64,000 nt of DNA from Azospirillaceae bacterium (lineage in GTDB: Bacteria; Pseudomonadota; Alphaproteobacteria; Azospirillales; Azospirillaceae), in contig JANQJV010000159.1 in assembly GCA_028281465.1 (NCBI GenBank), positions 1-64,000 of the forward strand, in the 5' to 3' direction. A model generated the notes under the pieces. That model had not been told where the DNA came from. It ran no database searches and saw nothing but the letters and a program-made list of their open reading frames with translations. This document shows positions 1-64,000 of this stretch, in pieces. How positions within the stretch are numbered: the first letter of the stretch is position 1; each line of letters starts with the position of its first letter. A program made the translations under genes and the position numbers.

Positions 1-422
1 TTTGCTACTATATTTGGACACGCCAAGCTTAGTTTCTTGTTAGAGTCCGGCGCTTTTCTGGCTGCACGAGGCGCGCTGAAGCACGCCCTACGAGAATAGA
101 CCCATGAGTCAATCCGATCGTTTGTTGGTCTAATACCAACGGCCCGAAACACTGACCGGTCCTCGGGCCGCCCTGCTTCGGAGTGCCGGCATCCGTGCCG
201 GCGCTCCTCGTTCAGCGCCGAAACCGAGCGTGTCGTCAATGCGGGCCATCGGTATAACGGCACTGAGCCGATGTGACGTGATTGGCTCACGGGCCATGGT
301 TTGGCGGCGACCCTGTCTGAGTCTGCACCCGGTCAGACGGGGCCCGATCGGCTGGACACCATCATTCAGACCTTGATCGACGCCGACGTCGACGCGGGAT
401 CCAGTGGCAGTCGGTCCAGCCG
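1..422. other. Non-coding stretch at the left window edge
   Basis: No convincing gene is seen here. A minus-strand open frame covers about 130-426, but its translation looks like antisense low-complexity sequence and has no recognisable domain. Two structures stand out. One is a perfect GTTGGT/ACCAAC inverted repeat at 124-140. The other is a 10-bp hairpin at 181-206 with arms GAGTGCCGGC and GCCGGCGCTC and a single G-T pair. The AT-richer first 120 bases may be the upstream region of a gene lying to the left of the window. Confidence 0.5.
124..140. promoter_or_regulatory. Candidate GntR-type operator palindrome
   Basis: The sequence is GTTGGT, then CTAAT, then ACCAAC, so both 6-base arms match perfectly. 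TGGT...ACCA palindromes are the usual targets of FadR-subfamily GntR repressors, although those commonly have a 3-base rather than 5-base spacer. No regulator gene is visible in the window, so its assignment to a regulator is inference. Confidence 0.25.
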
Positions 423-2744
423 TCAATTCCGCAACGGCTTGCCGGTGTTGAGCATGTGCTCCATGCGCGCCGTGGTTGCCGGTCGACGAATCAGCGCCAT
501 GAACGCCTGCCTTTCCAACCGGCGCACCGCCACGTCATCGCAGGTGTCGGTCAGGTCGGTGTCGCCGCCGGACAAAATCCCCGCCAGCGCCTCTGCGACA
601 ACGGCATCGTGCGAGGTCGCCTTACCAGATAGCCGCAGCCCGTCCACCATCATACCGAGCGCAGTTCGGGCGGTTGGCCCGGGTAACGGGAACGACGGAC
701 GGTCGGGCGGTCGGTAGCCGTCCACCAAACCCAATGCCCGTGCCTTGGCATCGGCCAGCAGGCGATCCCGGTTCATGGTGATGCCGTCGCTCCGCCCCAA
801 GAAGCCGAGATCGCGCGCCTCTTCGGCCGATCTCGACACCTTCGCCAAACCGATGGTCTCGAACGCTCGACCGATCGCCGGCATAGGACCGCCCGGCTTC
901 CCCTTCTCGGCCAGGTACCGGACGAGCAGGGCAGCCGTGCCACCCCAGGCCGGCACCAGCCCGACACCGGCCTCGACCAGACCGATGTAACTCTCGGCAT
1001 GCGCCTGGATCGCATCGCAGTGGAGCAGAATCTCGCACCCGCCGCCCAGGGCCATGCCCGTCGGAGCCCCGACGACGGGGCATGGCGCATCGCGTAGTGC
1101 GGCGAAACAGCTCTGCCCGAGCGACACCATCTCGTCGATGCGTGACCAAGCGGCCACGTTGACCAGGAAGAGTGCAAATCCCAGGTTGACGCCAACCGAG
1201 AAATGCTCGCCCTCGTTGTGGATCACAATCGCACGGTACCGGTCAGTGCCGCCGACGATCTCGACGGCCGCCTGCACCATGGCGAGCGTGTCCTGATCAA
1301 TGGCGTTCATCTTGCTGTGGAACTCCAGCACCAAGACGCCGTCGCGTGCATCCCAGAGGCTGGCCGAACCGTTGCGGCGCACCGGCTCGGTCCCGCGCTT
1401 GAGATCGGACAGCAGCAACACCCCGTCGGCGCGGCGGACCGGACGGCGCCGGCCGTCGGCAGCCATGACCAGCAAGGCATCGTCACGGCTTTGGTAGATC
1501 GGATCGGAGCCAAGTCGGTTCAGATACGGCGGAACCGGCTGTTTTTCCTCGCGAAGCGTCCGAACCAACCAATCGGCTCCCAACCGATCGATCAGCGCGA
1601 AAGGGCCGTGTGTCCACCCATAGCCCAGGTGCATGGCGCGATCGACCGCCGCCGGGTCATCGGCGACCTCGGGCACGAGACCCGCAGCATAGCCGAGCGT
1701 GGCCGAGAGCACCCGCCGAGCGAATCGGCCACCCTCGTCCGAATGCGCCACGAGGGCACGCAGCCCGCCGGTCTTTGCTGCCTCGACGCTGTCAAGACGC
1801 GGTTTTTTGGCCTGCCGGTAGGCGCCGCTGGTCAGATCCAGAGCCTCCTTTTGCCGGCTACCGTCGGCGTGTTTCACCAGGCGGTAGAAGCCGCCCAGCC
1901 CCTTGCGGCCGGTGTAGCCGTCAGCGATCAATCGGTCGATCAGCGACCACGGCCGCTGCAGACCCCGAAGCCCGTCCTGCTCGGGCAGGGCCGTGCACAG
2001 GCTTTGGTTGACCTGCGGGATCAGGTCCAGGCCAACGAGATCCATCAAGCCGAACACCCCAGTCTTCGGGAAACCCATGGGGGCACCGGAAACAGCGTCG
2101 ACGGTCTCGACCGTCAGCTCCATGTCACGCGCGGCATTGATCGCGGCCTGCAGCCAGAAGGCACCGATGCGGTTGGCGATGAAGCCTGGCCGGTCGTGAC
2201 ACACCACAACACCCTTGCCGAGCCGACGGTCGGCGAAGTCGACGATCGCCGCGGCCAGGTCGGGCCGTGTCTCGGGCCCGGGCACCAACTCCAGAAGCCG
2301 CATGTACCGGGGTGGATTGAAGAAATGCGACACGAGAAAGTCGCGCCTGAGCGCCTCGGATTGCCCCTCCAGCAGCGTCGACACGGGGATCGTCGAGGTG
2401 TTCGACGAGACCGCCGAACCGGGTTTGCGCCGCCTATCCAGGTCGCGCAACAGGGCCCGCTTCGGACCAGGCTGCTCGACGATGGCTTCCACAATCCAAT
2501 CCGCCTCGCCAATGCCCGACAGCCCGTCGGGCAAGTCGGCCGCCTCGACTTGGTCGACAAAACGCGGGTGCATGAAGGCAGCCGGATCGGCCCGGCGCAA
2601 ACGCTCCACCGCCCTTGCCGCGGCACCGGGCACCACGTCGAGCAGCACCACCGTCAACCCGGCATTGGCCAAGTGGGCGGCGATACCGGCCCCCATGGTT
2701 CCGGCCCCGACGACCGCCGCACGTCGCATGTCCATTCCGGCCAT
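423..2744 (-). CDS. FadN-type 3-hydroxyacyl-CoA dehydrogenase / enoyl-CoA hydratase
   Basis: This 773-residue bifunctional beta-oxidation enzyme would hydrate enoyl-CoA and oxidise 3-hydroxyacyl-CoA with NAD. The Rossmann nucleotide-binding motif GAGTMG lies at residues 13-18. The dehydrogenase C-terminal domains follow, and the crotonase domain is at the C-terminus from about residue 455 to 650. That order matches FadN/YusL and is the reverse of FadB. In the crotonase part both expected catalytic glutamates are visible, one in GGGCEIL and one in GLVEAGVG. The start is supported by GGGAGGA placed 3-4 bases before the ATG. The gene is divergent from sppA. The thiolase and acyl-CoA dehydrogenase partners common next to fadN are not in the window and may lie downstream, left of position 1. 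Confidence 0.9.
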   Translation of the reverse strand: MAGMDMRRAAVVGAGTMGAGIAAHLANAGLTVVLLDVVPGAAARAVERLRRADPAAFMHPRFVDQVEAADLPDGLSGIGEADWIVEAIVEQPGPKRALLRDLDRRRKPGSAVSSNTSTIPVSTLLEGQSEALRRDFLVSHFFNPPRYMRLLELVPGPETRPDLAAAIVDFADRRLGKGVVVCHDRPGFIANRIGAFWLQAAINAARDMELTVETVDAVSGAPMGFPKTGVFGLMDLVGLDLIPQVNQSLCTALPEQDGLRGLQRPWSLIDRLIADGYTGRKGLGGFYRLVKHADGSRQKEALDLTSGAYRQAKKPRLDSVEAAKTGGLRALVAHSDEGGRFARRVLSATLGYAAGLVPEVADDPAAVDRAMHLGYGWTHGPFALIDRLGADWLVRTLREEKQPVPPYLNRLGSDPIYQSRDDALLVMAADGRRRPVRRADGVLLLSDLKRGTEPVRRNGSASLWDARDGVLVLEFHSKMNAIDQDTLAMVQAAVEIVGGTDRYRAIVIHNEGEHFSVGVNLGFALFLVNVAAWSRIDEMVSLGQSCFAALRDAPCPVVGAPTGMALGGGCEILLHCDAIQAHAESYIGLVEAGVGLVPAWGGTAALLVRYLAEKGKPGGPMPAIGRAFETIGLAKVSRSAEEARDLGFLGRSDGITMNRDRLLADAKARALGLVDGYRPPDRPSFPLPGPTARTALGMMVDGLRLSGKATSHDAVVAEALAGILSGGDTDLTDTCDDVAVRRLERQAFMALIRRPATTARMEHMLNTGKPLRN

Positions 2745-2971
2745 CGTTCCTCCCTGGCCTCCGCCAACTCCGGTGGGTTATTCCGACATGGCGCCGACCC
2801 GAACCCAGCGCCAGACCCGCCCGGAGCCTAAACCAGTCGGCCGTGTCTCCGACCACGGTGGTCGACAACGATCGGGAAACGGGAGTACCACAGAACGGGA
2901 CCGGCCGGCACCCCGGGCTGCGGCCGTTCGTTCACCGTCCCATTCCGCCCCGTCCCGCGCCGATTAGACCC

Positions 2972-4750
2972 ATGCTCCGTTTCTTCGTCCGCCTGCTTGC
3001 CGCCATCGGGTTCCTGACCGTGCTCACCCTCTGCGCGGTCGGCTATGTCGGTTACCTCATGGTGTTCGAACGGCCCAGCCTCCCTGACCGGATGGTTCTG
3101 CACATCGACCTGAACAAACCGTTGGTCGACCACATCAGCGACGACCCAGTGGCCGGCGCCCTTCTGCCCACCGATGTCAGCTTGCGCGACATCGTCGTCG
3201 CCATCGACCGGGCCGGCCAGGATGACCGGGTCGGCGGCGTCTTGGTCCGCTTCGGCGCGGAGGCGCTTAGCTTCACCCAGGCACAAGAGCTGCGGCTGGC
3301 GGTGCAGCGGTTCCGCAACCAAGACCGCTTCACCTACGCCTTTGCCGACAGTTTCGGGGAACTGAACCCGGCCAACGCAACCTATTATCTCGCCAGCGCC
3401 TTCGACCAGGTTTGGATGCAGCCCATCGGCATGCTCGGCCTGACCGGGTTCAGCGCGGAAATGCCGTTCGCCCGCGGCCTCCTCGACCGTCTGGCCATCG
3501 ACCCGGAGATCGAGTCCCGGCACGAATACAAGACGGCCTTGGAGTTCCTGACCGAAACCAGCATCTCCGAACCGCACCGACGCATGACCGATGACCTCCT
3601 GGAAGCGCTTGGCAATCAACTGATCGCCGGTGTGGCAGCCGGCCGGTCGCTCGACCCGTTGGTGCTGCGCGGCCTGATCGACCGCGGACCGTTGCTGGAT
3701 CGTGAGGCGGTCGAGGCTGGTCTGGTCGACCGGCTCGGGTACTTCGATGAGGTCACGACGGCGGTCGAGACCGAAGCCGGCGCCGAGGTGGAGGTGGTGC
3801 CCCTCGAACGCTACCTCGCCGCCACGGAAGCCGTGCTGGAAACCGACCAGGTGCTTGCCGTCATCCATGCGCAGGGGTCGATCCAGCGCGGCCCCGGCGG
3901 CGGCGATCCGCTTCTGGGTGGGACGTTCGTCGCATCCCAGACGGTGGCCGATGCTTTCCGCGACGCAGCAGAAGACGAGTCCGTGCGCGCCATTGTGTTC
4001 CGCATCGACAGCCCCGGTGGCTCCGCGGTGGCTTCCGAGACTATTCGACGCGCCGTGATGCAAGCCCGCGACGCTGGCAAACCCGTGGTCGTGACCATGG
4101 GCGACAATGCCGCCTCCGGAGGTTATTGGATCGCTATGGAGGCCGACCACATCATCGCCCACCGTGGCACCCTCACCGGCTCCATCGGCGTGCTCGGCGG
4201 AAAAGTGGCAACCGAACGGCTATGGTCCAACTTGGGAGTGCGCTGGGACCACATCGACGGCGGGCGCAACGCGGGCATGTGGTCCAGTGTGCGCCCGTAC
4301 AGCACCGACGGGCGCAACCGGCTGAGCGCCGCCCTCGACGCCATCTATGCCGCGTTCACCAACCGGGTGGGCGCAGCGCGCGCACTGGACGCCGGCCGTC
4401 TTGACGCCGTTGCTCGCGGGCGCGTGTGGACCGGTGCACAGGCCCTGGATTTGGGATTGGTGGACGAGCTGGGCGACTTCCATCTGGCGACGCGCCGCGC
4501 CGCCGAACGGGCCGGCCTCGACCCGGACACGCCTGTCTCCTTGCAGGCGTTTCCACGGCCTCGCTCAACATTCGATCGCCTGCTGAGCTTGCTCATGGCC
4601 GGCACCCGGCCGGCACCGACGCTGACCGTTCTGCAGACGCTCGACCGGTACCTCCCAACCGTGGTCCGCCTCCTGCGCGGCTTGGCGCTCACGCCTGGCG
4701 AGCGCCTGGTCCGGGCATCGGAGACCGTGCTCCCGCCGCACCGGCAGTGA
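2972..4750 (+). CDS. sppA: Signal peptide peptidase SppA, 67K type
   Basis: This 592-residue membrane-anchored serine protease would degrade cleaved signal peptides on the periplasmic side. One transmembrane segment lies near the N-terminus, at about residues 5-28. Two tandem S49 domains follow. The general-base lysine is K187 (HEYKTALEFL) and the nucleophile is S382 (NAASGGYW). Their spacing of 195 residues matches the two-domain E. coli type and not the short 36K form common in alphaproteobacteria. The ATG at 2972 was chosen because it places the hydrophobic anchor at the extreme N-terminus; the frame is open further upstream, but that extension is proline/arginine-rich and not SppA-like. 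Its last 62 bases overlap tlyA on the other strand. Confidence 0.92.
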   Translation: MLRFFVRLLAAIGFLTVLTLCAVGYVGYLMVFERPSLPDRMVLHIDLNKPLVDHISDDPVAGALLPTDVSLRDIVVAIDRAGQDDRVGGVLVRFGAEALSFTQAQELRLAVQRFRNQDRFTYAFADSFGELNPANATYYLASAFDQVWMQPIGMLGLTGFSAEMPFARGLLDRLAIDPEIESRHEYKTALEFLTETSISEPHRRMTDDLLEALGNQLIAGVAAGRSLDPLVLRGLIDRGPLLDREAVEAGLVDRLGYFDEVTTAVETEAGAEVEVVPLERYLAATEAVLETDQVLAVIHAQGSIQRGPGGGDPLLGGTFVASQTVADAFRDAAEDESVRAIVFRIDSPGGSAVASETIRRAVMQARDAGKPVVVTMGDNAASGGYWIAMEADHIIAHRGTLTGSIGVLGGKVATERLWSNLGVRWDHIDGGRNAGMWSSVRPYSTDGRNRLSAALDAIYAAFTNRVGAARALDAGRLDAVARGRVWTGAQALDLGLVDELGDFHLATRRAAERAGLDPDTPVSLQAFPRPRSTFDRLLSLLMAGTRPAPTLTVLQTLDRYLPTVVRLLRGLALTPGERLVRASETVLPPHRQ

Positions 4751-5495
4751 CCGATGCTTGAGCGTGATCAGCCACAAGGAGAAATTCGCGGTTGCCGTCC
4801 GCCCCGGTGATCGGGCTGGGGAGGAGGCCACGGACCGACCACCCCGGCTGGCAAGCCATCCAGGCCTGAAGTCGGTCGCATACCCTGGCATGAACCATGG
4901 GATCGCGTATGATGCCGCCCTTGCCGACCTGGTTCGGCCCCGCTTCGAATTGCGGTTTGACCAACGCAACCAACGACGCCGGCCGGGCGGCCAAGGCGAG
5001 GGACGCGGGCAGCACGGTGGCAAGACCGATGAAGCTGGCATCACACACGATCAGCGCAACCGGATCGGGTACCAGGTGCCGGGTCAGACGGCGCGCGTTG
5101 GTGCGCTCCAGGACGACGACGCGGTCGTCCGTGCGCAGTCGCCAGGCAAGCTGCCCGTGCCCGACGTCCACGGCATAGACTCGGAGCGCCCCCCGGTGAA
5201 GCAGAACATCGGTGAAACCGCCGGTGGAAGCGCCAATGTCGAGGGCGACAAGACCGGTCGGATCCAAGCCGAAGTGGTCAAGCGCCGCCACCAGCTTCAA
5301 ACCACCACGGGAGACCCAAGGATGGTCGGCACCGCGCAGGTCCAACACTGAATCCGCTGGCACGGCGTGGCCGGGTTTAGGCACACGCCGGTCGCCCCAA
5401 AACACCTTGCCGGCAAGGATCAGCGCCTGGGCCCGGGTGCGGCTGTCGGTCAGTCCCAGATCGACGACCCTCTGATCGGCGCGCACTTTTTGCAC
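4689..5495 (-). CDS. tlyA: TlyA-family rRNA 2'-O-methyltransferase / hemolysin-like protein
   Basis: The 268-residue protein has an N-terminal S4 RNA-binding domain (about residues 3-60) followed by an FtsJ/RrmJ-like SAM-dependent methyltransferase fold. The SAM motif region reads ALDIGASTGGFTD. TlyA proteins methylate a cytidine 2'-OH in 16S and/or 23S rRNA. It begins 11 bases after the phosphatase gene and ends that minus-strand run. The C-terminal 20 or so residues lie antisense to the end of sppA and look less conserved, so the functional C-terminus may be short. Confidence 0.88.
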   Translation of the reverse strand: MQKVRADQRVVDLGLTDSRTRAQALILAGKVFWGDRRVPKPGHAVPADSVLDLRGADHPWVSRGGLKLVAALDHFGLDPTGLVALDIGASTGGFTDVLLHRGALRVYAVDVGHGQLAWRLRTDDRVVVLERTNARRLTRHLVPDPVALIVCDASFIGLATVLPASLALAARPASLVALVKPQFEAGPNQVGKGGIIRDPMVHARVCDRLQAWMACQPGWSVRGLLPSPITGADGNREFLLVADHAQASVTAGAAGARSPMPGPGARQA

Positions 5496-5506
5496 GGCCA
5501 GGTCGC

Positions 5507-5974
5507 TTAGGTGCCGGGCGGAGGCGGCAACGGCGCGGCAACGCCGAAGCGGCGGCGGATGCGCTCTTCCAACTGGTTGCGCACCGTCCGATAGGCGTCG
5601 AGCATGACGTCGCGGTTACCCTCGATCAGCGACGGATCCAGGGTCGGCCAGAACTCCACCTCACAAGCGTAGGTGCGCACCATCTCCACGGCCCGGTGTT
5701 GCGCTTCGGGCGACAAGGATATCACCAGATCGAAGGATGTGTCGTGCAGGTTGTCGAATATCTTGGCACGATGGCGCACCAGATCGATGCCGATTTCGCG
5801 CATCACGTCAACCGCGAAGCCGTTGATCTCGCCTTCCTTGACACCGACCGAATCGACATAGAAGCGACGCCCGGTCAAACGTTTGAGCAGACCCTCGGCC
5901 ATGGGCGAGCGGATCGCGTTGTGCGTGCAGGCGAACAGGACGCCATTTACGTCGGAAAGCGTGTCGTCGACCAT
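5507..5974 (-). CDS. Low-molecular-weight protein-tyrosine phosphatase / arsenate-reductase-like protein
   Basis: The 155-residue cytoplasmic protein has the CX5R phosphatase loop near its N-terminus (C16 and R22, in CTHNAIRSP) and a downstream DP pair (TLDPSL) fitting the general-acid aspartate. The start at 5974 was chosen because the frame upstream overlaps the end of UPF0262 and is not conserved-looking. The hisD-UPF0262-phosphatase order is a recurrent alphaproteobacterial arrangement, usually followed by infA and maf; here tlyA follows instead. Its substrate cannot be told from sequence, and a true arsenate reductase role is not specifically supported. Confidence 0.82.
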   Translation of the reverse strand: MVDDTLSDVNGVLFACTHNAIRSPMAEGLLKRLTGRRFYVDSVGVKEGEINGFAVDVMREIGIDLVRHRAKIFDNLHDTSFDLVISLSPEAQHRAVEMVRTYACEVEFWPTLDPSLIEGNRDVMLDAYRTVRNQLEERIRRRFGVAAPLPPPPGT

Positions 5975-6068
5975 GGATCGGTCTGCCGCCCGTTTTGCCT
6001 CAGCCGCGCCCGGGCGGCCCAACAGCCATCGCGCTGCGCCCCCATCCACTCGCCACACCGACTCCCTT

Positions 6069-6548
6069 CTATCCACGAATATGCAGGACACAGACCAAGG
6101 TGAACAGGCGGCGGGCCGTATCGTGGTCAATGCGGATGCGGTCGGCCAGCCGCTCGCGCAGCATCTCCGAGCCTTCGTTGTGCAACGCGCGTCGACCCAT
6201 GTCGATCGCTTCGATCTGCGACGGCGACGATTTCTTTATGGCAGCGTAATAATTCTCACAAACCATGAAATAATCGCGAACAATACTGCGCAATCCACTC
6301 AACGGCAACATGACCTTGGACAAATGGGCACCGTCTTCTGCCTGAATGTTCAGACCGAGCCGGTTGTCCTCGATGCTGATGGCCAATTGATAGGGACCAT
6401 GCTCCGCGAATTCCAGCAGTTCGAATACGTTCTCTTCAAGCAGATCGTAGATGGCGATCGCCCGTTCGTGCTCCACTTCGGGCCGCCGGCGCACCACCGT
6501 GCGCTCGTCCAGCATCACCTGGACCAACCGATCGCGCCGCCCATTCAC
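6069..6548 (-). CDS. UPF0262 family protein
   Basis: This 159-residue protein of the UPF0262 family is conserved in alphaproteobacteria and has no established function. It is acidic and probably cytoplasmic, with the characteristic run around VMLPLSGLRSIVRDYF and a C-terminal DHDTARRLFTLVCVLHIRG. It overlaps the hisD stop by four bases (ATGA), so translation is probably coupled. A 94-base gap separates it from the phosphatase. Confidence 0.88.
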   Translation of the reverse strand: MNGRRDRLVQVMLDERTVVRRRPEVEHERAIAIYDLLEENVFELLEFAEHGPYQLAISIEDNRLGLNIQAEDGAHLSKVMLPLSGLRSIVRDYFMVCENYYAAIKKSSPSQIEAIDMGRRALHNEGSEMLRERLADRIRIDHDTARRLFTLVCVLHIRG

Positions 6549-7852
6549 GAAACGATCTCCTCGACCACACCGCGCACAAGGAGCGAGCGGGCATGGGCCT
6601 CCAGGCCCTCAGCCCGGGCCAACGTCACCGCGGCCGAACCGATCTGTCCCAAAGCCTCCGGTGAGCAGGCGAGGAACGTGGTGCGCGTCAGGAAATCATG
6701 CACGCCGAGGCCGGAGGAAAACCGGGCGGATCGCCCAGTCGGCAAGACATGATTGGGGCCACCGACGTAGTCACCGACGGCTTCCGGCGTGTACCGGCCC
6801 AGGAACGCCGAGCCAGCCCGGCCGATGCGTGCAAACAGGCTCTCCGGCTCAGCGACGGCCAGCTCCAGATGTTCCGGCGCGATACGGTCGACCAGTGCTG
6901 GGGCCTCATCCAAACTGCCAACGACGATAACGGCACCGAAATCGCGCCAGCTCGCATCGGCAACGGCACGCCTAGGCAGGGTTTCCAGATGCGCCGCCAG
7001 CGCCGCTTCCACCCGCCCGGCGAAGGCGGCATTGTCGGTGATCAAGATCGCCTGCGCCACCGTGTCGTGTTCGGCCTGGGACAACAAGTCAATGGCGATC
7101 CAAGCCGGGTCGTTGTCAGCATCGGCCACGACGAGAATTTCCGATGGACCGGCAATCAAATCAATGCCGACGGTACCAAACACCTGGCGTTTCGCTTCGG
7201 CGACATAGGCGTTGCCGGGACCAACGATCTTGTCCACCGGGCGGATGCGCGCGGTACCGTAAGCGAGTGCCGCCACCGCCTGGGCACCACCAATCCGATA
7301 GATCTCGTCGATGCCAGCACGCCGTGCTGCCGCCAGGACGAGGGGCGACACGGTGCCATCCGGCGTCGGCACGGCCATGGCGAGCTGTCGAACCCCGGCT
7401 ACCTTGGCCGGAATCGCGTTCATGAGCAGGGAGCTCGGATAGGCCGCCTGCCCGCCCGGAACATAAAGTCCGACCCGCTGAATAGGTTTCCAGCGCAGCC
7501 CAAGCCGAACGCCGGCGTCGTCGACATAGTCAAGTCCGTCGGGCGTTTGGCGCCGGTGGAATGCGTCGATCCTGGCTGCGGCCGTGTCGAGCGCCCGCAG
7601 CGCCGCGGGGTCGCAAGCGGACACCGCGGCGTCGATTTCCGCCGATGTGAACCGAATCGAATCGACCGTGCAGTCATACCGATCGAACGCCCGGGTCAAG
7701 GCCACCAACGCGGCGTCGCCCTCGCTGCGGACCTGTGCGAGGATGCCGGCGACCGTCTCGCGCACATCCGCCTCGACGTCGCGTTTCGCCGCCAGGAAGG
7801 CATGGAACGACGCTTCGAACCCGGAGTCAGCGCTATTCAGACGGTACGGCAT
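6545..7852 (-). CDS. hisD: Histidinol dehydrogenase
   Basis: This 435-residue zinc enzyme catalyses the last two steps of histidine biosynthesis, L-histidinol to L-histidine with two NAD+. Family landmarks include the glycine-rich [12 protein letters not shown] segment, [10 protein letters not shown], the EHLELAV glutamate/histidine motif and the C-terminal HDFLTRTTF zinc/active-site histidine. The length is normal for bacterial HisD. It overlaps the end of hisG by 20 bases and the start of UPF0262 by four bases, so all three are probably cotranscribed. Confidence 0.95.
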
Positions 7853-8519
7853 GAGCAGCTTCCCTAAAACGTTCGATCCAGCCGGTGATCTCCATGGAAC
7901 GGGTCTTCCAGGCCGCCCGGTTCACGATAAGCCGCGACGATACCGCGGCCACCTGCTCCACTTCGACCAGTCCGTTGTCCTTCAGCGTTCGCCCGGTTTG
8001 CACCAGATCGACAATGCGGCGACACAAGCCCAAGGACGGCGCCAACTCCATGGCCCCGTTCAGCTTGATGCATTCCGCTTGCACGCCCCGCGCCGCGAAA
8101 TGCCGCCGGGTTAGCGATGGGTATTTGGTTGCGACACGGATGTGACTCCACTGTTCCGGATGGTCAGCCTCCAGCAGATTGGCCGGCTCGGCCACACTGA
8201 TGCGGCATTTGCCGATGCCCAAGTCGAGCGGCGCGTACAACTCCGGGTAGTCGAATTCCATCAGCACATCGCTGCCAGCGATGCCGAGATGGACGGCCCC
8301 AAAGGCGACGAAGGTGGCAACGTCAAAGGCACGAACACGGATGATCGACAATAGCGGCAGGTTGGTGCGGAACCGCAACTGACGGCTCTCAGCATCATCG
8401 AACGCCGGTTCCGGTTCAATGCCGACGCGTGGCAGGAATGGGCGCAGCTCGCTCAGAATGCGACCTTTGGGCACGGCCAGCACCAGATGTTCCGGCGGGT
8501 GGGCGGGACTGTCGCTCAA
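7833..8519 (-). CDS. hisG: ATP phosphoribosyltransferase, short form
   Basis: This 228-residue enzyme condenses ATP with PRPP in the first step of histidine synthesis. It starts with [14 protein letters not shown] and contains the typical [11 protein letters not shown] segment. At this length it lacks the C-terminal ACT-like regulatory domain, so it belongs to the short HisG type that works with HisZ. No hisZ is present in the window and must be elsewhere. It starts 15 bases after the glycosyltransferase run, so the two groups may share a transcript. Confidence 0.92.
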
Positions 8520-8534
8520 CGGCCGTTCTCCTGT

Positions 8535-9638
8535 TCAGCCCGCCGCGGGGCCAACACCCCCATCCACCCCGAGACCAGCAGCGCCCGCATGGTCCAGAAC
8601 GTGGCGGTAGAAGGCAAGATAGTCGTTCACCATCACGCGTTTGGTGAATTTTTCCGCATAGGTCGCATGGCCGCCAGCAATCAGCCGGGCCCGCAGCTCG
8701 CCATCATTGAGCACTCGGTTGATCGCCGCCGCCAGAGCGGCGGGATCATCCGTCGGCACCAAAAGGCCGTTTCGCTCCGGCTCAACATAAGCCCGCGGTC
8801 CTTGGGCGGCTGCGGCGACCAGGGGCACACCACTGGCCCAGGCTTCCGGCATGACGGTACCAAATGGCTCGTAACGCGAAGGGAATACACAAATGTCACA
8901 CGCTGCCAGCAGTGCCGCACGATCTGTCCGCCAGCCGAGGAAACGGACTCGATCGGCGACCTCGCACCGCTGCGCAAGGCGTGTCAATCGGGCCCTGAGC
9001 GGACCGTCTCCGGCGATCCAGAGCACGGCAGCCGGAACCTCGATGAGTGCCCTGATCAGCGTATCCAAACCCTTCTTCCAGTGTAGGCGGGCCAGCGCCA
9101 AGAGCACCGGCCGGTCCGGTGGCGTGTCCAGGACCGACCGGTCGACCGGCATGGCGGAAACCAGATCGGCAAAGGTGTGAATCGCGACGGTGTGCGCCGG
9201 ATCGCCGCCGGCCGCCACGATGTGGTCTGCGATGTCGGTCGTCACACCGATACGATACGGACAGTTCCGGTAGTATTTCAGGTCGTAATACCCACCAAAC
9301 CAGCCGATGTTGGGGATCCCGTCGGTGGGCGCGTAGCTCGCGGCACGGGCCATCCAAAACTGCCGTACTGTGGGTCGGAATTCCTGTGTTGCGACATCGA
9401 TGACAGCTCGTGTGCGAAACCCGAAGTGCCGCGGAAACCGACTGTAATACAGCGGGACGTCGTTGTCCTGCCAGGTTTGATCCCGGTATCGATTGGGGCG
9501 CGTCACGATGGCTTGCTCAACGCCCGCCTCGCTGAGCGCCGTCACCGTGTCGGCGCACATGGTTTCGGCGCCGCCCACGCTGCCGCCTGCCATGACGTGC
9601 AGCACACGCGGCATAGCTCTGGTCGGTGGATCGTTCAT
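8535..9638 (-). CDS. Glycosyltransferase family 4 protein
   Basis: This 367-residue GT-B enzyme has a glycine-rich N-terminal loop (VMAGGSVGGAE) and, in the C-terminal half, the GT4 sugar-nucleotide signature with the EPFGTVMPE E-x7-E motif. It would transfer a sugar from a nucleotide donor during lipopolysaccharide or other envelope glycan synthesis; the sugar is not predictable. The ATG at 9638 was chosen because it overlaps the preceding stop as ATGA. It is the last glycosyltransferase of a four-gene run and lies just before hisG. Confidence 0.88.
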   Translation of the reverse strand: MNDPPTRAMPRVLHVMAGGSVGGAETMCADTVTALSEAGVEQAIVTRPNRYRDQTWQDNDVPLYYSRFPRHFGFRTRAVIDVATQEFRPTVRQFWMARAASYAPTDGIPNIGWFGGYYDLKYYRNCPYRIGVTTDIADHIVAAGGDPAHTVAIHTFADLVSAMPVDRSVLDTPPDRPVLLALARLHWKKGLDTLIRALIEVPAAVLWIAGDGPLRARLTRLAQRCEVADRVRFLGWRTDRAALLAACDICVFPSRYEPFGTVMPEAWASGVPLVAAAAQGPRAYVEPERNGLLVPTDDPAALAAAINRVLNDGELRARLIAGGHATYAEKFTKRVMVNDYLAFYRHVLDHAGAAGLGVDGGVGPAAG

Positions 9639-10648
9639 GCCAGAATCCCCGTCGGCTGTTCCACCACCGGCAAACGCTGCCACAGCGCGCCGGCGGCCGC
9701 TTCGACCGTCTCGACATCAAGGCCAGTCATGTAGCTGTGATTGGCCTGGAAACTGAAGCCGGGGCTTTGCCGCATCTGCTCCAGGCACTCCGGTGTCGAC
9801 GCCACGGCCGTGCGACACCCCCAGGGCCCATAGTGCGTGATCGAACTCGGGCCAAACAGGCCAAGCGTGGGCACACCGGTGGCCGCGGCCAGATGCATCA
9901 GACCGGAGTCGTTGCCAATGAAGAAGCGGCAGCGGGTCAGGCAGGCGGCGGCGAGTGCCGGCGTCCCACGCCCGATCAGGTCGAGACGCCGGGCCGACGG
10001 AACCGACTGGACGACCGGGGTTGCGGCCCCCCGTTCCGCAGTGGCGGCCAGCACGGCGACGCGGGCGCCGGGCAGAATGCCATCGGGACCGGTCAGACGC
10101 TCGATGAGCGTCGCGAAGCGCTCGGCTGGCCAGGTCTTGCCGATCCAGTTGGCCACGGGTGCCACGGCCAGCACCGGTGCACCGTCCGGCACCAAGCGCC
10201 CAGCTTCCGTCATGTCCCCCGGAGCATGCCACAAACGGGGTGCCGGCGGCTCGGACACCCCCAACGTCGCCGCGATGCGGACAACGCGGTGCACGTCGCG
10301 CAAACCGCGTGGCAGCACGGCGCGGCGCCGACACACCACCAAACGCGACACCGCCGAGTTGCGCAAATCGATCACCAGATCCCACCGCGTCCCGACGCAG
10401 GTCCGCCACAGGTCCAGCCAATGCGCCGCGTAGCGCCGCTTGGCCAAAGGAATGACCCGGACCACGCCCGGTACCGGCGCGAACAACGGCGCTGGCAACG
10501 GTCCGCAGGCAACGGTGACGGCCGCCCCCGGATGTCGGTGCAGCACGTGGGCGAGCAGACCTGTCGACAGCACGGCGTCGCCCAAACGGTTGGAGGTGAT
10601 GAACAGCACATGCCGCACCTGACGGCCGCTCCGGACGGCCCCCGTCAT
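9635..10648 (-). CDS. Glycosyltransferase family 9 (heptosyltransferase-like)
   Basis: The 337-residue protein resembles ADP-heptose:LPS heptosyltransferases. It has an N-terminal VLFITSNRLGDAVLSTGLL loop and a C-terminal GNDSGLMHLAAATGVPTLGLFG motif that forms the nucleotide-sugar site in GT9 enzymes. It probably adds a core sugar to lipid A-linked oligosaccharide at the cytoplasmic face of the inner membrane. Start and stop both form 4-base overlaps with neighbouring glycosyltransferases. Confidence 0.88.
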   Translation of the reverse strand: MTGAVRSGRQVRHVLFITSNRLGDAVLSTGLLAHVLHRHPGAAVTVACGPLPAPLFAPVPGVVRVIPLAKRRYAAHWLDLWRTCVGTRWDLVIDLRNSAVSRLVVCRRRAVLPRGLRDVHRVVRIAATLGVSEPPAPRLWHAPGDMTEAGRLVPDGAPVLAVAPVANWIGKTWPAERFATLIERLTGPDGILPGARVAVLAATAERGAATPVVQSVPSARRLDLIGRGTPALAAACLTRCRFFIGNDSGLMHLAAATGVPTLGLFGPSSITHYGPWGCRTAVASTPECLEQMRQSPGFSFQANHSYMTGLDVETVEAAAGALWQRLPVVEQPTGILA

Positions 10649-11646
10649 GGCTCCTCCGGACTCCTAGCCTGCCGGGCGCCGCGCAATTCGTTCACGCCGG
10701 CCGCCACCTCGTCCACGGGGAGCCGGTCGAGCGGCTGACGGTGGAGCACCGCCACGGCCGGGCCGATTGGCCGACAGGTCTGTGGATCCGAGGCACCGGA
10801 AAACAGGACGAGAGTCGGGCACCCGGCGACCGCCATCAGGTGCATCGGCCCCGTATCGTTGCCGACCGCCGCCGCCGCGTGCTGCGCCAAGCCGGCCAGG
10901 TCAGTCAGACGAGTCCGCCCGGTCAAGTCCAGCGCGTTGGGACAGGCGGCCGCCACGGCCCGTGTGGCCGGACGGTCCGTGTCCGTGCCGACCAGGACCG
11001 GCTGGATACCTGCCTCGGCCAAGGCGTGGCATAACGCCCCATAGGCCGCCGCCGGCCATCGCTTCTCCGGCCGATGGGCGGCACAGCCGGGGGCGACCAG
11101 CACAAAAGGCGGCCGGGTGCCGAAGCGACCGGGCTCATCATCGATCCAGGTCAGCGCCGGCGGCGGCGGATCGCCGAGCCCGGCGGCAACCAACTGCGCG
11201 CGCGGCCAATCGACGGCATGAGTCAGCGGCCACGGCGGCGCATAGGGATGAGAGCAACCACGCACCCGGCCCGACCACTCCGCCGCGGTGCTACCGCCAC
11301 ACAGCCGGTAATACAATGCCGTCCGATCGTTATTCTGCAGGTCATAGACGCGGCGGAAGTTGGCGGCGCGCCACGCCCGACGCAGGCGCAAGAGCCGCCT
11401 GACCTGATGCCAGCGCGGCCTTTCGTCCAACCAAACACGATCGATCAACCCCGAGCCCTCGACAAGCTCATGCAGAGGTGCCGTGGTCATCAGCGTGATG
11501 TCGGCCTCGGCGTGGTACTCGCGGATGCGCCGCAAAGCCCCCAAGGTCAGCACAAAATCACCAAGCGCACCAAGTTTGATCACCAGGATGCGCGGCCCGG
11601 TTGCCGCGTCACACACGCCCACCCCCTGGGACCGATTCACCGCCAT
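10645..11646 (-). CDS. Glycosyltransferase family 9 (heptosyltransferase-like)
   Basis: This second GT9 enzyme of the run has 333 residues. It starts with a short lead then ILVIKLGALGDFVLTLGAL, the typical GT9 N-terminal donor loop. The C-terminal motif is GNDTGPMHLMAVAGCPTLVLF. It is clearly a paralogue of the next gene in the run but not a recent duplicate, since the two share only the family motifs by eye. It overlaps the upstream GT4 gene by 38 bases. Confidence 0.88.
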   Translation of the reverse strand: MAVNRSQGVGVCDAATGPRILVIKLGALGDFVLTLGALRRIREYHAEADITLMTTAPLHELVEGSGLIDRVWLDERPRWHQVRRLLRLRRAWRAANFRRVYDLQNNDRTALYYRLCGGSTAAEWSGRVRGCSHPYAPPWPLTHAVDWPRAQLVAAGLGDPPPPALTWIDDEPGRFGTRPPFVLVAPGCAAHRPEKRWPAAAYGALCHALAEAGIQPVLVGTDTDRPATRAVAAACPNALDLTGRTRLTDLAGLAQHAAAAVGNDTGPMHLMAVAGCPTLVLFSGASDPQTCRPIGPAVAVLHRQPLDRLPVDEVAAGVNELRGARQARSPEEP

Positions 11647-12799
11647 CCGGTGGAAACAGCAGCTCGGCGTAGAGCTGCAGAGTCGCCGTGGTCATTGCGC
11701 CGACGCCGTAGTGCGCCCGCGTCGCGCGGACCGCCGTGGCGAGCGCGGTCCGTGCCTCGGGGACCAGTGTGAGGACCTCCGTCAGGGCATGGGCGAGCGC
11801 GATCGGATCGGCCGGCGGCACGAGCCAACCGGTCACCCCGGGGTCGACCAGCTCTGGCAGGGCGCCGACCCGCGTGGCGATCACCGGCCGGCCCATGGCC
11901 TGGGCTTCGACCGGCACCCGGCCGAAACCCTCAGGCTGCACTGAGGCAACCACCACCACATCGGCCATGGCGTAGGCGGCCGGCATGTCGGCACAATGCG
12001 GAGCCACGCGCACCCGGTCGGCAATCCCAAGGGTTTCCGCATGCCTGATCAACTGCCGACGCATCTCGCCGCGGCCGGCATCGGGCCCGACAAGAAGCGC
12101 CTGCCAATCGGCGAAGCCGAGCCGGGCCAACGCTTCCAGAAGGTGAAGGTGCCCCTTGGACCGGGACAAACGGGCCGGCATGAACACGAGACGCTTGGCG
12201 GCGTCCAAGCCATAGTGGCGGCGCAGGCAGGCGATTCGATCCGGTGTCACGGCCGCAGGGTCAAACCGCTGCAAATCAATGCCACGCGGAATCACACGCA
12301 ATCGATCTGCGCCGACACCATAGTTCAGTTGCACATGGTCGGCGATGAAGTGAGAGATCGCGATCACCCGGTCGCCCCGCGCCATCACCGAGTTGTACAG
12401 TCGTTTGAGACCATTGTTGAAGTTATAGGCGGCATGAAACGTGGTGACGAACGGAACCCCAGCCCGACGGGCGGCGGCCAGACCACTCCAGGCTGGCGCA
12501 CGGCTGCGCGCATGCACGAGGTGCACGCCCCGTTCCACCACAATCCGGCGGAGGGCGCCAATGTTGCCAGCCATGGCCCAAGGGGTCTTGCGCTGCACCG
12601 GCATCACGATCAATTCGCCACCCGCCACGACCAATTCCTGAGCCAAAGATCCACCGGCCGAGGCAACCAGGGCCGTGCCGCCAGCGGCGACAATTGCCCG
12701 GGCGACATCGACGCACCCCTGTTCCGCCCCGCCGGGACCGAGCGTCGGCACGATCTGGAGAATGACGTGGTTCGATAGAAGGCCAGGACGCCCGGACAT
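11609..12799 (-). CDS. Glycosyltransferase family 4 protein
   Basis: This first gene of the minus-strand glycosyltransferase run encodes about 396 residues. The N-terminal loop is VPTLGPGGAEQG, and the C-terminal GT4 motif is EGFGRVPVEAQAMGRPVIAT. Two upstream in-frame starts exist. The ATG at 12799 was chosen because the homology-like part starts soon after it and a GAGG sits four bases upstream. Its role is probably inner-core or O-chain sugar transfer together with the two GT9 enzymes. Confidence 0.86.
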   Translation of the reverse strand: MSGRPGLLSNHVILQIVPTLGPGGAEQGCVDVARAIVAAGGTALVASAGGSLAQELVVAGGELIVMPVQRKTPWAMAGNIGALRRIVVERGVHLVHARSRAPAWSGLAAARRAGVPFVTTFHAAYNFNNGLKRLYNSVMARGDRVIAISHFIADHVQLNYGVGADRLRVIPRGIDLQRFDPAAVTPDRIACLRRHYGLDAAKRLVFMPARLSRSKGHLHLLEALARLGFADWQALLVGPDAGRGEMRRQLIRHAETLGIADRVRVAPHCADMPAAYAMADVVVVASVQPEGFGRVPVEAQAMGRPVIATRVGALPELVDPGVTGWLVPPADPIALAHALTEVLTLVPEARTALATAVRATRAHYGVGAMTTATLQLYAELLFPPDGGESVPGGGRV

Positions 12800-12931
12800 G
12801 GGGCCTCGCCGCGCTGCGGAGCGCTTCCCGATATCGGCCAACGGGCGCCGGCGCGACGGCTGGGAGCAAGTGTGGCGGTTATAGCCCCCGGGTCGGTTGG
12901 CGACAAGGCACCTCAGTCCGGAGTGGACGGC

Positions 12932-12959
12932 TTGACGCAGCCGGTCGAACCACGATCTA
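12932..12959 (+). promoter_or_regulatory. Weak promoter candidate before ygfZ
   Basis: A TTGACG -35-like hexamer at 12932-12937 is followed after 16 bases by GATCTA at 12954-12959, about 30 bases before the ygfZ start. The -10 match is poor, so this is only a suggestion. Confidence 0.25.
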
Positions 12960-12990
12960 GGCTGGGACTATCGAACCCTAGGATTCTGCG

Positions 12991-13944
12991 ATGACCGTAA
13001 GCAACCCCGTCCCATCGCTCGGCAGCACCGTGCTCCCGGATCGCGGCGCGATCCAGGTGGCGGGCCCGGATCGATTGACGTTTCTCCAAGGATTGCTGTC
13101 GAACGACGTAACCGCCGTGACACCGACTCAGTCGCGCTACGCCGCGCTGCTGACCCCGCAAGGCAAGTTCTTGCACGACATGTTCCTTTGGCAAGCCGAC
13201 GCCGACAGCCTCCTTGTGGAGACCCACCGCGACCGGGTCACCGACCTGCTGCGCCGTCTCAAGTTGTACCGCCTGCGCGCCAAGGTGACCCTGGAGGATG
13301 CCAGTGACCGCGTGGAAACGGTCGTGGTTTTCGGCGACGGTGCCGCACAGGCCTTTGGTCTTCCCGAGATGGCCGGGGCGACCGCCAACCAGGGCGACCG
13401 CAGAGCCCAGACCGATGCCCGAGTGCCGGCGCTCGGCGTGCGCGTCCTGGCACCGCCCGGATCAGCACCGGCCCTCTCGGCAGAGATCGGCGCGATCCCC
13501 CGGGAGCCGGCCGACTACAACCGTCTGCGCCTGGTCCTCGGCGTCCCGGACGGGGACCGCGGGGATCTTGTGGCCGAAAAGTCCACCCTGCTCGAAGCCA
13601 ATCTGGACCTGCTCAACGCCATTTCCTGGGACAAGGGCTGCTATGTCGGCCAGGAACTGACCGCCCGCATGCGCTATCGCGGACTGGTTAAAAAGCGCCT
13701 GTTCCCGGTCACGGCGGCGGCTGCGTTACCACCGCCCGGCACACCGGTGCACCTGGAGGATCGCGAGATTGGCGAAGTGCGGTCGTCGGCCGGTGGGCAT
13801 GGGCTGGCCCTGCTGCGGCTGGACGGTCTTGCCGCCGCCCGCGCCGGGCACGGGTGCATGAGCGCCGACGGCGTGAGCCTCACCGCACTACGGCCGTCCT
13901 GGATGCCGGACTCGGCGGCTGGCCTGGGTGCCTCCGATGCGTGA
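12991..13944 (+). CDS. ygfZ: YgfZ/GcvT-domain folate-binding protein
   Basis: This 317-residue folate-binding protein is related to the glycine-cleavage T-protein and takes part in iron-sulfur cluster enzyme maintenance. The signature is KGCYVGQELTARMRYRG, with the conserved cysteine of the K-G-C-Y-x-G-Q-E motif. The N-terminal FLQGLLSNDVT segment is also typical. It is divergent from the glycosyltransferase run and overlaps the next gene by eight bases. Confidence 0.92.
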   Translation: MTVSNPVPSLGSTVLPDRGAIQVAGPDRLTFLQGLLSNDVTAVTPTQSRYAALLTPQGKFLHDMFLWQADADSLLVETHRDRVTDLLRRLKLYRLRAKVTLEDASDRVETVVVFGDGAAQAFGLPEMAGATANQGDRRAQTDARVPALGVRVLAPPGSAPALSAEIGAIPREPADYNRLRLVLGVPDGDRGDLVAEKSTLLEANLDLLNAISWDKGCYVGQELTARMRYRGLVKKRLFPVTAAAALPPPGTPVHLEDREIGEVRSSAGGHGLALLRLDGLAAARAGHGCMSADGVSLTALRPSWMPDSAAGLGASDA

Positions 13945-14395
13945 CGCCGAACCCGAGCCGTCCGCCCGTTCGGGCGCTCTGGCGATGATCGTGCATGCCG
14001 GGACCTACGAGCGGGTGCATTACGGGCTCGCCGTCGCCGCCGCCGCCGCCGCCATGGACCGATGCACCAGCCTGCTGTTCGCCGGCCACGCGATGGTTGC
14101 GCTGTTGGCCAATTTCGGTGATCTGACGCCCGGCTGGCACGCCTTGCACCACGGCCCCGATGGCACGCCAGCCAACCAGGACCGAGCGCTCTGCGATCGC
14201 GGCATTGCCGGGATGGAAGAGTTGCTCGCCGCGATGCCGGCGCTCGGCGTCCGGCTCCTGGTCTGTGAGCTGGCCGTGCGCGCCCTGGACCTCCCTCATC
14301 CCGTGTCCTGGCGCACTGACGTGGCCTTTCGCCCGGGCGGATTGGCTGCGTTCCTGAGCAGCGTCGATCGTAACACGGCGACGCTGTTCATTTGA
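13937..14395 (+). CDS. DsrE-family-like protein
   Basis: The 152-residue protein looks like a small DsrE/DsrF-type single-domain alpha/beta protein: an N-terminal beta strand (LAMIVHAGTYERVHYGLAVAAAAAAM), an alanine-rich helix, and later a second strand carrying a cysteine (RLLVCELAVRAL). Such proteins can act in sulfur relay or as peroxiredoxin-like modules, but the specific role is unknown. It overlaps ygfZ by eight bases, so the two are probably coupled. A GTG nine bases upstream is an alternative start. Confidence 0.65.
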   Translation: MRDAEPEPSARSGALAMIVHAGTYERVHYGLAVAAAAAAMDRCTSLLFAGHAMVALLANFGDLTPGWHALHHGPDGTPANQDRALCDRGIAGMEELLAAMPALGVRLLVCELAVRALDLPHPVSWRTDVAFRPGGLAAFLSSVDRNTATLFI

Positions 14396-14420
14396 TCATT
14401 TGAACGGTGCCTGGCTCCAA

Positions 14421-15134
14421 TCACGCGGTCGCCGGCGACCGGACGTCAAGCGCGTAGCCGGCGGAGCGGACCGTCCGGATCAGATCCGTTTCGTCGTCTT
14501 CGTTGAGCGCCTTGCGCAATCGGCGAATGTGCACGTCGACCGTGCGCGGCTCGACATAGACATCGTGGCCCCACACAACGTCCAGTAGCTGTTCGCGCGA
14601 GAACACACGCCCCGGATGCTGCATGAAGTGACGCAAGAGCCGGAACTCCGTGGGTCCCAGATGGACATCACGTCCGTTGCGGCGCACCCGGTGTCCGGCC
14701 AGGTCCATCACCACGTCGTCGAACCGCAACGTCTCTTCGGCCAAGCCGGGGCTGGCCCGACGCAACACGGCACGGATGCGAGCCACCAATTCGGTCGGCG
14801 AGAACGGTTTGGTCAGATAGTCGTCGGCCCCACAGTTGAGGCCACGCACCCGGTCGGCCTCCTCGCCGCGTGCCGTGAGCATGATGATGGGGATGTCGCG
14901 GGTTTTGGTGTTGCGGCGTATCTGCCGGCACACTTCCATGCCCGACAGCAACGGCAGCATAAGGTCCAATAACACGAGATGCGGTGTCTGTTCGTTCGCA
15001 AGCAGAATTGCCTCTTCGCCATCACCCGCCGCAATGGTGCGAAAGCCCTCTTTCTCCAGATTGTAGCGAAGCAAGGTCACCAGATCGGTCTCGTCTTCGA
15101 CGATGAGGACGAGCGGTTTGAGCGCCGACGTCAT
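14421..15134 (-). CDS. phoB: Phosphate regulon response regulator PhoB
   Basis: This 237-residue OmpR/PhoB-type regulator has a receiver domain (about 1-125) with phospho-acceptor aspartate in LLDLMLP and a conserved KPF lysine. The C-terminal winged-helix DNA-binding domain contains the REQLLDVVWG and RTVDVHIRRLRKAL segments. It would be phosphorylated by PhoR under phosphate limitation and bind Pho boxes such as the one before pstS. It is the last gene of the pst run, eight bases after phoU. Confidence 0.93.
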   Translation of the reverse strand: MTSALKPLVLIVEDETDLVTLLRYNLEKEGFRTIAAGDGEEAILLANEQTPHLVLLDLMLPLLSGMEVCRQIRRNTKTRDIPIIMLTARGEEADRVRGLNCGADDYLTKPFSPTELVARIRAVLRRASPGLAEETLRFDDVVMDLAGHRVRRNGRDVHLGPTEFRLLRHFMQHPGRVFSREQLLDVVWGHDVYVEPRTVDVHIRRLRKALNEDDETDLIRTVRSAGYALDVRSPATA

Positions 15135-15142
15135 ACGCCCTC

Positions 15143-15925
15143 CTACTGGATCAGTTGCGTCTCACCGTGCGCACGGCCATCGGCAGCGTCATCGGTGTCC
15201 GGAATGACGACGGTGTAGCTGGACCCATCGCCTTTGGGCCGTTGCGACTGCAGCGGTTCACCCAGCACCAGAAAATGAATGGTCTCAGCGATATTGGTTG
15301 CATGATCGCCGACCCGTTCCAGATTCTTGGCCATGAACAGGATGTGAGTGCAGGGCGTAATATTGCCCGGATCCTCTGTCATGTAAATGAGAACCTCACG
15401 AAACAAATTTGTGAACAAGTCATCCAATTCCTCGTCGCGCCGCCACGCCAAAATCGCCCGATCCACGTCACGGTCGACGTAGGCATCCAGCACGTCCTTC
15501 AGGATCTCCTGGACCAAACGACCCATGCGCGGGATTGTGATGGCCGGCCGCACCGGCGGCATCTGCACCAGGACCATGGACCGCTTGGCGATATTGGCCG
15601 CATAGTCGCCGACGCGTTCCAGATCGCTGGCGATCTTGAGGGCGGAGATGATCTCGCGCAGATCGCGCGCCATGGGTTGGCGCAACGCCAAAAGGCGGAT
15701 CACCTCCGAATCCACTTCGCGCTCTAATTGGTCGAGTCTAACATCAGATCGCAATACCTGATCCGCAATCTTGGCATCGCGTCGCGCCACCGCCTGGATT
15801 GCCTGCTCGACCTGTTCTTCGGCAACCCCTCCCATGCGAACAATGATGTTGGACAATTTACGCAGTTCGTCCGAGAACGATCTGACAATGTGTTCTTTGC
15901 CCACGGCAGGCGATCCTGCAGACAT
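15143..15925 (-). CDS. phoU: Phosphate transport regulator PhoU
   Basis: The 260-residue all-helical protein contains two PhoU repeats, each with the family's metal-binding acidic pattern (ERVGDYAANIAKR and ERVGDHATNIAE). PhoU mediates signalling between the Pst transporter and PhoR and restrains the Pho response when phosphate is plentiful. The start at 15925 is inferred because the protein then begins SAGSPAVGKEHIVRSF. It lies between pstB and phoB in the expected order. Confidence 0.94.
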   Translation of the reverse strand: MSAGSPAVGKEHIVRSFSDELRKLSNIIVRMGGVAEEQVEQAIQAVARRDAKIADQVLRSDVRLDQLEREVDSEVIRLLALRQPMARDLREIISALKIASDLERVGDYAANIAKRSMVLVQMPPVRPAITIPRMGRLVQEILKDVLDAYVDRDVDRAILAWRRDEELDDLFTNLFREVLIYMTEDPGNITPCTHILFMAKNLERVGDHATNIAETIHFLVLGEPLQSQRPKGDGSSYTVVIPDTDDAADGRAHGETQLIQ

Positions 15926-15948
15926 CACCTCAGCCATCCCCAACGTGC

Positions 15949-16776
15949 TCAGCCATACCGGCCTGTGATGTACCCTTGGGTGCGCTCATCCTTCGGGTTG
16001 GTGAATATCTCTTCGGTATCATTGACCTCCACCATGTCGCCCAAATGGAAGAAGGCGGTGCGCTGCGAAACGCGGGCCGCCTGCTGCATGTTGTGGGTCA
16101 CGATGACGATCGTGTAATTCTCGCGCAACTCATCGATCAGCTCTTCAATGTGCGCCGTCGCGATCGGATCGAGTGCCGAACATGGCTCGTCCATCAGGAT
16201 AACCTCGGGGCTGACTGCGATCGCCCGGGCAATGCACAGCCGCTGCTGCTGACCACCGGACAACCCCGTGCCGGGCTCCTTCAACCGATCCCTTACCTCG
16301 TCCCAGAGACCGGCGCGCTGCAGGCTCTTCTCAACGATCACATCCATCTCGTCACGACGCGCACCAATGCCGTGGATACGAGGTCCGTAGGCGATATTGT
16401 CATAAATCGACTTCGGAAACGGATTCGGCTTCTGGAATACCATGCCGACCCGCGCGCGTAGCTGCACCGTGTCGATGGTGCGGCCGTAGATGTCTTCGCC
16501 GTCCAATTCGATCAAACCTTCGACGCGGCAAATGTCGATGGTGTCGTTCATCCGATTGAGGCAGCGCAGATACGTCGACTTGCCGCAGCCGGACGGACCG
16601 ATCAGCGCCGTCACCGAATGCTCGAAGATATCGAGGTAGATGCCCTTCAGCGCCTGCTTGGCACCATAGAACACTTTGACATCCTTGGAGTGAATCTTGA
16701 CCCGGCCGGTGCCCACGGCGTCCGCGTTCGACATGGCGATCGCGGACGGATCGACGTTCATCGTACTTGCAGTCAT
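15949..16776 (-). CDS. pstB: Phosphate ABC transporter ATP-binding protein PstB
   Basis: This 275-residue ATPase energises high-affinity phosphate uptake. The Walker A motif is GPSGCGKST, the signature is LSGGQQQR, and Walker B is [12 protein letters not shown], all intact. The start at 16776 lies four bases after the pstA stop. A longer upstream frame exists but overlaps pstA. Confidence 0.96.
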
Positions 16777-16780
16777 TGCT

Positions 16781-18151
16781 TTACCACCGCCGTTCGAATT
16801 TCTTGCGAAGATAGACCGCGAGGCCATTCATCAGGATCAGAAAGCCGAGCAGCACCATGATCGCCGCCGAGGTTCGTTCCACGAACGCCCGTTCTGGCAG
16901 GTCCGACCACATGTAAATCTGCACCGGCATAACGGTGGCGGCGTCCGTGATCCCCTGCGGGATGTCGACGATGAATGCCACCATACCAACCATCAGCAAA
17001 GGCGCTGTTTCGCCAAGCGCCTGAGCCATGCCGATGATGGTGCCGGTCAGGATTCCGGGTGCTGCCAGCGGCAGCACATGGTGCAGAATCACCTGATACG
17101 GCGAGGCACCGACACCGAGCGCCGCTTCGCGAATCGACGGCGGCACGGCTTTGAGTGCCGCTCGCGTGGCAATGATAACCGTTGGCAGCGTCATCAAGGC
17201 GAGCACGATCCCACCGACAAGGGGCGCCGACCTCGGCAGGCCGAAGAAGTTGAGGAACACGGCCAAGCCCAACAGACCGAAGACGATGGACGGAACCGCC
17301 GCCAGGTTGTTGATGTTGATCTCAATCAGATCGGTCCAGGCGTTCTTGGGAGCGAACTCCTCAAGATAGACCGCCGCCGCGACGCCGATCGGCACCGCCA
17401 ACGCCAGAGTGATCACCAGGGTATAGAACGAGCCGACGATGGCGCCCCACATGCCGGCCAGTTCCGGCTCGCGGCTGTTGCCCTTCGTGAACAACACGCT
17501 GTTGAAGGCGAAGTCCACCTGACCATTGGCATATAGCTGGTCGTACCAGCCGATGTTCCGGTCGTTGATCGGTCGCGAGTCTTCCGGCACCGTGCACGGA
17601 ATGCCGGCCATGCGCTCTTCATGGGTAACGCCGCACGGCAATGTGCCCTTGGCGAACTGGTCGATGTCGTCCGAAGCCAGGAACCAGACCTCCTGTGTCG
17701 TGCCGATCAGGTCCGGGTTCGCCACCACCATGTCGGCAAGCTGGAACCGGCCGCCGCTGCTGATCAACGCACGCAGATTGCGCCGGTCGCGGCGTCCGGA
17801 GACCTCGGGGAACGCCTCGTACAGGGCGCTGTTGATCAGACCCTGATAGTTGGCACGACGGAGCCCGTTCGGATCGCGTTCGCCGGAGGGGTCCAGGACA
17901 GCGGGATCGAAAGTGATCTCCAGTTTGATCTCGGTCTGCCAAAACGCCAGGTAGCCCTTGCTGCAAATGCTGAACAGCAGGATCACCAGCATCGCGGCCG
18001 CTGTCGCGATGGCGAGCGCCCCGTAGACCTGGAACCGGCGCTCCGCATTGTATCGCGCCTTGAGCCTGGCCTTGAATTCATCGCTTTGATAGCGCGAGGG
18101 GGTGCGCCGCTTGGCCACCGTCCCAGGGAGGTCTTGGGCGATATCAGTCAT
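16781..18151 (-). CDS. pstA: Phosphate ABC transporter permease PstA (long form)
   Basis: This 456-residue inner-membrane permease subunit has one N-terminal transmembrane helix (near residues 40-60), then a periplasmic insert of about 150 residues of the DUF3333 type, and then the usual five-helix permease core. The ABC permease loop region reads [27 protein letters not shown]. coli PstA is only about 296 residues; the long form is common in alphaproteobacteria. The start overlaps the pstC stop by eight bases. Confidence 0.93.
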
Positions 18152-19532
18152 ATTTCTCTCGATACTTCTGGACCACTCGAAGGGCAATCATGTTAAGCGC
18201 GAGCGTCACGATGAACAGCACCAAGCCAAGGCCAAAGGCCGACAAAGTCTTGGGACTGTCGAACTCCTGGTCGCCCACGAGCAGCGTGGCAATCTGCACC
18301 GTCACGGTGGTCACGGCTTCGAACGGGTTCGCGGTCAGATTCGCCGCCAGGCCGGCGGCCATGGTGACGATCATGGTCTCGCCAATGGCGCGGCTGATGG
18401 CGAGCATGACCGCACCGACGATTCCGGGCAGTGCCGCCGGCAGGATCACCTGCCGGATCGTCTCGGACTTGGTGGCGCCCAGTCCGTAGGCGCCATCCCG
18501 CAGCGACTGCGGCACGGCGTTGATCACGTCGTCGGAGAGCGAACTGACGAACGGGATGATCATGATGCCCATGACGATGCCGGCGGCGAGCGCCGATTCC
18601 GACGCCACGTCCAGTCCCAGACCGTTCGCCCCGAAGGTTTCGCGGACGAACGGCGCCATGGTCAGGGCCGCAAAGAAGCCATAGACCACCGTGGGCACGC
18701 CGGCGAGCACCTCAAGCACTGGCTTGGCGGCCGAACGCACCGCCACCGGCGCATATTCCGACATGTAGATCGCCGACATCAGGCCGATCGGCACCGCCAC
18801 CACCATGGCGATTGCCGTGATCAGCAAGGTTCCGGTAAATAACGGAACCGCCCCAAAGGCGCCGCTCGAGCCCACCTGGTCGGCACGCAGCGCGATCTGA
18901 GGGCTCCATTGCAGCCCGAACAAGAACTCTGCCGGCGGCACCCAGGTGAAGAAGCGCATCGCTTCGAACAGGAGCGACAGCACGATGCCGACGGTGGTCA
19001 GGATCGCCACCAGCGAACACAGGATCAGAAGAACGTTCAGCACGCTCTCCACCTGGTTGCGGGCCCGCAACTCCAGTGAAATCCTGTTCAACGCGAAACG
19101 CAGACCGGCCAACCCCATGAGCAGACCGACGAAGAAGATCGCCGTGTCGCCCATAGAGCGGAGGTTGTTGTAGGCCTCCGCCGCCTCCTTCACCTCCGGT
19201 GCGGTCTCGCGGCCCGTGTTGATGCCGGCCGCGATATTCAAAACATCGGCCTGCAGGAGGCTCAGTGCCCGGGCGTCGACATTGGTGAACCGGTCGGGGA
19301 GCTGTGCGATCGCCAGTTCCAGTGCAAGCCAGCTTTCCATCGCGACCCACAGGGCCAGTAACAGGAATGCTGGCAGCGCCGCCCAGAGCAGAACGTAAAT
19401 GCCGTGATACGACGGCACCGAATGGAGTCGGTGCAGCCGCCCATCGGCGACTCGGGCTGCCCGGTTCTGGCCCAGGAAGTATCCGATGATGGTGAGGATC
19501 AAGATGACCCATAGAAGATACGAAGGGTTCAT
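18144..19532 (-). CDS. pstC: Phosphate ABC transporter permease PstC (long form)
   Basis: This 462-residue permease subunit pairs with PstA. The N-terminus carries extra membrane segments (starting YLLWVILILTIIGYFLGQ and later VLLWAALPAFLLLALWV) before the standard core. The cytoplasmic coupling loop is present near DGAYGLGATKSETIRQVILPAALPGI. The length exceeds the E. coli form by about 140 residues. The ATG at 19532 sits after the palindrome that separates it from pstS. Confidence 0.94.
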   Translation of the reverse strand: MNPSYLLWVILILTIIGYFLGQNRAARVADGRLHRLHSVPSYHGIYVLLWAALPAFLLLALWVAMESWLALELAIAQLPDRFTNVDARALSLLQADVLNIAAGINTGRETAPEVKEAAEAYNNLRSMGDTAIFFVGLLMGLAGLRFALNRISLELRARNQVESVLNVLLILCSLVAILTTVGIVLSLLFEAMRFFTWVPPAEFLFGLQWSPQIALRADQVGSSGAFGAVPLFTGTLLITAIAMVVAVPIGLMSAIYMSEYAPVAVRSAAKPVLEVLAGVPTVVYGFFAALTMAPFVRETFGANGLGLDVASESALAAGIVMGIMIIPFVSSLSDDVINAVPQSLRDGAYGLGATKSETIRQVILPAALPGIVGAVMLAISRAIGETMIVTMAAGLAANLTANPFEAVTTVTVQIATLLVGDQEFDSPKTLSAFGLGLVLFIVTLALNMIALRVVQKYREKYD

Positions 19533-19599
19533 GAGCTTCCAACCGGGACGATGGTAAGATTGCCGGGGTGAACCTACTGGCCAGACCAAGGAAACAAAC

Positions 19600-19641
19600 G
19601 GGAAAGCCGGCGATCCGCCCGGGCGGATCGCCGGCTTTCCC
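19600..19641 (-). terminator. Perfect 42-bp palindrome between pstS and pstC
   Basis: Two 21-base arms match without a mismatch and with no loop: the left arm begins GGGAAAGCCGGCGATCC at 19600 and the right arm ends at 19641. It starts 13 bases past the pstS stop. On the minus strand it is followed by GTTTGTTTCC, which is moderately T-rich. It can form a very stable RNA hairpin that would end or attenuate transcription after pstS or protect the pstS message, letting the binding protein exceed the membrane subunits. Confidence 0.75.
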
Positions 19642-19654
19642 AACCCGAAGCGAA

Positions 19655-20689
19655 TTACATCGGGCTCAGATTGACCGCATTGGTGCGGGCCGCACCGCGC
19701 ATGTCATCCGGCAGGGGGATCAGGCCCTTGTCGGCCAGATAACCGTCCGGACCCCAGGCGCGCTCGGCGGTGTACTCGGCCAGGAATTCGCGGATGCCCG
19801 GAATGACGCCGACATGCGCGTTCTTGACATAGAAGTACAGCGACCGCGACACGCCATAGTCGCCCGACGCGATGTTGTCGAAGGTCGGTTCGACACCGGC
19901 AATCAGCGAGCCTTGCAGGGTGTCGCTGTTCTGATCAAGGAAGCTAAAGCCGAAAATTCCATAGGCATCCGGATTGGCAACCAGCTTCTGGACAATCAAG
20001 TTGTCGTTTTCACCGGCTTCAACGAACATGCCGTCTTCGCGGACGCGGGCGCAAACCTCGTCCGGATCAATACCGGCGGCTTCGGCAGCCGCTTCGGCGC
20101 CGACGTCGTCACAGCCTTCTTCCATGACCAGTTCGACGAAGGCGTCGCGGGTGCCGGAGGTCGGCGGCGGGCCGAGGACTTCGATATCCTTCGCTGGCAG
20201 GCTGGGATCAATTTCGTCCCAGGTTTCGTACGGGTTGGTTTCAAGCTCGCCGTCAATTAGCACCGTATCAGCCAGAGCGGTGAACAGCTGACCTTTGGTG
20301 TAGTCGGACAGCTCGGATTGTTTGGAATTGGCGATGACGATGCCGTCGTAGCCGACCGTGACTTCGGTGATCTCGGCCACGCCGTTGCTGGCGCACAGCT
20401 CGATCTCCGACGTCTTTATCTTACGCGACGCGTTTGTGATGTCAGGGTGCTGCGGACCAACGCCAGCACAGAACAGGCGCAGACCGCCGCCCGAACCGGT
20501 GGATTCGACGACGGGGGTCTTGAAGTCCGTGTCACGGCCGAAGTTCTCGGCAACGGCGGTGGTGAAAGGAAACACCGTCGAGGAGCCAACGATGCGGATC
20601 TGGTCGCGGGCCTGGGCATGGGCGGTGCTCGCCAGGGCAGTGCTGGTGACGACAGCCATCACGGCGATGGCAATCTTGTTGCTGATCAC
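19655..20689 (-). CDS. pstS: Periplasmic phosphate-binding protein PstS
   Basis: This 344-residue exported phosphate receptor of the Pst system has a signal peptide (SNKIAIAVMAVVTSTALASTAHA) with likely cleavage after AHA. The mature part begins QARDQIRIVGSSTVFPFT, and the phosphate-contact region VESTGSGGGLRLFC follows. The start is taken as GTG at 20689 because GGAGGG lies six bases before it; an upstream ATG seven codons earlier has no such site. A Pho box lies about 140 bases upstream. Confidence 0.94.
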   Translation of the reverse strand: MISNKIAIAVMAVVTSTALASTAHAQARDQIRIVGSSTVFPFTTAVAENFGRDTDFKTPVVESTGSGGGLRLFCAGVGPQHPDITNASRKIKTSEIELCASNGVAEITEVTVGYDGIVIANSKQSELSDYTKGQLFTALADTVLIDGELETNPYETWDEIDPSLPAKDIEVLGPPPTSGTRDAFVELVMEEGCDDVGAEAAAEAAGIDPDEVCARVREDGMFVEAGENDNLIVQKLVANPDAYGIFGFSFLDQNSDTLQGSLIAGVEPTFDNIASGDYGVSRSLYFYVKNAHVGVIPGIREFLAEYTAERAWGPDGYLADKGLIPLPDDMRGAARTNAVNLSPM

Positions 20690-20701
20690 TTGGATCCCTC
20701 C
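20687..20701 (-). promoter_or_regulatory. Strong ribosome binding site fixing the GTG start of pstS
   Basis: On the minus strand GGAGGG (20701-20696) is followed after six bases by GTG (20689-20687). The nearby upstream ATG at 20710 overlaps this site and lacks its own, so the GTG is favoured. Confidence 0.7.
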
Positions 20702-20817
20702 GGAAATCATTCAGCAGAAAAAAGGACCCGAAATGCGCGCAACGCGTGGGCCCCGACGTGGCCGAGGACGGCGCCCGCCCGCAGCCGGAGGAACGATAAA
20801 TCGTCACGCTTGCGCAA

Positions 20818-20848
20818 TTCCTACAGAACCATGACACTTGGGTGACAT
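20818..20848 (-). promoter_or_regulatory. Pho box and -10 of the pstS promoter
   Basis: The minus strand carries two 7-base direct repeats, ATGTCAC and GTGTCAT, separated by four bases (CCAA) at 20848-20831. This fits the PhoB-binding consensus of CTGTCAT-like repeats with a 4-base spacer. A TAGGAA hexamer follows after seven bases (20823-20818) and could be the -10 element. It drives pstS and the rest of the run to phoB under phosphate limitation. Confidence 0.75.
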
Positions 20849-20883
20849 TGGGCGGGTTGGATCGCCCGGCTAGAGCCCTGCCT

Positions 20884-22389
20884 TCAGGCCGCTCCGTCCG
20901 CCTGCGCCCGGACGACCGCCGGCCCGATGCCCTCGGCAACCGGCAAGTAGACGGTGAATACACTGCCGCGCCCAAGTTCGCTTTCGATGGTGAGGCGACC
21001 TCGGTGCCGATTGACAATGTGCTTGACGATGGCAAGCCCCAACCCCGTGCCACCGGCAGCACGCGACCGTGCAGGATCGACCCGGTAGAACCGTTCGGTC
21101 AGCCGCGGCAGATGCGTCCGCGCGATCCCATCACCACGGTCGGTGACCGACACCGCCACCATCTCGCCACTCGACGTTCCGCGCGGTGCCAAGCGGCCAC
21201 CCAACGGACTAATCGCACCGCCGACCGGAGCAGCATCGGCCAATGTCACCCGAACGATCACGTCGGTATGCTCGCGCGAATAGGTCAGGGCATTGGACAC
21301 CAGATTCTGCAACACCTGCGCCAGTTGATCGTCGTCGCCCAACACCGGCGGCACGGCATCTGGTGCCTCGACCCGCAGCCGGATCATTCGGTCCGTCGCC
21401 CGAAGCTCCAACGCGGCCATGGATCGGCGCACGTTCTGGACCATATCCACAGTTCCGGTCGGGGGAATGTTCTCATCCAGTTCGATACGCGACAGGGACA
21501 AGAGGTCGGCGATCAGGCGCGACATGCGCACCGCCTGGTCCTGCATGATCGACAGGAATTTGTCGCGCGCCTCGGCGTCGTCTCTCGCCGGACCCCGCAG
21601 GGTCTCGATGAAACCCAGCAACGTGGACAACGGAGTCCGGAGTTCATGGCTGGCATTGGCAACAAAATCGGCGCGCATCTGCTCAGAGCGTTTGACGGCA
21701 CTGATATCGTGCAGCGTCAACAGGGCACGCACCGCGGACTCATCCGCGGACTCGTCCGGGCCAACACCGCCGGGCCGGACAAAGGGCTTGATGCGCGCCT
21801 CATAGACGCGCTCGACCGGCACTGGGCTGGAAAACTCGACCAACCGCGATCCGCCGCCACCAAGCACCGAATCAACCGCTTCCAGGACCGACGGATTGCG
21901 CACGGTGGCGGCGAGGTCGCGTTGCGCGATCCGGTCACCAAACAACAGCCGAGCGGCATGGTTGGCGCGGGTGACTTGCCGGTCGGTAGCGATCAGGATC
22001 ACCGGATCCGGCAGGGCATCCAGAATGAGCTCATTGCTCTCCAAACGCATCGCCAGCCGATCCTGCCGTTTCAGCGCGACGCGCTGCAATTGGCCGACGG
22101 CAACGCCCAATTCCACCACGTCGTCCGGCCACGGCATGGGCACCGACCGGTTGGCCAGGTCCGGGGCCGTGATCATCTGCTGGACATGCTGCGCCAGGGC
22201 CCGCACCGCCATCCGCCAGCGCCATACCAAAACGAAGGCGCCCACCGGCGGCGCCATTCCCGCGAACAGGAAGACCGCGGGCGACCAGCTTTGGCCGACG
22301 GCAAGGGACACCAGGGCCGTGACGAGCGGCGCCAACAAAAACACAATCGCCAACACATAAATTGGCGGCCGTGCCGCATACTTGGACAT
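20884..22389 (-). CDS. phoR: Phosphate regulon sensor histidine kinase PhoR
   Basis: This 501-residue inner-membrane sensor kinase has two hydrophobic segments near the N-terminus (about residues 8-28 and 33-55), a PAS-like region, and then a HisKA domain with phospho-histidine in NASHELRTPLSTLLGF. The HATPase domain has the N box QNLVSNALTYS, and GDGIARTHLPRLTERFYRVD and GGTGLGLAIVKHIV are visible. It phosphorylates PhoB. The ATG at 22389 was preferred to a TTG four codons upstream. It lies upstream of pstS, separated by the Pho box region, so phoR is outside the Pho-box-driven unit. Confidence 0.92.
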   Translation of the reverse strand: MSKYAARPPIYVLAIVFLLAPLVTALVSLAVGQSWSPAVFLFAGMAPPVGAFVLVWRWRMAVRALAQHVQQMITAPDLANRSVPMPWPDDVVELGVAVGQLQRVALKRQDRLAMRLESNELILDALPDPVILIATDRQVTRANHAARLLFGDRIAQRDLAATVRNPSVLEAVDSVLGGGGSRLVEFSSPVPVERVYEARIKPFVRPGGVGPDESADESAVRALLTLHDISAVKRSEQMRADFVANASHELRTPLSTLLGFIETLRGPARDDAEARDKFLSIMQDQAVRMSRLIADLLSLSRIELDENIPPTGTVDMVQNVRRSMAALELRATDRMIRLRVEAPDAVPPVLGDDDQLAQVLQNLVSNALTYSREHTDVIVRVTLADAAPVGGAISPLGGRLAPRGTSSGEMVAVSVTDRGDGIARTHLPRLTERFYRVDPARSRAAGGTGLGLAIVKHIVNRHRGRLTIESELGRGSVFTVYLPVAEGIGPAVVRAQADGAA

Positions 22390-22503
22390 GACGCAGAGCA
22401 ATACCTCGTATCAAAGCCAACTGGCCAGGATTACCCAGGAAAATGCCATCAAGTGGTTTTGCTTCGCAATCCCCCTTCATAAAAGATTAATCCCATCACA
22501 CGG

Positions 22504-24774
22504 CTACCATTGTAGGGCGTCGTGCGCTGCCAGGGCTGCTGCCGTCACAAGATCAGCCACCGTGGCTCCCATAGTAACGACTTGCACCGGCCGTTCCATC
22601 CCCATCAAAAGCGGCCCAATTGCCTGGCCACCGCCCATTTTCTGCAGCAATTTGGCGCCAATGTTGGCGGCATGGAGACCAGGCATGATCAACACGTTGG
22701 CCGGGCCGGACAGGCGGCAGAAGGGATACACTCGCTTCATCAAATCATAATCAAGAGCCACATCGGCGGACATTTCACCATCGAACTCAAAATCGACAGG
22801 GCGATGCGACAAGGCTTCGACCGCACCGCGCACCTGTTCGGTTCTTGCATGCGGGCGTTGCCCGAAATTGGCGAAGGATAGCAAGGCAACCCGCGGTTCG
22901 TGCCCCATGCGTCGGGCAAATCCGACGCTTTGCACGGCAATATCCGCCAACTGATCACTATCGGGAATCTCGTTGACGAGCGTATCGGCGACGAAAACCG
23001 TCCGTCCACGCATGACCAGCACGGTCAGCCCGAACACCAGCTCCCCCGCACGCGGCCCGATGACCCGGCGAATCTCGCCGAACGCAATCGGGAACGTGCG
23101 CGTCAATCCGGTCACCATGGCATCGGCATCACCCTGCGCCACCATCAGGGCGCCGAAGATGTTGCGTTCCTGGTTCACCATGCGCTGGCAATCCCGGAAC
23201 AGGGCGCCGCGCCGCTGCAGACGCCGGTACAGGAAATCCGTGTAGCGCCGGTTGGCACTGGACAGGCGGGCATTGTGAATCTCCAGCTCGACGTCGGGAC
23301 TGGCATTGATGTCGGCGAGCTTCTCCCGCACCACCTCTTCCCGTGCGATCAGAACCGGATAACCGTAGCCGGCGGCCTGGAATGCCAGGGCGGCGCGAAT
23401 GGTGGCTTCTTCCTCACCCTCGGCGAAGACGACGCGGCGCGGATGGGCCCGCACTTTCTCAAAGATCAGCTCCAGACTGTCTGCCGTCGGGTCCAGGCGG
23501 GCGCGTAAACCGTGCCGGTAGGTCGCCATATCGATGATCGGCGCGGTCGCCACACCGGAGTCCATGGCCGCCTGCGCAACCGCCGCCGGGACACTCACGA
23601 TCAGCCGCGGATCGAACGGCACCGGAATGATGTAGTCCGGCCCATAGCTCAACCGGCGTCCGGAATAGGCGGCATCGACCTCGTCGGGTACATCTTCGCG
23701 TGCCAACTCGGCCAAGGCCTGCGCAGCGGCAATCTTCATATCATCGTTGATGGTGCGGGCCCGCACATCCAGGGCGCCACGGAAGATGTAGGGAAACCCA
23801 AGCACATTGTTGACCTGATTGGGGTAGTCGGAGCGGCCGGTGGCGACGATGGCGTCGGTGCGCACGGCGCGAACGGCCTCCGGCGTAATCTCCGGATCGG
23901 GGTTGGCCAGGGCAAAAATAATCGGCCGTGGCGCCATGGACGCAACCATGGCGCCGGTCATGGCCCCTTTTACCGACAAACCGATAAACACATCCGTCTC
24001 GGCGACCGCCTCTTCGAGCGTGCGCGCCCGGGTATCGACGGCATGCGCGGCCTTCCACTGATTCATGTGCTCGGTGCGACCTTGGTAGATGACCCCCTTG
24101 GTATCGCAGAGCACAATGCGGTCCTGCGGCAATCCCATGGCCTTAAACAACTCCGCGCAGGCAATGGCCGCCGCGCCGGCGCCGTTGATCACCATGCGCA
24201 CGTCGCGGATGGTGCGTCCGGTCAGCTCCATGGCGTTGATCAGGCCGGCCGCAGCGATAATCGCCGTACCGTGCTGATCGTCATGGAACACCGGGATGTC
24301 CAGCAATTCGCGCAGCCGCTGCTCGATGATGAAACAGTCGGGGGCCCGAATGTCCTCCAGATTGATGCCGCCGAACGTGGCACCCAAGAAGCGCACGCAG
24401 TTGACAAACTCGTCGACGTCACGCGTATCGACCTCCAAATCGATGCCGTCAACGTCCGCGAACCGCTTGAACAGAACGGCCTTACCCTCCATCACCGGTT
24501 TGGAGGCCAGCGCCCCCAGATCGCCCAGGCCGAGCACCGCGGTGCCGTTGGAGATCACGGCCACCAGATTGCCTCGAGCGGTATAGTCGTAGGCCGCCCC
24601 AGGATCGTCGTGAATGCGCAGGCAGGGCACCGCAACTCCCGGCGAATAGGCCAACGACAGATCGCGTTGCGTGGTCAGCGGCTTGGTCGGCGCGATTTCG
24701 AGCTTTCCAGGACGGCCCCCGGCATGCAGCGTTAAGGCTTCATCGTCCGTAACGCGCTTCTCCACCTCAGACAT
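22504..24774 (-). CDS. maeB: NADP-dependent malic enzyme MaeB
   Basis: This 756-residue enzyme converts malate to pyruvate and CO2 with reduction of NADP. The N-terminal malic domain (about residues 15-160) contains [13 protein letters not shown]. The NAD(P)-binding domain follows (about 165-400) with [15 protein letters not shown]. The C-terminal third (about 430-756) is a phosphotransacetylase-like domain, the usual arrangement in MaeB, where it acts in regulation by acetyl-CoA. GAGGAAAC directly before the ATG supports the start. It lies upstream of phoR with a 114-base gap and has no obvious link to the Pho genes. Confidence 0.93.
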
Positions 24775-24975
24775 GTTTCCTCATCTTCATTGATTGTTTC
24801 ACACACGTCACAGTGTCGCGATGGAGTCTTCGTTCACCAACGCATGCGTCCGGCTGCCGTCACCTGGACCGGCGTGACGCGGGCATGGTAGCCGTGCTGG
24901 GCCATGGCGGGAAGCCTAAGACCTTACGATCTTTGCGAAAACCGCCCAACCTCCGGTCCGCCCCGGCCGGCTGCG

Positions 24976-26643
24976 TCACCGCTCCAGTGTGGGACGACCG
25001 ACGGTTTCCACCACCGACCGTGACAGGAGTGCCGCCAGGATGGCAAAAACCAACAACAGGCCAAAATACGGCGCATCACCAAAACGCGCGTATACGGTGG
25101 GCCTTACCAAGGCCTCGGGCAGATCGACGTCCATCGCACCGCTTCGCCCCAGGGGCAACCGCGCCCGGAGGCGGCCATGGGCATCGATCACACCGGAAAT
25201 GCCGGTGTTGGCAACGCGCACCAGCGGTAGCCCCTCCTCGACGGCGCGCAGGCGCACGACGGCGAAGTGCTGGTGCGGTCCGGCCGTGTGGCCGTACCAG
25301 CCGTCGTTGGTGACGTTCAACAGCCAACGCGGACGATCGCTGGCATCAAGCACGGCACCGGGAAAAATCGCCTCGTAACAGATCAGTGGACTAAAAGGCG
25401 GCATCCCGTCGACCCGCAAGGTCCGAGGTCCGGGACCGGCTGAAAACCCGGTCAGTCCGGTTGCCACGCCACCAAACGGCAACCAGTCCGGAAGCCAGGA
25501 CCGCAACGGAAAGTACTCACCGAACGGAACCAGGTGAAACTTCTCGTAGGTGGCAACGATGCGCCCATCGTCGCGAATCGCCACCAGCCCGTTCCAGAAG
25601 GAGCGCCGCCCGGTGCGATCCACGGTCAGACGCGGTGCACCGGCGATGGTCACGGCACCGGGCGGAGTCGCTTCCGCAACGCTAAGCCGACGGACCGGAT
25701 CATGGGCCGGGTAGAATGGCGTGGCCGTCTCCGCCCAAAGCACCGCCGCCGGCTGGCGATCGGGCCGAATCCGCATCAAGCTGGTGGGGTCGATGGGCCG
25801 CCCGCGTGAAAGCTCCAGATGCATGCGCAAGTTGGCATCGAGCCGGTCAGCCCGCCATTTTTCGCGCTGCACGATGTTCGGCTGCACGAGGCGCACCGTA
25901 ACACCCGGCACCACGGACGGAGGGGCATGGGTCAAGCGCCAGGTTCCGCCCGCCCAAAGCATGATGAGCGCGACCGTAGCCAGAGCCAGGGCTGGCAATG
26001 CCCGCCGGTCCCGGCAGGTCTGTCCCGCCAGCGCGGCCGGCAGCGCCGCGCACAGAGCCACCACAAGGCTCAGACCGAACACGCCGATCACCGCCGCCGG
26101 CTGCAACAAGGCCGTACTGTGGTCCAGCGCGTGACCGAACAGTTGCCAGGGGAAACCGGTGAACAGGTGACCACGCAGCCATTCCAAGCCACTCCACACG
26201 CAGGCAAACAACACGCAGCGTCCCAGGCCGCGGGCCGGCACGCTCTGAACCAACGCCGCCGCGAGACCACAGAACACGGCAAGCCCGGCCGGAAGTGCCG
26301 CGGCAGCGAACGGCATCAGCCATGCGAGCCGCTCGGCGTCGACCAAAAAAGCGAAGGCGATCCAATACAAACCACAGAAAAAGTAGCCGAAGCCGAACCA
26401 CCAACCGAGCCGAAACGCCTGTGCGCGGTTTTCGACGCCATCGAGCAACCACAAAAACGCCGGAACGACGAGCAGCAGAACGGGAGCCAAGCCCACGGGT
26501 GGCAGCGCCAGTGTCGCCACGCCGCCGAGGCCGGCGGCAACGATGGCGCGGCGCCAGCCGACAAACGCGGCCATACGCGCCGCGGCGGCCTCGAACAGCG
26601 AGGAGGCTAGCGAGATCGCCGGCGCGATCGGTGGCGCGGTCAT
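24976..26643 (-). CDS. lnt: Apolipoprotein N-acyltransferase
   Basis: This 555-residue integral membrane enzyme adds the third acyl chain to lipoproteins. The N-terminal half holds about six to eight hydrophobic helices. The nitrilase-like periplasmic domain shows the full catalytic triad: glutamate in LWAETATPF, lysine in YEKFHLVPFGEYFPL and cysteine in PLICYEAIFPG. It overlaps corC by four bases and ends the miaB-phoH-ybeY-corC-lnt run. Confidence 0.94.
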   Translation of the reverse strand: MTAPPIAPAISLASSLFEAAAARMAAFVGWRRAIVAAGLGGVATLALPPVGLAPVLLLVVPAFLWLLDGVENRAQAFRLGWWFGFGYFFCGLYWIAFAFLVDAERLAWLMPFAAAALPAGLAVFCGLAAALVQSVPARGLGRCVLFACVWSGLEWLRGHLFTGFPWQLFGHALDHSTALLQPAAVIGVFGLSLVVALCAALPAALAGQTCRDRRALPALALATVALIMLWAGGTWRLTHAPPSVVPGVTVRLVQPNIVQREKWRADRLDANLRMHLELSRGRPIDPTSLMRIRPDRQPAAVLWAETATPFYPAHDPVRRLSVAEATPPGAVTIAGAPRLTVDRTGRRSFWNGLVAIRDDGRIVATYEKFHLVPFGEYFPLRSWLPDWLPFGGVATGLTGFSAGPGPRTLRVDGMPPFSPLICYEAIFPGAVLDASDRPRWLLNVTNDGWYGHTAGPHQHFAVVRLRAVEEGLPLVRVANTGISGVIDAHGRLRARLPLGRSGAMDVDLPEALVRPTVYARFGDAPYFGLLLVFAILAALLSRSVVETVGRPTLER

Positions 26644-27554
26644 GGCGCCGCTGCCGGTGCGCCCGTGGCGGTCGGCACGCGGATGCGCAGGCGCCGGATG
26701 CGCCGCGGATCAGCTTCGAGAATCTCGAATTCGTAGCCCGATGGATGGGCGAGCAATTCACCGCGCGCCGGCACCCGACCTGCTAAGGAGAAAACCAGAC
26801 CACCCAACGTGTCGATCTCCTCGCGCTCGTCTTCAGTCAGAACCAGACCGACCGCCTCCTCGAACTCCTCCACCGTCAACCGGGCATCGGCAATCATGGT
26901 GCCATCTGGCCGGGTCACAACGCTCAAGGGTGTGTCTTCGTCGTGCTCGTCCTGAATCTCGCCGACAATCTCCTCGACCAGATCCTCGATGGTCACCAAC
27001 CCGTCGATGCCGCCGAATTCATCCACCACCAGGGCCATGTGCTGACGTGTTTGGCGCATCTGCACCAGAAGGTCGAGCACCGGCATGCTGGGCGCCACGA
27101 TCTGCGCTTCGCGCACCAGTTCTTCCAAACCGACGCGGCGGCCGTGTGCCACACAGGCCATGACATCCTTGATGTGCACGATCCCAACCACGTCATCCAA
27201 CGACTCGCGGTAGACGGGCAATCGGCTATGCCCGACTTCGACGATCTTGGCGATTAGGTCGGGCAAATCGGTCTCCACGTCGACGGCCACGATATCCGCG
27301 CGCGGCACCATGGTGTCGACCACGGTCCGGTCGCGCAGCTTGAGAATGTTGGCCAGCAGGGTGCGCTCGTTCGCGGCGACCGAATCCTCGACACCATCTT
27401 GCTCTTCGATCAGCTCCTCGATGGTGTCGCGCAAGGTGGTGTCGCCCTTACCGCGCAGACTCAGCCGCAGCCAATTGCGAAACTGCTGCGACAGCGTACT
27501 ATGGTCGTCGTCGGTTTCGTCGCGGCCGCTGCGCCCGTTCAACGTGTCGGTCAT
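26640..27554 (-). CDS. CorC/TlyC-type CBS-domain protein
   Basis: This 304-residue cytoplasmic or membrane-associated protein has two CBS domains (about residues 80-200, beginning DRTVVDTMVPRADIVAVDVE) and a C-terminal CorC_HlyC domain (about 215-295). The family is linked to magnesium/cobalt efflux, although the exact function is unsettled. It lies between ybeY and lnt with ATGA overlaps on both sides, the standard order in proteobacteria. Confidence 0.9.
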   Translation of the reverse strand: MTDTLNGRSGRDETDDDHSTLSQQFRNWLRLSLRGKGDTTLRDTIEELIEEQDGVEDSVAANERTLLANILKLRDRTVVDTMVPRADIVAVDVETDLPDLIAKIVEVGHSRLPVYRESLDDVVGIVHIKDVMACVAHGRRVGLEELVREAQIVAPSMPVLDLLVQMRQTRQHMALVVDEFGGIDGLVTIEDLVEEIVGEIQDEHDEDTPLSVVTRPDGTMIADARLTVEEFEEAVGLVLTEDEREEIDTLGGLVFSLAGRVPARGELLAHPSGYEFEILEADPRRIRRLRIRVPTATGAPAAAP

Positions 27555-28081
27555 CGTCCGTCAGGGTCACCCTTGCTTGCCGATACCCCGGTCGGTAACG
27601 GCACGTCGGCATAGGGGTCGCCCACTCCCATGGTTGCCAAGATTCGCGTTTCCAGGTCTTCCATCCGCCTGGCCTCGGCCGCGTCGTCATGGCCGTAGCC
27701 GATCAGGTGCAGCACGCCGTGCACCACCAGGTGGGCCAGGTGATCGGTTAGGCTCTTGCCCTGATCGGCCGCTTCGGCGGCCACCGTTTCCAGGGCCAGA
27801 ACCACGTCGCCCAACAAAAGCGGATGCACCGGTAATGGTGCTGTAACTCGTTGTTGAACCGGAAATGATAATACGTTGGTTGGATTGTCACGCTGTCGAT
27901 ATGACGCATTCAGCCGCTGCACGGCCGTATTGTCGGTGAGGGTAATGCCGACCACCAGCCGCCCGGTGGCCGCGTTCAAACCGCCCACCAAAGCCCGTTC
28001 GGCGGCGGTTCGAGCAATGGTTTCGGCGTCGCTTGGCCATGTCCCGGCCTGGTGGACGACCTCGAGGTCCAGGGTCATCAT
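27551..28081 (-). CDS. ybeY: Endoribonuclease YbeY
   Basis: This 176-residue metal-dependent endoribonuclease acts in 16S rRNA 3'-end maturation and ribosome quality control. The zinc-binding motif HGVLHLIGYGHD fits the family pattern H-G-x-L-H-x-x-G-Y-x-H. The start at 28081 overlaps the phoH stop as ATGA; a second in-frame ATG follows immediately. It is in the conserved phoH-ybeY-corC-lnt series. Confidence 0.92.
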   Translation of the reverse strand: MMTLDLEVVHQAGTWPSDAETIARTAAERALVGGLNAATGRLVVGITLTDNTAVQRLNASYRQRDNPTNVLSFPVQQRVTAPLPVHPLLLGDVVLALETVAAEAADQGKSLTDHLAHLVVHGVLHLIGYGHDDAAEARRMEDLETRILATMGVGDPYADVPLPTGVSASKGDPDGR

Positions 28082-29133
28082 GGTCCGGCAACGGCGCGCA
28101 GCGCTCCCTCGGGTCGTGGTTCGCCCCATCGCGCCCCGGCCACACAGCGTTCCTCGTCGCGCGCCGCATAGGCACGGACGATCCGGGCGACCAAGGGATG
28201 ACGTACCACATCTGCCGCCTCAAAACGCACCACGCTCACCCCCTGCACCCCGTCCAACACGTCCAGCGCATCAATCAAGCCGGATCGGCTAGCGTGTGGC
28301 AAATCGACCTGGGTGACATCGCCAGTCACCGCCATCCGACTGCCGTCGCCAAGCCGGGTCAAGATCATCTTCATCTGCATCGGTGTGGTGTTCTGCGCCT
28401 CATCCAGGATAACGAAGGCGTCGGACAAGGTGCGGCCGCGCATGAACGCCAAGGGGGCCACCTCGATATCGCCATTGGCGAGTCGGCGCGCCACTTGGTC
28501 GGCCGGCAGCATGTCGCCAAGCGCATCATACAGGGGCCGAAGGTAGGGATCCACTTTTTCGCGCAAATCGCCGGGCAGAAACCCCAAGCGCTCACCCGCC
28601 TCGACGGCCGGGCGTGACAGCACGATCCGCCGAATGGCCCCCTGGGTGAGCAAAGCCACTGCCTGCGCTGCGGCAAGATAGGTCTTGCCGGTCCCCGCCG
28701 GCCCGATGCCGAATACCAGGTCGTCGGTCTTGAGTGCTTCAAGGTAGCGAGCCTGGCACGGTGTCCGCGGCGTGATCGGCCGGCCGCGAGTCTTCACCGC
28801 GCCATCCGCCCGACTGATCGCCGCGGTCAGCGCCGGTGCTCCGCTCGCCGAACCGGTTTCCCCCTGCGCCATGCGCACGGCGGCATCGACCTCCGCCGAC
28901 GTGACCGGGAGGCCGGTGTCAAGCCGCCGCCATAGCGTCTGCAATGCCAGCCGGGCGATGTCGACGCGTTCCTCCGGACCGGCCACGGTCATCAAATTAC
29001 CACGTGAAATCAAGGAGATACCAAGTTGCGCTTCGATCCGCGTCAGATTGCGATCGTGTTCGCCACACAACATCGCCAACATGCCGTTGTCGTCGAAATG
29101 CAAATCAAGCCGCCGATCCCGAAGATCCGTCAA
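28078..29133 (-). CDS. phoH: PhoH-family ATPase
   Basis: The 351-residue PhoH-like protein has an N-terminal KH-like region (about residues 10-100) and a P-loop NTPase domain with Walker A GPAGTGKT and a Walker B-like VILDEAQNT. The family is proposed to work with YbeY in RNA metabolism. It starts inside the miaB stop with a 4-base overlap. Confidence 0.92.
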
Positions 29134-30515
29134 GCGACCCTCTCCAAGCGCTGATGTCCGCCGGCACCCAGTGCGGTCTTCGGCACCACGACGCCCCCAA
29201 GGCTGTTGGCATGGGCCGTCTGGATCTCCACGTCCATCTGGTGCCCCAACAAAGTTTCAGGCGCCTCGACATGCACTGACTGCATGGCCGGACTCCGTCC
29301 TAGAATCTGTCCCGGCCGCCGCCCGAACCGGTCGAAGAGCACTGGCAACCGTCGACCCAGGCATGCGCGGTTGAACGCCCGTTGATGGGCATTCAGGCGT
29401 TCCTGCAAGGCGACCAACCGTTCGGCCTTCACGGCGTCCGGTACCTGGCGGCGCCCAAGGGCGGCCGCAGGCGTCCCTGGCCGCGGGCTGTATTTGAAGG
29501 AGTAGGCTTGAACAAAGCCAACGTCGTCGACGAGACGCAGGGTCTCTGCGAAATCCCGGTCCGTCTCGCCCGGAAAGCCAACGATGAAATCGGACGACAG
29601 CGCCAGATCCGGACGGGCGGTGCGCAACGTGTCAATGATGCACCGATACTGGTCGGCCGTGTGTTTTCGGTTCATGGCCGCCAGGACCCGATCGGATCCG
29701 CTCTGCACCGGCAAATGCAAGAACGGCATCAATTGCACCACGTCGCGGTGCGCGCTCACCAGCTCTTCGTCGACGTCCAAGGGATGCGACGTCGTGTAGC
29801 GCAGCCGAAGCACACCGGTGTGTTCTGCCAGGTGTCGGATCAGGCGCCCCAGACTCCAAGGCCGGCCATCGGGACCGATGCCATGGAAGGCATTGACGTT
29901 CTGCCCCAGGAGGGTGATCTCCTTGGCGCCACGTGCCACCAGGCGCTCTGCCTCGGCCAGCACGGCCGCCACCGGCCGGGAGAACTCGGCGCCGCGCGTA
30001 TACGGCACGACGCAAAAGCTGCAGAACTTGTCGCACCCTTCCTGAACCGATAGATACGCCGACACGCCGGGGGCTACCGCTTCCTCCGGCAACCGGTCGA
30101 ATTTGGACTCAACCGGGAACTCCGTGTCGACCACGAGCCGCGTCGTTCCATCGATCCGGCTGAGCAATTCGGGCAGACGATGATAGGTCTGTGGTCCGAA
30201 CACCAAGTCGACGTTGCCCGCCCTAGCCTGCAACGCTTCGCCCTCGGCCTGGGCGACACACCCGGCGACCGCCACAACCATGCGTCCGCCGGCCTTCTGC
30301 TTGGCCGACTGCAGCGGACGTAGCCGACCCAGCTCGGAGAAGAGCTTCTCCGCCGCCTTTTCTCTGATGTGGCACGTGTTCAGAATGACCAAATCGGCTC
30401 CGTCAGCACGATCGGTCCGTTCATACCCAAGCGGCGCCAGGACGTCCACCATGCGGGTGGAATCGTACTCGTTCATCTGGCAGCCCCAGGTCTTGATATA
30501 TAGCGCTTTAGGCAC
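29130..30515 (-). CDS. miaB: tRNA-2-methylthio-N6-dimethylallyladenosine synthase MiaB
   Basis: This roughly 461-residue radical-SAM enzyme adds a methylthio group to i6A37 in tRNAs reading codons that start with U. The N-terminal UPF0004 domain starts [18 protein letters not shown] with the first cluster cysteine. The radical-SAM triad is [10 protein letters not shown]-terminal TRAM domain (about the last 70 residues) binds RNA. A GTG at 30515 preceded by GGGAG was chosen; a longer start at 30569 adds a non-conserved arginine-rich lead. It is the first gene of the miaB-to-lnt run. Confidence 0.92.
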
Positions 30516-30649
30516 TCCGCTCCCATCCGGTCGGTCCGAGTGCGGACGACGGCTCGCCACCGGGCCCAACTCTCCCCACTCGACCGCGTCGTGTACCGCC
30601 GCTCCCCGATCCTGTCAACGCCACCGATCTGGGGCTCCTCCCCCGACGG

Positions 30650-31126
30650 TCAGACGCCGTCCCCTTCAGTCAAGATATTCGCCGCGGGCGCGGCCCTTTC
30701 TCGCAACAAGCGCGTACTGCGTTCGAGACGCTGCGCCAGAACGCGCATCACCTGCACGGCGATTTCCGGGAATTCCTTGACCAGGCTGTAAAACAGGTCC
30801 TTGGAAATGCACAGCGTGTCGACATTGGTGAGCGCCCGTACCGAGGCCGTGCGCGGCACGTCGCACAACATGGCTACCTCGCCGATGAAATCATTCTTGC
30901 CCACCTTGGAGACAGTCATGGTGCCGTGGTTGGTCTGGATCAGCACATCGGCCTCACCGCTGACGATGATGTAGGCCGTGCTGCCCACCTCGCCCTCGCG
31001 CACGATGGTTTCACCGCTTTGGAACACCTGGCGTTCGCTGGCAAACGCCAGCAGCTTCAATCGTGATGGTTCGACCTTGGCAAACAGTGGTATCCGCTTG
31101 AGCAACTGCACTTCGTCGGCAAGCAT
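30650..31126 (-). CDS. Stand-alone cyclic-nucleotide-binding domain protein
   Basis: The 158-residue protein consists of one cyclic-nucleotide-binding (Crp-type) beta-roll, about residues 10-125, with the phosphate-binding cassette FIGEVAMLCDVPRTASVRAL keeping the GE pair and the arginine expected for cNMP binding. A C-terminal helix follows (RVLAQRLERSTRLLRER), but no helix-turn-helix is visible, so it is not an obvious transcription factor. It lies 39 bases after the unusual ABC gene and is probably cotranscribed with it, which suggests it senses a nucleotide for that system. The ligand is unknown. Confidence 0.82.
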   Translation of the reverse strand: MLADEVQLLKRIPLFAKVEPSRLKLLAFASERQVFQSGETIVREGEVGSTAYIIVSGEADVLIQTNHGTMTVSKVGKNDFIGEVAMLCDVPRTASVRALTNVDTLCISKDLFYSLVKEFPEIAVQVMRVLAQRLERSTRLLRERAAPAANILTEGDGV

Positions 31127-31165
31127 CCGGCCTTCCTCCCTTTGCGTCCGGCACCGCCGCCCGGA

Positions 31166-33817
31166 TTACTCATTGGTCAAGAGCGAGCGCAGCACCGAGT
31201 CGGGATCTTGCTGCAAGTCGGCGAACGACCCACTCTCCACGAGGTGGCCGTTCTTGAATACCAATACCAGATTGGCCATGCGGGCCAGACCCGGGCGGTG
31301 GAGCACCCAGATCAAGCCGCGGCCGGCCCGCTCTTCCAAGATCGCCGCATGCACCCGAGTCTGGCTCTGACCATCTAGCCCACTGGTGGCTTCGTTCAGC
31401 ACCATCAGGGCCGGTCGCTTTAAAAGGACACGAGCCAGGGCCGTCTTGGCGCGCTGCGCCGCCGACAGCCGCGAACCGGCCACGCCGACCTGCCAGTCCA
31501 AACCGACTTCGGTCAAGCAGGTGCGCAGTCCAAGATCGTCGACCAAACCGGCGATCATCTGACGCACCAGGCGGTTGGCCACCTGGGCCTGGCCGTGCGC
31601 CAGACGCCCAAACAGGATGTTGTCCTGGATCGAGGCGGCGGAGTTGTATTTGTCCTCATCGAACAACTCCACACTGCCGCGCAATTCGACCGGCAATTCG
31701 TCAGCGAAGACGCGGCGCGCCCGGAGCAAGCGGTCCTTGAACGGGTCATCGATCAGACCCAGCCGATGGCGGGTCGGAATCAGCTTGAACACCAGGCCCA
31801 TCAGCCGGCTCCGCTCCGCCTCGCCGAGTTGGTCCGGGCCGTCGCGCCCAGCGCGCTGCACGATGGTCCGGAACTCCGGCAAATCATCGGCATCGATGAA
31901 GCTGAATTGCTCGAAGAGTTCGTGGCCTGGCGGCAGATCGGCGAAGATTTCCACCATGGTCTCCGCCACCTGGCGGCCCGCGTCCAGAAAGCTCGACGTC
32001 AGTCCAGCCTTGTCAAGCACGCGCCGCACATAGGGGTGGTCGGACAGGGACTCCACAGCGAACGTCGTGCCGACCGGCGTGCCGAACAACAGATTCTCGG
32101 CCACCGTGGCATTGACATTGTAGTGGTCGCGGTCGAAGCGCTCGACCAGCGATCGCAGTGAGTCATGAGCCAGCGCCTCGCGCGCGGCATGGCGTGCTTC
32201 GAGAATGCCGTTGGCGATGTCCGGCCGCTGTGCCGGGTCGATGGTGCCATACAGGCCGAAGTCGTAGACGTCGTCCTCCAGATCGACCATGCGCAGGATC
32301 GTGAACAGACGAACCGCCAACGCCTCCGGTCCGTCGCACCCGGCGGCTTCGTAATCGATCCAGTCAGCGTCAACATCATGATCGGTGTTGCCCGCAAGCC
32401 GCGCCTCCTCCAGACGCTGGCGTTTGCGTGCCAGCACCTCGGGCACCGGCACCGCCGGGCGCAACGGACGGTGTTTAAGACCGTAGACCAAGTTGTCGCG
32501 CAACGTCCCCGAAAACAGATACGGGCTGGCGTTCGCGTAACCGATCTGGCGCCCGGTCAAGCTCTCCGGCAGATGCTGGACGTCACGGCCGTCGATGCGG
32601 ATGCTGCCCGATGATGGCACGGTCAGCCGGGCCAAGAGCGGCGCCAGATCTTCGGTCCCACCGCCCCCCGCATTGACGATGGCCGTCACCCCGGCGAGCG
32701 GGATGGTACAGCTCACGCCCTCCAGGATCGTGGTACCGCTCTCTTCCGTCAGGGTGACGTTGGTGAGCTGCATGGTCCCCGCAATCGCCACAGGATCGGC
32801 TGGAGATGCCGTCTGCAGCGACTCGTCCATCAGACCGGGCGGCTCGAACTGTTCGATCACTTGCTCGTATTTGATGCGCGCATCTTCTTTTTGTTGATAG
32901 TAAATCAGCAGCTCTCGCCATGGTCCGGCCAAATCTTTGTATGCAGCCAACACCGCCACTAGGGCACCAAACGAAAGCTGTCCGGAAATCACAAGATATC
33001 CACCGATGGAGTAGAAGAAAAACGGCGTCAATTGGTTGATGAAATTGTTGAGAAACTTGATGAAGAACTTGCGTCGGTAAATCTCGTAACGGATATCGTA
33101 AATATCGCCATACCGGTCAGCGATATCGGCAAGGTGCAGAGCCGACGTGTCGTGACTATGGATTTCTTGCACACCGGCAACGGTTTCGCCCAGTTTGTCG
33201 GAAATCTGCCGCATGGTGCGAACGCGCATCTTGCCGAGCTGGTTCACACGCCGTTGCAGCTTGGGAATGATATAGCCCTGCAGCGGATACAGTGCGATGG
33301 ACGCCAGGCCAAGGAATGGGTCCTGTAAGAAGATGAAGACGATATAGACGATCAACGTACCGCCCTGGAAGGCCGGCTGGGCGATGGCCTCGCCGATGAA
33401 ACCACCGAGTGGCTCCACCTCCGCCGTAATCATGGCGATAATCTCGCCGGAGGAGACCTTGCGGAAACGCGGCAGAGGAAAACGCAGAACTCGGGCGTAT
33501 AGTTCGTAGCGCAGGCGTCGCAGCATCCGCTCGCCGACCCGCCCCTTATAAGTATTGATGAAATATTTAAAGATACCGTTGATGACGACCATGGTCAGGA
33601 ACAAACCCGACAGCGCCATCAGATAGCCAATCTGTCCGACGTCCTGACCAAACAGTGTCGTCTCAGGATCGAAGTTGGATATCGCCTCGTTGATGATGAT
33701 TTTCGGCAGTTCGAGAGTGTAGTAGAGCACCGGAAACGAGGCAACCGTCACCAACAGCAGCAGAACCTGCTGCCGCGCACTGTGGCGCATGATGAAACGG
33801 TAAATGGTGGGGGCCAT
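31166..33817 (-). CDS. ABC exporter-like protein with a degenerate, expanded nucleotide-binding domain
   Basis: From the chosen start the product is 883 residues. Residues 4-325 form an ABC exporter transmembrane domain (ABC_membrane type). The C-terminal part aligns by eye with an ABC ATPase but lacks its key residues. The Walker A site reads NAGGGGTED (residues 382-390, no lysine). The Q-loop reads GYANASPYLFSGT, without glutamine. The signature is LSAAQ (784-788) and Walker B is LMVLNEATSGLD (804-815), with asparagine in place of aspartate. The glutamate and the H-loop histidine (H840) are kept. About 340 residues separate the Q-loop from the signature instead of about 75, and they contain three copies of a DN/EN-hydrophobic-x-x-G segment at about 434-446, 566-579 and 724-737. 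ATP hydrolysis is doubtful; its substrate is unknown. Confidence 0.75.
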   Translation of the reverse strand: MAPTIYRFIMRHSARQQVLLLLVTVASFPVLYYTLELPKIIINEAISNFDPETTLFGQDVGQIGYLMALSGLFLTMVVINGIFKYFINTYKGRVGERMLRRLRYELYARVLRFPLPRFRKVSSGEIIAMITAEVEPLGGFIGEAIAQPAFQGGTLIVYIVFIFLQDPFLGLASIALYPLQGYIIPKLQRRVNQLGKMRVRTMRQISDKLGETVAGVQEIHSHDTSALHLADIADRYGDIYDIRYEIYRRKFFIKFLNNFINQLTPFFFYSIGGYLVISGQLSFGALVAVLAAYKDLAGPWRELLIYYQQKEDARIKYEQVIEQFEPPGLMDESLQTASPADPVAIAGTMQLTNVTLTEESGTTILEGVSCTIPLAGVTAIVNAGGGGTEDLAPLLARLTVPSSGSIRIDGRDVQHLPESLTGRQIGYANASPYLFSGTLRDNLVYGLKHRPLRPAVPVPEVLARKRQRLEEARLAGNTDHDVDADWIDYEAAGCDGPEALAVRLFTILRMVDLEDDVYDFGLYGTIDPAQRPDIANGILEARHAAREALAHDSLRSLVERFDRDHYNVNATVAENLLFGTPVGTTFAVESLSDHPYVRRVLDKAGLTSSFLDAGRQVAETMVEIFADLPPGHELFEQFSFIDADDLPEFRTIVQRAGRDGPDQLGEAERSRLMGLVFKLIPTRHRLGLIDDPFKDRLLRARRVFADELPVELRGSVELFDEDKYNSAASIQDNILFGRLAHGQAQVANRLVRQMIAGLVDDLGLRTCLTEVGLDWQVGVAGSRLSAAQRAKTALARVLLKRPALMVLNEATSGLDGQSQTRVHAAILEERAGRGLIWVLHRPGLARMANLVLVFKNGHLVESGSFADLQQDPDSVLRSLLTNE
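31607..32518 (-). repeat. Three diverged in-frame repeats within the ABC gene
   Basis: Three protein-level copies lie on the minus strand at 32518-32480 (LFSGTLRDNLVYG), 32122-32081 (YNVNATVAENLLFG) and 31648-31607 (YNSAASIQDNILFG). Copies two and three are also preceded by a similar lead (FDRDHYN and FDEDKYN). Copies are spaced roughly 130 and 160 codons apart. They are similar in protein but not at nucleotide level, so any duplication is old. Confidence 0.7.
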
Positions 33818-34189
33818 GGGCCGCGCGGCGGGTTTCGGGCTGTCGTCGTCGAGCCGTCGGGCCGGTTCACACCCCGGCCTCGGGCTGCGGCGAGTATAGC
33901 CTTGCCAAGCGTCCCGTGACCATGGCAGTTGTTCGCCCCAGAGCCGCTGTGGGAAATTCCGAGTGCCGTCACGCGTCATGGCACAGCAAGACCCGTTGGG
34001 TGAGCTGCGTGATGATTCGTGCGCACCGCTGGGTGGTGGCCCGAGGCACGACGCCGGCGACCGTAGGTTCGTGCGACGGATTGATCCTGCGCGCGTTCCG
34101 ACGCCGTCACTCGGGCACGCAACGCCTGCCCAAAGCAATCAACCCCAACACCATTCGCCCTGCAGTGTCCGTGTCACCGAGGCTTCGTC
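33818..34189. other. Divergent intergenic region between the ABC gene and the glycan locus
   Basis: The open frame of the ABC gene extends upstream to about 34138, but its translation there is arginine-rich with no domain. A minus-strand TATACT hexamer (33898-33893) is well placed as a -10 element, about 70 bases before the ABC start at 33817, although no good -35 is visible. On the plus strand GAGG lies about eight bases before the ATG at 34190. This is probably where both divergent transcripts start. Confidence 0.45.
33893..33898 (-). promoter_or_regulatory. Candidate -10 hexamer upstream of the ABC gene
   Basis: The minus strand reads TATACT, close to the sigma-70 -10 consensus. If used, transcription would start near 33886, which favours the ATG at 33817 over more upstream starts. 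The -35 region is weak. Confidence 0.35.
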
Positions 34190-35425
34190 ATGACCAGCCG
34201 GTCCGGCCACAACCGTGTCCTCATTTACAGCCACGACAGCTTCGGCCTGGGACATCTCCGGCGATGCCGCACGATCGCCCACGCGCTGGTCGACCAACAC
34301 CACGACCTGTCGGTGCTGATCCTGTCGGGATCGCCGATCATCGGCAGTTTCGAATTCCGCGCCCGGGTCGATTTCGTCCGCATTCCAGGCGTCATTAAGC
34401 TGCGCAACGGTGCTTACACGTCCTTGGCACTGCACATCGACATTGAAGAAACCCTGGCCATGCGGGCGTCGATCATCCGGCACACGGCCGATATCTTCGA
34501 TCCCGACCTGTTCATCGTCGACAAAGAACCGCTTGGTTTGCGCGGCGAGGTGTTGGAGACGCTGCAAATGCTTAAACAGCGCAACACGCCTCTGGTACTG
34601 GGGCTGCGCGACGTAATGGACGAACCGGCGCTGCTGGCACCGGAGTGGCAACGCAAAAACGTCGTGCCAGCCCTGGAGCAGCTCTACGACCAGCTTTGGG
34701 TCTACGGCCTGCCGCAAATCTGCGATCCGCTCGACGGAATCGCCGTGCCACACTCGGTACGCCGCAAAATGGTCTACACGGGCTATCTGCGCCGAGCCAT
34801 GCCGGTGTCGCCGCCCACAGGCCTGGACGCTCCAGAGGAGCCCTTCATCCTGGTCACCGCCGGCGGCGGCGGCGACGGCGAGGCTCTGATTGACTGGGTG
34901 CTGCGGGCCTACGAAAGTGACTCACGACTCCCGTTCCGGGCCCTTATCGTGTTTGGACCTTTTCTGGGCAGCGACCGGCAACGGGAGTTCCTGAGCCGTG
35001 CGGCCCTGCTGCCCAATGTCGACGCCACCACCTTCGAATTGCACTTCGAACACCTCATGAAGCGCGCCGTCGGCGTGGTCGGCATGGGTGGCTACAACAC
35101 GTTTTGCGAAATCCTGTCCTACGACAAACCTGCCCTGATCGTGCCGCGCCAGGCACCACGCCGGGAACAGCTCATCCGCGCCACCCGGGCCCGCGATCTG
35201 GGTTTGTGCAGCCTCCTGGTCGACGACGGCAACCGCAATGCCGCGGCCATGGCCACCGCCTTGCGGCAGTTGCCGCAGCAGAATCTTCCATCACAGATTA
35301 TCGTACCAGGATTGCTGGACGGCCTGGGCAACGTCAATCGGCTGGCTGGCCATTGGCTGTCGCAGACCCGCAACAACGGGCGACGCCTGTTTTCGTGGCT
35401 CGGTGGACGCCGCCACCGCGCATGA
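34190..35425 (+). CDS. Predicted glycosyltransferase, COG4671 type
   Basis: This 411-residue GT-B fold protein starts RVLIYSHDSFGLGHLRRCRTIAHAL, the hallmark of the COG4671 predicted glycosyltransferases related to the GT28/MurG group. A glycine-rich stretch (VTAGGGGDGEALIDW) and the C-terminal MGGYNTFCEILSYDKPALIVPR donor-binding region are visible. It is the first gene of a plus-strand glycan locus, and its stop overlaps the next start as ATGA. Donor and acceptor are unknown. Confidence 0.85.
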   Translation: MTSRSGHNRVLIYSHDSFGLGHLRRCRTIAHALVDQHHDLSVLILSGSPIIGSFEFRARVDFVRIPGVIKLRNGAYTSLALHIDIEETLAMRASIIRHTADIFDPDLFIVDKEPLGLRGEVLETLQMLKQRNTPLVLGLRDVMDEPALLAPEWQRKNVVPALEQLYDQLWVYGLPQICDPLDGIAVPHSVRRKMVYTGYLRRAMPVSPPTGLDAPEEPFILVTAGGGGDGEALIDWVLRAYESDSRLPFRALIVFGPFLGSDRQREFLSRAALLPNVDATTFELHFEHLMKRAVGVVGMGGYNTFCEILSYDKPALIVPRQAPRREQLIRATRARDLGLCSLLVDDGNRNAAAMATALRQLPQQNLPSQIIVPGLLDGLGNVNRLAGHWLSQTRNNGRRLFSWLGGRRHRA

Positions 35426-36699
35426 TGGAGCCGTTCCCCGCTAGGCTGGACGGCCGGGTGGCCATCGTCGTCAAGGGCTGGCCGCGGTTGTCAGAGACCT
35501 TCCTGGCCCAGGAAGTACTGGCCCTGGAGCAACGTGGACTGCGCCAGGTGTTGATCTCGCTGCGCCATCCGACTGACCGCACGGAACACGCGCTGACCCG
35601 CGCGGTGCGCGCGCCTGTTCTTTATCTGCCGGAGTATCTGCACCAGGAACCACTCCGTGTGCTGACCGGGCTGTACCGAGCCACCCGGCTGCCCGGCTGG
35701 CGGGCTGCCCGGGCCGCCTGGTGGGCCGATCTACGCCTCGATCCAACGCGCAACCGGACGCGCCGTTTCGGCCAAGCCTGCGTGCTCGCCAACGAACTGC
35801 CACCTGACGTGCGCTGGCTGCATAGCCACTTCCTGCACACGCCGGCCAGTGTCACCCGCTACGCGGCGCTATTGACCGGCCGGCCATGGAGCGTCTCCGC
35901 CCATGCCAAGGATATATGGACCACGCCGGCTTGGGAGAAACGGCGCAAACTGGCGGAGGCGGCTTGGGCCGTCACCTGCACGCGGCAGGGCTGGGTACAC
36001 CTGCGCGACCTAGCCCCCTGCCCGGATCGGGTTGGCTTGGTCTATCACGGCCTGGACATGGATCGCTTTCCGCCGCCGCCGCCGCGGCCACCGCGGGACG
36101 GCCGCAACCCGGCGGAGCCGGTGCGCCTCCTGTCGGTCGGCCGGCTGGTGGAAAAGAAGGGCTTCGACTTGCTCCTGGCTGCCCTGGCACGTCTCGATCC
36201 GGACCTGCATTGGCGATGGCGGCACGTCGGCACCGGACCAGAGCGCCGCCGGCTGCACCGCGAAGCCGACCGTCTCGGGTTGACCGACCGCATCACCTGG
36301 CTGGGCAGCCAGGCCCATGATACGGTGATTGCCGAATATGCTGCCGCTGACCTATTCATCCTACCCTGTCGCCGTGCCCGCGACGGTGACCAGGACGGAT
36401 TGCCCAATGTGCTGATGGAAGCCTTGGTCATGGGCGTGGCGGTGCTGTCCGCCGAGACCGCCGCAGTTCCGGAACTGATCGACTCCGGATGCCATGGCAT
36501 ACTGGTTCCACCAAACGATATCACTACCCTGACCACGGCGCTCACCAAGCTTTGCCGCGATCCGGCCGAACGCAGACGGTTAGCCATGGCCGGACGGCAG
36601 CGGGTCGTGACCGATTTCACGGCAACGCCCGGCATCGATGCGCTGATGGCCCGGTTCATGGCCGAGCTGGCGATCGAGCCGACCGTCGACGGGCGCTGA
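35422..36699 (+). CDS. Glycosyltransferase family 4 protein
   Basis: The roughly 425-residue GT4 enzyme has an N-terminal VAIVVKGWPRLSETFLAQEVLALEQRG, resembling colanic-acid-type transferases (WcaL/AmsK-like), and the GT4 core (LLSVGRLVEKKGFDLLLAAL). The acidic signature is in NVLMEALVMGVAVLSAETAAVPELI. The start at 35422 overlaps the previous stop. It probably adds a sugar to an extracellular polysaccharide repeat unit. Confidence 0.87.
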   Translation: MMEPFPARLDGRVAIVVKGWPRLSETFLAQEVLALEQRGLRQVLISLRHPTDRTEHALTRAVRAPVLYLPEYLHQEPLRVLTGLYRATRLPGWRAARAAWWADLRLDPTRNRTRRFGQACVLANELPPDVRWLHSHFLHTPASVTRYAALLTGRPWSVSAHAKDIWTTPAWEKRRKLAEAAWAVTCTRQGWVHLRDLAPCPDRVGLVYHGLDMDRFPPPPPRPPRDGRNPAEPVRLLSVGRLVEKKGFDLLLAALARLDPDLHWRWRHVGTGPERRRLHREADRLGLTDRITWLGSQAHDTVIAEYAAADLFILPCRRARDGDQDGLPNVLMEALVMGVAVLSAETAAVPELIDSGCHGILVPPNDITTLTTALTKLCRDPAERRRLAMAGRQRVVTDFTATPGIDALMARFMAELAIEPTVDGR

Positions 36700-36703
36700 G
36701 GTG

Positions 36704-37840
36704 ATGCGCATCGCCTTCTATGCACCGCTGAAGGCACCGACCCATCCGGTGCCATCCGGCGACCGCCGCATGGCCCGCATGCTGATGGCGGCCCTCGAAA
36801 TGGCCGGGCACGAGGTGTTCCTCGCCTGCCGGTTGCGCAGCTGGGACGATGGCCGCCGGTCGGGACGGCCAGAACGCCTCGCCTGCCTTGGCGACCGCAT
36901 GGCCGGACGGCTCACCGCCCGACTCGGCCGCAAACCACCAGACCTATGGTTCACCTATCACTTATATCACAAAGCACCGGACTATCTCGGCCCAGCGGTA
37001 TCCCGAGCCCTCGGCATCCCCTATGTGGTGGCCGAAGCATCGTTCGCGCCGAAACGGGCCGACGGCCCCTGGGCAACCGGACATCGCGCCGCCGAACGGG
37101 CGATCCGACAGGCCGATCGCATCTTCGTGCTCGCTTCGGTCGACGCCGACTGCCTGCGGCCGCTGGTGCGTGACCCGGCCATGCTGGTGCCGCTGCCGCC
37201 GTTTTTGGACACCCGGCCTTATGCGACCATCGCCGAGTCGCGGGCCACGACACGCTCCGCGCTGGCATCGCGTTGGCATCTGGATTCGGACCAACCTTGG
37301 ATGCTGACGGTGGGTATGATGCGGCCGGGCGACAAGGAACGGTCCTACCAAGTCCTGGCACAGGCGCTGAAGCGCGTGGCCAATCGGCCTTGGACCTTGC
37401 TGGTCGCTGGCGATGGTCCGCGCCGTCAGGCCGTGGAAGCCCTGTTCCAGTGCTTCGCACCCGAGCGTGTTCGGTTTCTGGGCGAACAGCGGACTCAGGC
37501 CCTGACGGGCTTGTATGCCAGTGCCGACATGATGGTCTGGCCCGCCATCAATGAAGCCTACGGCATGGCGCTGCTGGAAGCCCAAGCCGCCGGCGTGCCG
37601 GTGGTGGCCGGGTGCACCGGCGGCGTTCCCGATATTGTACGCGATCGCAGGACCGGCCTGCTGGCACCGCCGGGCGATGTGGACGGTCTGGCCGCAGCGG
37701 TGGCAGCGCTGCTTGACGATCCGGCCCGACGGCTGGCGTTCGCCAACCAAGCACGGCATAGTATGCACAACGAGCATGATATTATGGTGGCGGTGCAGCG
37801 CCTGCAAGCCGCACTGGTTGGATTGCGTACCGGCCACTGA
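36704..37840 (+). CDS. Glycosyltransferase family 4 protein
   Basis: The 378-residue GT4 enzyme begins MRIAFYAPLKAPTHPVPSGDRRMARMLMAAL. The C-terminal donor region has the family acidic motif in NEAYGMALLEAQAAGVPVVAG. It begins four bases after the previous stop, within the same plus-strand run. A GTG one codon upstream is an alternative start. The exact sugar is unknown. Confidence 0.86.
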   Translation: MRIAFYAPLKAPTHPVPSGDRRMARMLMAALEMAGHEVFLACRLRSWDDGRRSGRPERLACLGDRMAGRLTARLGRKPPDLWFTYHLYHKAPDYLGPAVSRALGIPYVVAEASFAPKRADGPWATGHRAAERAIRQADRIFVLASVDADCLRPLVRDPAMLVPLPPFLDTRPYATIAESRATTRSALASRWHLDSDQPWMLTVGMMRPGDKERSYQVLAQALKRVANRPWTLLVAGDGPRRQAVEALFQCFAPERVRFLGEQRTQALTGLYASADMMVWPAINEAYGMALLEAQAAGVPVVAGCTGGVPDIVRDRRTGLLAPPGDVDGLAAAVAALLDDPARRLAFANQARHSMHNEHDIMVAVQRLQAALVGLRTGH

Positions 37841-37897
37841 GGGTTCGGTCGGAGCGTCATTTCGGACAAGAGGCGGACAAGGGGCGTACAAGACGGT

Positions 37898-38473
37898 ATG
37901 ACCTACATTCTGGTGATTCGCCACGCGGTCACCGACTGGAACGCACAAGGCCGCATCCAGGGCCGTACGGACGTGCCACTTTCCGATGCCGGCCGGACAG
38001 CGGCGATGACCTGGAAACTGCCCGCCGGTGCCCACTCGATCCGCTGGTTCGCGAGCCCACTGCAGCGCACCATGGACACGGCTCGCGAGGTTGGCTTGTC
38101 GTTCGAGGCCGAACCACGGCTGGCCGAAATGGCGTGGGGCGAGTGGGAAGGCAAGACACTGAAGGAATTGCGCGACTCCGGTGCGCTGACACCGGCGATG
38201 GAAGCCTTGGGGCTGGATTTCCGACCCCCTGGAGGCGAAACGCCGCGCGAGGTACAACATCGTGTGCGACCGTGGTTGACCGAGGTGGCGCAATCGCGCA
38301 AGCCAGCCGGGGCCGTCACCCACCAGGGCGTTTTGCGCGCCATCTACGCGCTTGCCACAGGGTGGGACATGAAATCGAAACCACCGGTCAAGATGGTCGA
38401 CGCCTGTGCCCAATGCTTCATGCTCGACCCGGCGGGCACCCCACGCGCGGCCCTACTCAACATCAAACTGTGA
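37898..38473 (+). CDS. Histidine phosphatase (phosphoglycerate-mutase superfamily)
   Basis: The 191-residue protein has the RHG-type catalytic motif RHAVTDWN near the N-terminus (histidine nucleophile), with LQRTMDTAREV, an acidic LAEMAWGEWEGKTL and the second histidine in VTHQGVLRAI. It is cytoplasmic. Inside a glycan locus it may dephosphorylate a sugar phosphate, but the substrate is not predictable from sequence. Confidence 0.85.
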   Translation: MTYILVIRHAVTDWNAQGRIQGRTDVPLSDAGRTAAMTWKLPAGAHSIRWFASPLQRTMDTAREVGLSFEAEPRLAEMAWGEWEGKTLKELRDSGALTPAMEALGLDFRPPGGETPREVQHRVRPWLTEVAQSRKPAGAVTHQGVLRAIYALATGWDMKSKPPVKMVDACAQCFMLDPAGTPRAALLNIKL

Positions 38474-38482
38474 CGGCCCACC

Positions 38483-39667
38483 ATGCGATTGGTGTTCCAT
38501 GTCCAGCACCTGCTCGGCATCGGGCACCTGCGCCGCGCCGCCAGTCTGGCTGCCGGCCTGGCCCGACACGGCTTCGCGGTGACCGTGGCGTCGGGCGGCT
38601 TTCCCGTAGACGGCATTGGGTTCGGTTCGGCACGGGTGGTGCAGTTGCCACCGGTCCGGGCCGGCGATCCGGCGTTCTCGACCCATGTCACCACCGGCGG
38701 ACGACCAATCGATGCCGATTGGGAAGCCCGCCGGCTCGCCTCCCTGCGGTCGATCCTCGACGACGTCGATCCCGATGCCGTATTGATCGAAAGCTATCCG
38801 TTCGGCCGCCGGCGATTTCGTTTCGAATACGATTTGATATTTGAATGGCGGAAATCCCGCCGCCCTCCGGCCCTGCTCGCCACCTCGGTGCGCGATGTCC
38901 TGGTGACGAAACCGAATCCGGAGCGACATCGCGAGACGGTCGACAGGATCCTTCATCACGTCGACAGGGTGCTGGTCCACGGTGATCCGGCCTTGATCCG
39001 GTTCGAAGAAACCTTTCCTCTCACGGATCGAATATCGGACAGGCTTATTTATACCGGATACGTAACAGATAGTGAAACCCCCGTCACGGATGGTGTCGGG
39101 GATGGTGACGGCAACGGCGAGGTGATCGTTTCCGCCGGTGGCGGCGCGGTCGGCGCTGCCCTTCTCCACACCGCGTTGGCGGCCCGTCCCCTGAGCGCCG
39201 CCGCCGGCCTGACTTGGCGCATCCTGTGCGGTCCCGATCTGGCAGCCGAGCATGTCGCCGCCCTGCGCAGCGGCGCCGACCCTGGCGTCTTGGTCGAAGC
39301 GAACCGGCCCGACTTCCCCGCCTTGCTCCGGCGCTGCGCCGCCTCAATCAGCCAAGCAGGCTATAATACGGTGCTCGATCTGTTGGCGGCCGGTTGCCCG
39401 GCCGTGTTGGTGCCCTTTTCCACCGGACAGGAGACCGAACAAGCGGTGCGGGCGCAGCGGCTGGCAGAACGCGGGGCGGTCACCGTGGTCACCGAAGCCA
39501 ACTTGACGCCGGACCATCTGGCCCGTGCCATCGACGCTGCCCGCGCTGCTGGACGCCCAATCGTGCCGCCCATTCGACGCGACGGCGCAGCGGCAACGGC
39601 CACCATCCTGGCCACCGCACTGACAGGCCGAGCCGGTCAAAAATCTGGCGCAGCCGGGAACACTTAA
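38483..39667 (+). CDS. Second COG4671-type predicted glycosyltransferase
   Basis: The 394-residue protein begins MRLVFHVQHLLGIGHLRRAASLAAGLARHG, sharing the GHLRR loop with the protein at 34190. A C-terminal SQAGYNTVLDLLAAGCPAVLVPF segment matches the GT28-like donor-binding region. The two proteins share only the family motifs by eye and are diverged paralogues. It starts nine bases after the phosphatase gene. Confidence 0.85.
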   Translation: MRLVFHVQHLLGIGHLRRAASLAAGLARHGFAVTVASGGFPVDGIGFGSARVVQLPPVRAGDPAFSTHVTTGGRPIDADWEARRLASLRSILDDVDPDAVLIESYPFGRRRFRFEYDLIFEWRKSRRPPALLATSVRDVLVTKPNPERHRETVDRILHHVDRVLVHGDPALIRFEETFPLTDRISDRLIYTGYVTDSETPVTDGVGDGDGNGEVIVSAGGGAVGAALLHTALAARPLSAAAGLTWRILCGPDLAAEHVAALRSGADPGVLVEANRPDFPALLRRCAASISQAGYNTVLDLLAAGCPAVLVPFSTGQETEQAVRAQRLAERGAVTVVTEANLTPDHLARAIDAARAAGRPIVPPIRRDGAAATATILATALTGRAGQKSGAAGNT

Positions 39668-39700
39668 GCCATTCTGAAACATCCCCATGCTAACGATCCA

Positions 39701-40546
39701 ATGATAGTCACCATGTCCGGTCCCCTGCCCATGTCAACACCCATGACCGAACCGGCCGCCGGACGCGCGGCGGTAAGCGAAGAGTCGGCCGGTGCCTGGC
39801 GATCTTTAACGTATGAACTGGACTCCTGGGCCACGGCCGGCCAGCCGGCAACGTTCTGGTGGCGCGACGACGATGCGGTGGACGTGACACCGGCGCTGCA
39901 CCGGTTGCGGGCATTGTCGACCGAGACCGGTGTGCCGGTGGCCATCAGCGTGGTCCCCATGCATGCGCAGGAGGCGCTGGTCGCTTTCGTCGACGCGTGG
40001 CCGTCCGCCTGTGTGTTGCAACACGGTTACGACCACGATAACCATGCCCCCGAAGGAGCAAAGAAAACCGAACTGGCGGCCGGCCGGCCACTCGGGGCCC
40101 TTCTGGCCGATGTCGAGCGCGGCCGTGAAGCCCTGCATGCCCTGTTCGGCGACAAGGCGCTGCCCGTGCTGGTTCCACCGTGGAACCGCATCTCCTCGGC
40201 CCTGGTCGCCGCACTGCCGAAACTGGGCATGCATGGCCTGTCGGCATTCAAGGGGTTGAAGGTCGCACCGCGGCCCGTGGTCGAGGTCAACACCCACGTT
40301 GATGTCATCAATTGGCGTGGGCGAGTGTTCGTCGGTGAAAGGGTGGCGCTGGCGACCGCGGTGGACCATCTGCGGGCCCGCCGGCTCGGCTCCGAAGATC
40401 GGACCGAACCGACCGGTCTGCTCTCCCACCATCTGGTGATGGACGAAGCGGCCTGGCACTTCGTCGCCACCTTCCTGGCCGTCACAAAGGCACACCCGGC
40501 CGCACGCTGGCTCGACCCCCGTACTGTGTTCAAACCCGCGCCATGA
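39701..40546 (+). CDS. Polysaccharide deacetylase family protein
   Basis: The roughly 281-residue protein has a NodB-like fold, with metal-binding residues in FWWRDDDAVD (paired aspartates) and HGYDHDNH (histidines) and a downstream PPWNR loop. It would remove N- or O-acetyl groups from a glycan. No signal peptide is seen, so it may act in the cytoplasm on a lipid-linked intermediate, which is inference. Several in-frame ATGs (39701, 39713, 39731) leave the start uncertain. It overlaps the next gene by four bases. Confidence 0.82.
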   Translation: MIVTMSGPLPMSTPMTEPAAGRAAVSEESAGAWRSLTYELDSWATAGQPATFWWRDDDAVDVTPALHRLRALSTETGVPVAISVVPMHAQEALVAFVDAWPSACVLQHGYDHDNHAPEGAKKTELAAGRPLGALLADVERGREALHALFGDKALPVLVPPWNRISSALVAALPKLGMHGLSAFKGLKVAPRPVVEVNTHVDVINWRGRVFVGERVALATAVDHLRARRLGSEDRTEPTGLLSHHLVMDEAAWHFVATFLAVTKAHPAARWLDPRTVFKPAP

Positions 40547-41106
40547 CCGACACCATCCTCCGTTACCCGATCAACACGCTCACGGCCGACTATGTCCGAG
40601 CAGCCTCCGGTCTCGCGTTGACCGCAGCCCCTTTGCTGCTGATCGAGACCTCCGGCTGGATCGGCGTCCTTCTCGGTAGCTGCGCCATCCTGTTCGGCGT
40701 TTTCCTGGTGGCGACCTGGCGCCGGCATATGACCACGCTGCATGTCGACGACACCCGTGTCACCGCCCGTGGGCCGCTCGGCCGAAGCATCGCGTGGGCC
40801 GACCTGACCCATCTCAAGCTGGCGTATTACTCCACGCGGCGGGATCGCCGGGACGGCTGGATGGAGCTGACGCTCAAGGCATCCGACGCATCTCTGAAGG
40901 TTAATTCGAACTTGCAATGTTTTGATGACGTCGTTAGCCGGGCGACCCGGGCGGCAGAGCGCAACGGCGTCACCCTGAACGCCGCGACTTTGGACAACCT
41001 CGCTGCCCTGGGTGTCTGCGTCGACGGCCTCCAAGATGACCGCGCACCCCAGACTGGCGATCCGACGGACCGTCCCGGCGGCAGCACGACCGGAGCCGAA
41101 GGGTGA
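40543..41106 (+). CDS. Membrane protein with PH-like domain
   Basis: The 187-residue protein has two hydrophobic segments at about residues 20-60, then a small beta-rich domain containing TTLHVDDTRVTARGPLGRSIAWADLTHLKL, similar in character to bacterial PH-like domains. A C-terminal tail rich in Asp, Gly and Pro follows. It has no recognised family name. It starts inside the deacetylase stop (ATGA) and ends the glycan locus, so it probably belongs to the same unit. Confidence 0.6.
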   Translation: MTDTILRYPINTLTADYVRAASGLALTAAPLLLIETSGWIGVLLGSCAILFGVFLVATWRRHMTTLHVDDTRVTARGPLGRSIAWADLTHLKLAYYSTRRDRRDGWMELTLKASDASLKVNSNLQCFDDVVSRATRAAERNGVTLNAATLDNLAALGVCVDGLQDDRAPQTGDPTDRPGGSTTGAEG

Positions 41107-41245
41107 GGCACACCATCACCCGAGCAACGCCCCGGCACGGGCACCGGCGCACGGTTGACAAGGCGGGCACAGGTCTGGTCTCTGCCGGGACAGTGGCCAC
41201 CATGACATGGCATGGGACTGGGGATCGGGCCGGGAGTCGGAACGA

Positions 41246-43129
41246 ATGACTGATCTCTTGCGGGTCGAGAACCTGAAGGTCGAATTCCACGCTCCCGAAG
41301 GCGTGATCCCGGCTGTGCGCGATGTTTCGTTTGCCGTCCAGCCCGGCCGAACCCTGGCACTGGTCGGCGAGTCCGGCTCCGGCAAGACGGTGGTTTCGCA
41401 GACCATCATGGGCATCTTGCCGCGCGCGGCGCGTGTTGCTGGCGGCCGGATTCTATTCCGTGATCCGGAAAAGCCGGACACCGTGGTGGACCTTGCGCGC
41501 CTACCGCCAACCGGAGCGGCCATGCGTGCCATCCGTGGCGGCCGCATCTCGATCATTTTCCAGGAACCGATGACGTCACTGTCGCCGCTGCACACCGTCG
41601 GCGACCAGATCACCGAGGCCCTTGTGCTCCACCGCCCGGTCGACCGGTCCCAAGCTCTGGAATTGTGCCAAGAGATGTTGGCACTGGTGGATTTTCCCGA
41701 CCCGACGCACGCGCCTGACCGGTATCCGTTCGAATTGTCCGGGGGATTGCGGCAGCGCGCCATGATCGCCATGGCGCTGGTGTGCCATCCTTGCCTGCTG
41801 ATCGCCGACGAACCAACGACGGCACTGGACGTGACCATTCAAGCGCAGATCCTCAAACTGCTGCACGACCTTCAAGCCGAACTGGGTATGGCGGTCCTGA
41901 TCATCACCCACGATTTGGGCGTGGTCGCCAATCTGGCTGAGGAGGTCGTCGTCCTGTACCGCGGCGAGGTCATGGAAGCGGGACCGCTGGACACCATCTT
42001 CGCGCAACCGCGCCACCCCTATCTCAAGGCTCTGCTGCACGCGGTGCCGCGCTTCCACATGACGCCGGGCGAGAAGCTGGTGCCGATCCGCGAGATCAAG
42101 GGCGACGGCGGGCCGTTGCTGCGCCAGACCAAGGAGCCGTGGCCGGACGGCGCCGATGCGGTCGGCCCGCTCCTGCGCGTCGAAGGCGTTTCGAAGCGCT
42201 TCGGCGTGCGCAAAGGCGGCTGGCTGCGCGGTCGCAGCGCCGGCATGCTCGCGGTCGACGATGTCAGCTTCGACGTCAAGCGGGGTGAATGCCTGGGGTT
42301 GGTCGGGGAATCCGGCTGTGGCAAGACGACGCTCAGCAAGATTTTGATGCGTGCGCTCACACCCGATGCCGGCTCGGTCAGCTTCAACGACCGTGGCCGG
42401 CTGGTCGACGTGCTGGGGCTGGTCGGCCGTGACCTGATCGGCTTCCGGCGGCGTCTGCAGTTCATGTTCCAGGACCCGTTCGGCTCGCTGAACCCGCGCA
42501 TGACCGTGTTCGACGTCATCAGCGAACCGCTGGTCATCCACGGCATCGGCGACAGTGACTACCGCCGCTCACTGGTCAAGGAGCTGATGGCCCTGGTCGG
42601 CCTCGATGTGCGCCACTTGCAGCGCTATCCACACAGTTTTTCCGGTGGCCAACGCCAGCGCATCGGCATCGCGCGCGCTCTGGCCCTGCGGCCGGACATG
42701 CTGATCTGCGATGAGCCGGTGTCCGCCCTGGACGTGTCGATCCAGGCGCAGATTCTGAACCTACTGAAAGATCTCAAAGATCGACTTGGCCTGACCTATC
42801 TGTTCATCTCTCACAACTTGGCCGTCGTCGACTACATCGCCGACCGCATCATGGTGATGTGCCGCGGCCGCATGGTGGAAATCGCCCCGCGCGAAACGCT
42901 GTTTCGCACCCCGGTTCACCCCTACACCCAGGCCCTCCTGGCCGCAGTGCCGGAACCTGATCCGCGCTACCCGCTCAACTTCAAGGCACTGCAGGAAGGC
43001 CGTGCCTCGGAACCGACGGCTTGGCCCACCCCGTTCACCATCGACGACCGATCGCACCCGCGGCTGATCGATCTTGGTGGTGGCCATTGGGTACGGGCAA
43101 CCACCAATCCTTGGGAGATGGCCGCATGA
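41246..43129 (+). CDS. Peptide-type ABC transporter ATP-binding protein (two nucleotide-binding domains)
   Basis: The 627-residue protein is a fusion of two ATPase domains of the oligopeptide/dipeptide class (YejF/GsiA layout). The first domain has GESGSGKT and LSGGLRQR; the second has GESGCGKTT and FSGGQRQRIGIAR. Both Walker B regions (LLIADEPTTALD and MLICDEPVSALD) are intact. Start at 41246 is preceded by GGGAG about ten bases upstream. It heads a four-gene importer unit and overlaps the binding-protein gene by four bases. Confidence 0.93.
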   Translation: MTDLLRVENLKVEFHAPEGVIPAVRDVSFAVQPGRTLALVGESGSGKTVVSQTIMGILPRAARVAGGRILFRDPEKPDTVVDLARLPPTGAAMRAIRGGRISIIFQEPMTSLSPLHTVGDQITEALVLHRPVDRSQALELCQEMLALVDFPDPTHAPDRYPFELSGGLRQRAMIAMALVCHPCLLIADEPTTALDVTIQAQILKLLHDLQAELGMAVLIITHDLGVVANLAEEVVVLYRGEVMEAGPLDTIFAQPRHPYLKALLHAVPRFHMTPGEKLVPIREIKGDGGPLLRQTKEPWPDGADAVGPLLRVEGVSKRFGVRKGGWLRGRSAGMLAVDDVSFDVKRGECLGLVGESGCGKTTLSKILMRALTPDAGSVSFNDRGRLVDVLGLVGRDLIGFRRRLQFMFQDPFGSLNPRMTVFDVISEPLVIHGIGDSDYRRSLVKELMALVGLDVRHLQRYPHSFSGGQRQRIGIARALALRPDMLICDEPVSALDVSIQAQILNLLKDLKDRLGLTYLFISHNLAVVDYIADRIMVMCRGRMVEIAPRETLFRTPVHPYTQALLAAVPEPDPRYPLNFKALQEGRASEPTAWPTPFTIDDRSHPRLIDLGGGHWVRATTNPWEMAA

Positions 43130-45048
43130 TCCGCCCCGCCCTGTTGTCCGCGCTGCCCGTTGTCCTGGTGTCGGCGACCGTGCTGCCGGGGGTGTCGCCA
43201 CCGGCAACCGCCCAGCCGGTTCCGATCGAACCGCCGTCGCTTGAAGCGGCCGTTGCCGCCGGCAGCCTGCCGCCGGTGGCCGAGCGTCTGCCGGTCGAAC
43301 CGGTGGTGGTCGCCATGGACCGGCCGTACCAGAGCGTCGGCCGGCACGGCGGCGATTTGCGTGTGCTCATGCGCCGGGCCCGGGATACCCGAGTGATCTA
43401 TGTCTACACCTACGCCCGGCTGGTTGCCATTACACCTGAGCTGGAGTTGGAGCCGGACCTGTTGGCCGAGGTCGAGGTCGAGGAGGGCCGCCGCTTCACC
43501 TTGCGCCTGCGGCCCGGGCACCGCTGGTCGGACGGCCACCCGTTCACCGCGGAGGACTTCCGTTACTGGTGGGAAGACAAGGCAAACAATCCGACGCTAT
43601 CCCCGTTCGGTCCGCCCGCCGAGTATTTGCTCGACGGGCAGCCGCCCGCGGTGGAGATCGTCGACGCGCTGACCGTTCGCTATACCTGGGATAGGCCCAA
43701 CCCCTATTTCCTGCCTCGGCTGGCCGGCGCCCGGCCGACCGAAATCTACCTGCCGGCGCATTACTTGAAACAGTTCCATGGCACCCATGCCGATCCTGAA
43801 GCCCTAGCAGAACGAGTCGAAGCGGCCGGTCAACAGGGGTGGCCACAATTGCACAACCGGCGCGACGACATGAACCGGTTCGACAACCCCGACATGCCCA
43901 CGCTGCAGCCATGGAACAACACCACCAGGGCGCCCTCGGAACGTTTCGTCTTCGAACGGAACCCATATTATCATCGGATCGACGCGGAGGGACGTCAGCT
44001 CCCCTATATCGACCGCATCATCATGAACATCGCCGATTCCAAGATCATCCCGGCCAAGACGGGTGCCGGCGAATCCGACTTGCAGGCCCGCTACATCCGC
44101 TTCGACAACTACACCTTCCTCAAGGAAGCGGAATCCCGGCAGGATTTCCAGGTGCGTCTCTGGCGTACCGGGACCGGCGCTCAGATTGCGCTCTATCCAA
44201 ATCTAAATGTTACGGATCCGCAATGGCATCAATTGGTTCGTGATGTCCGTTTTCGCCGAGCGTTGTCCTTGGGTGTCGACCGGCATGAGATCAATCAGGT
44301 CATCTATTACGGCCTCGCCCTGGAATCGAACAACACGGTCCTACCCCAGTCGCCGCTGTTCGATCCGCGTCTGCAGTCCGCCTGGACCGACTTCGACCCG
44401 GACCGCGCCAATGCCCTACTGGACGAAATCGGCCTGACCGAACGGGACAGCGGCGGCATTCGGCTGCTGCCGGACGGACGGCCGCTGGAGATCGTGGTCG
44501 AAACAGCGGGGGAGAGCACCGAAGAGGTCGACGTGCTGCAGTTGATCAAGGACAGTTGGGCCCGGATTGGTGTCGCCCTGTTCACCAAACCGTCGCAGCT
44601 CGAGGTGTTCCGCAACCGCATCTATGCCGGCGAAACAGTCATGGCGGTGGCCAAGGGCGTCGACAACGGCATTCCGACACCAGCCATGGCACCGACCGAG
44701 TTCGTGCCGGTGGAACAGGTGCGCTATCAGTGGCCGAAATGGGGACAGTTTTACCAGACCAAAGGGGGCGCTGGCGAAGCCCCCGACATGCCGGCCGGCC
44801 AGAAGCTGATGGCTCTGCTGGAGGCCTGGGAAAATGCGACCGAGTCCGGCAGCCGCGCCAAAGCCTGGGGCGAGATTCTGTCGATGCACGCCGAACAGCA
44901 ATTCACCATCGGCATCGTCAACGGCGTGCCGCAGCCGGTTGTGGTCAACACGGCCCTACGCAACGTGCCGGTTGATGGTCTCTACAACTACGATCCTGGA
45001 GCGCATTTCGGCGTGTATCGTCCTGACACCTTCTGGTTCGACCGGTGA
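43126..45048 (+). CDS. ABC transporter substrate-binding protein, family 5
   Basis: This 640-residue exported binding protein has a signal peptide (LLSALPVVLVSATVLPGVSPPATAQ) and an SBP_bac_5 domain (for example LRPGHRWSDGHPFTAEDFRYWWED). It is longer than most family members (about 500-550). The start at 43126 overlaps the ATPase gene as ATGA. The substrate is likely a peptide or related compound, but the sequence does not say which. Confidence 0.9.
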   Translation: MIRPALLSALPVVLVSATVLPGVSPPATAQPVPIEPPSLEAAVAAGSLPPVAERLPVEPVVVAMDRPYQSVGRHGGDLRVLMRRARDTRVIYVYTYARLVAITPELELEPDLLAEVEVEEGRRFTLRLRPGHRWSDGHPFTAEDFRYWWEDKANNPTLSPFGPPAEYLLDGQPPAVEIVDALTVRYTWDRPNPYFLPRLAGARPTEIYLPAHYLKQFHGTHADPEALAERVEAAGQQGWPQLHNRRDDMNRFDNPDMPTLQPWNNTTRAPSERFVFERNPYYHRIDAEGRQLPYIDRIIMNIADSKIIPAKTGAGESDLQARYIRFDNYTFLKEAESRQDFQVRLWRTGTGAQIALYPNLNVTDPQWHQLVRDVRFRRALSLGVDRHEINQVIYYGLALESNNTVLPQSPLFDPRLQSAWTDFDPDRANALLDEIGLTERDSGGIRLLPDGRPLEIVVETAGESTEEVDVLQLIKDSWARIGVALFTKPSQLEVFRNRIYAGETVMAVAKGVDNGIPTPAMAPTEFVPVEQVRYQWPKWGQFYQTKGGAGEAPDMPAGQKLMALLEAWENATESGSRAKAWGEILSMHAEQQFTIGIVNGVPQPVVVNTALRNVPVDGLYNYDPGAHFGVYRPDTFWFDR

Positions 45049-45087
45049 TTGTTTCGGCTCCGCACTAATCTTGGACGGGTGACGGTT

Positions 45088-46086
45088 ATGTTCGGCTACA
45101 TCGTTCGTCGGATCATGATCATGATCCCGACCCTGCTGGCGATCAGCATCGTCACCTTCATCATCATCCAACTGCCACCGGGCGATTACCTGACCACGCT
45201 CGTATCGGAGCTGCAGAGCCGCGGCGAAAGTGTCGACCAGAGCCGCATCGAGTTCCTGCGCCAGACCTATGGCCTCGACAGGCCGCTCATCGAGCAGTAT
45301 TTCCTATGGCTCGGGGGCATGTTGACGGGCGACTTCGGCTATTCGTTTGAGTATGGCCTGCCGGTCAGCGATGTGGTGGGCGACCGGCTCTTGCTGACGA
45401 CGATCGTATCCTTCGCCACGATCATTTTCATCTGGATCGTGTCGTTCCTCATCGGCATTTATTCCGCCACTCATCAATACAGCGCCGGGGATTACGCGCT
45501 GAGCTTCCTTGGCTTTCTCGGCCTGGCGACGCCCAATTTCCTGCTCGCTCTGGTGTTGCTCTACTTCGCCAACGTCACCTTCGGCACCTCCATCGGTGGT
45601 TTGATGGATCCGGCTTACGTCGACCAGCCCTGGAGCTGGGGCAAGGTCTTGTCGGTGCTGGAGCATCTGTGGATTCCAGTGGTAGTGATCGGCACCTCCG
45701 GAACGGCGGCCATGATCCGCCGACTGCGTGCCAATCTTTTGGACGAACTGGACAAACAGTATGTCGTGACCGCACGAGCCAAGGGCTTGCCACCTGGGCG
45801 TGCCCTGTTCAAGTACCCGTTGCGGATGGCACTCAATCCGTTCATCGCCGACATCGGCAACCTGCTGCCACAGGTGGTTTCTGGGGCAGCGGTGGTTTCG
45901 GTGGTGCTGTCCCTTCCAACGACGGGCCCCATGCTGCTGGAGGCATTGCGCAGCCAAGACATGTATCTGGCCGGTTCGTTCTTGATGTTCCTCGCCATCC
46001 TGACCGTAATTGGCATGTTTTTGTCAGACCTGGCGCTGGCCGTGCTGGATCCGCGCATCCGCCTTGAAGGGAAGGCCACGAAATGA
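45088..46086 (+). CDS. ABC transporter permease (peptide class, first subunit)
   Basis: This 332-residue inner-membrane permease begins MFGYIVRRIMIMIPTLLAISIVTFIIIQLPPGD, the standard start of DppB/OppB/YejB-type subunits, and has about six membrane helices. The EAA-like coupling loop is present near YVVTARAKGLPPGRALFKYPLRMAL. ATG at 45088 is chosen. It sits 39 bases after the binding-protein gene. Confidence 0.92.
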   Translation: MFGYIVRRIMIMIPTLLAISIVTFIIIQLPPGDYLTTLVSELQSRGESVDQSRIEFLRQTYGLDRPLIEQYFLWLGGMLTGDFGYSFEYGLPVSDVVGDRLLLTTIVSFATIIFIWIVSFLIGIYSATHQYSAGDYALSFLGFLGLATPNFLLALVLLYFANVTFGTSIGGLMDPAYVDQPWSWGKVLSVLEHLWIPVVVIGTSGTAAMIRRLRANLLDELDKQYVVTARAKGLPPGRALFKYPLRMALNPFIADIGNLLPQVVSGAAVVSVVLSLPTTGPMLLEALRSQDMYLAGSFLMFLAILTVIGMFLSDLALAVLDPRIRLEGKATK

Positions 46087-47291
46087 GCGCCCCACCGACT
46101 GGGTCTGGCGACCCATCGTCACCGCTCGAGTACGACACTCATGGCCGCATGGTGCATTACGTCTCGACGGCGCCGTTCGATCCCTACGCCACCGAGCAAC
46201 TGACGGCGAAACAAGAACGCTACTATCTCGCCTCACAGTGGCAGCTCATGTGGTGGAAGCTGCGGCGGCACCGGCTGGCCGTTGTGTCGGGAGCGATCCT
46301 TCTCGTGCTCTACGTCAGCATCCTGTTCAGCGAAGTGCTGGCGCCCTATGGCCTGGACAGCCGCGATTCCGACCACATTTACGCGCCGCCGCAGGCACTG
46401 CACCTGTTCCATGACGGTAGCTTCGTCGGACTTTTCGTTTACGGCTATGACTACCGGCTGAACATGACCACCTTGAAGCGGGAGTACACCGTCAACACCG
46501 ACAAGATCTATCCGGTGCAGTTCTTCTGCCGCGGCGACAGCTACCGCTTTTGGGGCCTGTTCAAGGCCGATTTCCACCTGTTCTGCTCAAGCCCGGGCGG
46601 CACGCTGTATCTTCTGGGCACCGACCGGCTTGGCCGGGACATGCTGAGCCGCATCATCTACGGCACGCGTATCTCGCTCACAGTCGGCCTGATCGGCATC
46701 ACCATCAGCTTCGCGCTCGGCATCTTCTTTGGTGGCCTGGCGGGCTACTACGGTGGTTGGGTCGACAGCCTGGTTCAAAGGCTGATCGAGATGCTGCGCT
46801 CGTTCCCGGAGCTGCCGTTGTGGATGGCCCTATCGGCGGCATTGCCGGTCACCTGGAGTCCGATCCTGATTTATTTCGGAATTACAATCATCCTTGGATT
46901 GCTCGACTGGACTGGGCTGGCACGGGCCGTGCGCTCCAAGCTGCTGGCCTTACGCGAGGAGGATTTCTGTACGGCGGCCCAGCTCATGGGCGCCTCGCCG
47001 CGCCGCGTGATCGCGCGGCACCTGCTGCCGAGTTTCATGAGCCATCTGATCGCCTCGGCGACCTTGTCGATCCCGGCCATGATCCTGGGGGAGACCGCCT
47101 TGTCCTTCCTGGGTCTCGGCCTTCGACCGCCGATCACGAGTTGGGGCGTGCTGTTGAACGAGGCTCAGAACATCAATGTGGTCGCGCTGTATCCCTGGCT
47201 GATGCTTCCGGTCGTGCCGGTGATCGTGGTGGTGCTGGCGTTCAATTTCCTAGGCGACGGTCTGCGCGACGCGGCCGACCCGTATCGGTGA
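46083..47291 (+). CDS. ABC transporter permease (peptide class, second subunit)
   Basis: The 402-residue DppC/YejE-type permease has an N-terminal cytoplasmic lead, the first helix near residues 63-83, then a periplasmic region of about 100 residues and five more helices. The coupling loop is AAQLMGASPRRVIARHLLPSFMSHL. The overall length and long first periplasmic loop resemble YejE. It overlaps the first permease by four bases and ends the importer unit. Confidence 0.92.
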   Translation: MSAPPTGSGDPSSPLEYDTHGRMVHYVSTAPFDPYATEQLTAKQERYYLASQWQLMWWKLRRHRLAVVSGAILLVLYVSILFSEVLAPYGLDSRDSDHIYAPPQALHLFHDGSFVGLFVYGYDYRLNMTTLKREYTVNTDKIYPVQFFCRGDSYRFWGLFKADFHLFCSSPGGTLYLLGTDRLGRDMLSRIIYGTRISLTVGLIGITISFALGIFFGGLAGYYGGWVDSLVQRLIEMLRSFPELPLWMALSAALPVTWSPILIYFGITIILGLLDWTGLARAVRSKLLALREEDFCTAAQLMGASPRRVIARHLLPSFMSHLIASATLSIPAMILGETALSFLGLGLRPPITSWGVLLNEAQNINVVALYPWLMLPVVPVIVVVLAFNFLGDGLRDAADPYR

Positions 47292-47342
47292 GTCCGGTCC
47301 ACAATCTGGGCATCGCCGGTGGAGCGGGCCATACTTTGGGGC

Positions 47343-47357
47343 TATACTTAAGGAATG
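47343..47357 (+). promoter_or_regulatory. -10-like TATACT immediately before the twin-helix gene
   Basis: TATACT lies at 47343-47348 and the ATG is at 47355. A transcript starting from this -10 would begin at or near the start codon, that is, almost leaderless. A CATACT at 47330-47335 is an alternative -10 leaving a short leader. AAGGA abuts the ATG with no usual spacing. Confidence 0.3.
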
Positions 47358-47549
47358 TCTTCGATCTTCCTCATCCTGATGTCCCTGGCGATGCTGGCGG
47401 TGCTGGTCTCGCTTGGGGTGGGTCTGGTCGGTCTGGCCCGCGGCGGCGACTTCAACCGGCGCCACGCCAACCGGCTGATGCGGCTGCGCGTCCTATCACA
47501 GGGACTGGCCTTGGGGTTTTTTGTGCTGGCCCTGTTTTCGGCCGGCTGA
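47355..47549 (+). CDS. Twin transmembrane helix small protein (HIG1-like)
   Basis: The 64-residue protein has two hydrophobic helices (about residues 3-27 and 45-62) joined by a basic loop (GGDFNRRHANRLMRLRVLSQG), the form of small HIG1-domain-like proteins found upstream of etfBA in many alphaproteobacteria. The role may be in respiratory-chain organisation, by analogy with HIG1, but is not established. A cob(I)alamin adenosyltransferase gene usually found between this protein and etfB is missing here. Confidence 0.72.
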   Translation: MSSIFLILMSLAMLAVLVSLGVGLVGLARGGDFNRRHANRLMRLRVLSQGLALGFFVLALFSAG

Positions 47550-47599
47550 GGTCTCGGGACCTTTTCGGCGGGGCCCCGGGCAGGACCAAGCGTCGGGCG

Positions 47600-47625
47600 G
47601 ACGGCAAACCGTCGCGTTTTTCTTT
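47600..47625 (+). terminator. Rho-independent terminator after the twin-helix gene
   Basis: The stem GACGG/CCGTC (47600-47604 with 47609-47613) has a CAAA loop and is followed by GTTTTTCTTT (47616-47625). It lies 50 bases after the stop. The stem is short, but the T-tract is good. Confidence 0.55.
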
Positions 47626-47639
47626 GGCGGCTCCGGGGT

Positions 47640-47867
47640 CACATCCACGTGGACACCGAGGATTTCCGTCAAGCGTTGTTCCAGACCAACCCAGTCGAGC
47701 AGGCTGAGCTTCCGTGCCGGGTCGATTCTGGCCAACCCGTCCACGTCGCTGTCGATGCGTTGGTCCCCGCGCGCCATCGCGCCGAAAAGGGATGGCCGCT
47801 CGCCCCCGGCCCGACGCCGATCACCCTGGCAGGCCCTCAGTTTCGCGATCGCCGTTTCCCTATCCAT
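47640..47867 (-). pseudogene. Remnant of an MNT-type nucleotidyltransferase (type VII antitoxin-like)
   Basis: The minus-strand translation MDRETAIAKLRACQGDRRRAG...RPSLFGAMARG, then DSDVDGLARID and LSLLDWVGLEQRLTEILGVHVDV, matches the pattern of MNT-domain nucleotidyltransferases that pair with HEPN toxins. The normal GSxxRG becomes GAMARG, and the expected SDxDLLV is altered to DSDVDGLARID. After VDVTPEPP the family-like sequence stops, and the frame continues antisense through the terminator and the twin-helix gene. No HEPN partner is visible. I judge it a decayed fragment, not a working gene. Confidence 0.6.
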
Positions 47868-48195
47868 TGCGTGTTTCCACAAGAAGTCGCACGGTCAGGC
47901 GTTTCCAGAGGTGTGCCCACCGTAAACCGGTGACCGGACGATGCGCGCCAGAGCTGGCCACCATCGCCACCGGCCAAGCGTCTCCTGTGCCGTCCATGGC
48001 GGATGACCGGTGCTGGTATACCATCACGTCCGGCCGATCAGGCAGCGTGTCATCCTCGGCTGCCCGCCGGTCGCCGTCCGTTGACACGCCTTTCCGGCGT
48101 TCCTACTGTCGATCGACGGTGAGTTCCGTCAGCGTGACGCATCGGCCCGGCGCGAGGCAACGGTCCGTCGGGCGCTACCGTTCCAAGGGTGCAGC
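47868..48195. other. Gene-free stretch before etfB
   Basis: Apart from the MNT remnant next to it, this stretch of about 330 bases shows no supported gene and no clear promoter. It sits where other alphaproteobacteria often have an adenosyltransferase gene. No trace of that gene is recognisable. Confidence 0.5.
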
Positions 48196-48945
48196 ATGAA
48201 AGTCCTGGTCCCGGTCAAGCGGGTGATCGACTACAACGTCAAAATCCGGGTCAAGCCCGACGGCACCGGGGTGGAAACCCACAACGTCAAGATGTCCATG
48301 AACCCCTTCGACGAGATCGCCGTTGAAGAGGCCGTGCGGCTCAGGGAAAAGAAAGTGGCGACGGAGGTCGTGGCGGTCAGCCTGGGATTGAAGGCGTGCC
48401 AAGAGACCCTGCGCACCGCCATGGCGATCGGCGCCGACCGCGGCATCCTGGTCGAGACCGATGCCGACTTGCAACCGCTGGCGGTGGCCAAGGCGCTCAA
48501 GGCGCTCGTCGACCGGGAAGAACCCGGCCTGGTGATCATGGGCAAACAGGCGATCGACGACGACAGCAACCAGACCGGCCAAATGCTGGCGGCCTTGCTG
48601 GACTGGCCGCAGGGCACCTTCGCCAGCAAACTGGAACCGGGTGACGGCACGATCCAGGTCACGCGGGAAATTGACGGCGGCCTGGAGACCCTGGAACTCA
48701 CCCTGCCGGCGGTGACAACGGTGGACCTGCGGCTGAATGAGCCGCGGTACGCGACCCTGCCCAACATCATGAAGGCGAAGAAGAAACCCTTGGCCGTGAT
48801 GACGCCGGCCGATCTCGGGGTCAACGTCGCACCAAGGCTCGAGACCGTCACCGTGGTGGAGCCGCCGCAGCGCCAGGCGGGGATCAAGGTGGACTCGGTG
48901 GCGGCCCTGGTGGACAAACTGAAGACCGAAGCGCGGGTGATCTGA
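48196..48945 (+). CDS. etfB: Electron transfer flavoprotein beta subunit
   Basis: The 249-residue subunit starts [23 protein letters not shown] and contains the [29 protein letters not shown] region, which is diagnostic for EtfB. It binds AMP and forms the heterodimer with EtfA that accepts electrons from acyl-CoA dehydrogenases and passes them to ETF-ubiquinone oxidoreductase. The etfA gene begins two bases after its stop. Confidence 0.95.
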
Positions 48946-48947
48946 CC

Positions 48948-49883
48948 ATGCCGATCCTGGTAGTTGCCGAACACGACGCGACCCAGCTCAAACAAGCCAC
49001 CCTGACCACGCTCGGGGCCGCTGCCAAGCTCGATGGTCCGGTGCATGTTTTGGTGATGGGCAGCGGCTGCCGCACCGCCGCCGAGGCGGCCGCAAAGCTG
49101 CCGGGTGTCGAGACCGTGCTCCTGGCGGATGCCGACGCCTTTGCCCATGACCTGGCCGAGGCCATGGCGCCGCCACTGGCCGCGCTCGCCAAATCCTACA
49201 GCCATGTGCTGGCCCCGGCGTCCACCTTCGGCAAGAACCTGATGCCCCGGGTGGCGGCCTTGCTGGACGTGGCCATGGCTTCGGACATCACCGATATCGA
49301 AAGCGCCGACACGGTGGTGCGTCCGATTTATGCCGGCAACGCCCTGGCGACCGTGCGTTTGACCGATGCGGTGAAGATGATGACGGTGCGCGGCACCGCC
49401 TTCGAGCCGGTTGCGACAGAGGATGGCAATGCTGCCGTGCAAGACCTCGCCATGGCTGCACCGGAAGACCTGCGCGTGCGTTTCATCGGCCGCGACGTTT
49501 CGGTTTCGGAACGGCCGGAGCTGGGCAGCGCGCGCGTCGTCGTGGCCGGCGGCCGGGGTCTGCAGTCGGCCGAAAACTTCAAGATGCTCGAGGCGCTGGC
49601 GGACAAGCTGGGCGGGGCCGTCGGTGCCACCCGCGCGGCGGTCGACGCCGGATTCGTGCCCAACGATCTGCAGGTCGGCCAGACCGGCAAGGTGGTGGCA
49701 CCCGAGCTGTACATCGCCGTCGGCATTTCCGGCGCCATCCAACATCTGGCGGGGATGAAGGACTCCAAGGTCATCGTCGCCATCAACAAGGATGAAGAGG
49801 CGCCGATCTTCCAGGTCTCCGACTTTGGACTTGTGGCCGATCTGTTCAAAGCGGTGCCGGAGCTTTCGGCGGCCGTTGACTAG
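48948..49883 (+). CDS. etfA: Electron transfer flavoprotein alpha subunit
   Basis: The 311-residue FAD-binding subunit ends with the ETF alpha C-terminal domain. The signature region [45 protein letters not shown] carries the FAD contacts. It works with EtfB in oxidising acyl-CoA dehydrogenase flavins. No operon terminator is clear after it. Confidence 0.95.
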
Positions 49884-50068
49884 CGGCCGGCATGGCCGTG
49901 CCGAGGTGCCGCCCTGTGAATGGAAGCAGTCCGTATCCCGGCGCAGATGCTGCCGTGCGAAAACCGTCGCCCAAGACGTAACATAAGCGGGTTAGTGTCG
50001 GCCTCATGATTGACCAGTCGGTGCCGTCTGCCGTCCCCGCTGTGGGGCTGGACACACCCCGAACTGGG

Positions 50069-50097
50069 TTGACATGGATTGTAAGCGCCCGTGGACG
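50069..50097 (+). promoter_or_regulatory. Possible promoter before 3-hydroxybutyryl-CoA dehydrogenase
   Basis: A consensus TTGACA -35 hexamer lies at 50069-50074. With a 17-base spacer the -10 would be TGGACG (50092-50097), a weak match. The gene starts 43 bases later. Confidence 0.3.
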
Positions 50098-50139
50098 CCG
50101 GGCCGCGTGTCAGGCCGATTTTGCTGCGAGGACGAATCC

Positions 50140-51012
50140 ATGACACAGGAGATCGGGATCATCGGTGCCGGCCAGATGGGTGCGGGCATTTCCCATGTGT
50201 GCGCGTTGGCCGGCTATTCGGTGAAACTGTGCGACATCAGCGCCGACGCCCTTGCCAAGGCAGTGGCCGGGATCGAGAAGAACCTCGACCGCCAGGTGGC
50301 CAAAGGCAAGACGACCGAAGCGGACAAGACGGCCGCGCTGGCCCGCATCACCACCGGGACCGAACTGGCCATGTTCGGCGACAGCGATCTGGTGATCGAG
50401 GCGGCGACGGAAAACGAAACGATCAAGCGGGACATTCTCAAGAAGGTGTGCCCGGTCCTCAAGCCGTCGGCCCTGGTCGCCACCAATACTTCGTCGATTT
50501 CCATCACGCGCCTGGCCGCCGCCACCGACCGGCCGGCCAAATTCATCGGCATGCACTTCATGAACCCGGTGCCAGTGATGGAACTGGTGGAGATCATTCG
50601 CGGCATCGCCACGGACGAAACCACCTATGAAACGATCCGGGAGATCATCGTCCGGGTCGGCAAGACCGCCGCCGTGGCCGAGGATTTCCCAGCCTTCATC
50701 GTCAACCGCATCCTGATCCCGATGGTGAACGAGGCGATCTACGCCTTGTACGAAGGCGTCGGCAACGTCACCTCGATCGATTCGGCCATGAAACTGGGCG
50801 CGCGCCACCCCATGGGGCCGCTGGAGTTGGGCGATTTCATCGGGCTCGACACCTGCCTCGCCGTCATGCAGGTGTTGTATGAAGGCTTGGCGGACAGCAA
50901 ATACCGCCCCTGCCCGCTCCTGGTGAAATACGTCGAAGCCGGCTGGGTCGGCCGCAAGGTCGGCAAGGGCTTCTACGACTATTCGCAGGATCCACCTGTC
51001 CCGACTCGCTGA
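50140..51012 (+). CDS. 3-hydroxybutyryl-CoA dehydrogenase
   Basis: The 290-residue NAD(P)-dependent enzyme interconverts acetoacetyl-CoA and 3-hydroxybutyryl-CoA. The N-terminal motif is GIIGAGQMGAGISHVCALAGY. The catalytic region includes IGMHFMNPVPVMELVEII, containing the conserved histidine and asparagine, and the C-terminal domain ends with GRKVGKGFYDY. Unlike the FadN-type protein at 423-2744, it lacks the crotonase part. It follows etfBA, the usual alphaproteobacterial order, and ends at a good terminator. Confidence 0.93.
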   Translation: MTQEIGIIGAGQMGAGISHVCALAGYSVKLCDISADALAKAVAGIEKNLDRQVAKGKTTEADKTAALARITTGTELAMFGDSDLVIEAATENETIKRDILKKVCPVLKPSALVATNTSSISITRLAAATDRPAKFIGMHFMNPVPVMELVEIIRGIATDETTYETIREIIVRVGKTAAVAEDFPAFIVNRILIPMVNEAIYALYEGVGNVTSIDSAMKLGARHPMGPLELGDFIGLDTCLAVMQVLYEGLADSKYRPCPLLVKYVEAGWVGRKVGKGFYDYSQDPPVPTR

Positions 51013-51020
51013 TGACCCAC

Positions 51021-51055
51021 GGCGGGCAGGGCATGCCGCCCTGTCCGCCGGTTTT
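51021..51055 (+). terminator. Rho-independent terminator after the dehydrogenase gene
   Basis: Arms GGCGGGCAGGGC (51021-51032) and GCCCTGTCCGCC (51038-51049) form a 12-bp stem with one G-T pair, followed by GGTTTTC. It starts eight bases after the stop codon. Confidence 0.7.
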
Positions 51056-51073
51056 CGAGGCCGACACGCCGAC

Positions 51074-51427
51074 ATGCCGGATTTCTCCCGGGGCGCTCCG
51101 CAGACCACGGCCCAGCCGCCGCGCCGCTTGCGCGTGCAGTTGGTGCGCGAGACCGGGGCGGCGGTGCGTGCCATTTACCGGGCGCGGGTCGAGCGCGTGT
51201 TGGCGGCGCTCGGCGACGATGCGCTCAAGCTGCAGGCGGCAGCGGCGACAAAACCGCGGGATTTCGTGATCCCTTGTCCGGATGCGCCGCTGGTCATGGC
51301 GGATCCGCGGGTGTCGGCCCGTCTGAACGCCTTGCGCGAGGGCGGGTTCACCCTAGAACCCGCCGAGATTGTGCAAGAAACCCCTTACGGACGTGTGGTG
51401 CGCAACGGCCTCAGGGTTCGGGTTTGA
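51074..51427 (+). CDS. Hypothetical protein, no recognised family
   Basis: The 117-residue basic protein begins with a proline/arginine-rich lead and ends with the beta-like TLEPAEIVQETPYGRVVRNGLRVRV. I recognise no domain. It is preceded by the terminator of the dehydrogenase gene, so it would need its own promoter, and its last 17 bases overlap the convergent channel gene. Coding style resembles the neighbours. It may be genuine, but its evidence is open frame and position only. Confidence 0.45.
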   Translation: MPDFSRGAPQTTAQPPRRLRVQLVRETGAAVRAIYRARVERVLAALGDDALKLQAAAATKPRDFVIPCPDAPLVMADPRVSARLNALREGGFTLEPAEIVQETPYGRVVRNGLRVRV

Positions 51428-53753
51428 CTTTGCTTCGGGCCGCCGCGAAGCCTCCCCAGCCCTCCGGCACGCCCTTGAGCAGGACGGCACGCTGCGGCAC
51501 CGGCATGGCGATACCCGCAGAATCGAACCGATGCTTGAGCAGGCGGTTGTAGGTGCGGCCGATCTGCCACTGGAAACCGGGCCGGGTCTTGAGTCGGGCC
51601 TTGATCACCATGCCGGTCTCGGTGAATCGGTCGACGCCGAGCATTTCCATGGGTTCCAGGATGTGGACGGATTGCGCCGGATCATCGAACAGCCGGTCGG
51701 CGGTTTCCTGCATCAAGGCCATGACGCCGTCGGCGTCCTCCTCGAAGCCGACCGCGACGTCGAACAACGCGTAGGAGAACTCCTTGGTGTAGTTGGTCAC
51801 GGTGCTGATGGTGCCGAACGGAATCGTGTGCAGCTTGCCGGCCAGGTCGCGCAGCCGCAGCGCCCGGATCGACATGCTCTCGACCACACCGGAATGGCCG
51901 CCGACCTCGACGACATCGCCGACGGCGGCGGTATCTTCGATCAGCATGAACACGCCAGTGATGACGTCGCGCACCAAAGCCTGCGAACCAAAACCGATGG
52001 CAAGACCGATCACACCGGCGCCTGCCAACAGCGGGGTGATGTCGATCCCCAATTCGGACAGGCCGACGAGGACCACGACCGCGAAAACGAGAACGTAGAG
52101 CGCGTTGCGCAGCAGCGGCAACACGGTCTTGAAGCGCTGCAGGGTTTCCGGCGGCACACCGCGCTGCTCGCTGGCGGCGATGGACCGTTTGAACACGCCG
52201 TCGACGACGCGCACGGCCACGGTCGAAATGGCGATCAAAACGCCGAGCGAAAGCAGGGTTGCGCCAAGCCGCTGGCCCAATTCGCTGGCGATCCAGCTCA
52301 AGCCGCCCAGACCCCAGGCTTCCAACAGGGCGAGACCGGCCAGAATGACGATGCCGCCCTGTGCGACAATGGCAATCAGCGACGTGGGCGGCTCCTGGAC
52401 CGGGGCTTCGGGATCCGTCGGCTCGGCATCGTCGTCCTCCGACAATCGGGCGCCGGTCCCCATGGTTGCGGCACGCGCGCGGGCCTCCAGACGGCCGACC
52501 AGAACCATGGCCCCGGTGGCGATCCCCAAGACGGCCAGACTCCACAGTGTTGCCGTGGCGATGAACCGAAACCCGTCTTCCACGCCGGCGGCCCAGACGA
52601 CGTAAAGGATGGCCAGATACAGGAGGACAAGCCAGTGCCAAACGCCGGCCAGGCGGCGCCGGAGATCGACGGACGGATCGATCGCGGGGCGCGGGGGCGC
52701 CAGCGTGTCGACCACGGTCTTGCGATAGCGCCAAACCAGCCGGGCCGGCTGCAGCGTCAAGCCCAAGGCCAGGATCGCAAGAATGGCATCGGACACGGCC
52801 GCCGGCAGGCGCAACAGCGTATCCATGGTTGCAACGAAGAAAGCCGACACGGCGAACAGAGCTGCGCGCCGGAGCCGACGGTCCAATTCTCCGGCATCGG
52901 AATCGGACAGGTTGATCAAGCGCAGGGGCGCTTCGTGCGACCGCAGCAGCACCGTGACGAACTGGGCGATGCCCCAGTAAACCGCAATGGACAGGACCAG
53001 TTGGGTGGTGACGAGCCGCACATGGGACAACGGCGCGATCGCCTCGATCGCCAGAAGCGCCAGGCCTACGAAGATCAGCGGTGCCGGCAGCCGTGACAGC
53101 CAATCCAACAGGTTGCGGACAAGCCGGTCACGCCACCGGGTCGCCATTGGGCCACGGGCCACGCGCCGACGCCCCCGATACCCGAGCCAGTACACCGGCA
53201 ACGTGACCAAAACCGCCGCCGCCAGAACCACACCCAGCGTGCCAAGCAATCCACCCCAATAGACACCCGCTCGGGGGTTGACCGCCTGCGCACGCAGCCA
53301 GGTGATGACGTCCGGAAGTCCGGCCAAAGTGTCGATGACGTTCTGACCGCGTTCCACCAACAGCGCGATCCGGTCCGAGATCGTGCGCGTGACTTCCGTT
53401 GCCACCGACTCCAGAAGCGGTTCGGTCACGGTTTCCGGGGGTGAGGTTCCGGCGTACGGCGGCGGCCCAGTCCAGAACGCCATCGTGCTGCCCGTGTCCG
53501 ACTCAGCCGCAACCGTCGCGTCGGCATTGCCCGTCACTTGCTGGACGGCGCGGAGCGCTTCCAGGCGTCCGATCAATCGGTCGCGCGCGGTCTCGTCGCG
53601 GAGCACGAGCAGCAGATCGTCGAGTGCCTCGGGCGAGGGAAGCGACGCCGTATCGGTCGGCGTCATCGACTCCGGCGCATCCTGGGCCGTCACGCCACCG
53701 GCGACGGCGGAGCAAAGCCCGACCACCACTACCAATATCAGTCGCTTGCGCAT
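51411..53753 (-). CDS. Large MscS-family mechanosensitive channel
   Basis: This 780-residue protein begins with a signal-like segment (KRLILVVVVGLCSAVAGGVTAQ), then a periplasmic region of about 130 residues, then many hydrophobic helices (at least eight by eye), and the MscS pore region near AGAGVIGLAIGFGSQALVRDVITGVFMLIEDTAAVGDVVEVGG. The C-terminal soluble domain ends near PQRAVLLKGVPEG. It would open under membrane tension. The start at 53753 is chosen because it begins directly at the signal sequence; the upstream extension is not conserved-looking. Confidence 0.87.
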   Translation of the reverse strand: MRKRLILVVVVGLCSAVAGGVTAQDAPESMTPTDTASLPSPEALDDLLLVLRDETARDRLIGRLEALRAVQQVTGNADATVAAESDTGSTMAFWTGPPPYAGTSPPETVTEPLLESVATEVTRTISDRIALLVERGQNVIDTLAGLPDVITWLRAQAVNPRAGVYWGGLLGTLGVVLAAAVLVTLPVYWLGYRGRRRVARGPMATRWRDRLVRNLLDWLSRLPAPLIFVGLALLAIEAIAPLSHVRLVTTQLVLSIAVYWGIAQFVTVLLRSHEAPLRLINLSDSDAGELDRRLRRAALFAVSAFFVATMDTLLRLPAAVSDAILAILALGLTLQPARLVWRYRKTVVDTLAPPRPAIDPSVDLRRRLAGVWHWLVLLYLAILYVVWAAGVEDGFRFIATATLWSLAVLGIATGAMVLVGRLEARARAATMGTGARLSEDDDAEPTDPEAPVQEPPTSLIAIVAQGGIVILAGLALLEAWGLGGLSWIASELGQRLGATLLSLGVLIAISTVAVRVVDGVFKRSIAASEQRGVPPETLQRFKTVLPLLRNALYVLVFAVVVLVGLSELGIDITPLLAGAGVIGLAIGFGSQALVRDVITGVFMLIEDTAAVGDVVEVGGHSGVVESMSIRALRLRDLAGKLHTIPFGTISTVTNYTKEFSYALFDVAVGFEEDADGVMALMQETADRLFDDPAQSVHILEPMEMLGVDRFTETGMVIKARLKTRPGFQWQIGRTYNRLLKHRFDSAGIAMPVPQRAVLLKGVPEGWGGFAAARSKVKPEP

Positions 53754-53928
53754 GACTCCCACCTCCGCTGCCGGCGTGACGTCATACGACATCCCTGTGT
53801 CCGTTGCAGCCGGTCCCGGTCGCAGGGTCTTGCCGAAAATCGGAGAGCCGAGCGCGCGGACTGCCCTTGCGGAGCGGGCCCCGCTAAGCTGACATGCCAT
53901 ACCCTGGACACCCGGCAGGATCAGAGCC

Positions 53929-55155
53929 ATGCCCGCCTTCGACCTTGAATTTGTGCGCCGCCAGTTCCCCGCCTTCGACGACCCGAGCCTGGATGGCTGG
54001 GCATTCTTCGAGAACGCCGGCGGGTCCTACCCTTGCCGGCAGGTCTTGGATCGGCTGTTTCGTTTCTATACTGCAACGAAGGTGCAACCGTACGCGCCCT
54101 ATCCGGCGGCAGAGGCGGCCGGCGCGGCCATGGACGAGGCGTATGCGCGGCTGTCGGCCCTGCTCGGCGTGGCCGAGGACGAGTTGCATTTCGGGCCGTC
54201 GACCAGCCAGAACACCTATGTGCTGGCGCAGGCGTTCCGCGCCGGTTGGCGCGCGGGCGACGCCATCATCGTCACCAACCAGGACCACGAGGCGAACAGC
54301 GGTGCCTGGCGGCGCCTGGAGAAGACCGGCATTGCGGTGCGCGAGTGGCGGGTCGATCGGGATACCGGCTTGCTCGATCCGGCGGATCTGGAAACGCTGC
54401 TTGACGATCGGGTTCGCCTGATCGCCTTTCCGCATTGCTCCAACATCGTCGGCGCGCCCAACCCGGTCCCCGACCTATGCGCCAAGGCGCGGGCAATCGG
54501 CGCCGTGTCGGTGGTCGACGGCGTCAGCTATGCACCGCACGGCTTTCCGGACATCGGAGCGCTCGGGGCCGATGTCTATCTGTTCTCATCCTACAAGACC
54601 TATGGACCCCACCAAGGGGTCATGACCGTGCGCCGGGCCGTGGCGGAGAACCTCGAGAATCAGGGCCATTTCTTCAATGCCGGCGATCTGCGCAAGACCC
54701 TGACCCCGGCCGGCCCGGATCACGCCCAGATCGCCGCCTGCGCCGGCATGGCCGACTACACCGACGTGGTCCACGCCCAGCATTTCGGTGCGACGGCTCC
54801 GCCCGTGGAACGGGGACGCCGGGTGCACGATCTGTTCCGGGATCGCGAGCAGACGCTCTTGGCCCCGCTGTTAGATTACTTGCGAGGCCGGAACGATATT
54901 CGGATCATGGGTCCAACAACGGCCGAGACCCGGTGTCCGACGGTGGCTCTGGCCCTCACACGGCCGGGCACGGAGGCCGCGGCCGCCCTGGCGCAGCACC
55001 GCATCATGGCCGGTGGTGGCCATTTCTATGCCCACCGTCTGGTCGAGGCCATGGGCGTGGACCCGGAACACGGGGTGTTGCGCCTATCGTTCACGCATTA
55101 CACGGCCCCGGAGGAGATCGACCGCTTGATCACGGCGTTGGACGCGGTGTTGTGA
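53929..55155 (+). CDS. Class V aminotransferase (cysteine-desulfurase-like)
   Basis: This 408-residue PLP enzyme of the NifS/CsdA-like fold shows the motif DHEANSGAW (H120), the aspartate in VVDGVSYAPH (D197) and the PLP lysine in SSYKTYGPH (K223). The substrate is not predictable; cysteine desulfurase, selenocysteine lyase and other class V activities are all possible. I see no conserved catalytic-cysteine loop that would specify a desulfurase. It is divergent from the channel gene and about 100 bases before the polyketide synthase remnant. Confidence 0.82.
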   Translation: MPAFDLEFVRRQFPAFDDPSLDGWAFFENAGGSYPCRQVLDRLFRFYTATKVQPYAPYPAAEAAGAAMDEAYARLSALLGVAEDELHFGPSTSQNTYVLAQAFRAGWRAGDAIIVTNQDHEANSGAWRRLEKTGIAVREWRVDRDTGLLDPADLETLLDDRVRLIAFPHCSNIVGAPNPVPDLCAKARAIGAVSVVDGVSYAPHGFPDIGALGADVYLFSSYKTYGPHQGVMTVRRAVAENLENQGHFFNAGDLRKTLTPAGPDHAQIAACAGMADYTDVVHAQHFGATAPPVERGRRVHDLFRDREQTLLAPLLDYLRGRNDIRIMGPTTAETRCPTVALALTRPGTEAAAALAQHRIMAGGGHFYAHRLVEAMGVDPEHGVLRLSFTHYTAPEEIDRLITALDAVL

Positions 55156-55257
55156 ACACCGGCTGGCGGTCAGGGTGGGGGCAACGCCTCGACAGCGCGG
55201 CGCCGAGCCGCCATGTCGCTGTCGACGACGTTCCTGCTCGAGCCGCCGACCGTATCC

Positions 55258-56326
55258 ATGACCGACCATCCCACCGCCCAGTTGCGGGCCATCGCCACCG
55301 CCGTGCCAGACCACGCGCTTTCGCAGGCGGATGCGTTGTCCCTTGCCGAATCGGTGTTCGGCAGCCGGTTCGACGCCTTCGACTCGCTCAAACCGGTGTT
55401 CGCCAATGCCGGGATCGCCGGCCGGCGCTTGGCCATGCCGGTGGACTGGTACCCTTGACCAGCGCGACTGGAGGGATCGGACCGAGGCCTATCTCGGCGC
55501 GGCGACCGCCCTGTTCGGCCGGGTGGCAAACCGGGCGCTGCAGGAAGCGGGCCTGCGCGCTGACGAGATCGACGTGGTGGTTACGGTATCGTCCACCGGA
55601 ATCGCCACACCCACCTTGGACGCACGGGCTGGGCCGGGACTCGGACTACGTCCCGATGTGGCCCGGGTGCCGGTGTTCGGCCTGGGCTGCGCCGGCGGCG
55701 TAACCGGCCTGTCCCTGGCCGCGCGCCTGGCCCTGTCCCAGCCCGGCACGCGGGTGCTCTTGGTCGCCGTCGAACTCTGCTCCATCGCCTTTCGCCTGGA
55801 CCGGTTGACCAAGGCGAACATCGTCGCCACGGCGCTGTTCGGCGACGGCGCCGCAGCGGCGGTGGTCTGCAGCGGGGACGGCGGAAACCGTGGTGCCGTT
55901 GAGATCGACGTCGGCTTCGAGTACCAGTGGCCCGAGACGCTGGGCATCATGGGCTGGAATGTGGATCCGATCGGTTTCGACGTGGTGTTCGACCGCGCCA
56001 TTCCGCCGTTCACGCGCCGCCACTTCGGTTCGGCGTTCACGATAATGCTGGATCGTCTCGGTCTCGACATGACATCGCTGGCGCGTTTGTCGTTCCATCC
56101 CGGCGGCACCAAGGTCTTGGAGGCGATCGAGGGCGCGCTGGACCTGGGTGCCGGGCAACTGGATGTGGAGCGTGCCGTGCTGCACGACCATGGCAACATG
56201 TCGGCACCGACGGCGCTGTTCGTTTTGCAGCGCGTCCTGTGCGCCGCCCAGCCCGGGATATCGCTGCTGTCGGCGCTGGGCCCCGGCTTCACCGCCTCCA
56301 CCGTTCCGGTCACGGTGCGGTCATGA
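55258..56326 (+). pseudogene. Type III polyketide synthase with a one-base frameshift
   Basis: The N-terminal part (from 55258, TDHPTAQLRAIATAVPDHAL) reads into a stop at 55456. A second frame continues from about 55451 with DQRDWRDRTEAYLG to the end of the gene. Removing one C from the CCC run at 55452-55454 gives WYLDQRDW, a normal family sequence. The remainder is intact, with the active-site cysteine in FGLGCAGG, a histidine in FHPGGTK and the asparagine in HDHGNMSAPTALF, the Cys-His-Asn triad of chalcone/alkylresorcinol synthases. It may be a real frameshift or a sequencing error. Its stop overlaps the next gene, which supports a functional two-gene unit. Confidence 0.82.
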
Positions 56327-56814
56327 CCTGGGCGATTCTGGTGCTGGCGCTGGTGACGGCGCAACGGCTCGGGGAGCTGTGGCTGTCGGCACGCAACACC
56401 CGGGCGTTGCTGGCGCGCGGAGGCACCGAGGTCGCGCCGGAGCACTTTCCGGTGATCGTGGCGGTGCATGCGGCTTGGCTGGCCGGACTGTGGGTGTTGG
56501 CGTGGGATGCGGCGATCGAGACGGGATGGCTGGCCGTCTTCATGGCACTGCAGGGTTTGCGGATCTGGGTGATGGCCAGTCTGGGCGCGCGCTGGACCAC
56601 GCGGATCATCGTGCTGCCCGGCGTGGCAAAGGTGCGGCGAGGGCCCTACCGCGCCCTGCCACACCCGAACTATGCCGTCGTGGCGTGCGAGATCGCCGTC
56701 CTACCATTGGCATTCGGCCTGCCAACCTTCGCCGCCCTGTTCTCGGTGGCGAATGCCGTGATCTTGTTCACCCGCATCGACCACGAGGCCCGCGCCCTCG
56801 ACCGCGCCCACTGA
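56323..56814 (+). CDS. Isoprenylcysteine carboxyl methyltransferase family protein
   Basis: The 163-residue membrane methyltransferase-like protein has about four hydrophobic helices. The conserved C-terminal region has YRALPHPNYAVVACEIAVLPL. Family members located next to type III polyketide synthases (SrsB-like) methylate alkylresorcinol or quinone-type products, which fits its position here. It starts inside the stop codon of the synthase frame (ATGA), so the two were cotranslated. Confidence 0.85.
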   Translation: MTWAILVLALVTAQRLGELWLSARNTRALLARGGTEVAPEHFPVIVAVHAAWLAGLWVLAWDAAIETGWLAVFMALQGLRIWVMASLGARWTTRIIVLPGVAKVRRGPYRALPHPNYAVVACEIAVLPLAFGLPTFAALFSVANAVILFTRIDHEARALDRAH

Positions 56815-56822
56815 TGTGGGGT

Positions 56823-56867
56823 CCAGGGGGCCAAGCCCCCTGGCGGGGGTGCGGGGGCAGCGCCCCC
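56823..56867. terminator. Double G/C hairpin between two converging genes
   Basis: The first hairpin has arms CCAGGGGGC and GCCCCCTGG (56823-56831 and 56835-56843) with a CAA loop. The second has GGGGGC/GCCCCC arms (56853-56858 and 56862-56867). They lie between the methyltransferase and the convergent ankyrin gene. There is no T-tract, so this is either a bidirectional terminator or a dispersed palindromic repeat of the kind scattered in alphaproteobacterial genomes. Confidence 0.5.
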
Positions 56868-56895
56868 CCCCCGCCAATGGCCGCCAGGCCATGGC

Positions 56896-58458
56896 TTACG
56901 CGTCCAACCGGTCCTCCAGATACGCCGTCACCTCCTCCGTGCCCATTTCCAGGTGCCCCGCTTCCGGCACGATGCGCGCGCCCGCTTCCACGAGGCGCTG
57001 CACACAGCGCAGATAGTCGCCCGTTTCGCGGCCGGGACAATTCGTGGAGCCGTGGATCGCCGTGCCGAGTGCCGCGCCGCCGAACATGTTGACTCGTTCC
57101 AGATCGACTCCGAGGCCGATATAGAATGCGACGGTGTCGGCATGGCCCCACCAGGCGGCGGCATGGATCGGCGGCATGTCGGATTCGCCCGGATGGTTCG
57201 GATCGAAGCCGAGGTCTGCCATGAGGCGCAGGATCGGCAGGCTGTCCGCCGCCATGGCAAGGTCGGTCTGGCGCTGGCGATCTCGCGGCGTGAGGGCGTT
57301 CCAAACCTCGGGATGTTCGGCCAGGATGGTCCGCGCGCGGTCCGCGTCGTCGGCAGCGATGGCGGCGAGAAACGTTTCGGCCGGAGCAAGCGCCGTGTCG
57401 GCTCCGCGTCCGGCCAGCATCTCGGCCATGGACCGGTTGCCGCAAGCAATGGCGAGGGCATAGGGCGTGCGGCCGTCGAAACGGGCGGCCAGATCCACGC
57501 CATGGTCGACCAGAACGGTACCGATGTCGCCGGAGCGACCGCGCAGAATGGCGTGGTGCAGGGCGTTGCGCCGGTCCTTGGGTCGGTCCGTCGGGTGGTC
57601 GTAGACGGGGGCGTTCGGGTCGGCACCGTTGGCCAGGAACAGGCGGACGCCGTCCGGGTTTTCCCGATCGAGCATGCGGAAGAAGGCGTTGGTGCGGCCG
57701 ATTTCCGCGCCATGGGCAAACAGCAACCGGACACCGTCCAGGGTTTCCAGTTCGGTCGCGTGATAGAGCGATTCGTTGTCGTTGGGGTTGGCGCCGCGCG
57801 CCAGCAGGGCCTGCGCCAGGGCCAGGTTGCCGGCATGGCCCAGGGCGCCATACAGCGCCGACAGTTGGTGATCCGATCCTAGTTCGGCCGGGAAACCTTG
57901 GTTGATGTCGGCGCCGGCGCTCAGCAACGCGTCAAGCAGGGCAACCATGGCCTCGACGGCACCCGGGTCCCGCTGATGCAGCTTGGAGAAGCAGAGGTGG
58001 TGCAGCGGCCAGCGGCGGCCGATGGGGGTGACGGCAAGCGACGGGTCGCGATCCAAGGCAGCGCGAACCGCATCACGGCGGGCGAAGGCCAGTTGCAGGC
58101 CGAGATGGGCGTCGACCAGGCTCGGGTCGAGGGCCAACAGCCGGTCGACCCGGTGGAACGCCCCGTTGGCAATGGCGCGTTCCAACGCGGTGATGCGGTC
58201 CGCCCGGCTGAGCGCCGCGGTCTCCACGGCCAGCTTGAGACGCGGCCAGCTCTCGGCGCCGGCCTCGCGTGCGATCACATGCAGGCAGTCGGCATGCACG
58301 GCCTGATCGGGCCCTTTGCGGTCGCCGAACACGGCCCGGAAGCGGTCCCGGGCGGCGGCGTCGCCGGCGGCCAAGGCGCGGCGGAGCGCCTTTGCGGCTT
58401 TCTTGGCGGAGTCGAGGTATTGCGGCCGGCGCTCTGCCGGCGTGTCGGTCGCGGTCAT
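56896..58458 (-). CDS. Ankyrin-repeat protein
   Basis: The 520-residue protein has a helical N-terminal region (about 1-75) followed by many ankyrin-type repeats, for example GADINQGFPAELGSDHQLSALYGALGHAG, GANPNDNESLYHATELETLDGVRLLFAHGAE and LGFDPNHPGESDMPPIHAAAWWGHADTVAFYI. It has no membrane segment or signal peptide. Ankyrin repeats mediate protein-protein contact; the partner is unknown. The start at 58458 is supported by GGGAGAAG five bases upstream. It is convergent with the methyltransferase gene. Confidence 0.85.
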   Translation of the reverse strand: MTATDTPAERRPQYLDSAKKAAKALRRALAAGDAAARDRFRAVFGDRKGPDQAVHADCLHVIAREAGAESWPRLKLAVETAALSRADRITALERAIANGAFHRVDRLLALDPSLVDAHLGLQLAFARRDAVRAALDRDPSLAVTPIGRRWPLHHLCFSKLHQRDPGAVEAMVALLDALLSAGADINQGFPAELGSDHQLSALYGALGHAGNLALAQALLARGANPNDNESLYHATELETLDGVRLLFAHGAEIGRTNAFFRMLDRENPDGVRLFLANGADPNAPVYDHPTDRPKDRRNALHHAILRGRSGDIGTVLVDHGVDLAARFDGRTPYALAIACGNRSMAEMLAGRGADTALAPAETFLAAIAADDADRARTILAEHPEVWNALTPRDRQRQTDLAMAADSLPILRLMADLGFDPNHPGESDMPPIHAAAWWGHADTVAFYIGLGVDLERVNMFGGAALGTAIHGSTNCPGRETGDYLRCVQRLVEAGARIVPEAGHLEMGTEEVTAYLEDRLDA

Positions 58459-58688
58459 GACGTCTTCTCCCATTGGCCTTGGTCCACCGGCCGGCCCAGA
58501 GCAAGACGTGTGATTCGCGCAGGCGACGGAAACGGGGTGAGGCGGCTCTTTCCGTGGACAGGCGGCGCCCCCGCGCGCGCATAACCTATATTGGCAGCAA
58601 GCCCCCGGGTGCCGCAAGACCCTGGAGCAAGACCGCGGGTGGGTGGCGCATGGCGAGCGCCGTGAACCGGAAACAGGGGAGATGCAGC

Positions 58689-58913
58689 ATGGAACCCGAC
58701 TTCGATCGCATTGATGACGCCGTTCTCGCTCTCTTGTGGTTGACGCTGCACGAGGGGGATCGGGCCTGGAAAGGCTTCGATTGGGAGTGCCTGAACCGGC
58801 TGCACGAGAAGGGCATGATCTTCAATCCGGTCAACAAGGCGAAGTCGGTGGTGTTGACCGACGAAGGCGTCGAACGATCGGAACGGCTGTTCCGAGAGCA
58901 GTTCTGCCGCTGA
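58689..58913 (+). CDS. DUF6429-type small protein
   Basis: The 74-residue acidic protein reads EPDFDRIDDAVLALLWLTLH, then DRAWKGFDWECLNRLHEKGM and KAKSVVLTDEGVERSERLFRE, matching the DUF6429 family as I remember it. Its function is unknown. Members are often found in accessory or transposon-linked settings, but I see no transposase nearby. The start at 58689 was chosen because the family-like sequence begins there. Confidence 0.75.
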   Translation: MEPDFDRIDDAVLALLWLTLHEGDRAWKGFDWECLNRLHEKGMIFNPVNKAKSVVLTDEGVERSERLFREQFCR

Positions 58914-59011
58914 CGCACCGTCACGGTCTCTTCGCTTGACCGGTTTTGCTGCGGTGCACATGGTCGGCCCGCGTAGCGGGCAGGCCGGTGCCAAGCGGAG
59001 AGGATCGACGC

Positions 59012-60235
59012 ATGACGGCGCGGATGGAGACAAACGGGGCTGCAAAGCCCGCAGGGACACCCGGCGAGGTGTTTCTGGCGTTCCTCAAACTGGGGCTGAC
59101 GTCGTTCGGCGGGCCGATCGCCCATCTGGGTTTCTTCCGTGACGAACTGGTGACGCGGCGGAAGTGGATCGACGACGCCGGTTATGCGGATCTGGTCGCG
59201 TTGTGCCAGTTCCTGCCCGGGCCGGCGAGCAGCCAGGTGGGCTTTGCGCTCGGCCTGCTGCGCGGCGGGCCGCTTGGCGCTCTGGCCGCCTGGACCGCCT
59301 TTACCCTGCCGTCGGCGACCCTTTTGGTGGTGTTTGCGTTCGGTGCCACAGCCTTTGATGGTGCCGCGGACAGCGCGGTGCTGCATAGCTTGAAGGTGGT
59401 GGCCGTGGCCGTGGTCGCGCATGCCGTGTGGGGCATGGCGCGAAATCTGTGCCCGGACCGGCAGCGCGCCAGCATCGCCGTGGCGGCGGTGTTCGTGCTG
59501 GCGTTCGTCGGCGGTGCCATCGGCCAGATCGGCGCGATCATCCTCGGCGGCCTGGCCGGCCTGTGGCTGTACCGCGATGGCGGGGCCCAGACGGCGGGCC
59601 ACCTGCCGTTCTCCGTGCCTCCGGGGATCGGGATGGGGCTGCTGCTCGCCTTCGGGGTCCTGCTGGTCGGACTGCCGGTTGCGGCGAGTTTGATCGACAG
59701 CCAGGCACTGCGGCTGTTCGACGGCTTCTACCGGGCCGGCGCCCTGGTGTTCGGCGGCGGCCATGTGGTTCTGCCGCTGCTGGAGACCAGCGTCGTCGAA
59801 CCGGACTGGGTGAGCCAGGACTCCTTCCTGGCCGGCTACGGGGCGGCCCAAGCGATCCCCGGGCCCTTGTTCACCTTCGCCGCCTATCTGGGCACCGTCT
59901 CGGCACCGGACCCGAACGGCCTCCTTGGGGCCATCGTTTGCCTGATCGGCGTGTTCCTGCCCGGCCTCCTGCTGGTGGTCGGCGCGGTGCCGTTCTGGGA
60001 TGCGTTGCGCTCCCGGCCGGTGGCCCAGGCGGGCTTGCGCGGCGCCAACGCGGCCGTGGTCGGCATTCTGGGCACGGCGCTTTACTCTCCGGTGTGGACC
60101 AGCGCCATTCTAACCCCAACGGATTTTGCCCTGGCCCTGCTCGGCTTCGCGCTCCTGGCGGCATGGACGGTACCGCCGTGGATGGTGGTGTTGCTGCTCG
60201 CCGTGCTCGGCACGGGCTTGTCGTTAGTCGTGTAG
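59012..60235 (+). CDS. chrA: Chromate transporter ChrA
   Basis: This roughly 407-residue inner-membrane chromate efflux protein has two CHR domains. The first starts near LKLGLTSFGGPIAHLGFFR and has LCQFLPGPASSQVGFALG, and the second repeats the motif with FGGGHVVLPLLET and YGAAQAIPGPLFTFAAYLG. About ten to twelve helices are visible. The start at 59012 is chosen because the protein then begins with a short cytoplasmic lead. It is followed by an MFS remnant on the opposite strand. Confidence 0.9.
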   Translation: MTARMETNGAAKPAGTPGEVFLAFLKLGLTSFGGPIAHLGFFRDELVTRRKWIDDAGYADLVALCQFLPGPASSQVGFALGLLRGGPLGALAAWTAFTLPSATLLVVFAFGATAFDGAADSAVLHSLKVVAVAVVAHAVWGMARNLCPDRQRASIAVAAVFVLAFVGGAIGQIGAIILGGLAGLWLYRDGGAQTAGHLPFSVPPGIGMGLLLAFGVLLVGLPVAASLIDSQALRLFDGFYRAGALVFGGGHVVLPLLETSVVEPDWVSQDSFLAGYGAAQAIPGPLFTFAAYLGTVSAPDPNGLLGAIVCLIGVFLPGLLLVVGAVPFWDALRSRPVAQAGLRGANAAVVGILGTALYSPVWTSAILTPTDFALALLGFALLAAWTVPPWMVVLLLAVLGTGLSLVV

Positions 60236-60244
60236 GCGCCGGGA

Positions 60245-60587
60245 TCAGGCCTGGGAGCCAACGGACGCCTTGGCCGACATGGGCCAGGACGATACGGCGG
60301 CCATGCCCAGGCAGACGCCGGCCAGACCCAGCACCACCAACACGGATAGCCGGCGTACCGGCACCATGACGCCCAAACGCCCGAGCTGCGCCATATACAA
60401 AGCGCTCATCAGGGTCGCCACCAATAGGGGCGGCACCAAACTGCCCATGGCTCAAACCGAAGGTCTGGCGCAGAGGTTCGGAATAGAGCGCGATGAAGAC
60501 GGTCTGCCCGACGCTGGAGCCGAGCGCCATCAGGAACCCGGCGGTCAGCCACCGGGCGTCGTCGCGGAGGAAAGTGAGAAGGGACAT
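60245..60587 (-). pseudogene. 5' fragment of a major facilitator superfamily transporter
   Basis: The minus-strand frame begins MSLLTFLRDDARWLTAGFL, then GSSVGQTVFIALYSEPLRQTFGLSHGQFG, which is MFS-like N-terminal sequence. After about 48 codons the frame shifts, and the next frame carries LMSALYMAQLGRLG and RRLSVLVVLGLAGVCLGMAAVSSWP. Homology then ends at about 60290, just short of the end of chrA. Only about a quarter of a transporter remains, so it is non-functional. Confidence 0.75.
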
Positions 60588-60827
60588 GCCGTGACTGGTA
60601 CACTGCCGATCCAGACGAAAGCGAGAACGACGGTCCCGAATGCTGCCCATTTGGCTCATAGCCGATGCGCGCTACCGAAACTCGGTGGTCGTGGCGTGCA
60701 CAATCATAACTAAAAATCGTCATAGTCGTTCGGCATACTGCGGGAATTGGTCACGACACTGGCGTCGACGTAAGTAAAGACTCGACACGGTCTCGTTTCA
60801 ATTGTCGGACTGCTCAGGAGACACCTC

Positions 60828-61574
60828 ATGCGACACATGTTATTCATGGCTTTAGCCGGCTTGACCGCCGGACCATTGCTCGGTCTCGGCCTGTTCGGCC
60901 AAGTGGCGACGGCGGCATCCCTTACCTTGACCACGGAAGAGTATCCGCCGTTCAATTTCGTCAACCCGGCCGAGACCAACGCGGTTTCCGGCATCACGAC
61001 GGATGTGGTGCGTGAGATCATGCGCCGGACCGGAACGGGCCACACCATCCACCTGCTGCCTTGGCAGCGCGCCTACAATGCTGCACTCCAGCAGCCGGAT
61101 CACTGCGTGTTCTCCACCACCATTACGGACGAACGCCTGCCCTTGTTCAAATGGGTCGGTCCGATCGTCGACAACGATTGGGTCATGTACGCCAAGGCAG
61201 GGTCACCCTTGGAGCTTGCCTCGTTGGACGAGGCCCGGGGCCGGACCGTGGGTGGCTATACCGGTGATGCCGTGGCTCTGTATCTTGCTGACCAAGGATT
61301 TACCCTGAGCCTGGTGAAGAACGACCGCCTGAACGCGCGCATGATCGAAGCCGGTCGGATCGACCTGTGGGCAAGCGGCAGTAAGCTCGCGCCCTATCTG
61401 GCCAAGAGCGAAGGCACCAGCGGTTTGAAGCCACTGTTCACTTTCCGCCAAACCCAGTTGGGCCTGGCCTGCCACCTCGCCGTGGACGATGCCGTAATCG
61501 ACGAGCTGCAAGCGGCGCTCGATGCGGTCAAGGCCGACGGCACGCTGGCCGCCATTGAAGCCAAATACCGGTAG
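60828..61574 (+). CDS. Periplasmic solute-binding protein, family 3
   Basis: The 248-residue exported protein has a signal peptide (HMLFMALAGLTAGPLLGLGLFGQVATAAS) and an SBP_bac_3-type domain (TEEYPPFNFV, GITTDVVREIM, then GRTVGGYTGDAVALYL). No ABC permease or ATPase is next to it, so it may act alone or with a distant transporter, or as a sensor input. AGGAG lies eight bases before the ATG. The ligand is unknown. An inverted repeat follows the gene. Confidence 0.8.
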   Translation: MRHMLFMALAGLTAGPLLGLGLFGQVATAASLTLTTEEYPPFNFVNPAETNAVSGITTDVVREIMRRTGTGHTIHLLPWQRAYNAALQQPDHCVFSTTITDERLPLFKWVGPIVDNDWVMYAKAGSPLELASLDEARGRTVGGYTGDAVALYLADQGFTLSLVKNDRLNARMIEAGRIDLWASGSKLAPYLAKSEGTSGLKPLFTFRQTQLGLACHLAVDDAVIDELQAALDAVKADGTLAAIEAKYR

Positions 61575-61588
61575 TCCGAGCGATGCGG

Positions 61589-61619
61589 TGGAGCCCTCTG
61601 GCACCGCCGGAGGGCTCCA
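61589..61619. terminator. Hairpin between convergent genes
   Basis: Arms TGGAGCCCTC (61589-61598) and GAGGGCTCCA (61610-61619) form a perfect 10-bp stem with an 11-base loop, 14 bases after the binding-protein stop and 15 before the end of the next gene. It lacks a T-tract, so its role as a bidirectional terminator is tentative. Confidence 0.45.
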
Positions 61620-61634
61620 TCACACCTGCGTCCA

Positions 61635-62489
61635 TCATTGCGGTGGCGATGCGTTGGATTCAGGCGCAGCAGCTTGGGCTAATGCATCTCCGCTCATCAC
61701 CGTCGCGACAAATGTGAAATCACTGCCGTTGCATAGGCTGCGCATTCTGCTGAAGAAAGCATCCACCGCAACCCGGTGCGGCAGAGAACCGAGGCTAATC
61801 CGTCTGACGCCCAAAGCCGAAAGCTGCGCCAAGGTGAGCGGTGCCGGGCCGAATCCACCCAGGACGTTGACGGGCACCCCGACCGACCGCACGATTTGAC
61901 GGACGTCATCTTCAGTGCTCAAACCGGGGGCATACAGCACATCGGCCCCGGCCGCTTCGAACAAGCGCAACCGCCGAATCGCTTCCGGGAGGGGGTCCGG
62001 ATGCCCGGTCAAGAAACACTCGGCCCGCCCTGTCAACACGAAGTCGGCCCCAGCGGCAACCGCCGCGGCTTTGCCGGCACGGATTCGCTCTGCGGCGAAT
62101 TCGGCATCGTAAAGCGGATCGTCGTCGCGGCCGGTGGCGTCTTCGATGGAACACCCCGCCGCTCCAACGGCGATAGCCTGGCGCACCGTTTCTGCCACGT
62201 CGTCCGGACTGTCACCGAAACCGTTCTCCAGGTCGCCATTAACCGGTAAGGACGTGGCCGCCACGATTCCCGCCAGATGCGCGATCGCCTCGTCGCGCCT
62301 GACGGCTGCGGCCTGGTCCGGCTTGCCCAAAGCGAAGGCCAACGCCGCGCTGGAGGTGGCCAAGGCCTGGAAGCCCAGATTGGCTAACAGGCGCGCCGTA
62401 CCGACGTCGAACGGATTGGGCATAAGAAATGCGCTAGACGCTTCGTGCAAGGCCCGAAAGGCGGCGGTGCGCTCGGCTTGTGTCGGCAT
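61635..62489 (-). CDS. Isocitrate lyase / PEP mutase family protein
   Basis: The 284-residue protein has the PEP-mutase/isocitrate-lyase barrel with the early NPFDVGTARLLANLGFQALATSSAALAFALG. The metal-binding region is VNGDLENGFGD, and the second acidic motif is CSIEDATGRD. True isocitrate lyase's KxCGH loop is not present. The reaction is likely a C-C lyase such as oxaloacetate or 2-methylisocitrate type, but this cannot be decided. GGAGGAG before the ATG fixes the start. Confidence 0.82.
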   Translation of the reverse strand: MPTQAERTAAFRALHEASSAFLMPNPFDVGTARLLANLGFQALATSSAALAFALGKPDQAAAVRRDEAIAHLAGIVAATSLPVNGDLENGFGDSPDDVAETVRQAIAVGAAGCSIEDATGRDDDPLYDAEFAAERIRAGKAAAVAAGADFVLTGRAECFLTGHPDPLPEAIRRLRLFEAAGADVLYAPGLSTEDDVRQIVRSVGVPVNVLGGFGPAPLTLAQLSALGVRRISLGSLPHRVAVDAFFSRMRSLCNGSDFTFVATVMSGDALAQAAAPESNASPPQ

Positions 62490-63139
62490 GGGGTGCTCCT
62501 CCGTCCCTTACCAACCACCGTGACCCGGTGATCGCATTAGACTACAGACCCGTTGCCCACGCACCCGACCCAATTTCAGGACGCAGCCCGGCGCCCATTG
62601 TCGGACGGCCCTGGTCCCCGCCCGCTGGTGCCGGCTAACCGTCAGAGCCCTCTCGGCTCACTCCGGTCCGCGAAATGGGACGACGAACCTATCAGCCATA
62701 CGCGGGGTCCGTTGCCGCCGGAACGAGTGCGGCGGTCCGCGGCGGGAAGCCGTGTCGAACACCACACAGGCCAGCGCCGGCGTGCCGTCGATGCAGACCG
62801 GTCGCTCCTGCCGATCACTGAAGCCCTGCAAGCGCTGCGAGCGGAGGGTGGTGTCAGGTTCGGCGATCCGGACGGGCTCGCCCGCATCCTGAATGCCGCC
62901 CTGGTCGACCTGGCGCTCCGGATCGCCGCCACGTCCGAGCGCGCACAAGCGGAACGCCCAGCTCTGCTCGGCCGTTTGGGACTCCGATCGGTTCCGGTCA
63001 ATCGGGCCGCCACCGCCCAGCAGACTCATGGACACGACAAGACGAGGCCACCCATGATGCGGGCGATGGCGTTCCCTGAGTTGGGGCCAGCGCCCCTCCT
63101 AACCTGTCTCAGCGACCGGCTTGCGGTGGCGACGGGGAG
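62490..63139. other. Region with a possible TetR remnant
   Basis: This 650-base region has no intact gene. The plus strand shows a stretch at about 62780-63010 that translates like the C-terminal ligand domain of a TetR regulator. The rest carries arginine-rich or antisense-type frames and no promoter or hairpin that I can support. Confidence 0.5.
62780..63010 (+). pseudogene. Possible TetR-family C-terminal fragment
   Basis: The translation AVDADRSLLPITEALQALRAEGGV, followed by DPDGLARILNAALVDLALRIA and ALLGRLGL, resembles the last third of AcrR/TetR-type regulators. Upstream, where the DNA-binding helix-turn-helix should be, no frame is consistent. It would be a decayed piece of a regulator. 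The resemblance is by pattern only and could be chance. Confidence 0.35.
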
Positions 63140-64000
63140 TCAGTATGGCGCCGCGACCGGTGTCAGGCCGACGTACACGGTCTTGACCTGGGAATAGTGC
63201 TCGATCGCGGCTTTGGCGTTCTCACGCCCGAGGCCCGAGGCTTTGACACCGCCGAACGGAATTTCCACCGGCGTCAGATTGTAGCTGTTGATCCAGCACA
63301 AGCCGGCCTGAAGCCGCGCAGCGACCCGATGGGCCCGGGTCAAATCGCGGGTGAAGACACCGGCGGCCAGCCCGAACACCGTGGCGTTGGCACGCCGGAT
63401 TGCCTCCGCCTCGGTGTCGAAGGTGAGGACCGACACCACCGGCCCGAAAATCTCCTCGCGGGCGATGGTCATTTCGTCGGACACATCGGCGAAGACCGTG
63501 GGTGCGACATAGAAACCGGGGCGATCGATGCGGTGACCGCCGGTGACCAGTGTGGCACCGTCGCGCAGGCCGGCAGCAATAAAGCCAAGAACGCGCTGTC
63601 TCTGCGTTTCGGAGACGAGCGGACCGAAATGGGTGGCCGGGTCGAGCGGATCGCCGATGACAATCCCGGCGAGCCGAGCGGTCAGCCGATCCAGGACAGC
63701 GTCTCTGATCGATCGATGCACGAAGACGCGTGTCCCGTTCGAGCACACCTGTCCGGACGAATAGAAATTGCCAAGAATGATTCCGCCAATGGCGGAGTCA
63801 AGGTCGGCATCGTCGAACACCAGGATCGGCGATTTGCCGCCGAGTTCCAGGGTTGCGTGGGCCAGGCGAGCGGCCGCGGCGGTGTAGACCTTGCGGCCAG
63901 TGGGTACCGAACCGGTGAGGGACACCTTGGCCACCCGAGGATCGTCGACAAGCCTGGCGGCGACCGCACCCGGCCCCTGGATGACATTGAACACACCGTC
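63140..64000 (-). CDS. betB: Aldehyde dehydrogenase, betaine-aldehyde type (5' part outside the window)
   Basis: The last 286 or so residues of an NAD(P)-dependent aldehyde dehydrogenase are present; the frame is open through position 64000, so the gene starts to the right of the window. The catalytic glutamate is in LELGGKSP and the catalytic cysteine in [14 protein letters not shown]. The C-terminus [14 protein letters not shown] is typical of betaine aldehyde dehydrogenase, which makes glycine betaine. The neighbouring choline dehydrogenase (betA) and betI are not seen. Assignment to the betB subgroup is by motifs only. Confidence 0.8.

Follow-up and report, generated by a model that had tools for sequence, protein, structure and literature searches.

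The ATPase is what generally defines an ABC protein, and the locus examined here raises the question of what an ABC exporter fold might be doing in a protein whose ATPase motifs have been replaced. The gene lies in a 64,000-nucleotide stretch of DNA from an Azospirillaceae bacterium (contig JANQJV010000159.1, hereafter the window), and a preliminary description, made from the sequence alone, had drawn attention to its altered motifs and to the enlarged spacing within its nucleotide-binding domain (NBD). We refer to the protein as a pseudo-ABC and to its degenerate ATPase domain as a pseudo-NBD; the transmembrane domain is abbreviated as TMD and cyclic nucleotide as cNMP.

The ABC gene and its departures from working exporters

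The relevant features, all on the minus strand, are as follows.

31166..33817, minus strand: degenerate ABC-exporter-like protein of 883 aa (TMD plus pseudo-NBD with an insertion)
32828..33817, minus strand: transmembrane domain, residues 1-330, six long helices (PF00664, E 4e-22)
32648..32674, minus strand: degenerate Walker A, NAGGGGTED, residues 382-390
32471..32548, minus strand: motif copy 1, the Q-loop strand plus DNLVYG, residues 424-449, without the Q-loop Gln
31670..32482, minus strand: insertion between Q-loop and signature, residues ~446-716, ~270 aa
32072..32149, minus strand: motif copy 2, VERFDRDHYNVNATVAENLLFG, residues 557-582, inside the insertion
31592..31675, minus strand: motif copy 3, VELFDEDKYNSAASIQDNILFG, which spans residues 715-742 and runs on into the helical subdomain
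31454..31468, minus strand: signature position, LSAAQ, residues 784-788
31391..31408, minus strand: degenerate Walker B, LMVLNE, residues 804-809

The frame is open for 883 codons from the ATG at 33817 to 31166 with no internal stop, and alignment of its relatives places the conserved Met1 of the family at this ATG. A longer 990-aa frame with a TTG start was considered and rejected as the true gene, its start lying upstream of that Met1. GC content by codon position is 0.65/0.40/0.76, and neighbouring genes are similar. The TMD is followed by a match to the ABC ATPase fold (PF00005, E 3e-10), and an AF2 model of the full protein is confident (mean pLDDT 88.9, pTM 0.84), with values in the TMD mostly 80-96 apart from two weak stretches. 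Structure prediction had been proposed as a check on the gene, and the PDB entries nearest to the full model are ABC exporters; whole-model TM-scores against PDB chains range from low to moderate, since both the dimer and the insertion differ, and they are used for fold class only. The model clearly has the fold of an ABC exporter. The order of six-helix TMD and NBD, like the fold itself, is shared with the type IV exporters MsbA, PglK, P-glycoprotein and TmrAB, from which the pseudo-ABC differs in having no catalytic residues, in having Q-loop and signature separated by ~300 additional residues, and in an inverted pattern of conservation described below.

The motifs NAGGGGTED, ANA, LSAAQ and LMVLNE are all found where the preliminary description had placed them. 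The window protein is without the Walker A Lys, the Q-loop Gln (the position, at residue 427, reads YANAS) and the Walker B Asp. The distance from Q-loop to signature, earlier put at about 340 residues and four times normal, is indeed abnormal, but the excess is larger than was stated, with 354 residues in the window protein; a canonical exporter encoded by this genome has 56, and working exporters generally have ~55-75.

Much of the additional length is insertion, and copies 2 and 3 within and beside it repeat the segment normally found after the Q-loop. Comparison by hhalign relates copy 2 to copy 3 with a probability of 97.9 (E 3e-13, 64 columns) and copy 1 to copy 3 with a probability of 90%. 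Because the Q-loop-side motif recurs there in these two copies, the alignments suggest that the insertion grew by internal duplication. It is present throughout the family and, when predicted alone, gives a confident helical fold (pLDDT 90.7); a scan of 73 members found no Pfam family in it, and searches of the PDB returned no fold match reaching E 0.001 and no sequence-profile relative.

Conservation across the family

A single scan of genome contigs yielded 279 relatives; 80 of these were retained for analysis. Plasmid records contain 263 more, mostly from Rhizobium and Sinorhizobium at ~40% identity. The family is present in 131 of 385 genomes in an even sample of the alphaproteobacteria; a search of phages for it gave no match. 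Motifs were counted in 79 aligned relatives that are 38-62% identical. None of the 79 has the full catalytic set of Walker A, Q-loop Gln, Walker B Asp and Glu, and H-loop His. Four of them have a Walker A of the form GxxxxGK[S/T], nine the Walker B Asp and 50 the Walker B Glu, with the Q-loop Gln retained in 20 and the H-loop His in 32, and the spacing from Q-loop to signature is 346-387 in all 79. The search for homologues that had been advised therefore finds both the motif loss and the insertion to be conserved.

The Walker A lysine is a more complicated matter. That it is missing is true of the window protein, as the preliminary description had it, but a basic residue is common at this position among relatives (77/91, with K in 59 and R in 18), the residue that follows being Asp or Glu in most of them instead of Ser or Thr. 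The members from S. meliloti, R. johnstonii and R. etli have no Walker A Lys and read FNQP or FNRP at Walker B; in S. meliloti 2011 the homologous gene is located on pSymB, at ~841.7-844.4 kb. Since many relatives keep Lys or Arg, some could retain residual nucleotide binding, and ATP may still bind, without being hydrolysed, in part of the family.

The distribution of sequence variation points in the same direction as the motif counts. The TMD is the most conserved part of the family, with a mean column entropy of 1.14 bits in the family alignment. When equal-sized samples are used, the pseudo-ABC family has entropies of 1.07 bits for the TMD, 1.70 for the NBD, 1.64 for Walker A and 1.46 for Walker B, whereas a control set of 30 canonical exporter orthologues gives 1.52, 0.90, 0.43 and 0.16 bits respectively. 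Conservation is inverted relative to the control, the TMD being conserved and the ATP site drifting, and the Walker A and Walker B columns vary as much as the remaining NBD. What the pseudo-NBD conserves are the repeated E/D-N-x-L-F-G motifs (1.16-1.23 bits), and its invariant residues are W486, R542, E574, N575, G579, R701, N733 and G737. Judged from these alignments, the exporter-fold TMD is under strong selection and the pseudo-NBD keeps its fold and not its catalytic residues; the ATP site, by the same evidence, lacks the selective constraint that working exporters show. The earlier conclusion that the window protein cannot be an ordinary ATPase is supported by the absence of a full catalytic set and by the inverted conservation, and the argument that a clean frame of 883 codons speaks against decay agrees with the family-wide conservation.

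The cyclic-nucleotide-binding partner and its gene neighbourhood

Three features went unremarked in the preliminary description: the motif repeats of the insertion, a cNMP-binding partner gene and a cluster of glycan genes. The partner and the flanking genes are arranged as follows.

30650..31126, minus strand: cyclic-nucleotide-binding protein of 158 aa, the conserved partner gene (PF00027, E 8e-20)
30839..30889, minus strand: phosphate-binding cassette of this protein, FIGEVAMLCDVPRTASV
34190..41106, plus strand: divergent glycosyltransferase cluster, kept beside the ABC gene in 41-68 of 80 loci, depending on the gene
Genes of the cluster, plus strand: GT28-like (34190), GT4 (35425), GT4 (36701), phosphatase-like (37898), GT28-like (38483), deacetylase-like (39701), membrane protein (40543)
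41207..47291, plus strand: peptide-type ABC importer genes (ATPase, SBP_bac_5 and two permeases), the same set as found beside the pair in rhizobia

In a Pfam scan PF00027 is the sole family match in the 158-aa protein, and no helix-turn-helix or other DNA-binding domain was found. The domain match and the Glu and Arg of the cassette together predict cNMP binding, and the cassette residues are kept among relatives (Arg in 85/85, Gly in 84/85 and Glu in 80/85). PF00027 and the canonical cassette are shared with Crp/Fnr-type and other cNMP-binding proteins; unlike Crp/Fnr, the partner has no detected helix-turn-helix, and its conserved companion is a membrane protein. Its S. meliloti homologue (L103:16809-17273), annotated as 'Crp/Fnr family transcriptional regulator', aligns as a bare domain of the same length as the window's 158-aa protein. 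For the pair as a whole, the annotation 'ABC transporter ATP-binding protein' and the occasional 'Crp/Fnr family transcriptional regulator' are probably misleading.

A cNMP relative lies directly downstream of the ABC gene on the same strand in 71 of the 80 genome loci and is fused to it in three, giving an adjacent or fused gene in 74/80; the 71 include L036 and L078 (68 and 59 bp downstream), whose overlapping frames were missed by a script count of 69. Three gammaproteobacterial loci have the cNMP gene ~4 kb upstream of the ABC gene, and in the other three of the 80 no nearby cNMP gene was found. Further ABC-cNMP fusions occur in several other clades, among them L019, L020, L022, L151, Azospirillum ramasamyi (L117) and Ruegeria (L116). 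Three fused proteins (L084, L092 and L097) have in addition a GGDEF-like domain with no GGDEF motif, so that each seems to contain two catalytically inactive domains.

The window genome contains a second family copy (53-60% identity) in two pieces, C121 (30922-34731, L002) and C283 (40293-42215, L003), with no cNMP gene in the 1.5 kb downstream. The contig ends share an exact 99-base overlap, so the two pieces represent one gene split by assembly.

Shadow frames swamped an overall clustering of the flanking frames; directed searches, used instead, show the GT28-like gene beside the ABC gene in 68 of 80 loci, the two GT4 genes in 66 and 61, the phosphatase-like gene in 58 and the deacetylase-like gene in 48. 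In S. meliloti, R. johnstonii and R. etli the pair is accompanied by glycosyltransferases, the peptide-type importer and an adenylate/guanylate cyclase, and in Phyllobacterium a cyclase and a glycosyltransferase are near it. Class III cyclases are present in the flanks of 10/80 loci, where 1.8 would be expected at the density of the window genome (P 2e-5), or 4.3 if a higher density like that of rhizobia is assumed (P 0.013); the enrichment is modest if the background density is high. The window genome itself has 11 class III cyclase genes, none of them on the window's contig. A cyclase is in the same gene run as the ABC and cNMP genes in L150; this protein (L150:2358-4085) has a 2Fe-2S ferredoxin domain before the catalytic domain (PF00111, PF00211).

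Some genomes have the TMD by itself. One (G343) encodes a TMD-only protein of 345 aa, its gene divergent from the GT28-like and GT4 genes of the same cluster, and no cNMP-binding relative was found in that genome, the assembly of which is 91% complete; the pseudo-NBD and the cNMP protein are thus missing together. Two others (G128 and G397) have TMD-only paralogues alongside a full-length copy, and a more distant TMD-only group of ~330-410 aa is common in many genomes. The tree groups the TMD-only rows (84/95), but their branches are long and the number of NBD losses is consequently unsure. These TMD-only versions, with the linkage and the fusions, suggest that the TMD may do something alone and that the pseudo-NBD and cNMP protein could constitute a removable control unit. 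We also note that stand-alone exporter TMD proteins of ~330-410 aa with no NBD (L206, L209, L210, L211) are found in varied alphaproteobacterial settings, that another stand-alone copy (L208) has an internal stop, and that two TMD-only paralogues with an N-terminal extension (L148:4368-5594 and L149:4540-5781) adjoin metal-type genes for MerR-like regulators, cation efflux and a multicopper oxidase.

A candidate mechanism and its alternatives

The evidence tips somewhat in favour of a two-component membrane device in which the pseudo-ABC is controlled by cNMP, takes part in surface-glycan metabolism and does not hydrolyse ATP. Two copies of the pseudo-ABC would form an exporter-like dimer, in which the cNMP-binding subunit docks on the pseudo-NBD and its insertion. 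Where an ordinary exporter uses an ATP cycle to shift the conformation of its TMD, this device would use the binding of cAMP or cGMP. The adjacent glycosyltransferases would make a glycan or glycolipid precursor, and the shift would control how that precursor passes through the membrane or is handled there. Contact of the cNMP protein with the pseudo-NBD, and cNMP regulation of a membrane activity, are both suggested by linkage, fusion and joint absence; linkage to glycan genes makes a glycan the candidate substrate and does not prove it. A more specific version, which we put forward tentatively, is that the ATP motor has been converted to a docking or regulatory platform, that cNMP bound to the subunit gates a channel or passive flippase for surface-glycan assembly, and that some lineages keep the bare TMD. 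The gated, non-pumping membrane device that the preliminary description had offered as one option would fit well with the linked cNMP partner and with the occurrence of the TMD without an NBD.

There are partial precedents. CFTR and SUR are ABC proteins that act as a channel or regulator, so that there too an ABC-exporter fold serves something besides ordinary pumping; each, however, retains ATP binding and hydrolysis at one site or more, and neither is known to use a cNMP-binding subunit of the pseudo-ABC partner's kind. If the cNMP-controlled device is real, the ABC exporter fold can work without its motor, and the pair would provide an output for some of the many class III cyclases in rhizobia and azospirilla. 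The family is found in about one third of the sampled alphaproteobacterial genomes, and its hosts include S. meliloti and relatives of R. leguminosarum.

The main rival is a regulatory scaffold or receptor whose TMD transports nothing, and which senses a membrane or periplasmic signal together with cNMP and controls the glycan enzymes or the peptide-type importer. Linkage to the glycosyltransferases, and to the importer in the window and in rhizobia, is as expected of such a protein, and the GGDEF-like domain without its active-site motif in three members is a signalling architecture; strong conservation over the whole TMD nonetheless suggests that the membrane pathway itself matters, and we consider this role rather unlikely, if a serious contender. 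Improbable in our estimation is a regulated pump that binds ATP and either hydrolyses it slowly or uses binding only. The basic residue at the Walker A position of 77/91 relatives and the Walker B Glu of 50/79 are what recommend it, but they must be set against the acidic residue in place of Ser/Thr, a Walker B Asp in just 9/79, the complete set in 0/79, the loss of the Walker A Lys in the aligned rhizobial members as well, and an ATP site without the selection seen in working exporters.

Heterodimers with one degenerate site, such as TAP, TM287/288, TmrAB and MsRv1273c/72c (PMC7756269, PMC12038006), have also lost catalytic residues in an NBD, and the preliminary description had proposed that the protein pairs with an active ABC half. 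In such an arrangement the pseudo-ABC would supply the degenerate site and an exporter subunit encoded elsewhere the active one. Exporters of this type are well known (PMC7756269) and several canonical exporters are encoded in the window genome, but the proposal finds no support in the flanks of the 80 loci, none of which contains another TMD+NBD exporter, and in S. meliloti and R. johnstonii there is likewise none within 14 kb. Known degenerate sites show fewer departures, changes in the signature and of the Walker B Glu to Asp being the commonest (PMC7756269), and the window protein goes beyond these in also having no Walker A Lys or Walker B Asp. The active half of such exporters is usually a neighbouring gene. 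With no linked active partner gene and departures exceeding those of usual degenerate sites, and with stand-alone TMD versions in existence, we regard a heterodimer half as very improbable. Gene decay, a frameshift or an assembly fault, for which the unusual motifs alone might speak, is ruled out to a negligible residual chance by the clean frame, the normal codon-position bias, the 279 relatives and the 131/385 genomes, and the recurrence of the spacing and motif loss across relatives shows that this is not local decay.

We found no description of the family, of the ABC and cNMP pair or of the R. leguminosarum and R. etli tags in the openly licensed literature, an absence that is not proof. 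The one hit there, pRL110056, is named as an O-antigen enzyme required for root colonisation (PMC11103875); by a count of tags it probably corresponds to the nucleotide sugar dehydrogenase that lies at the cluster's edge and not to the ABC gene.
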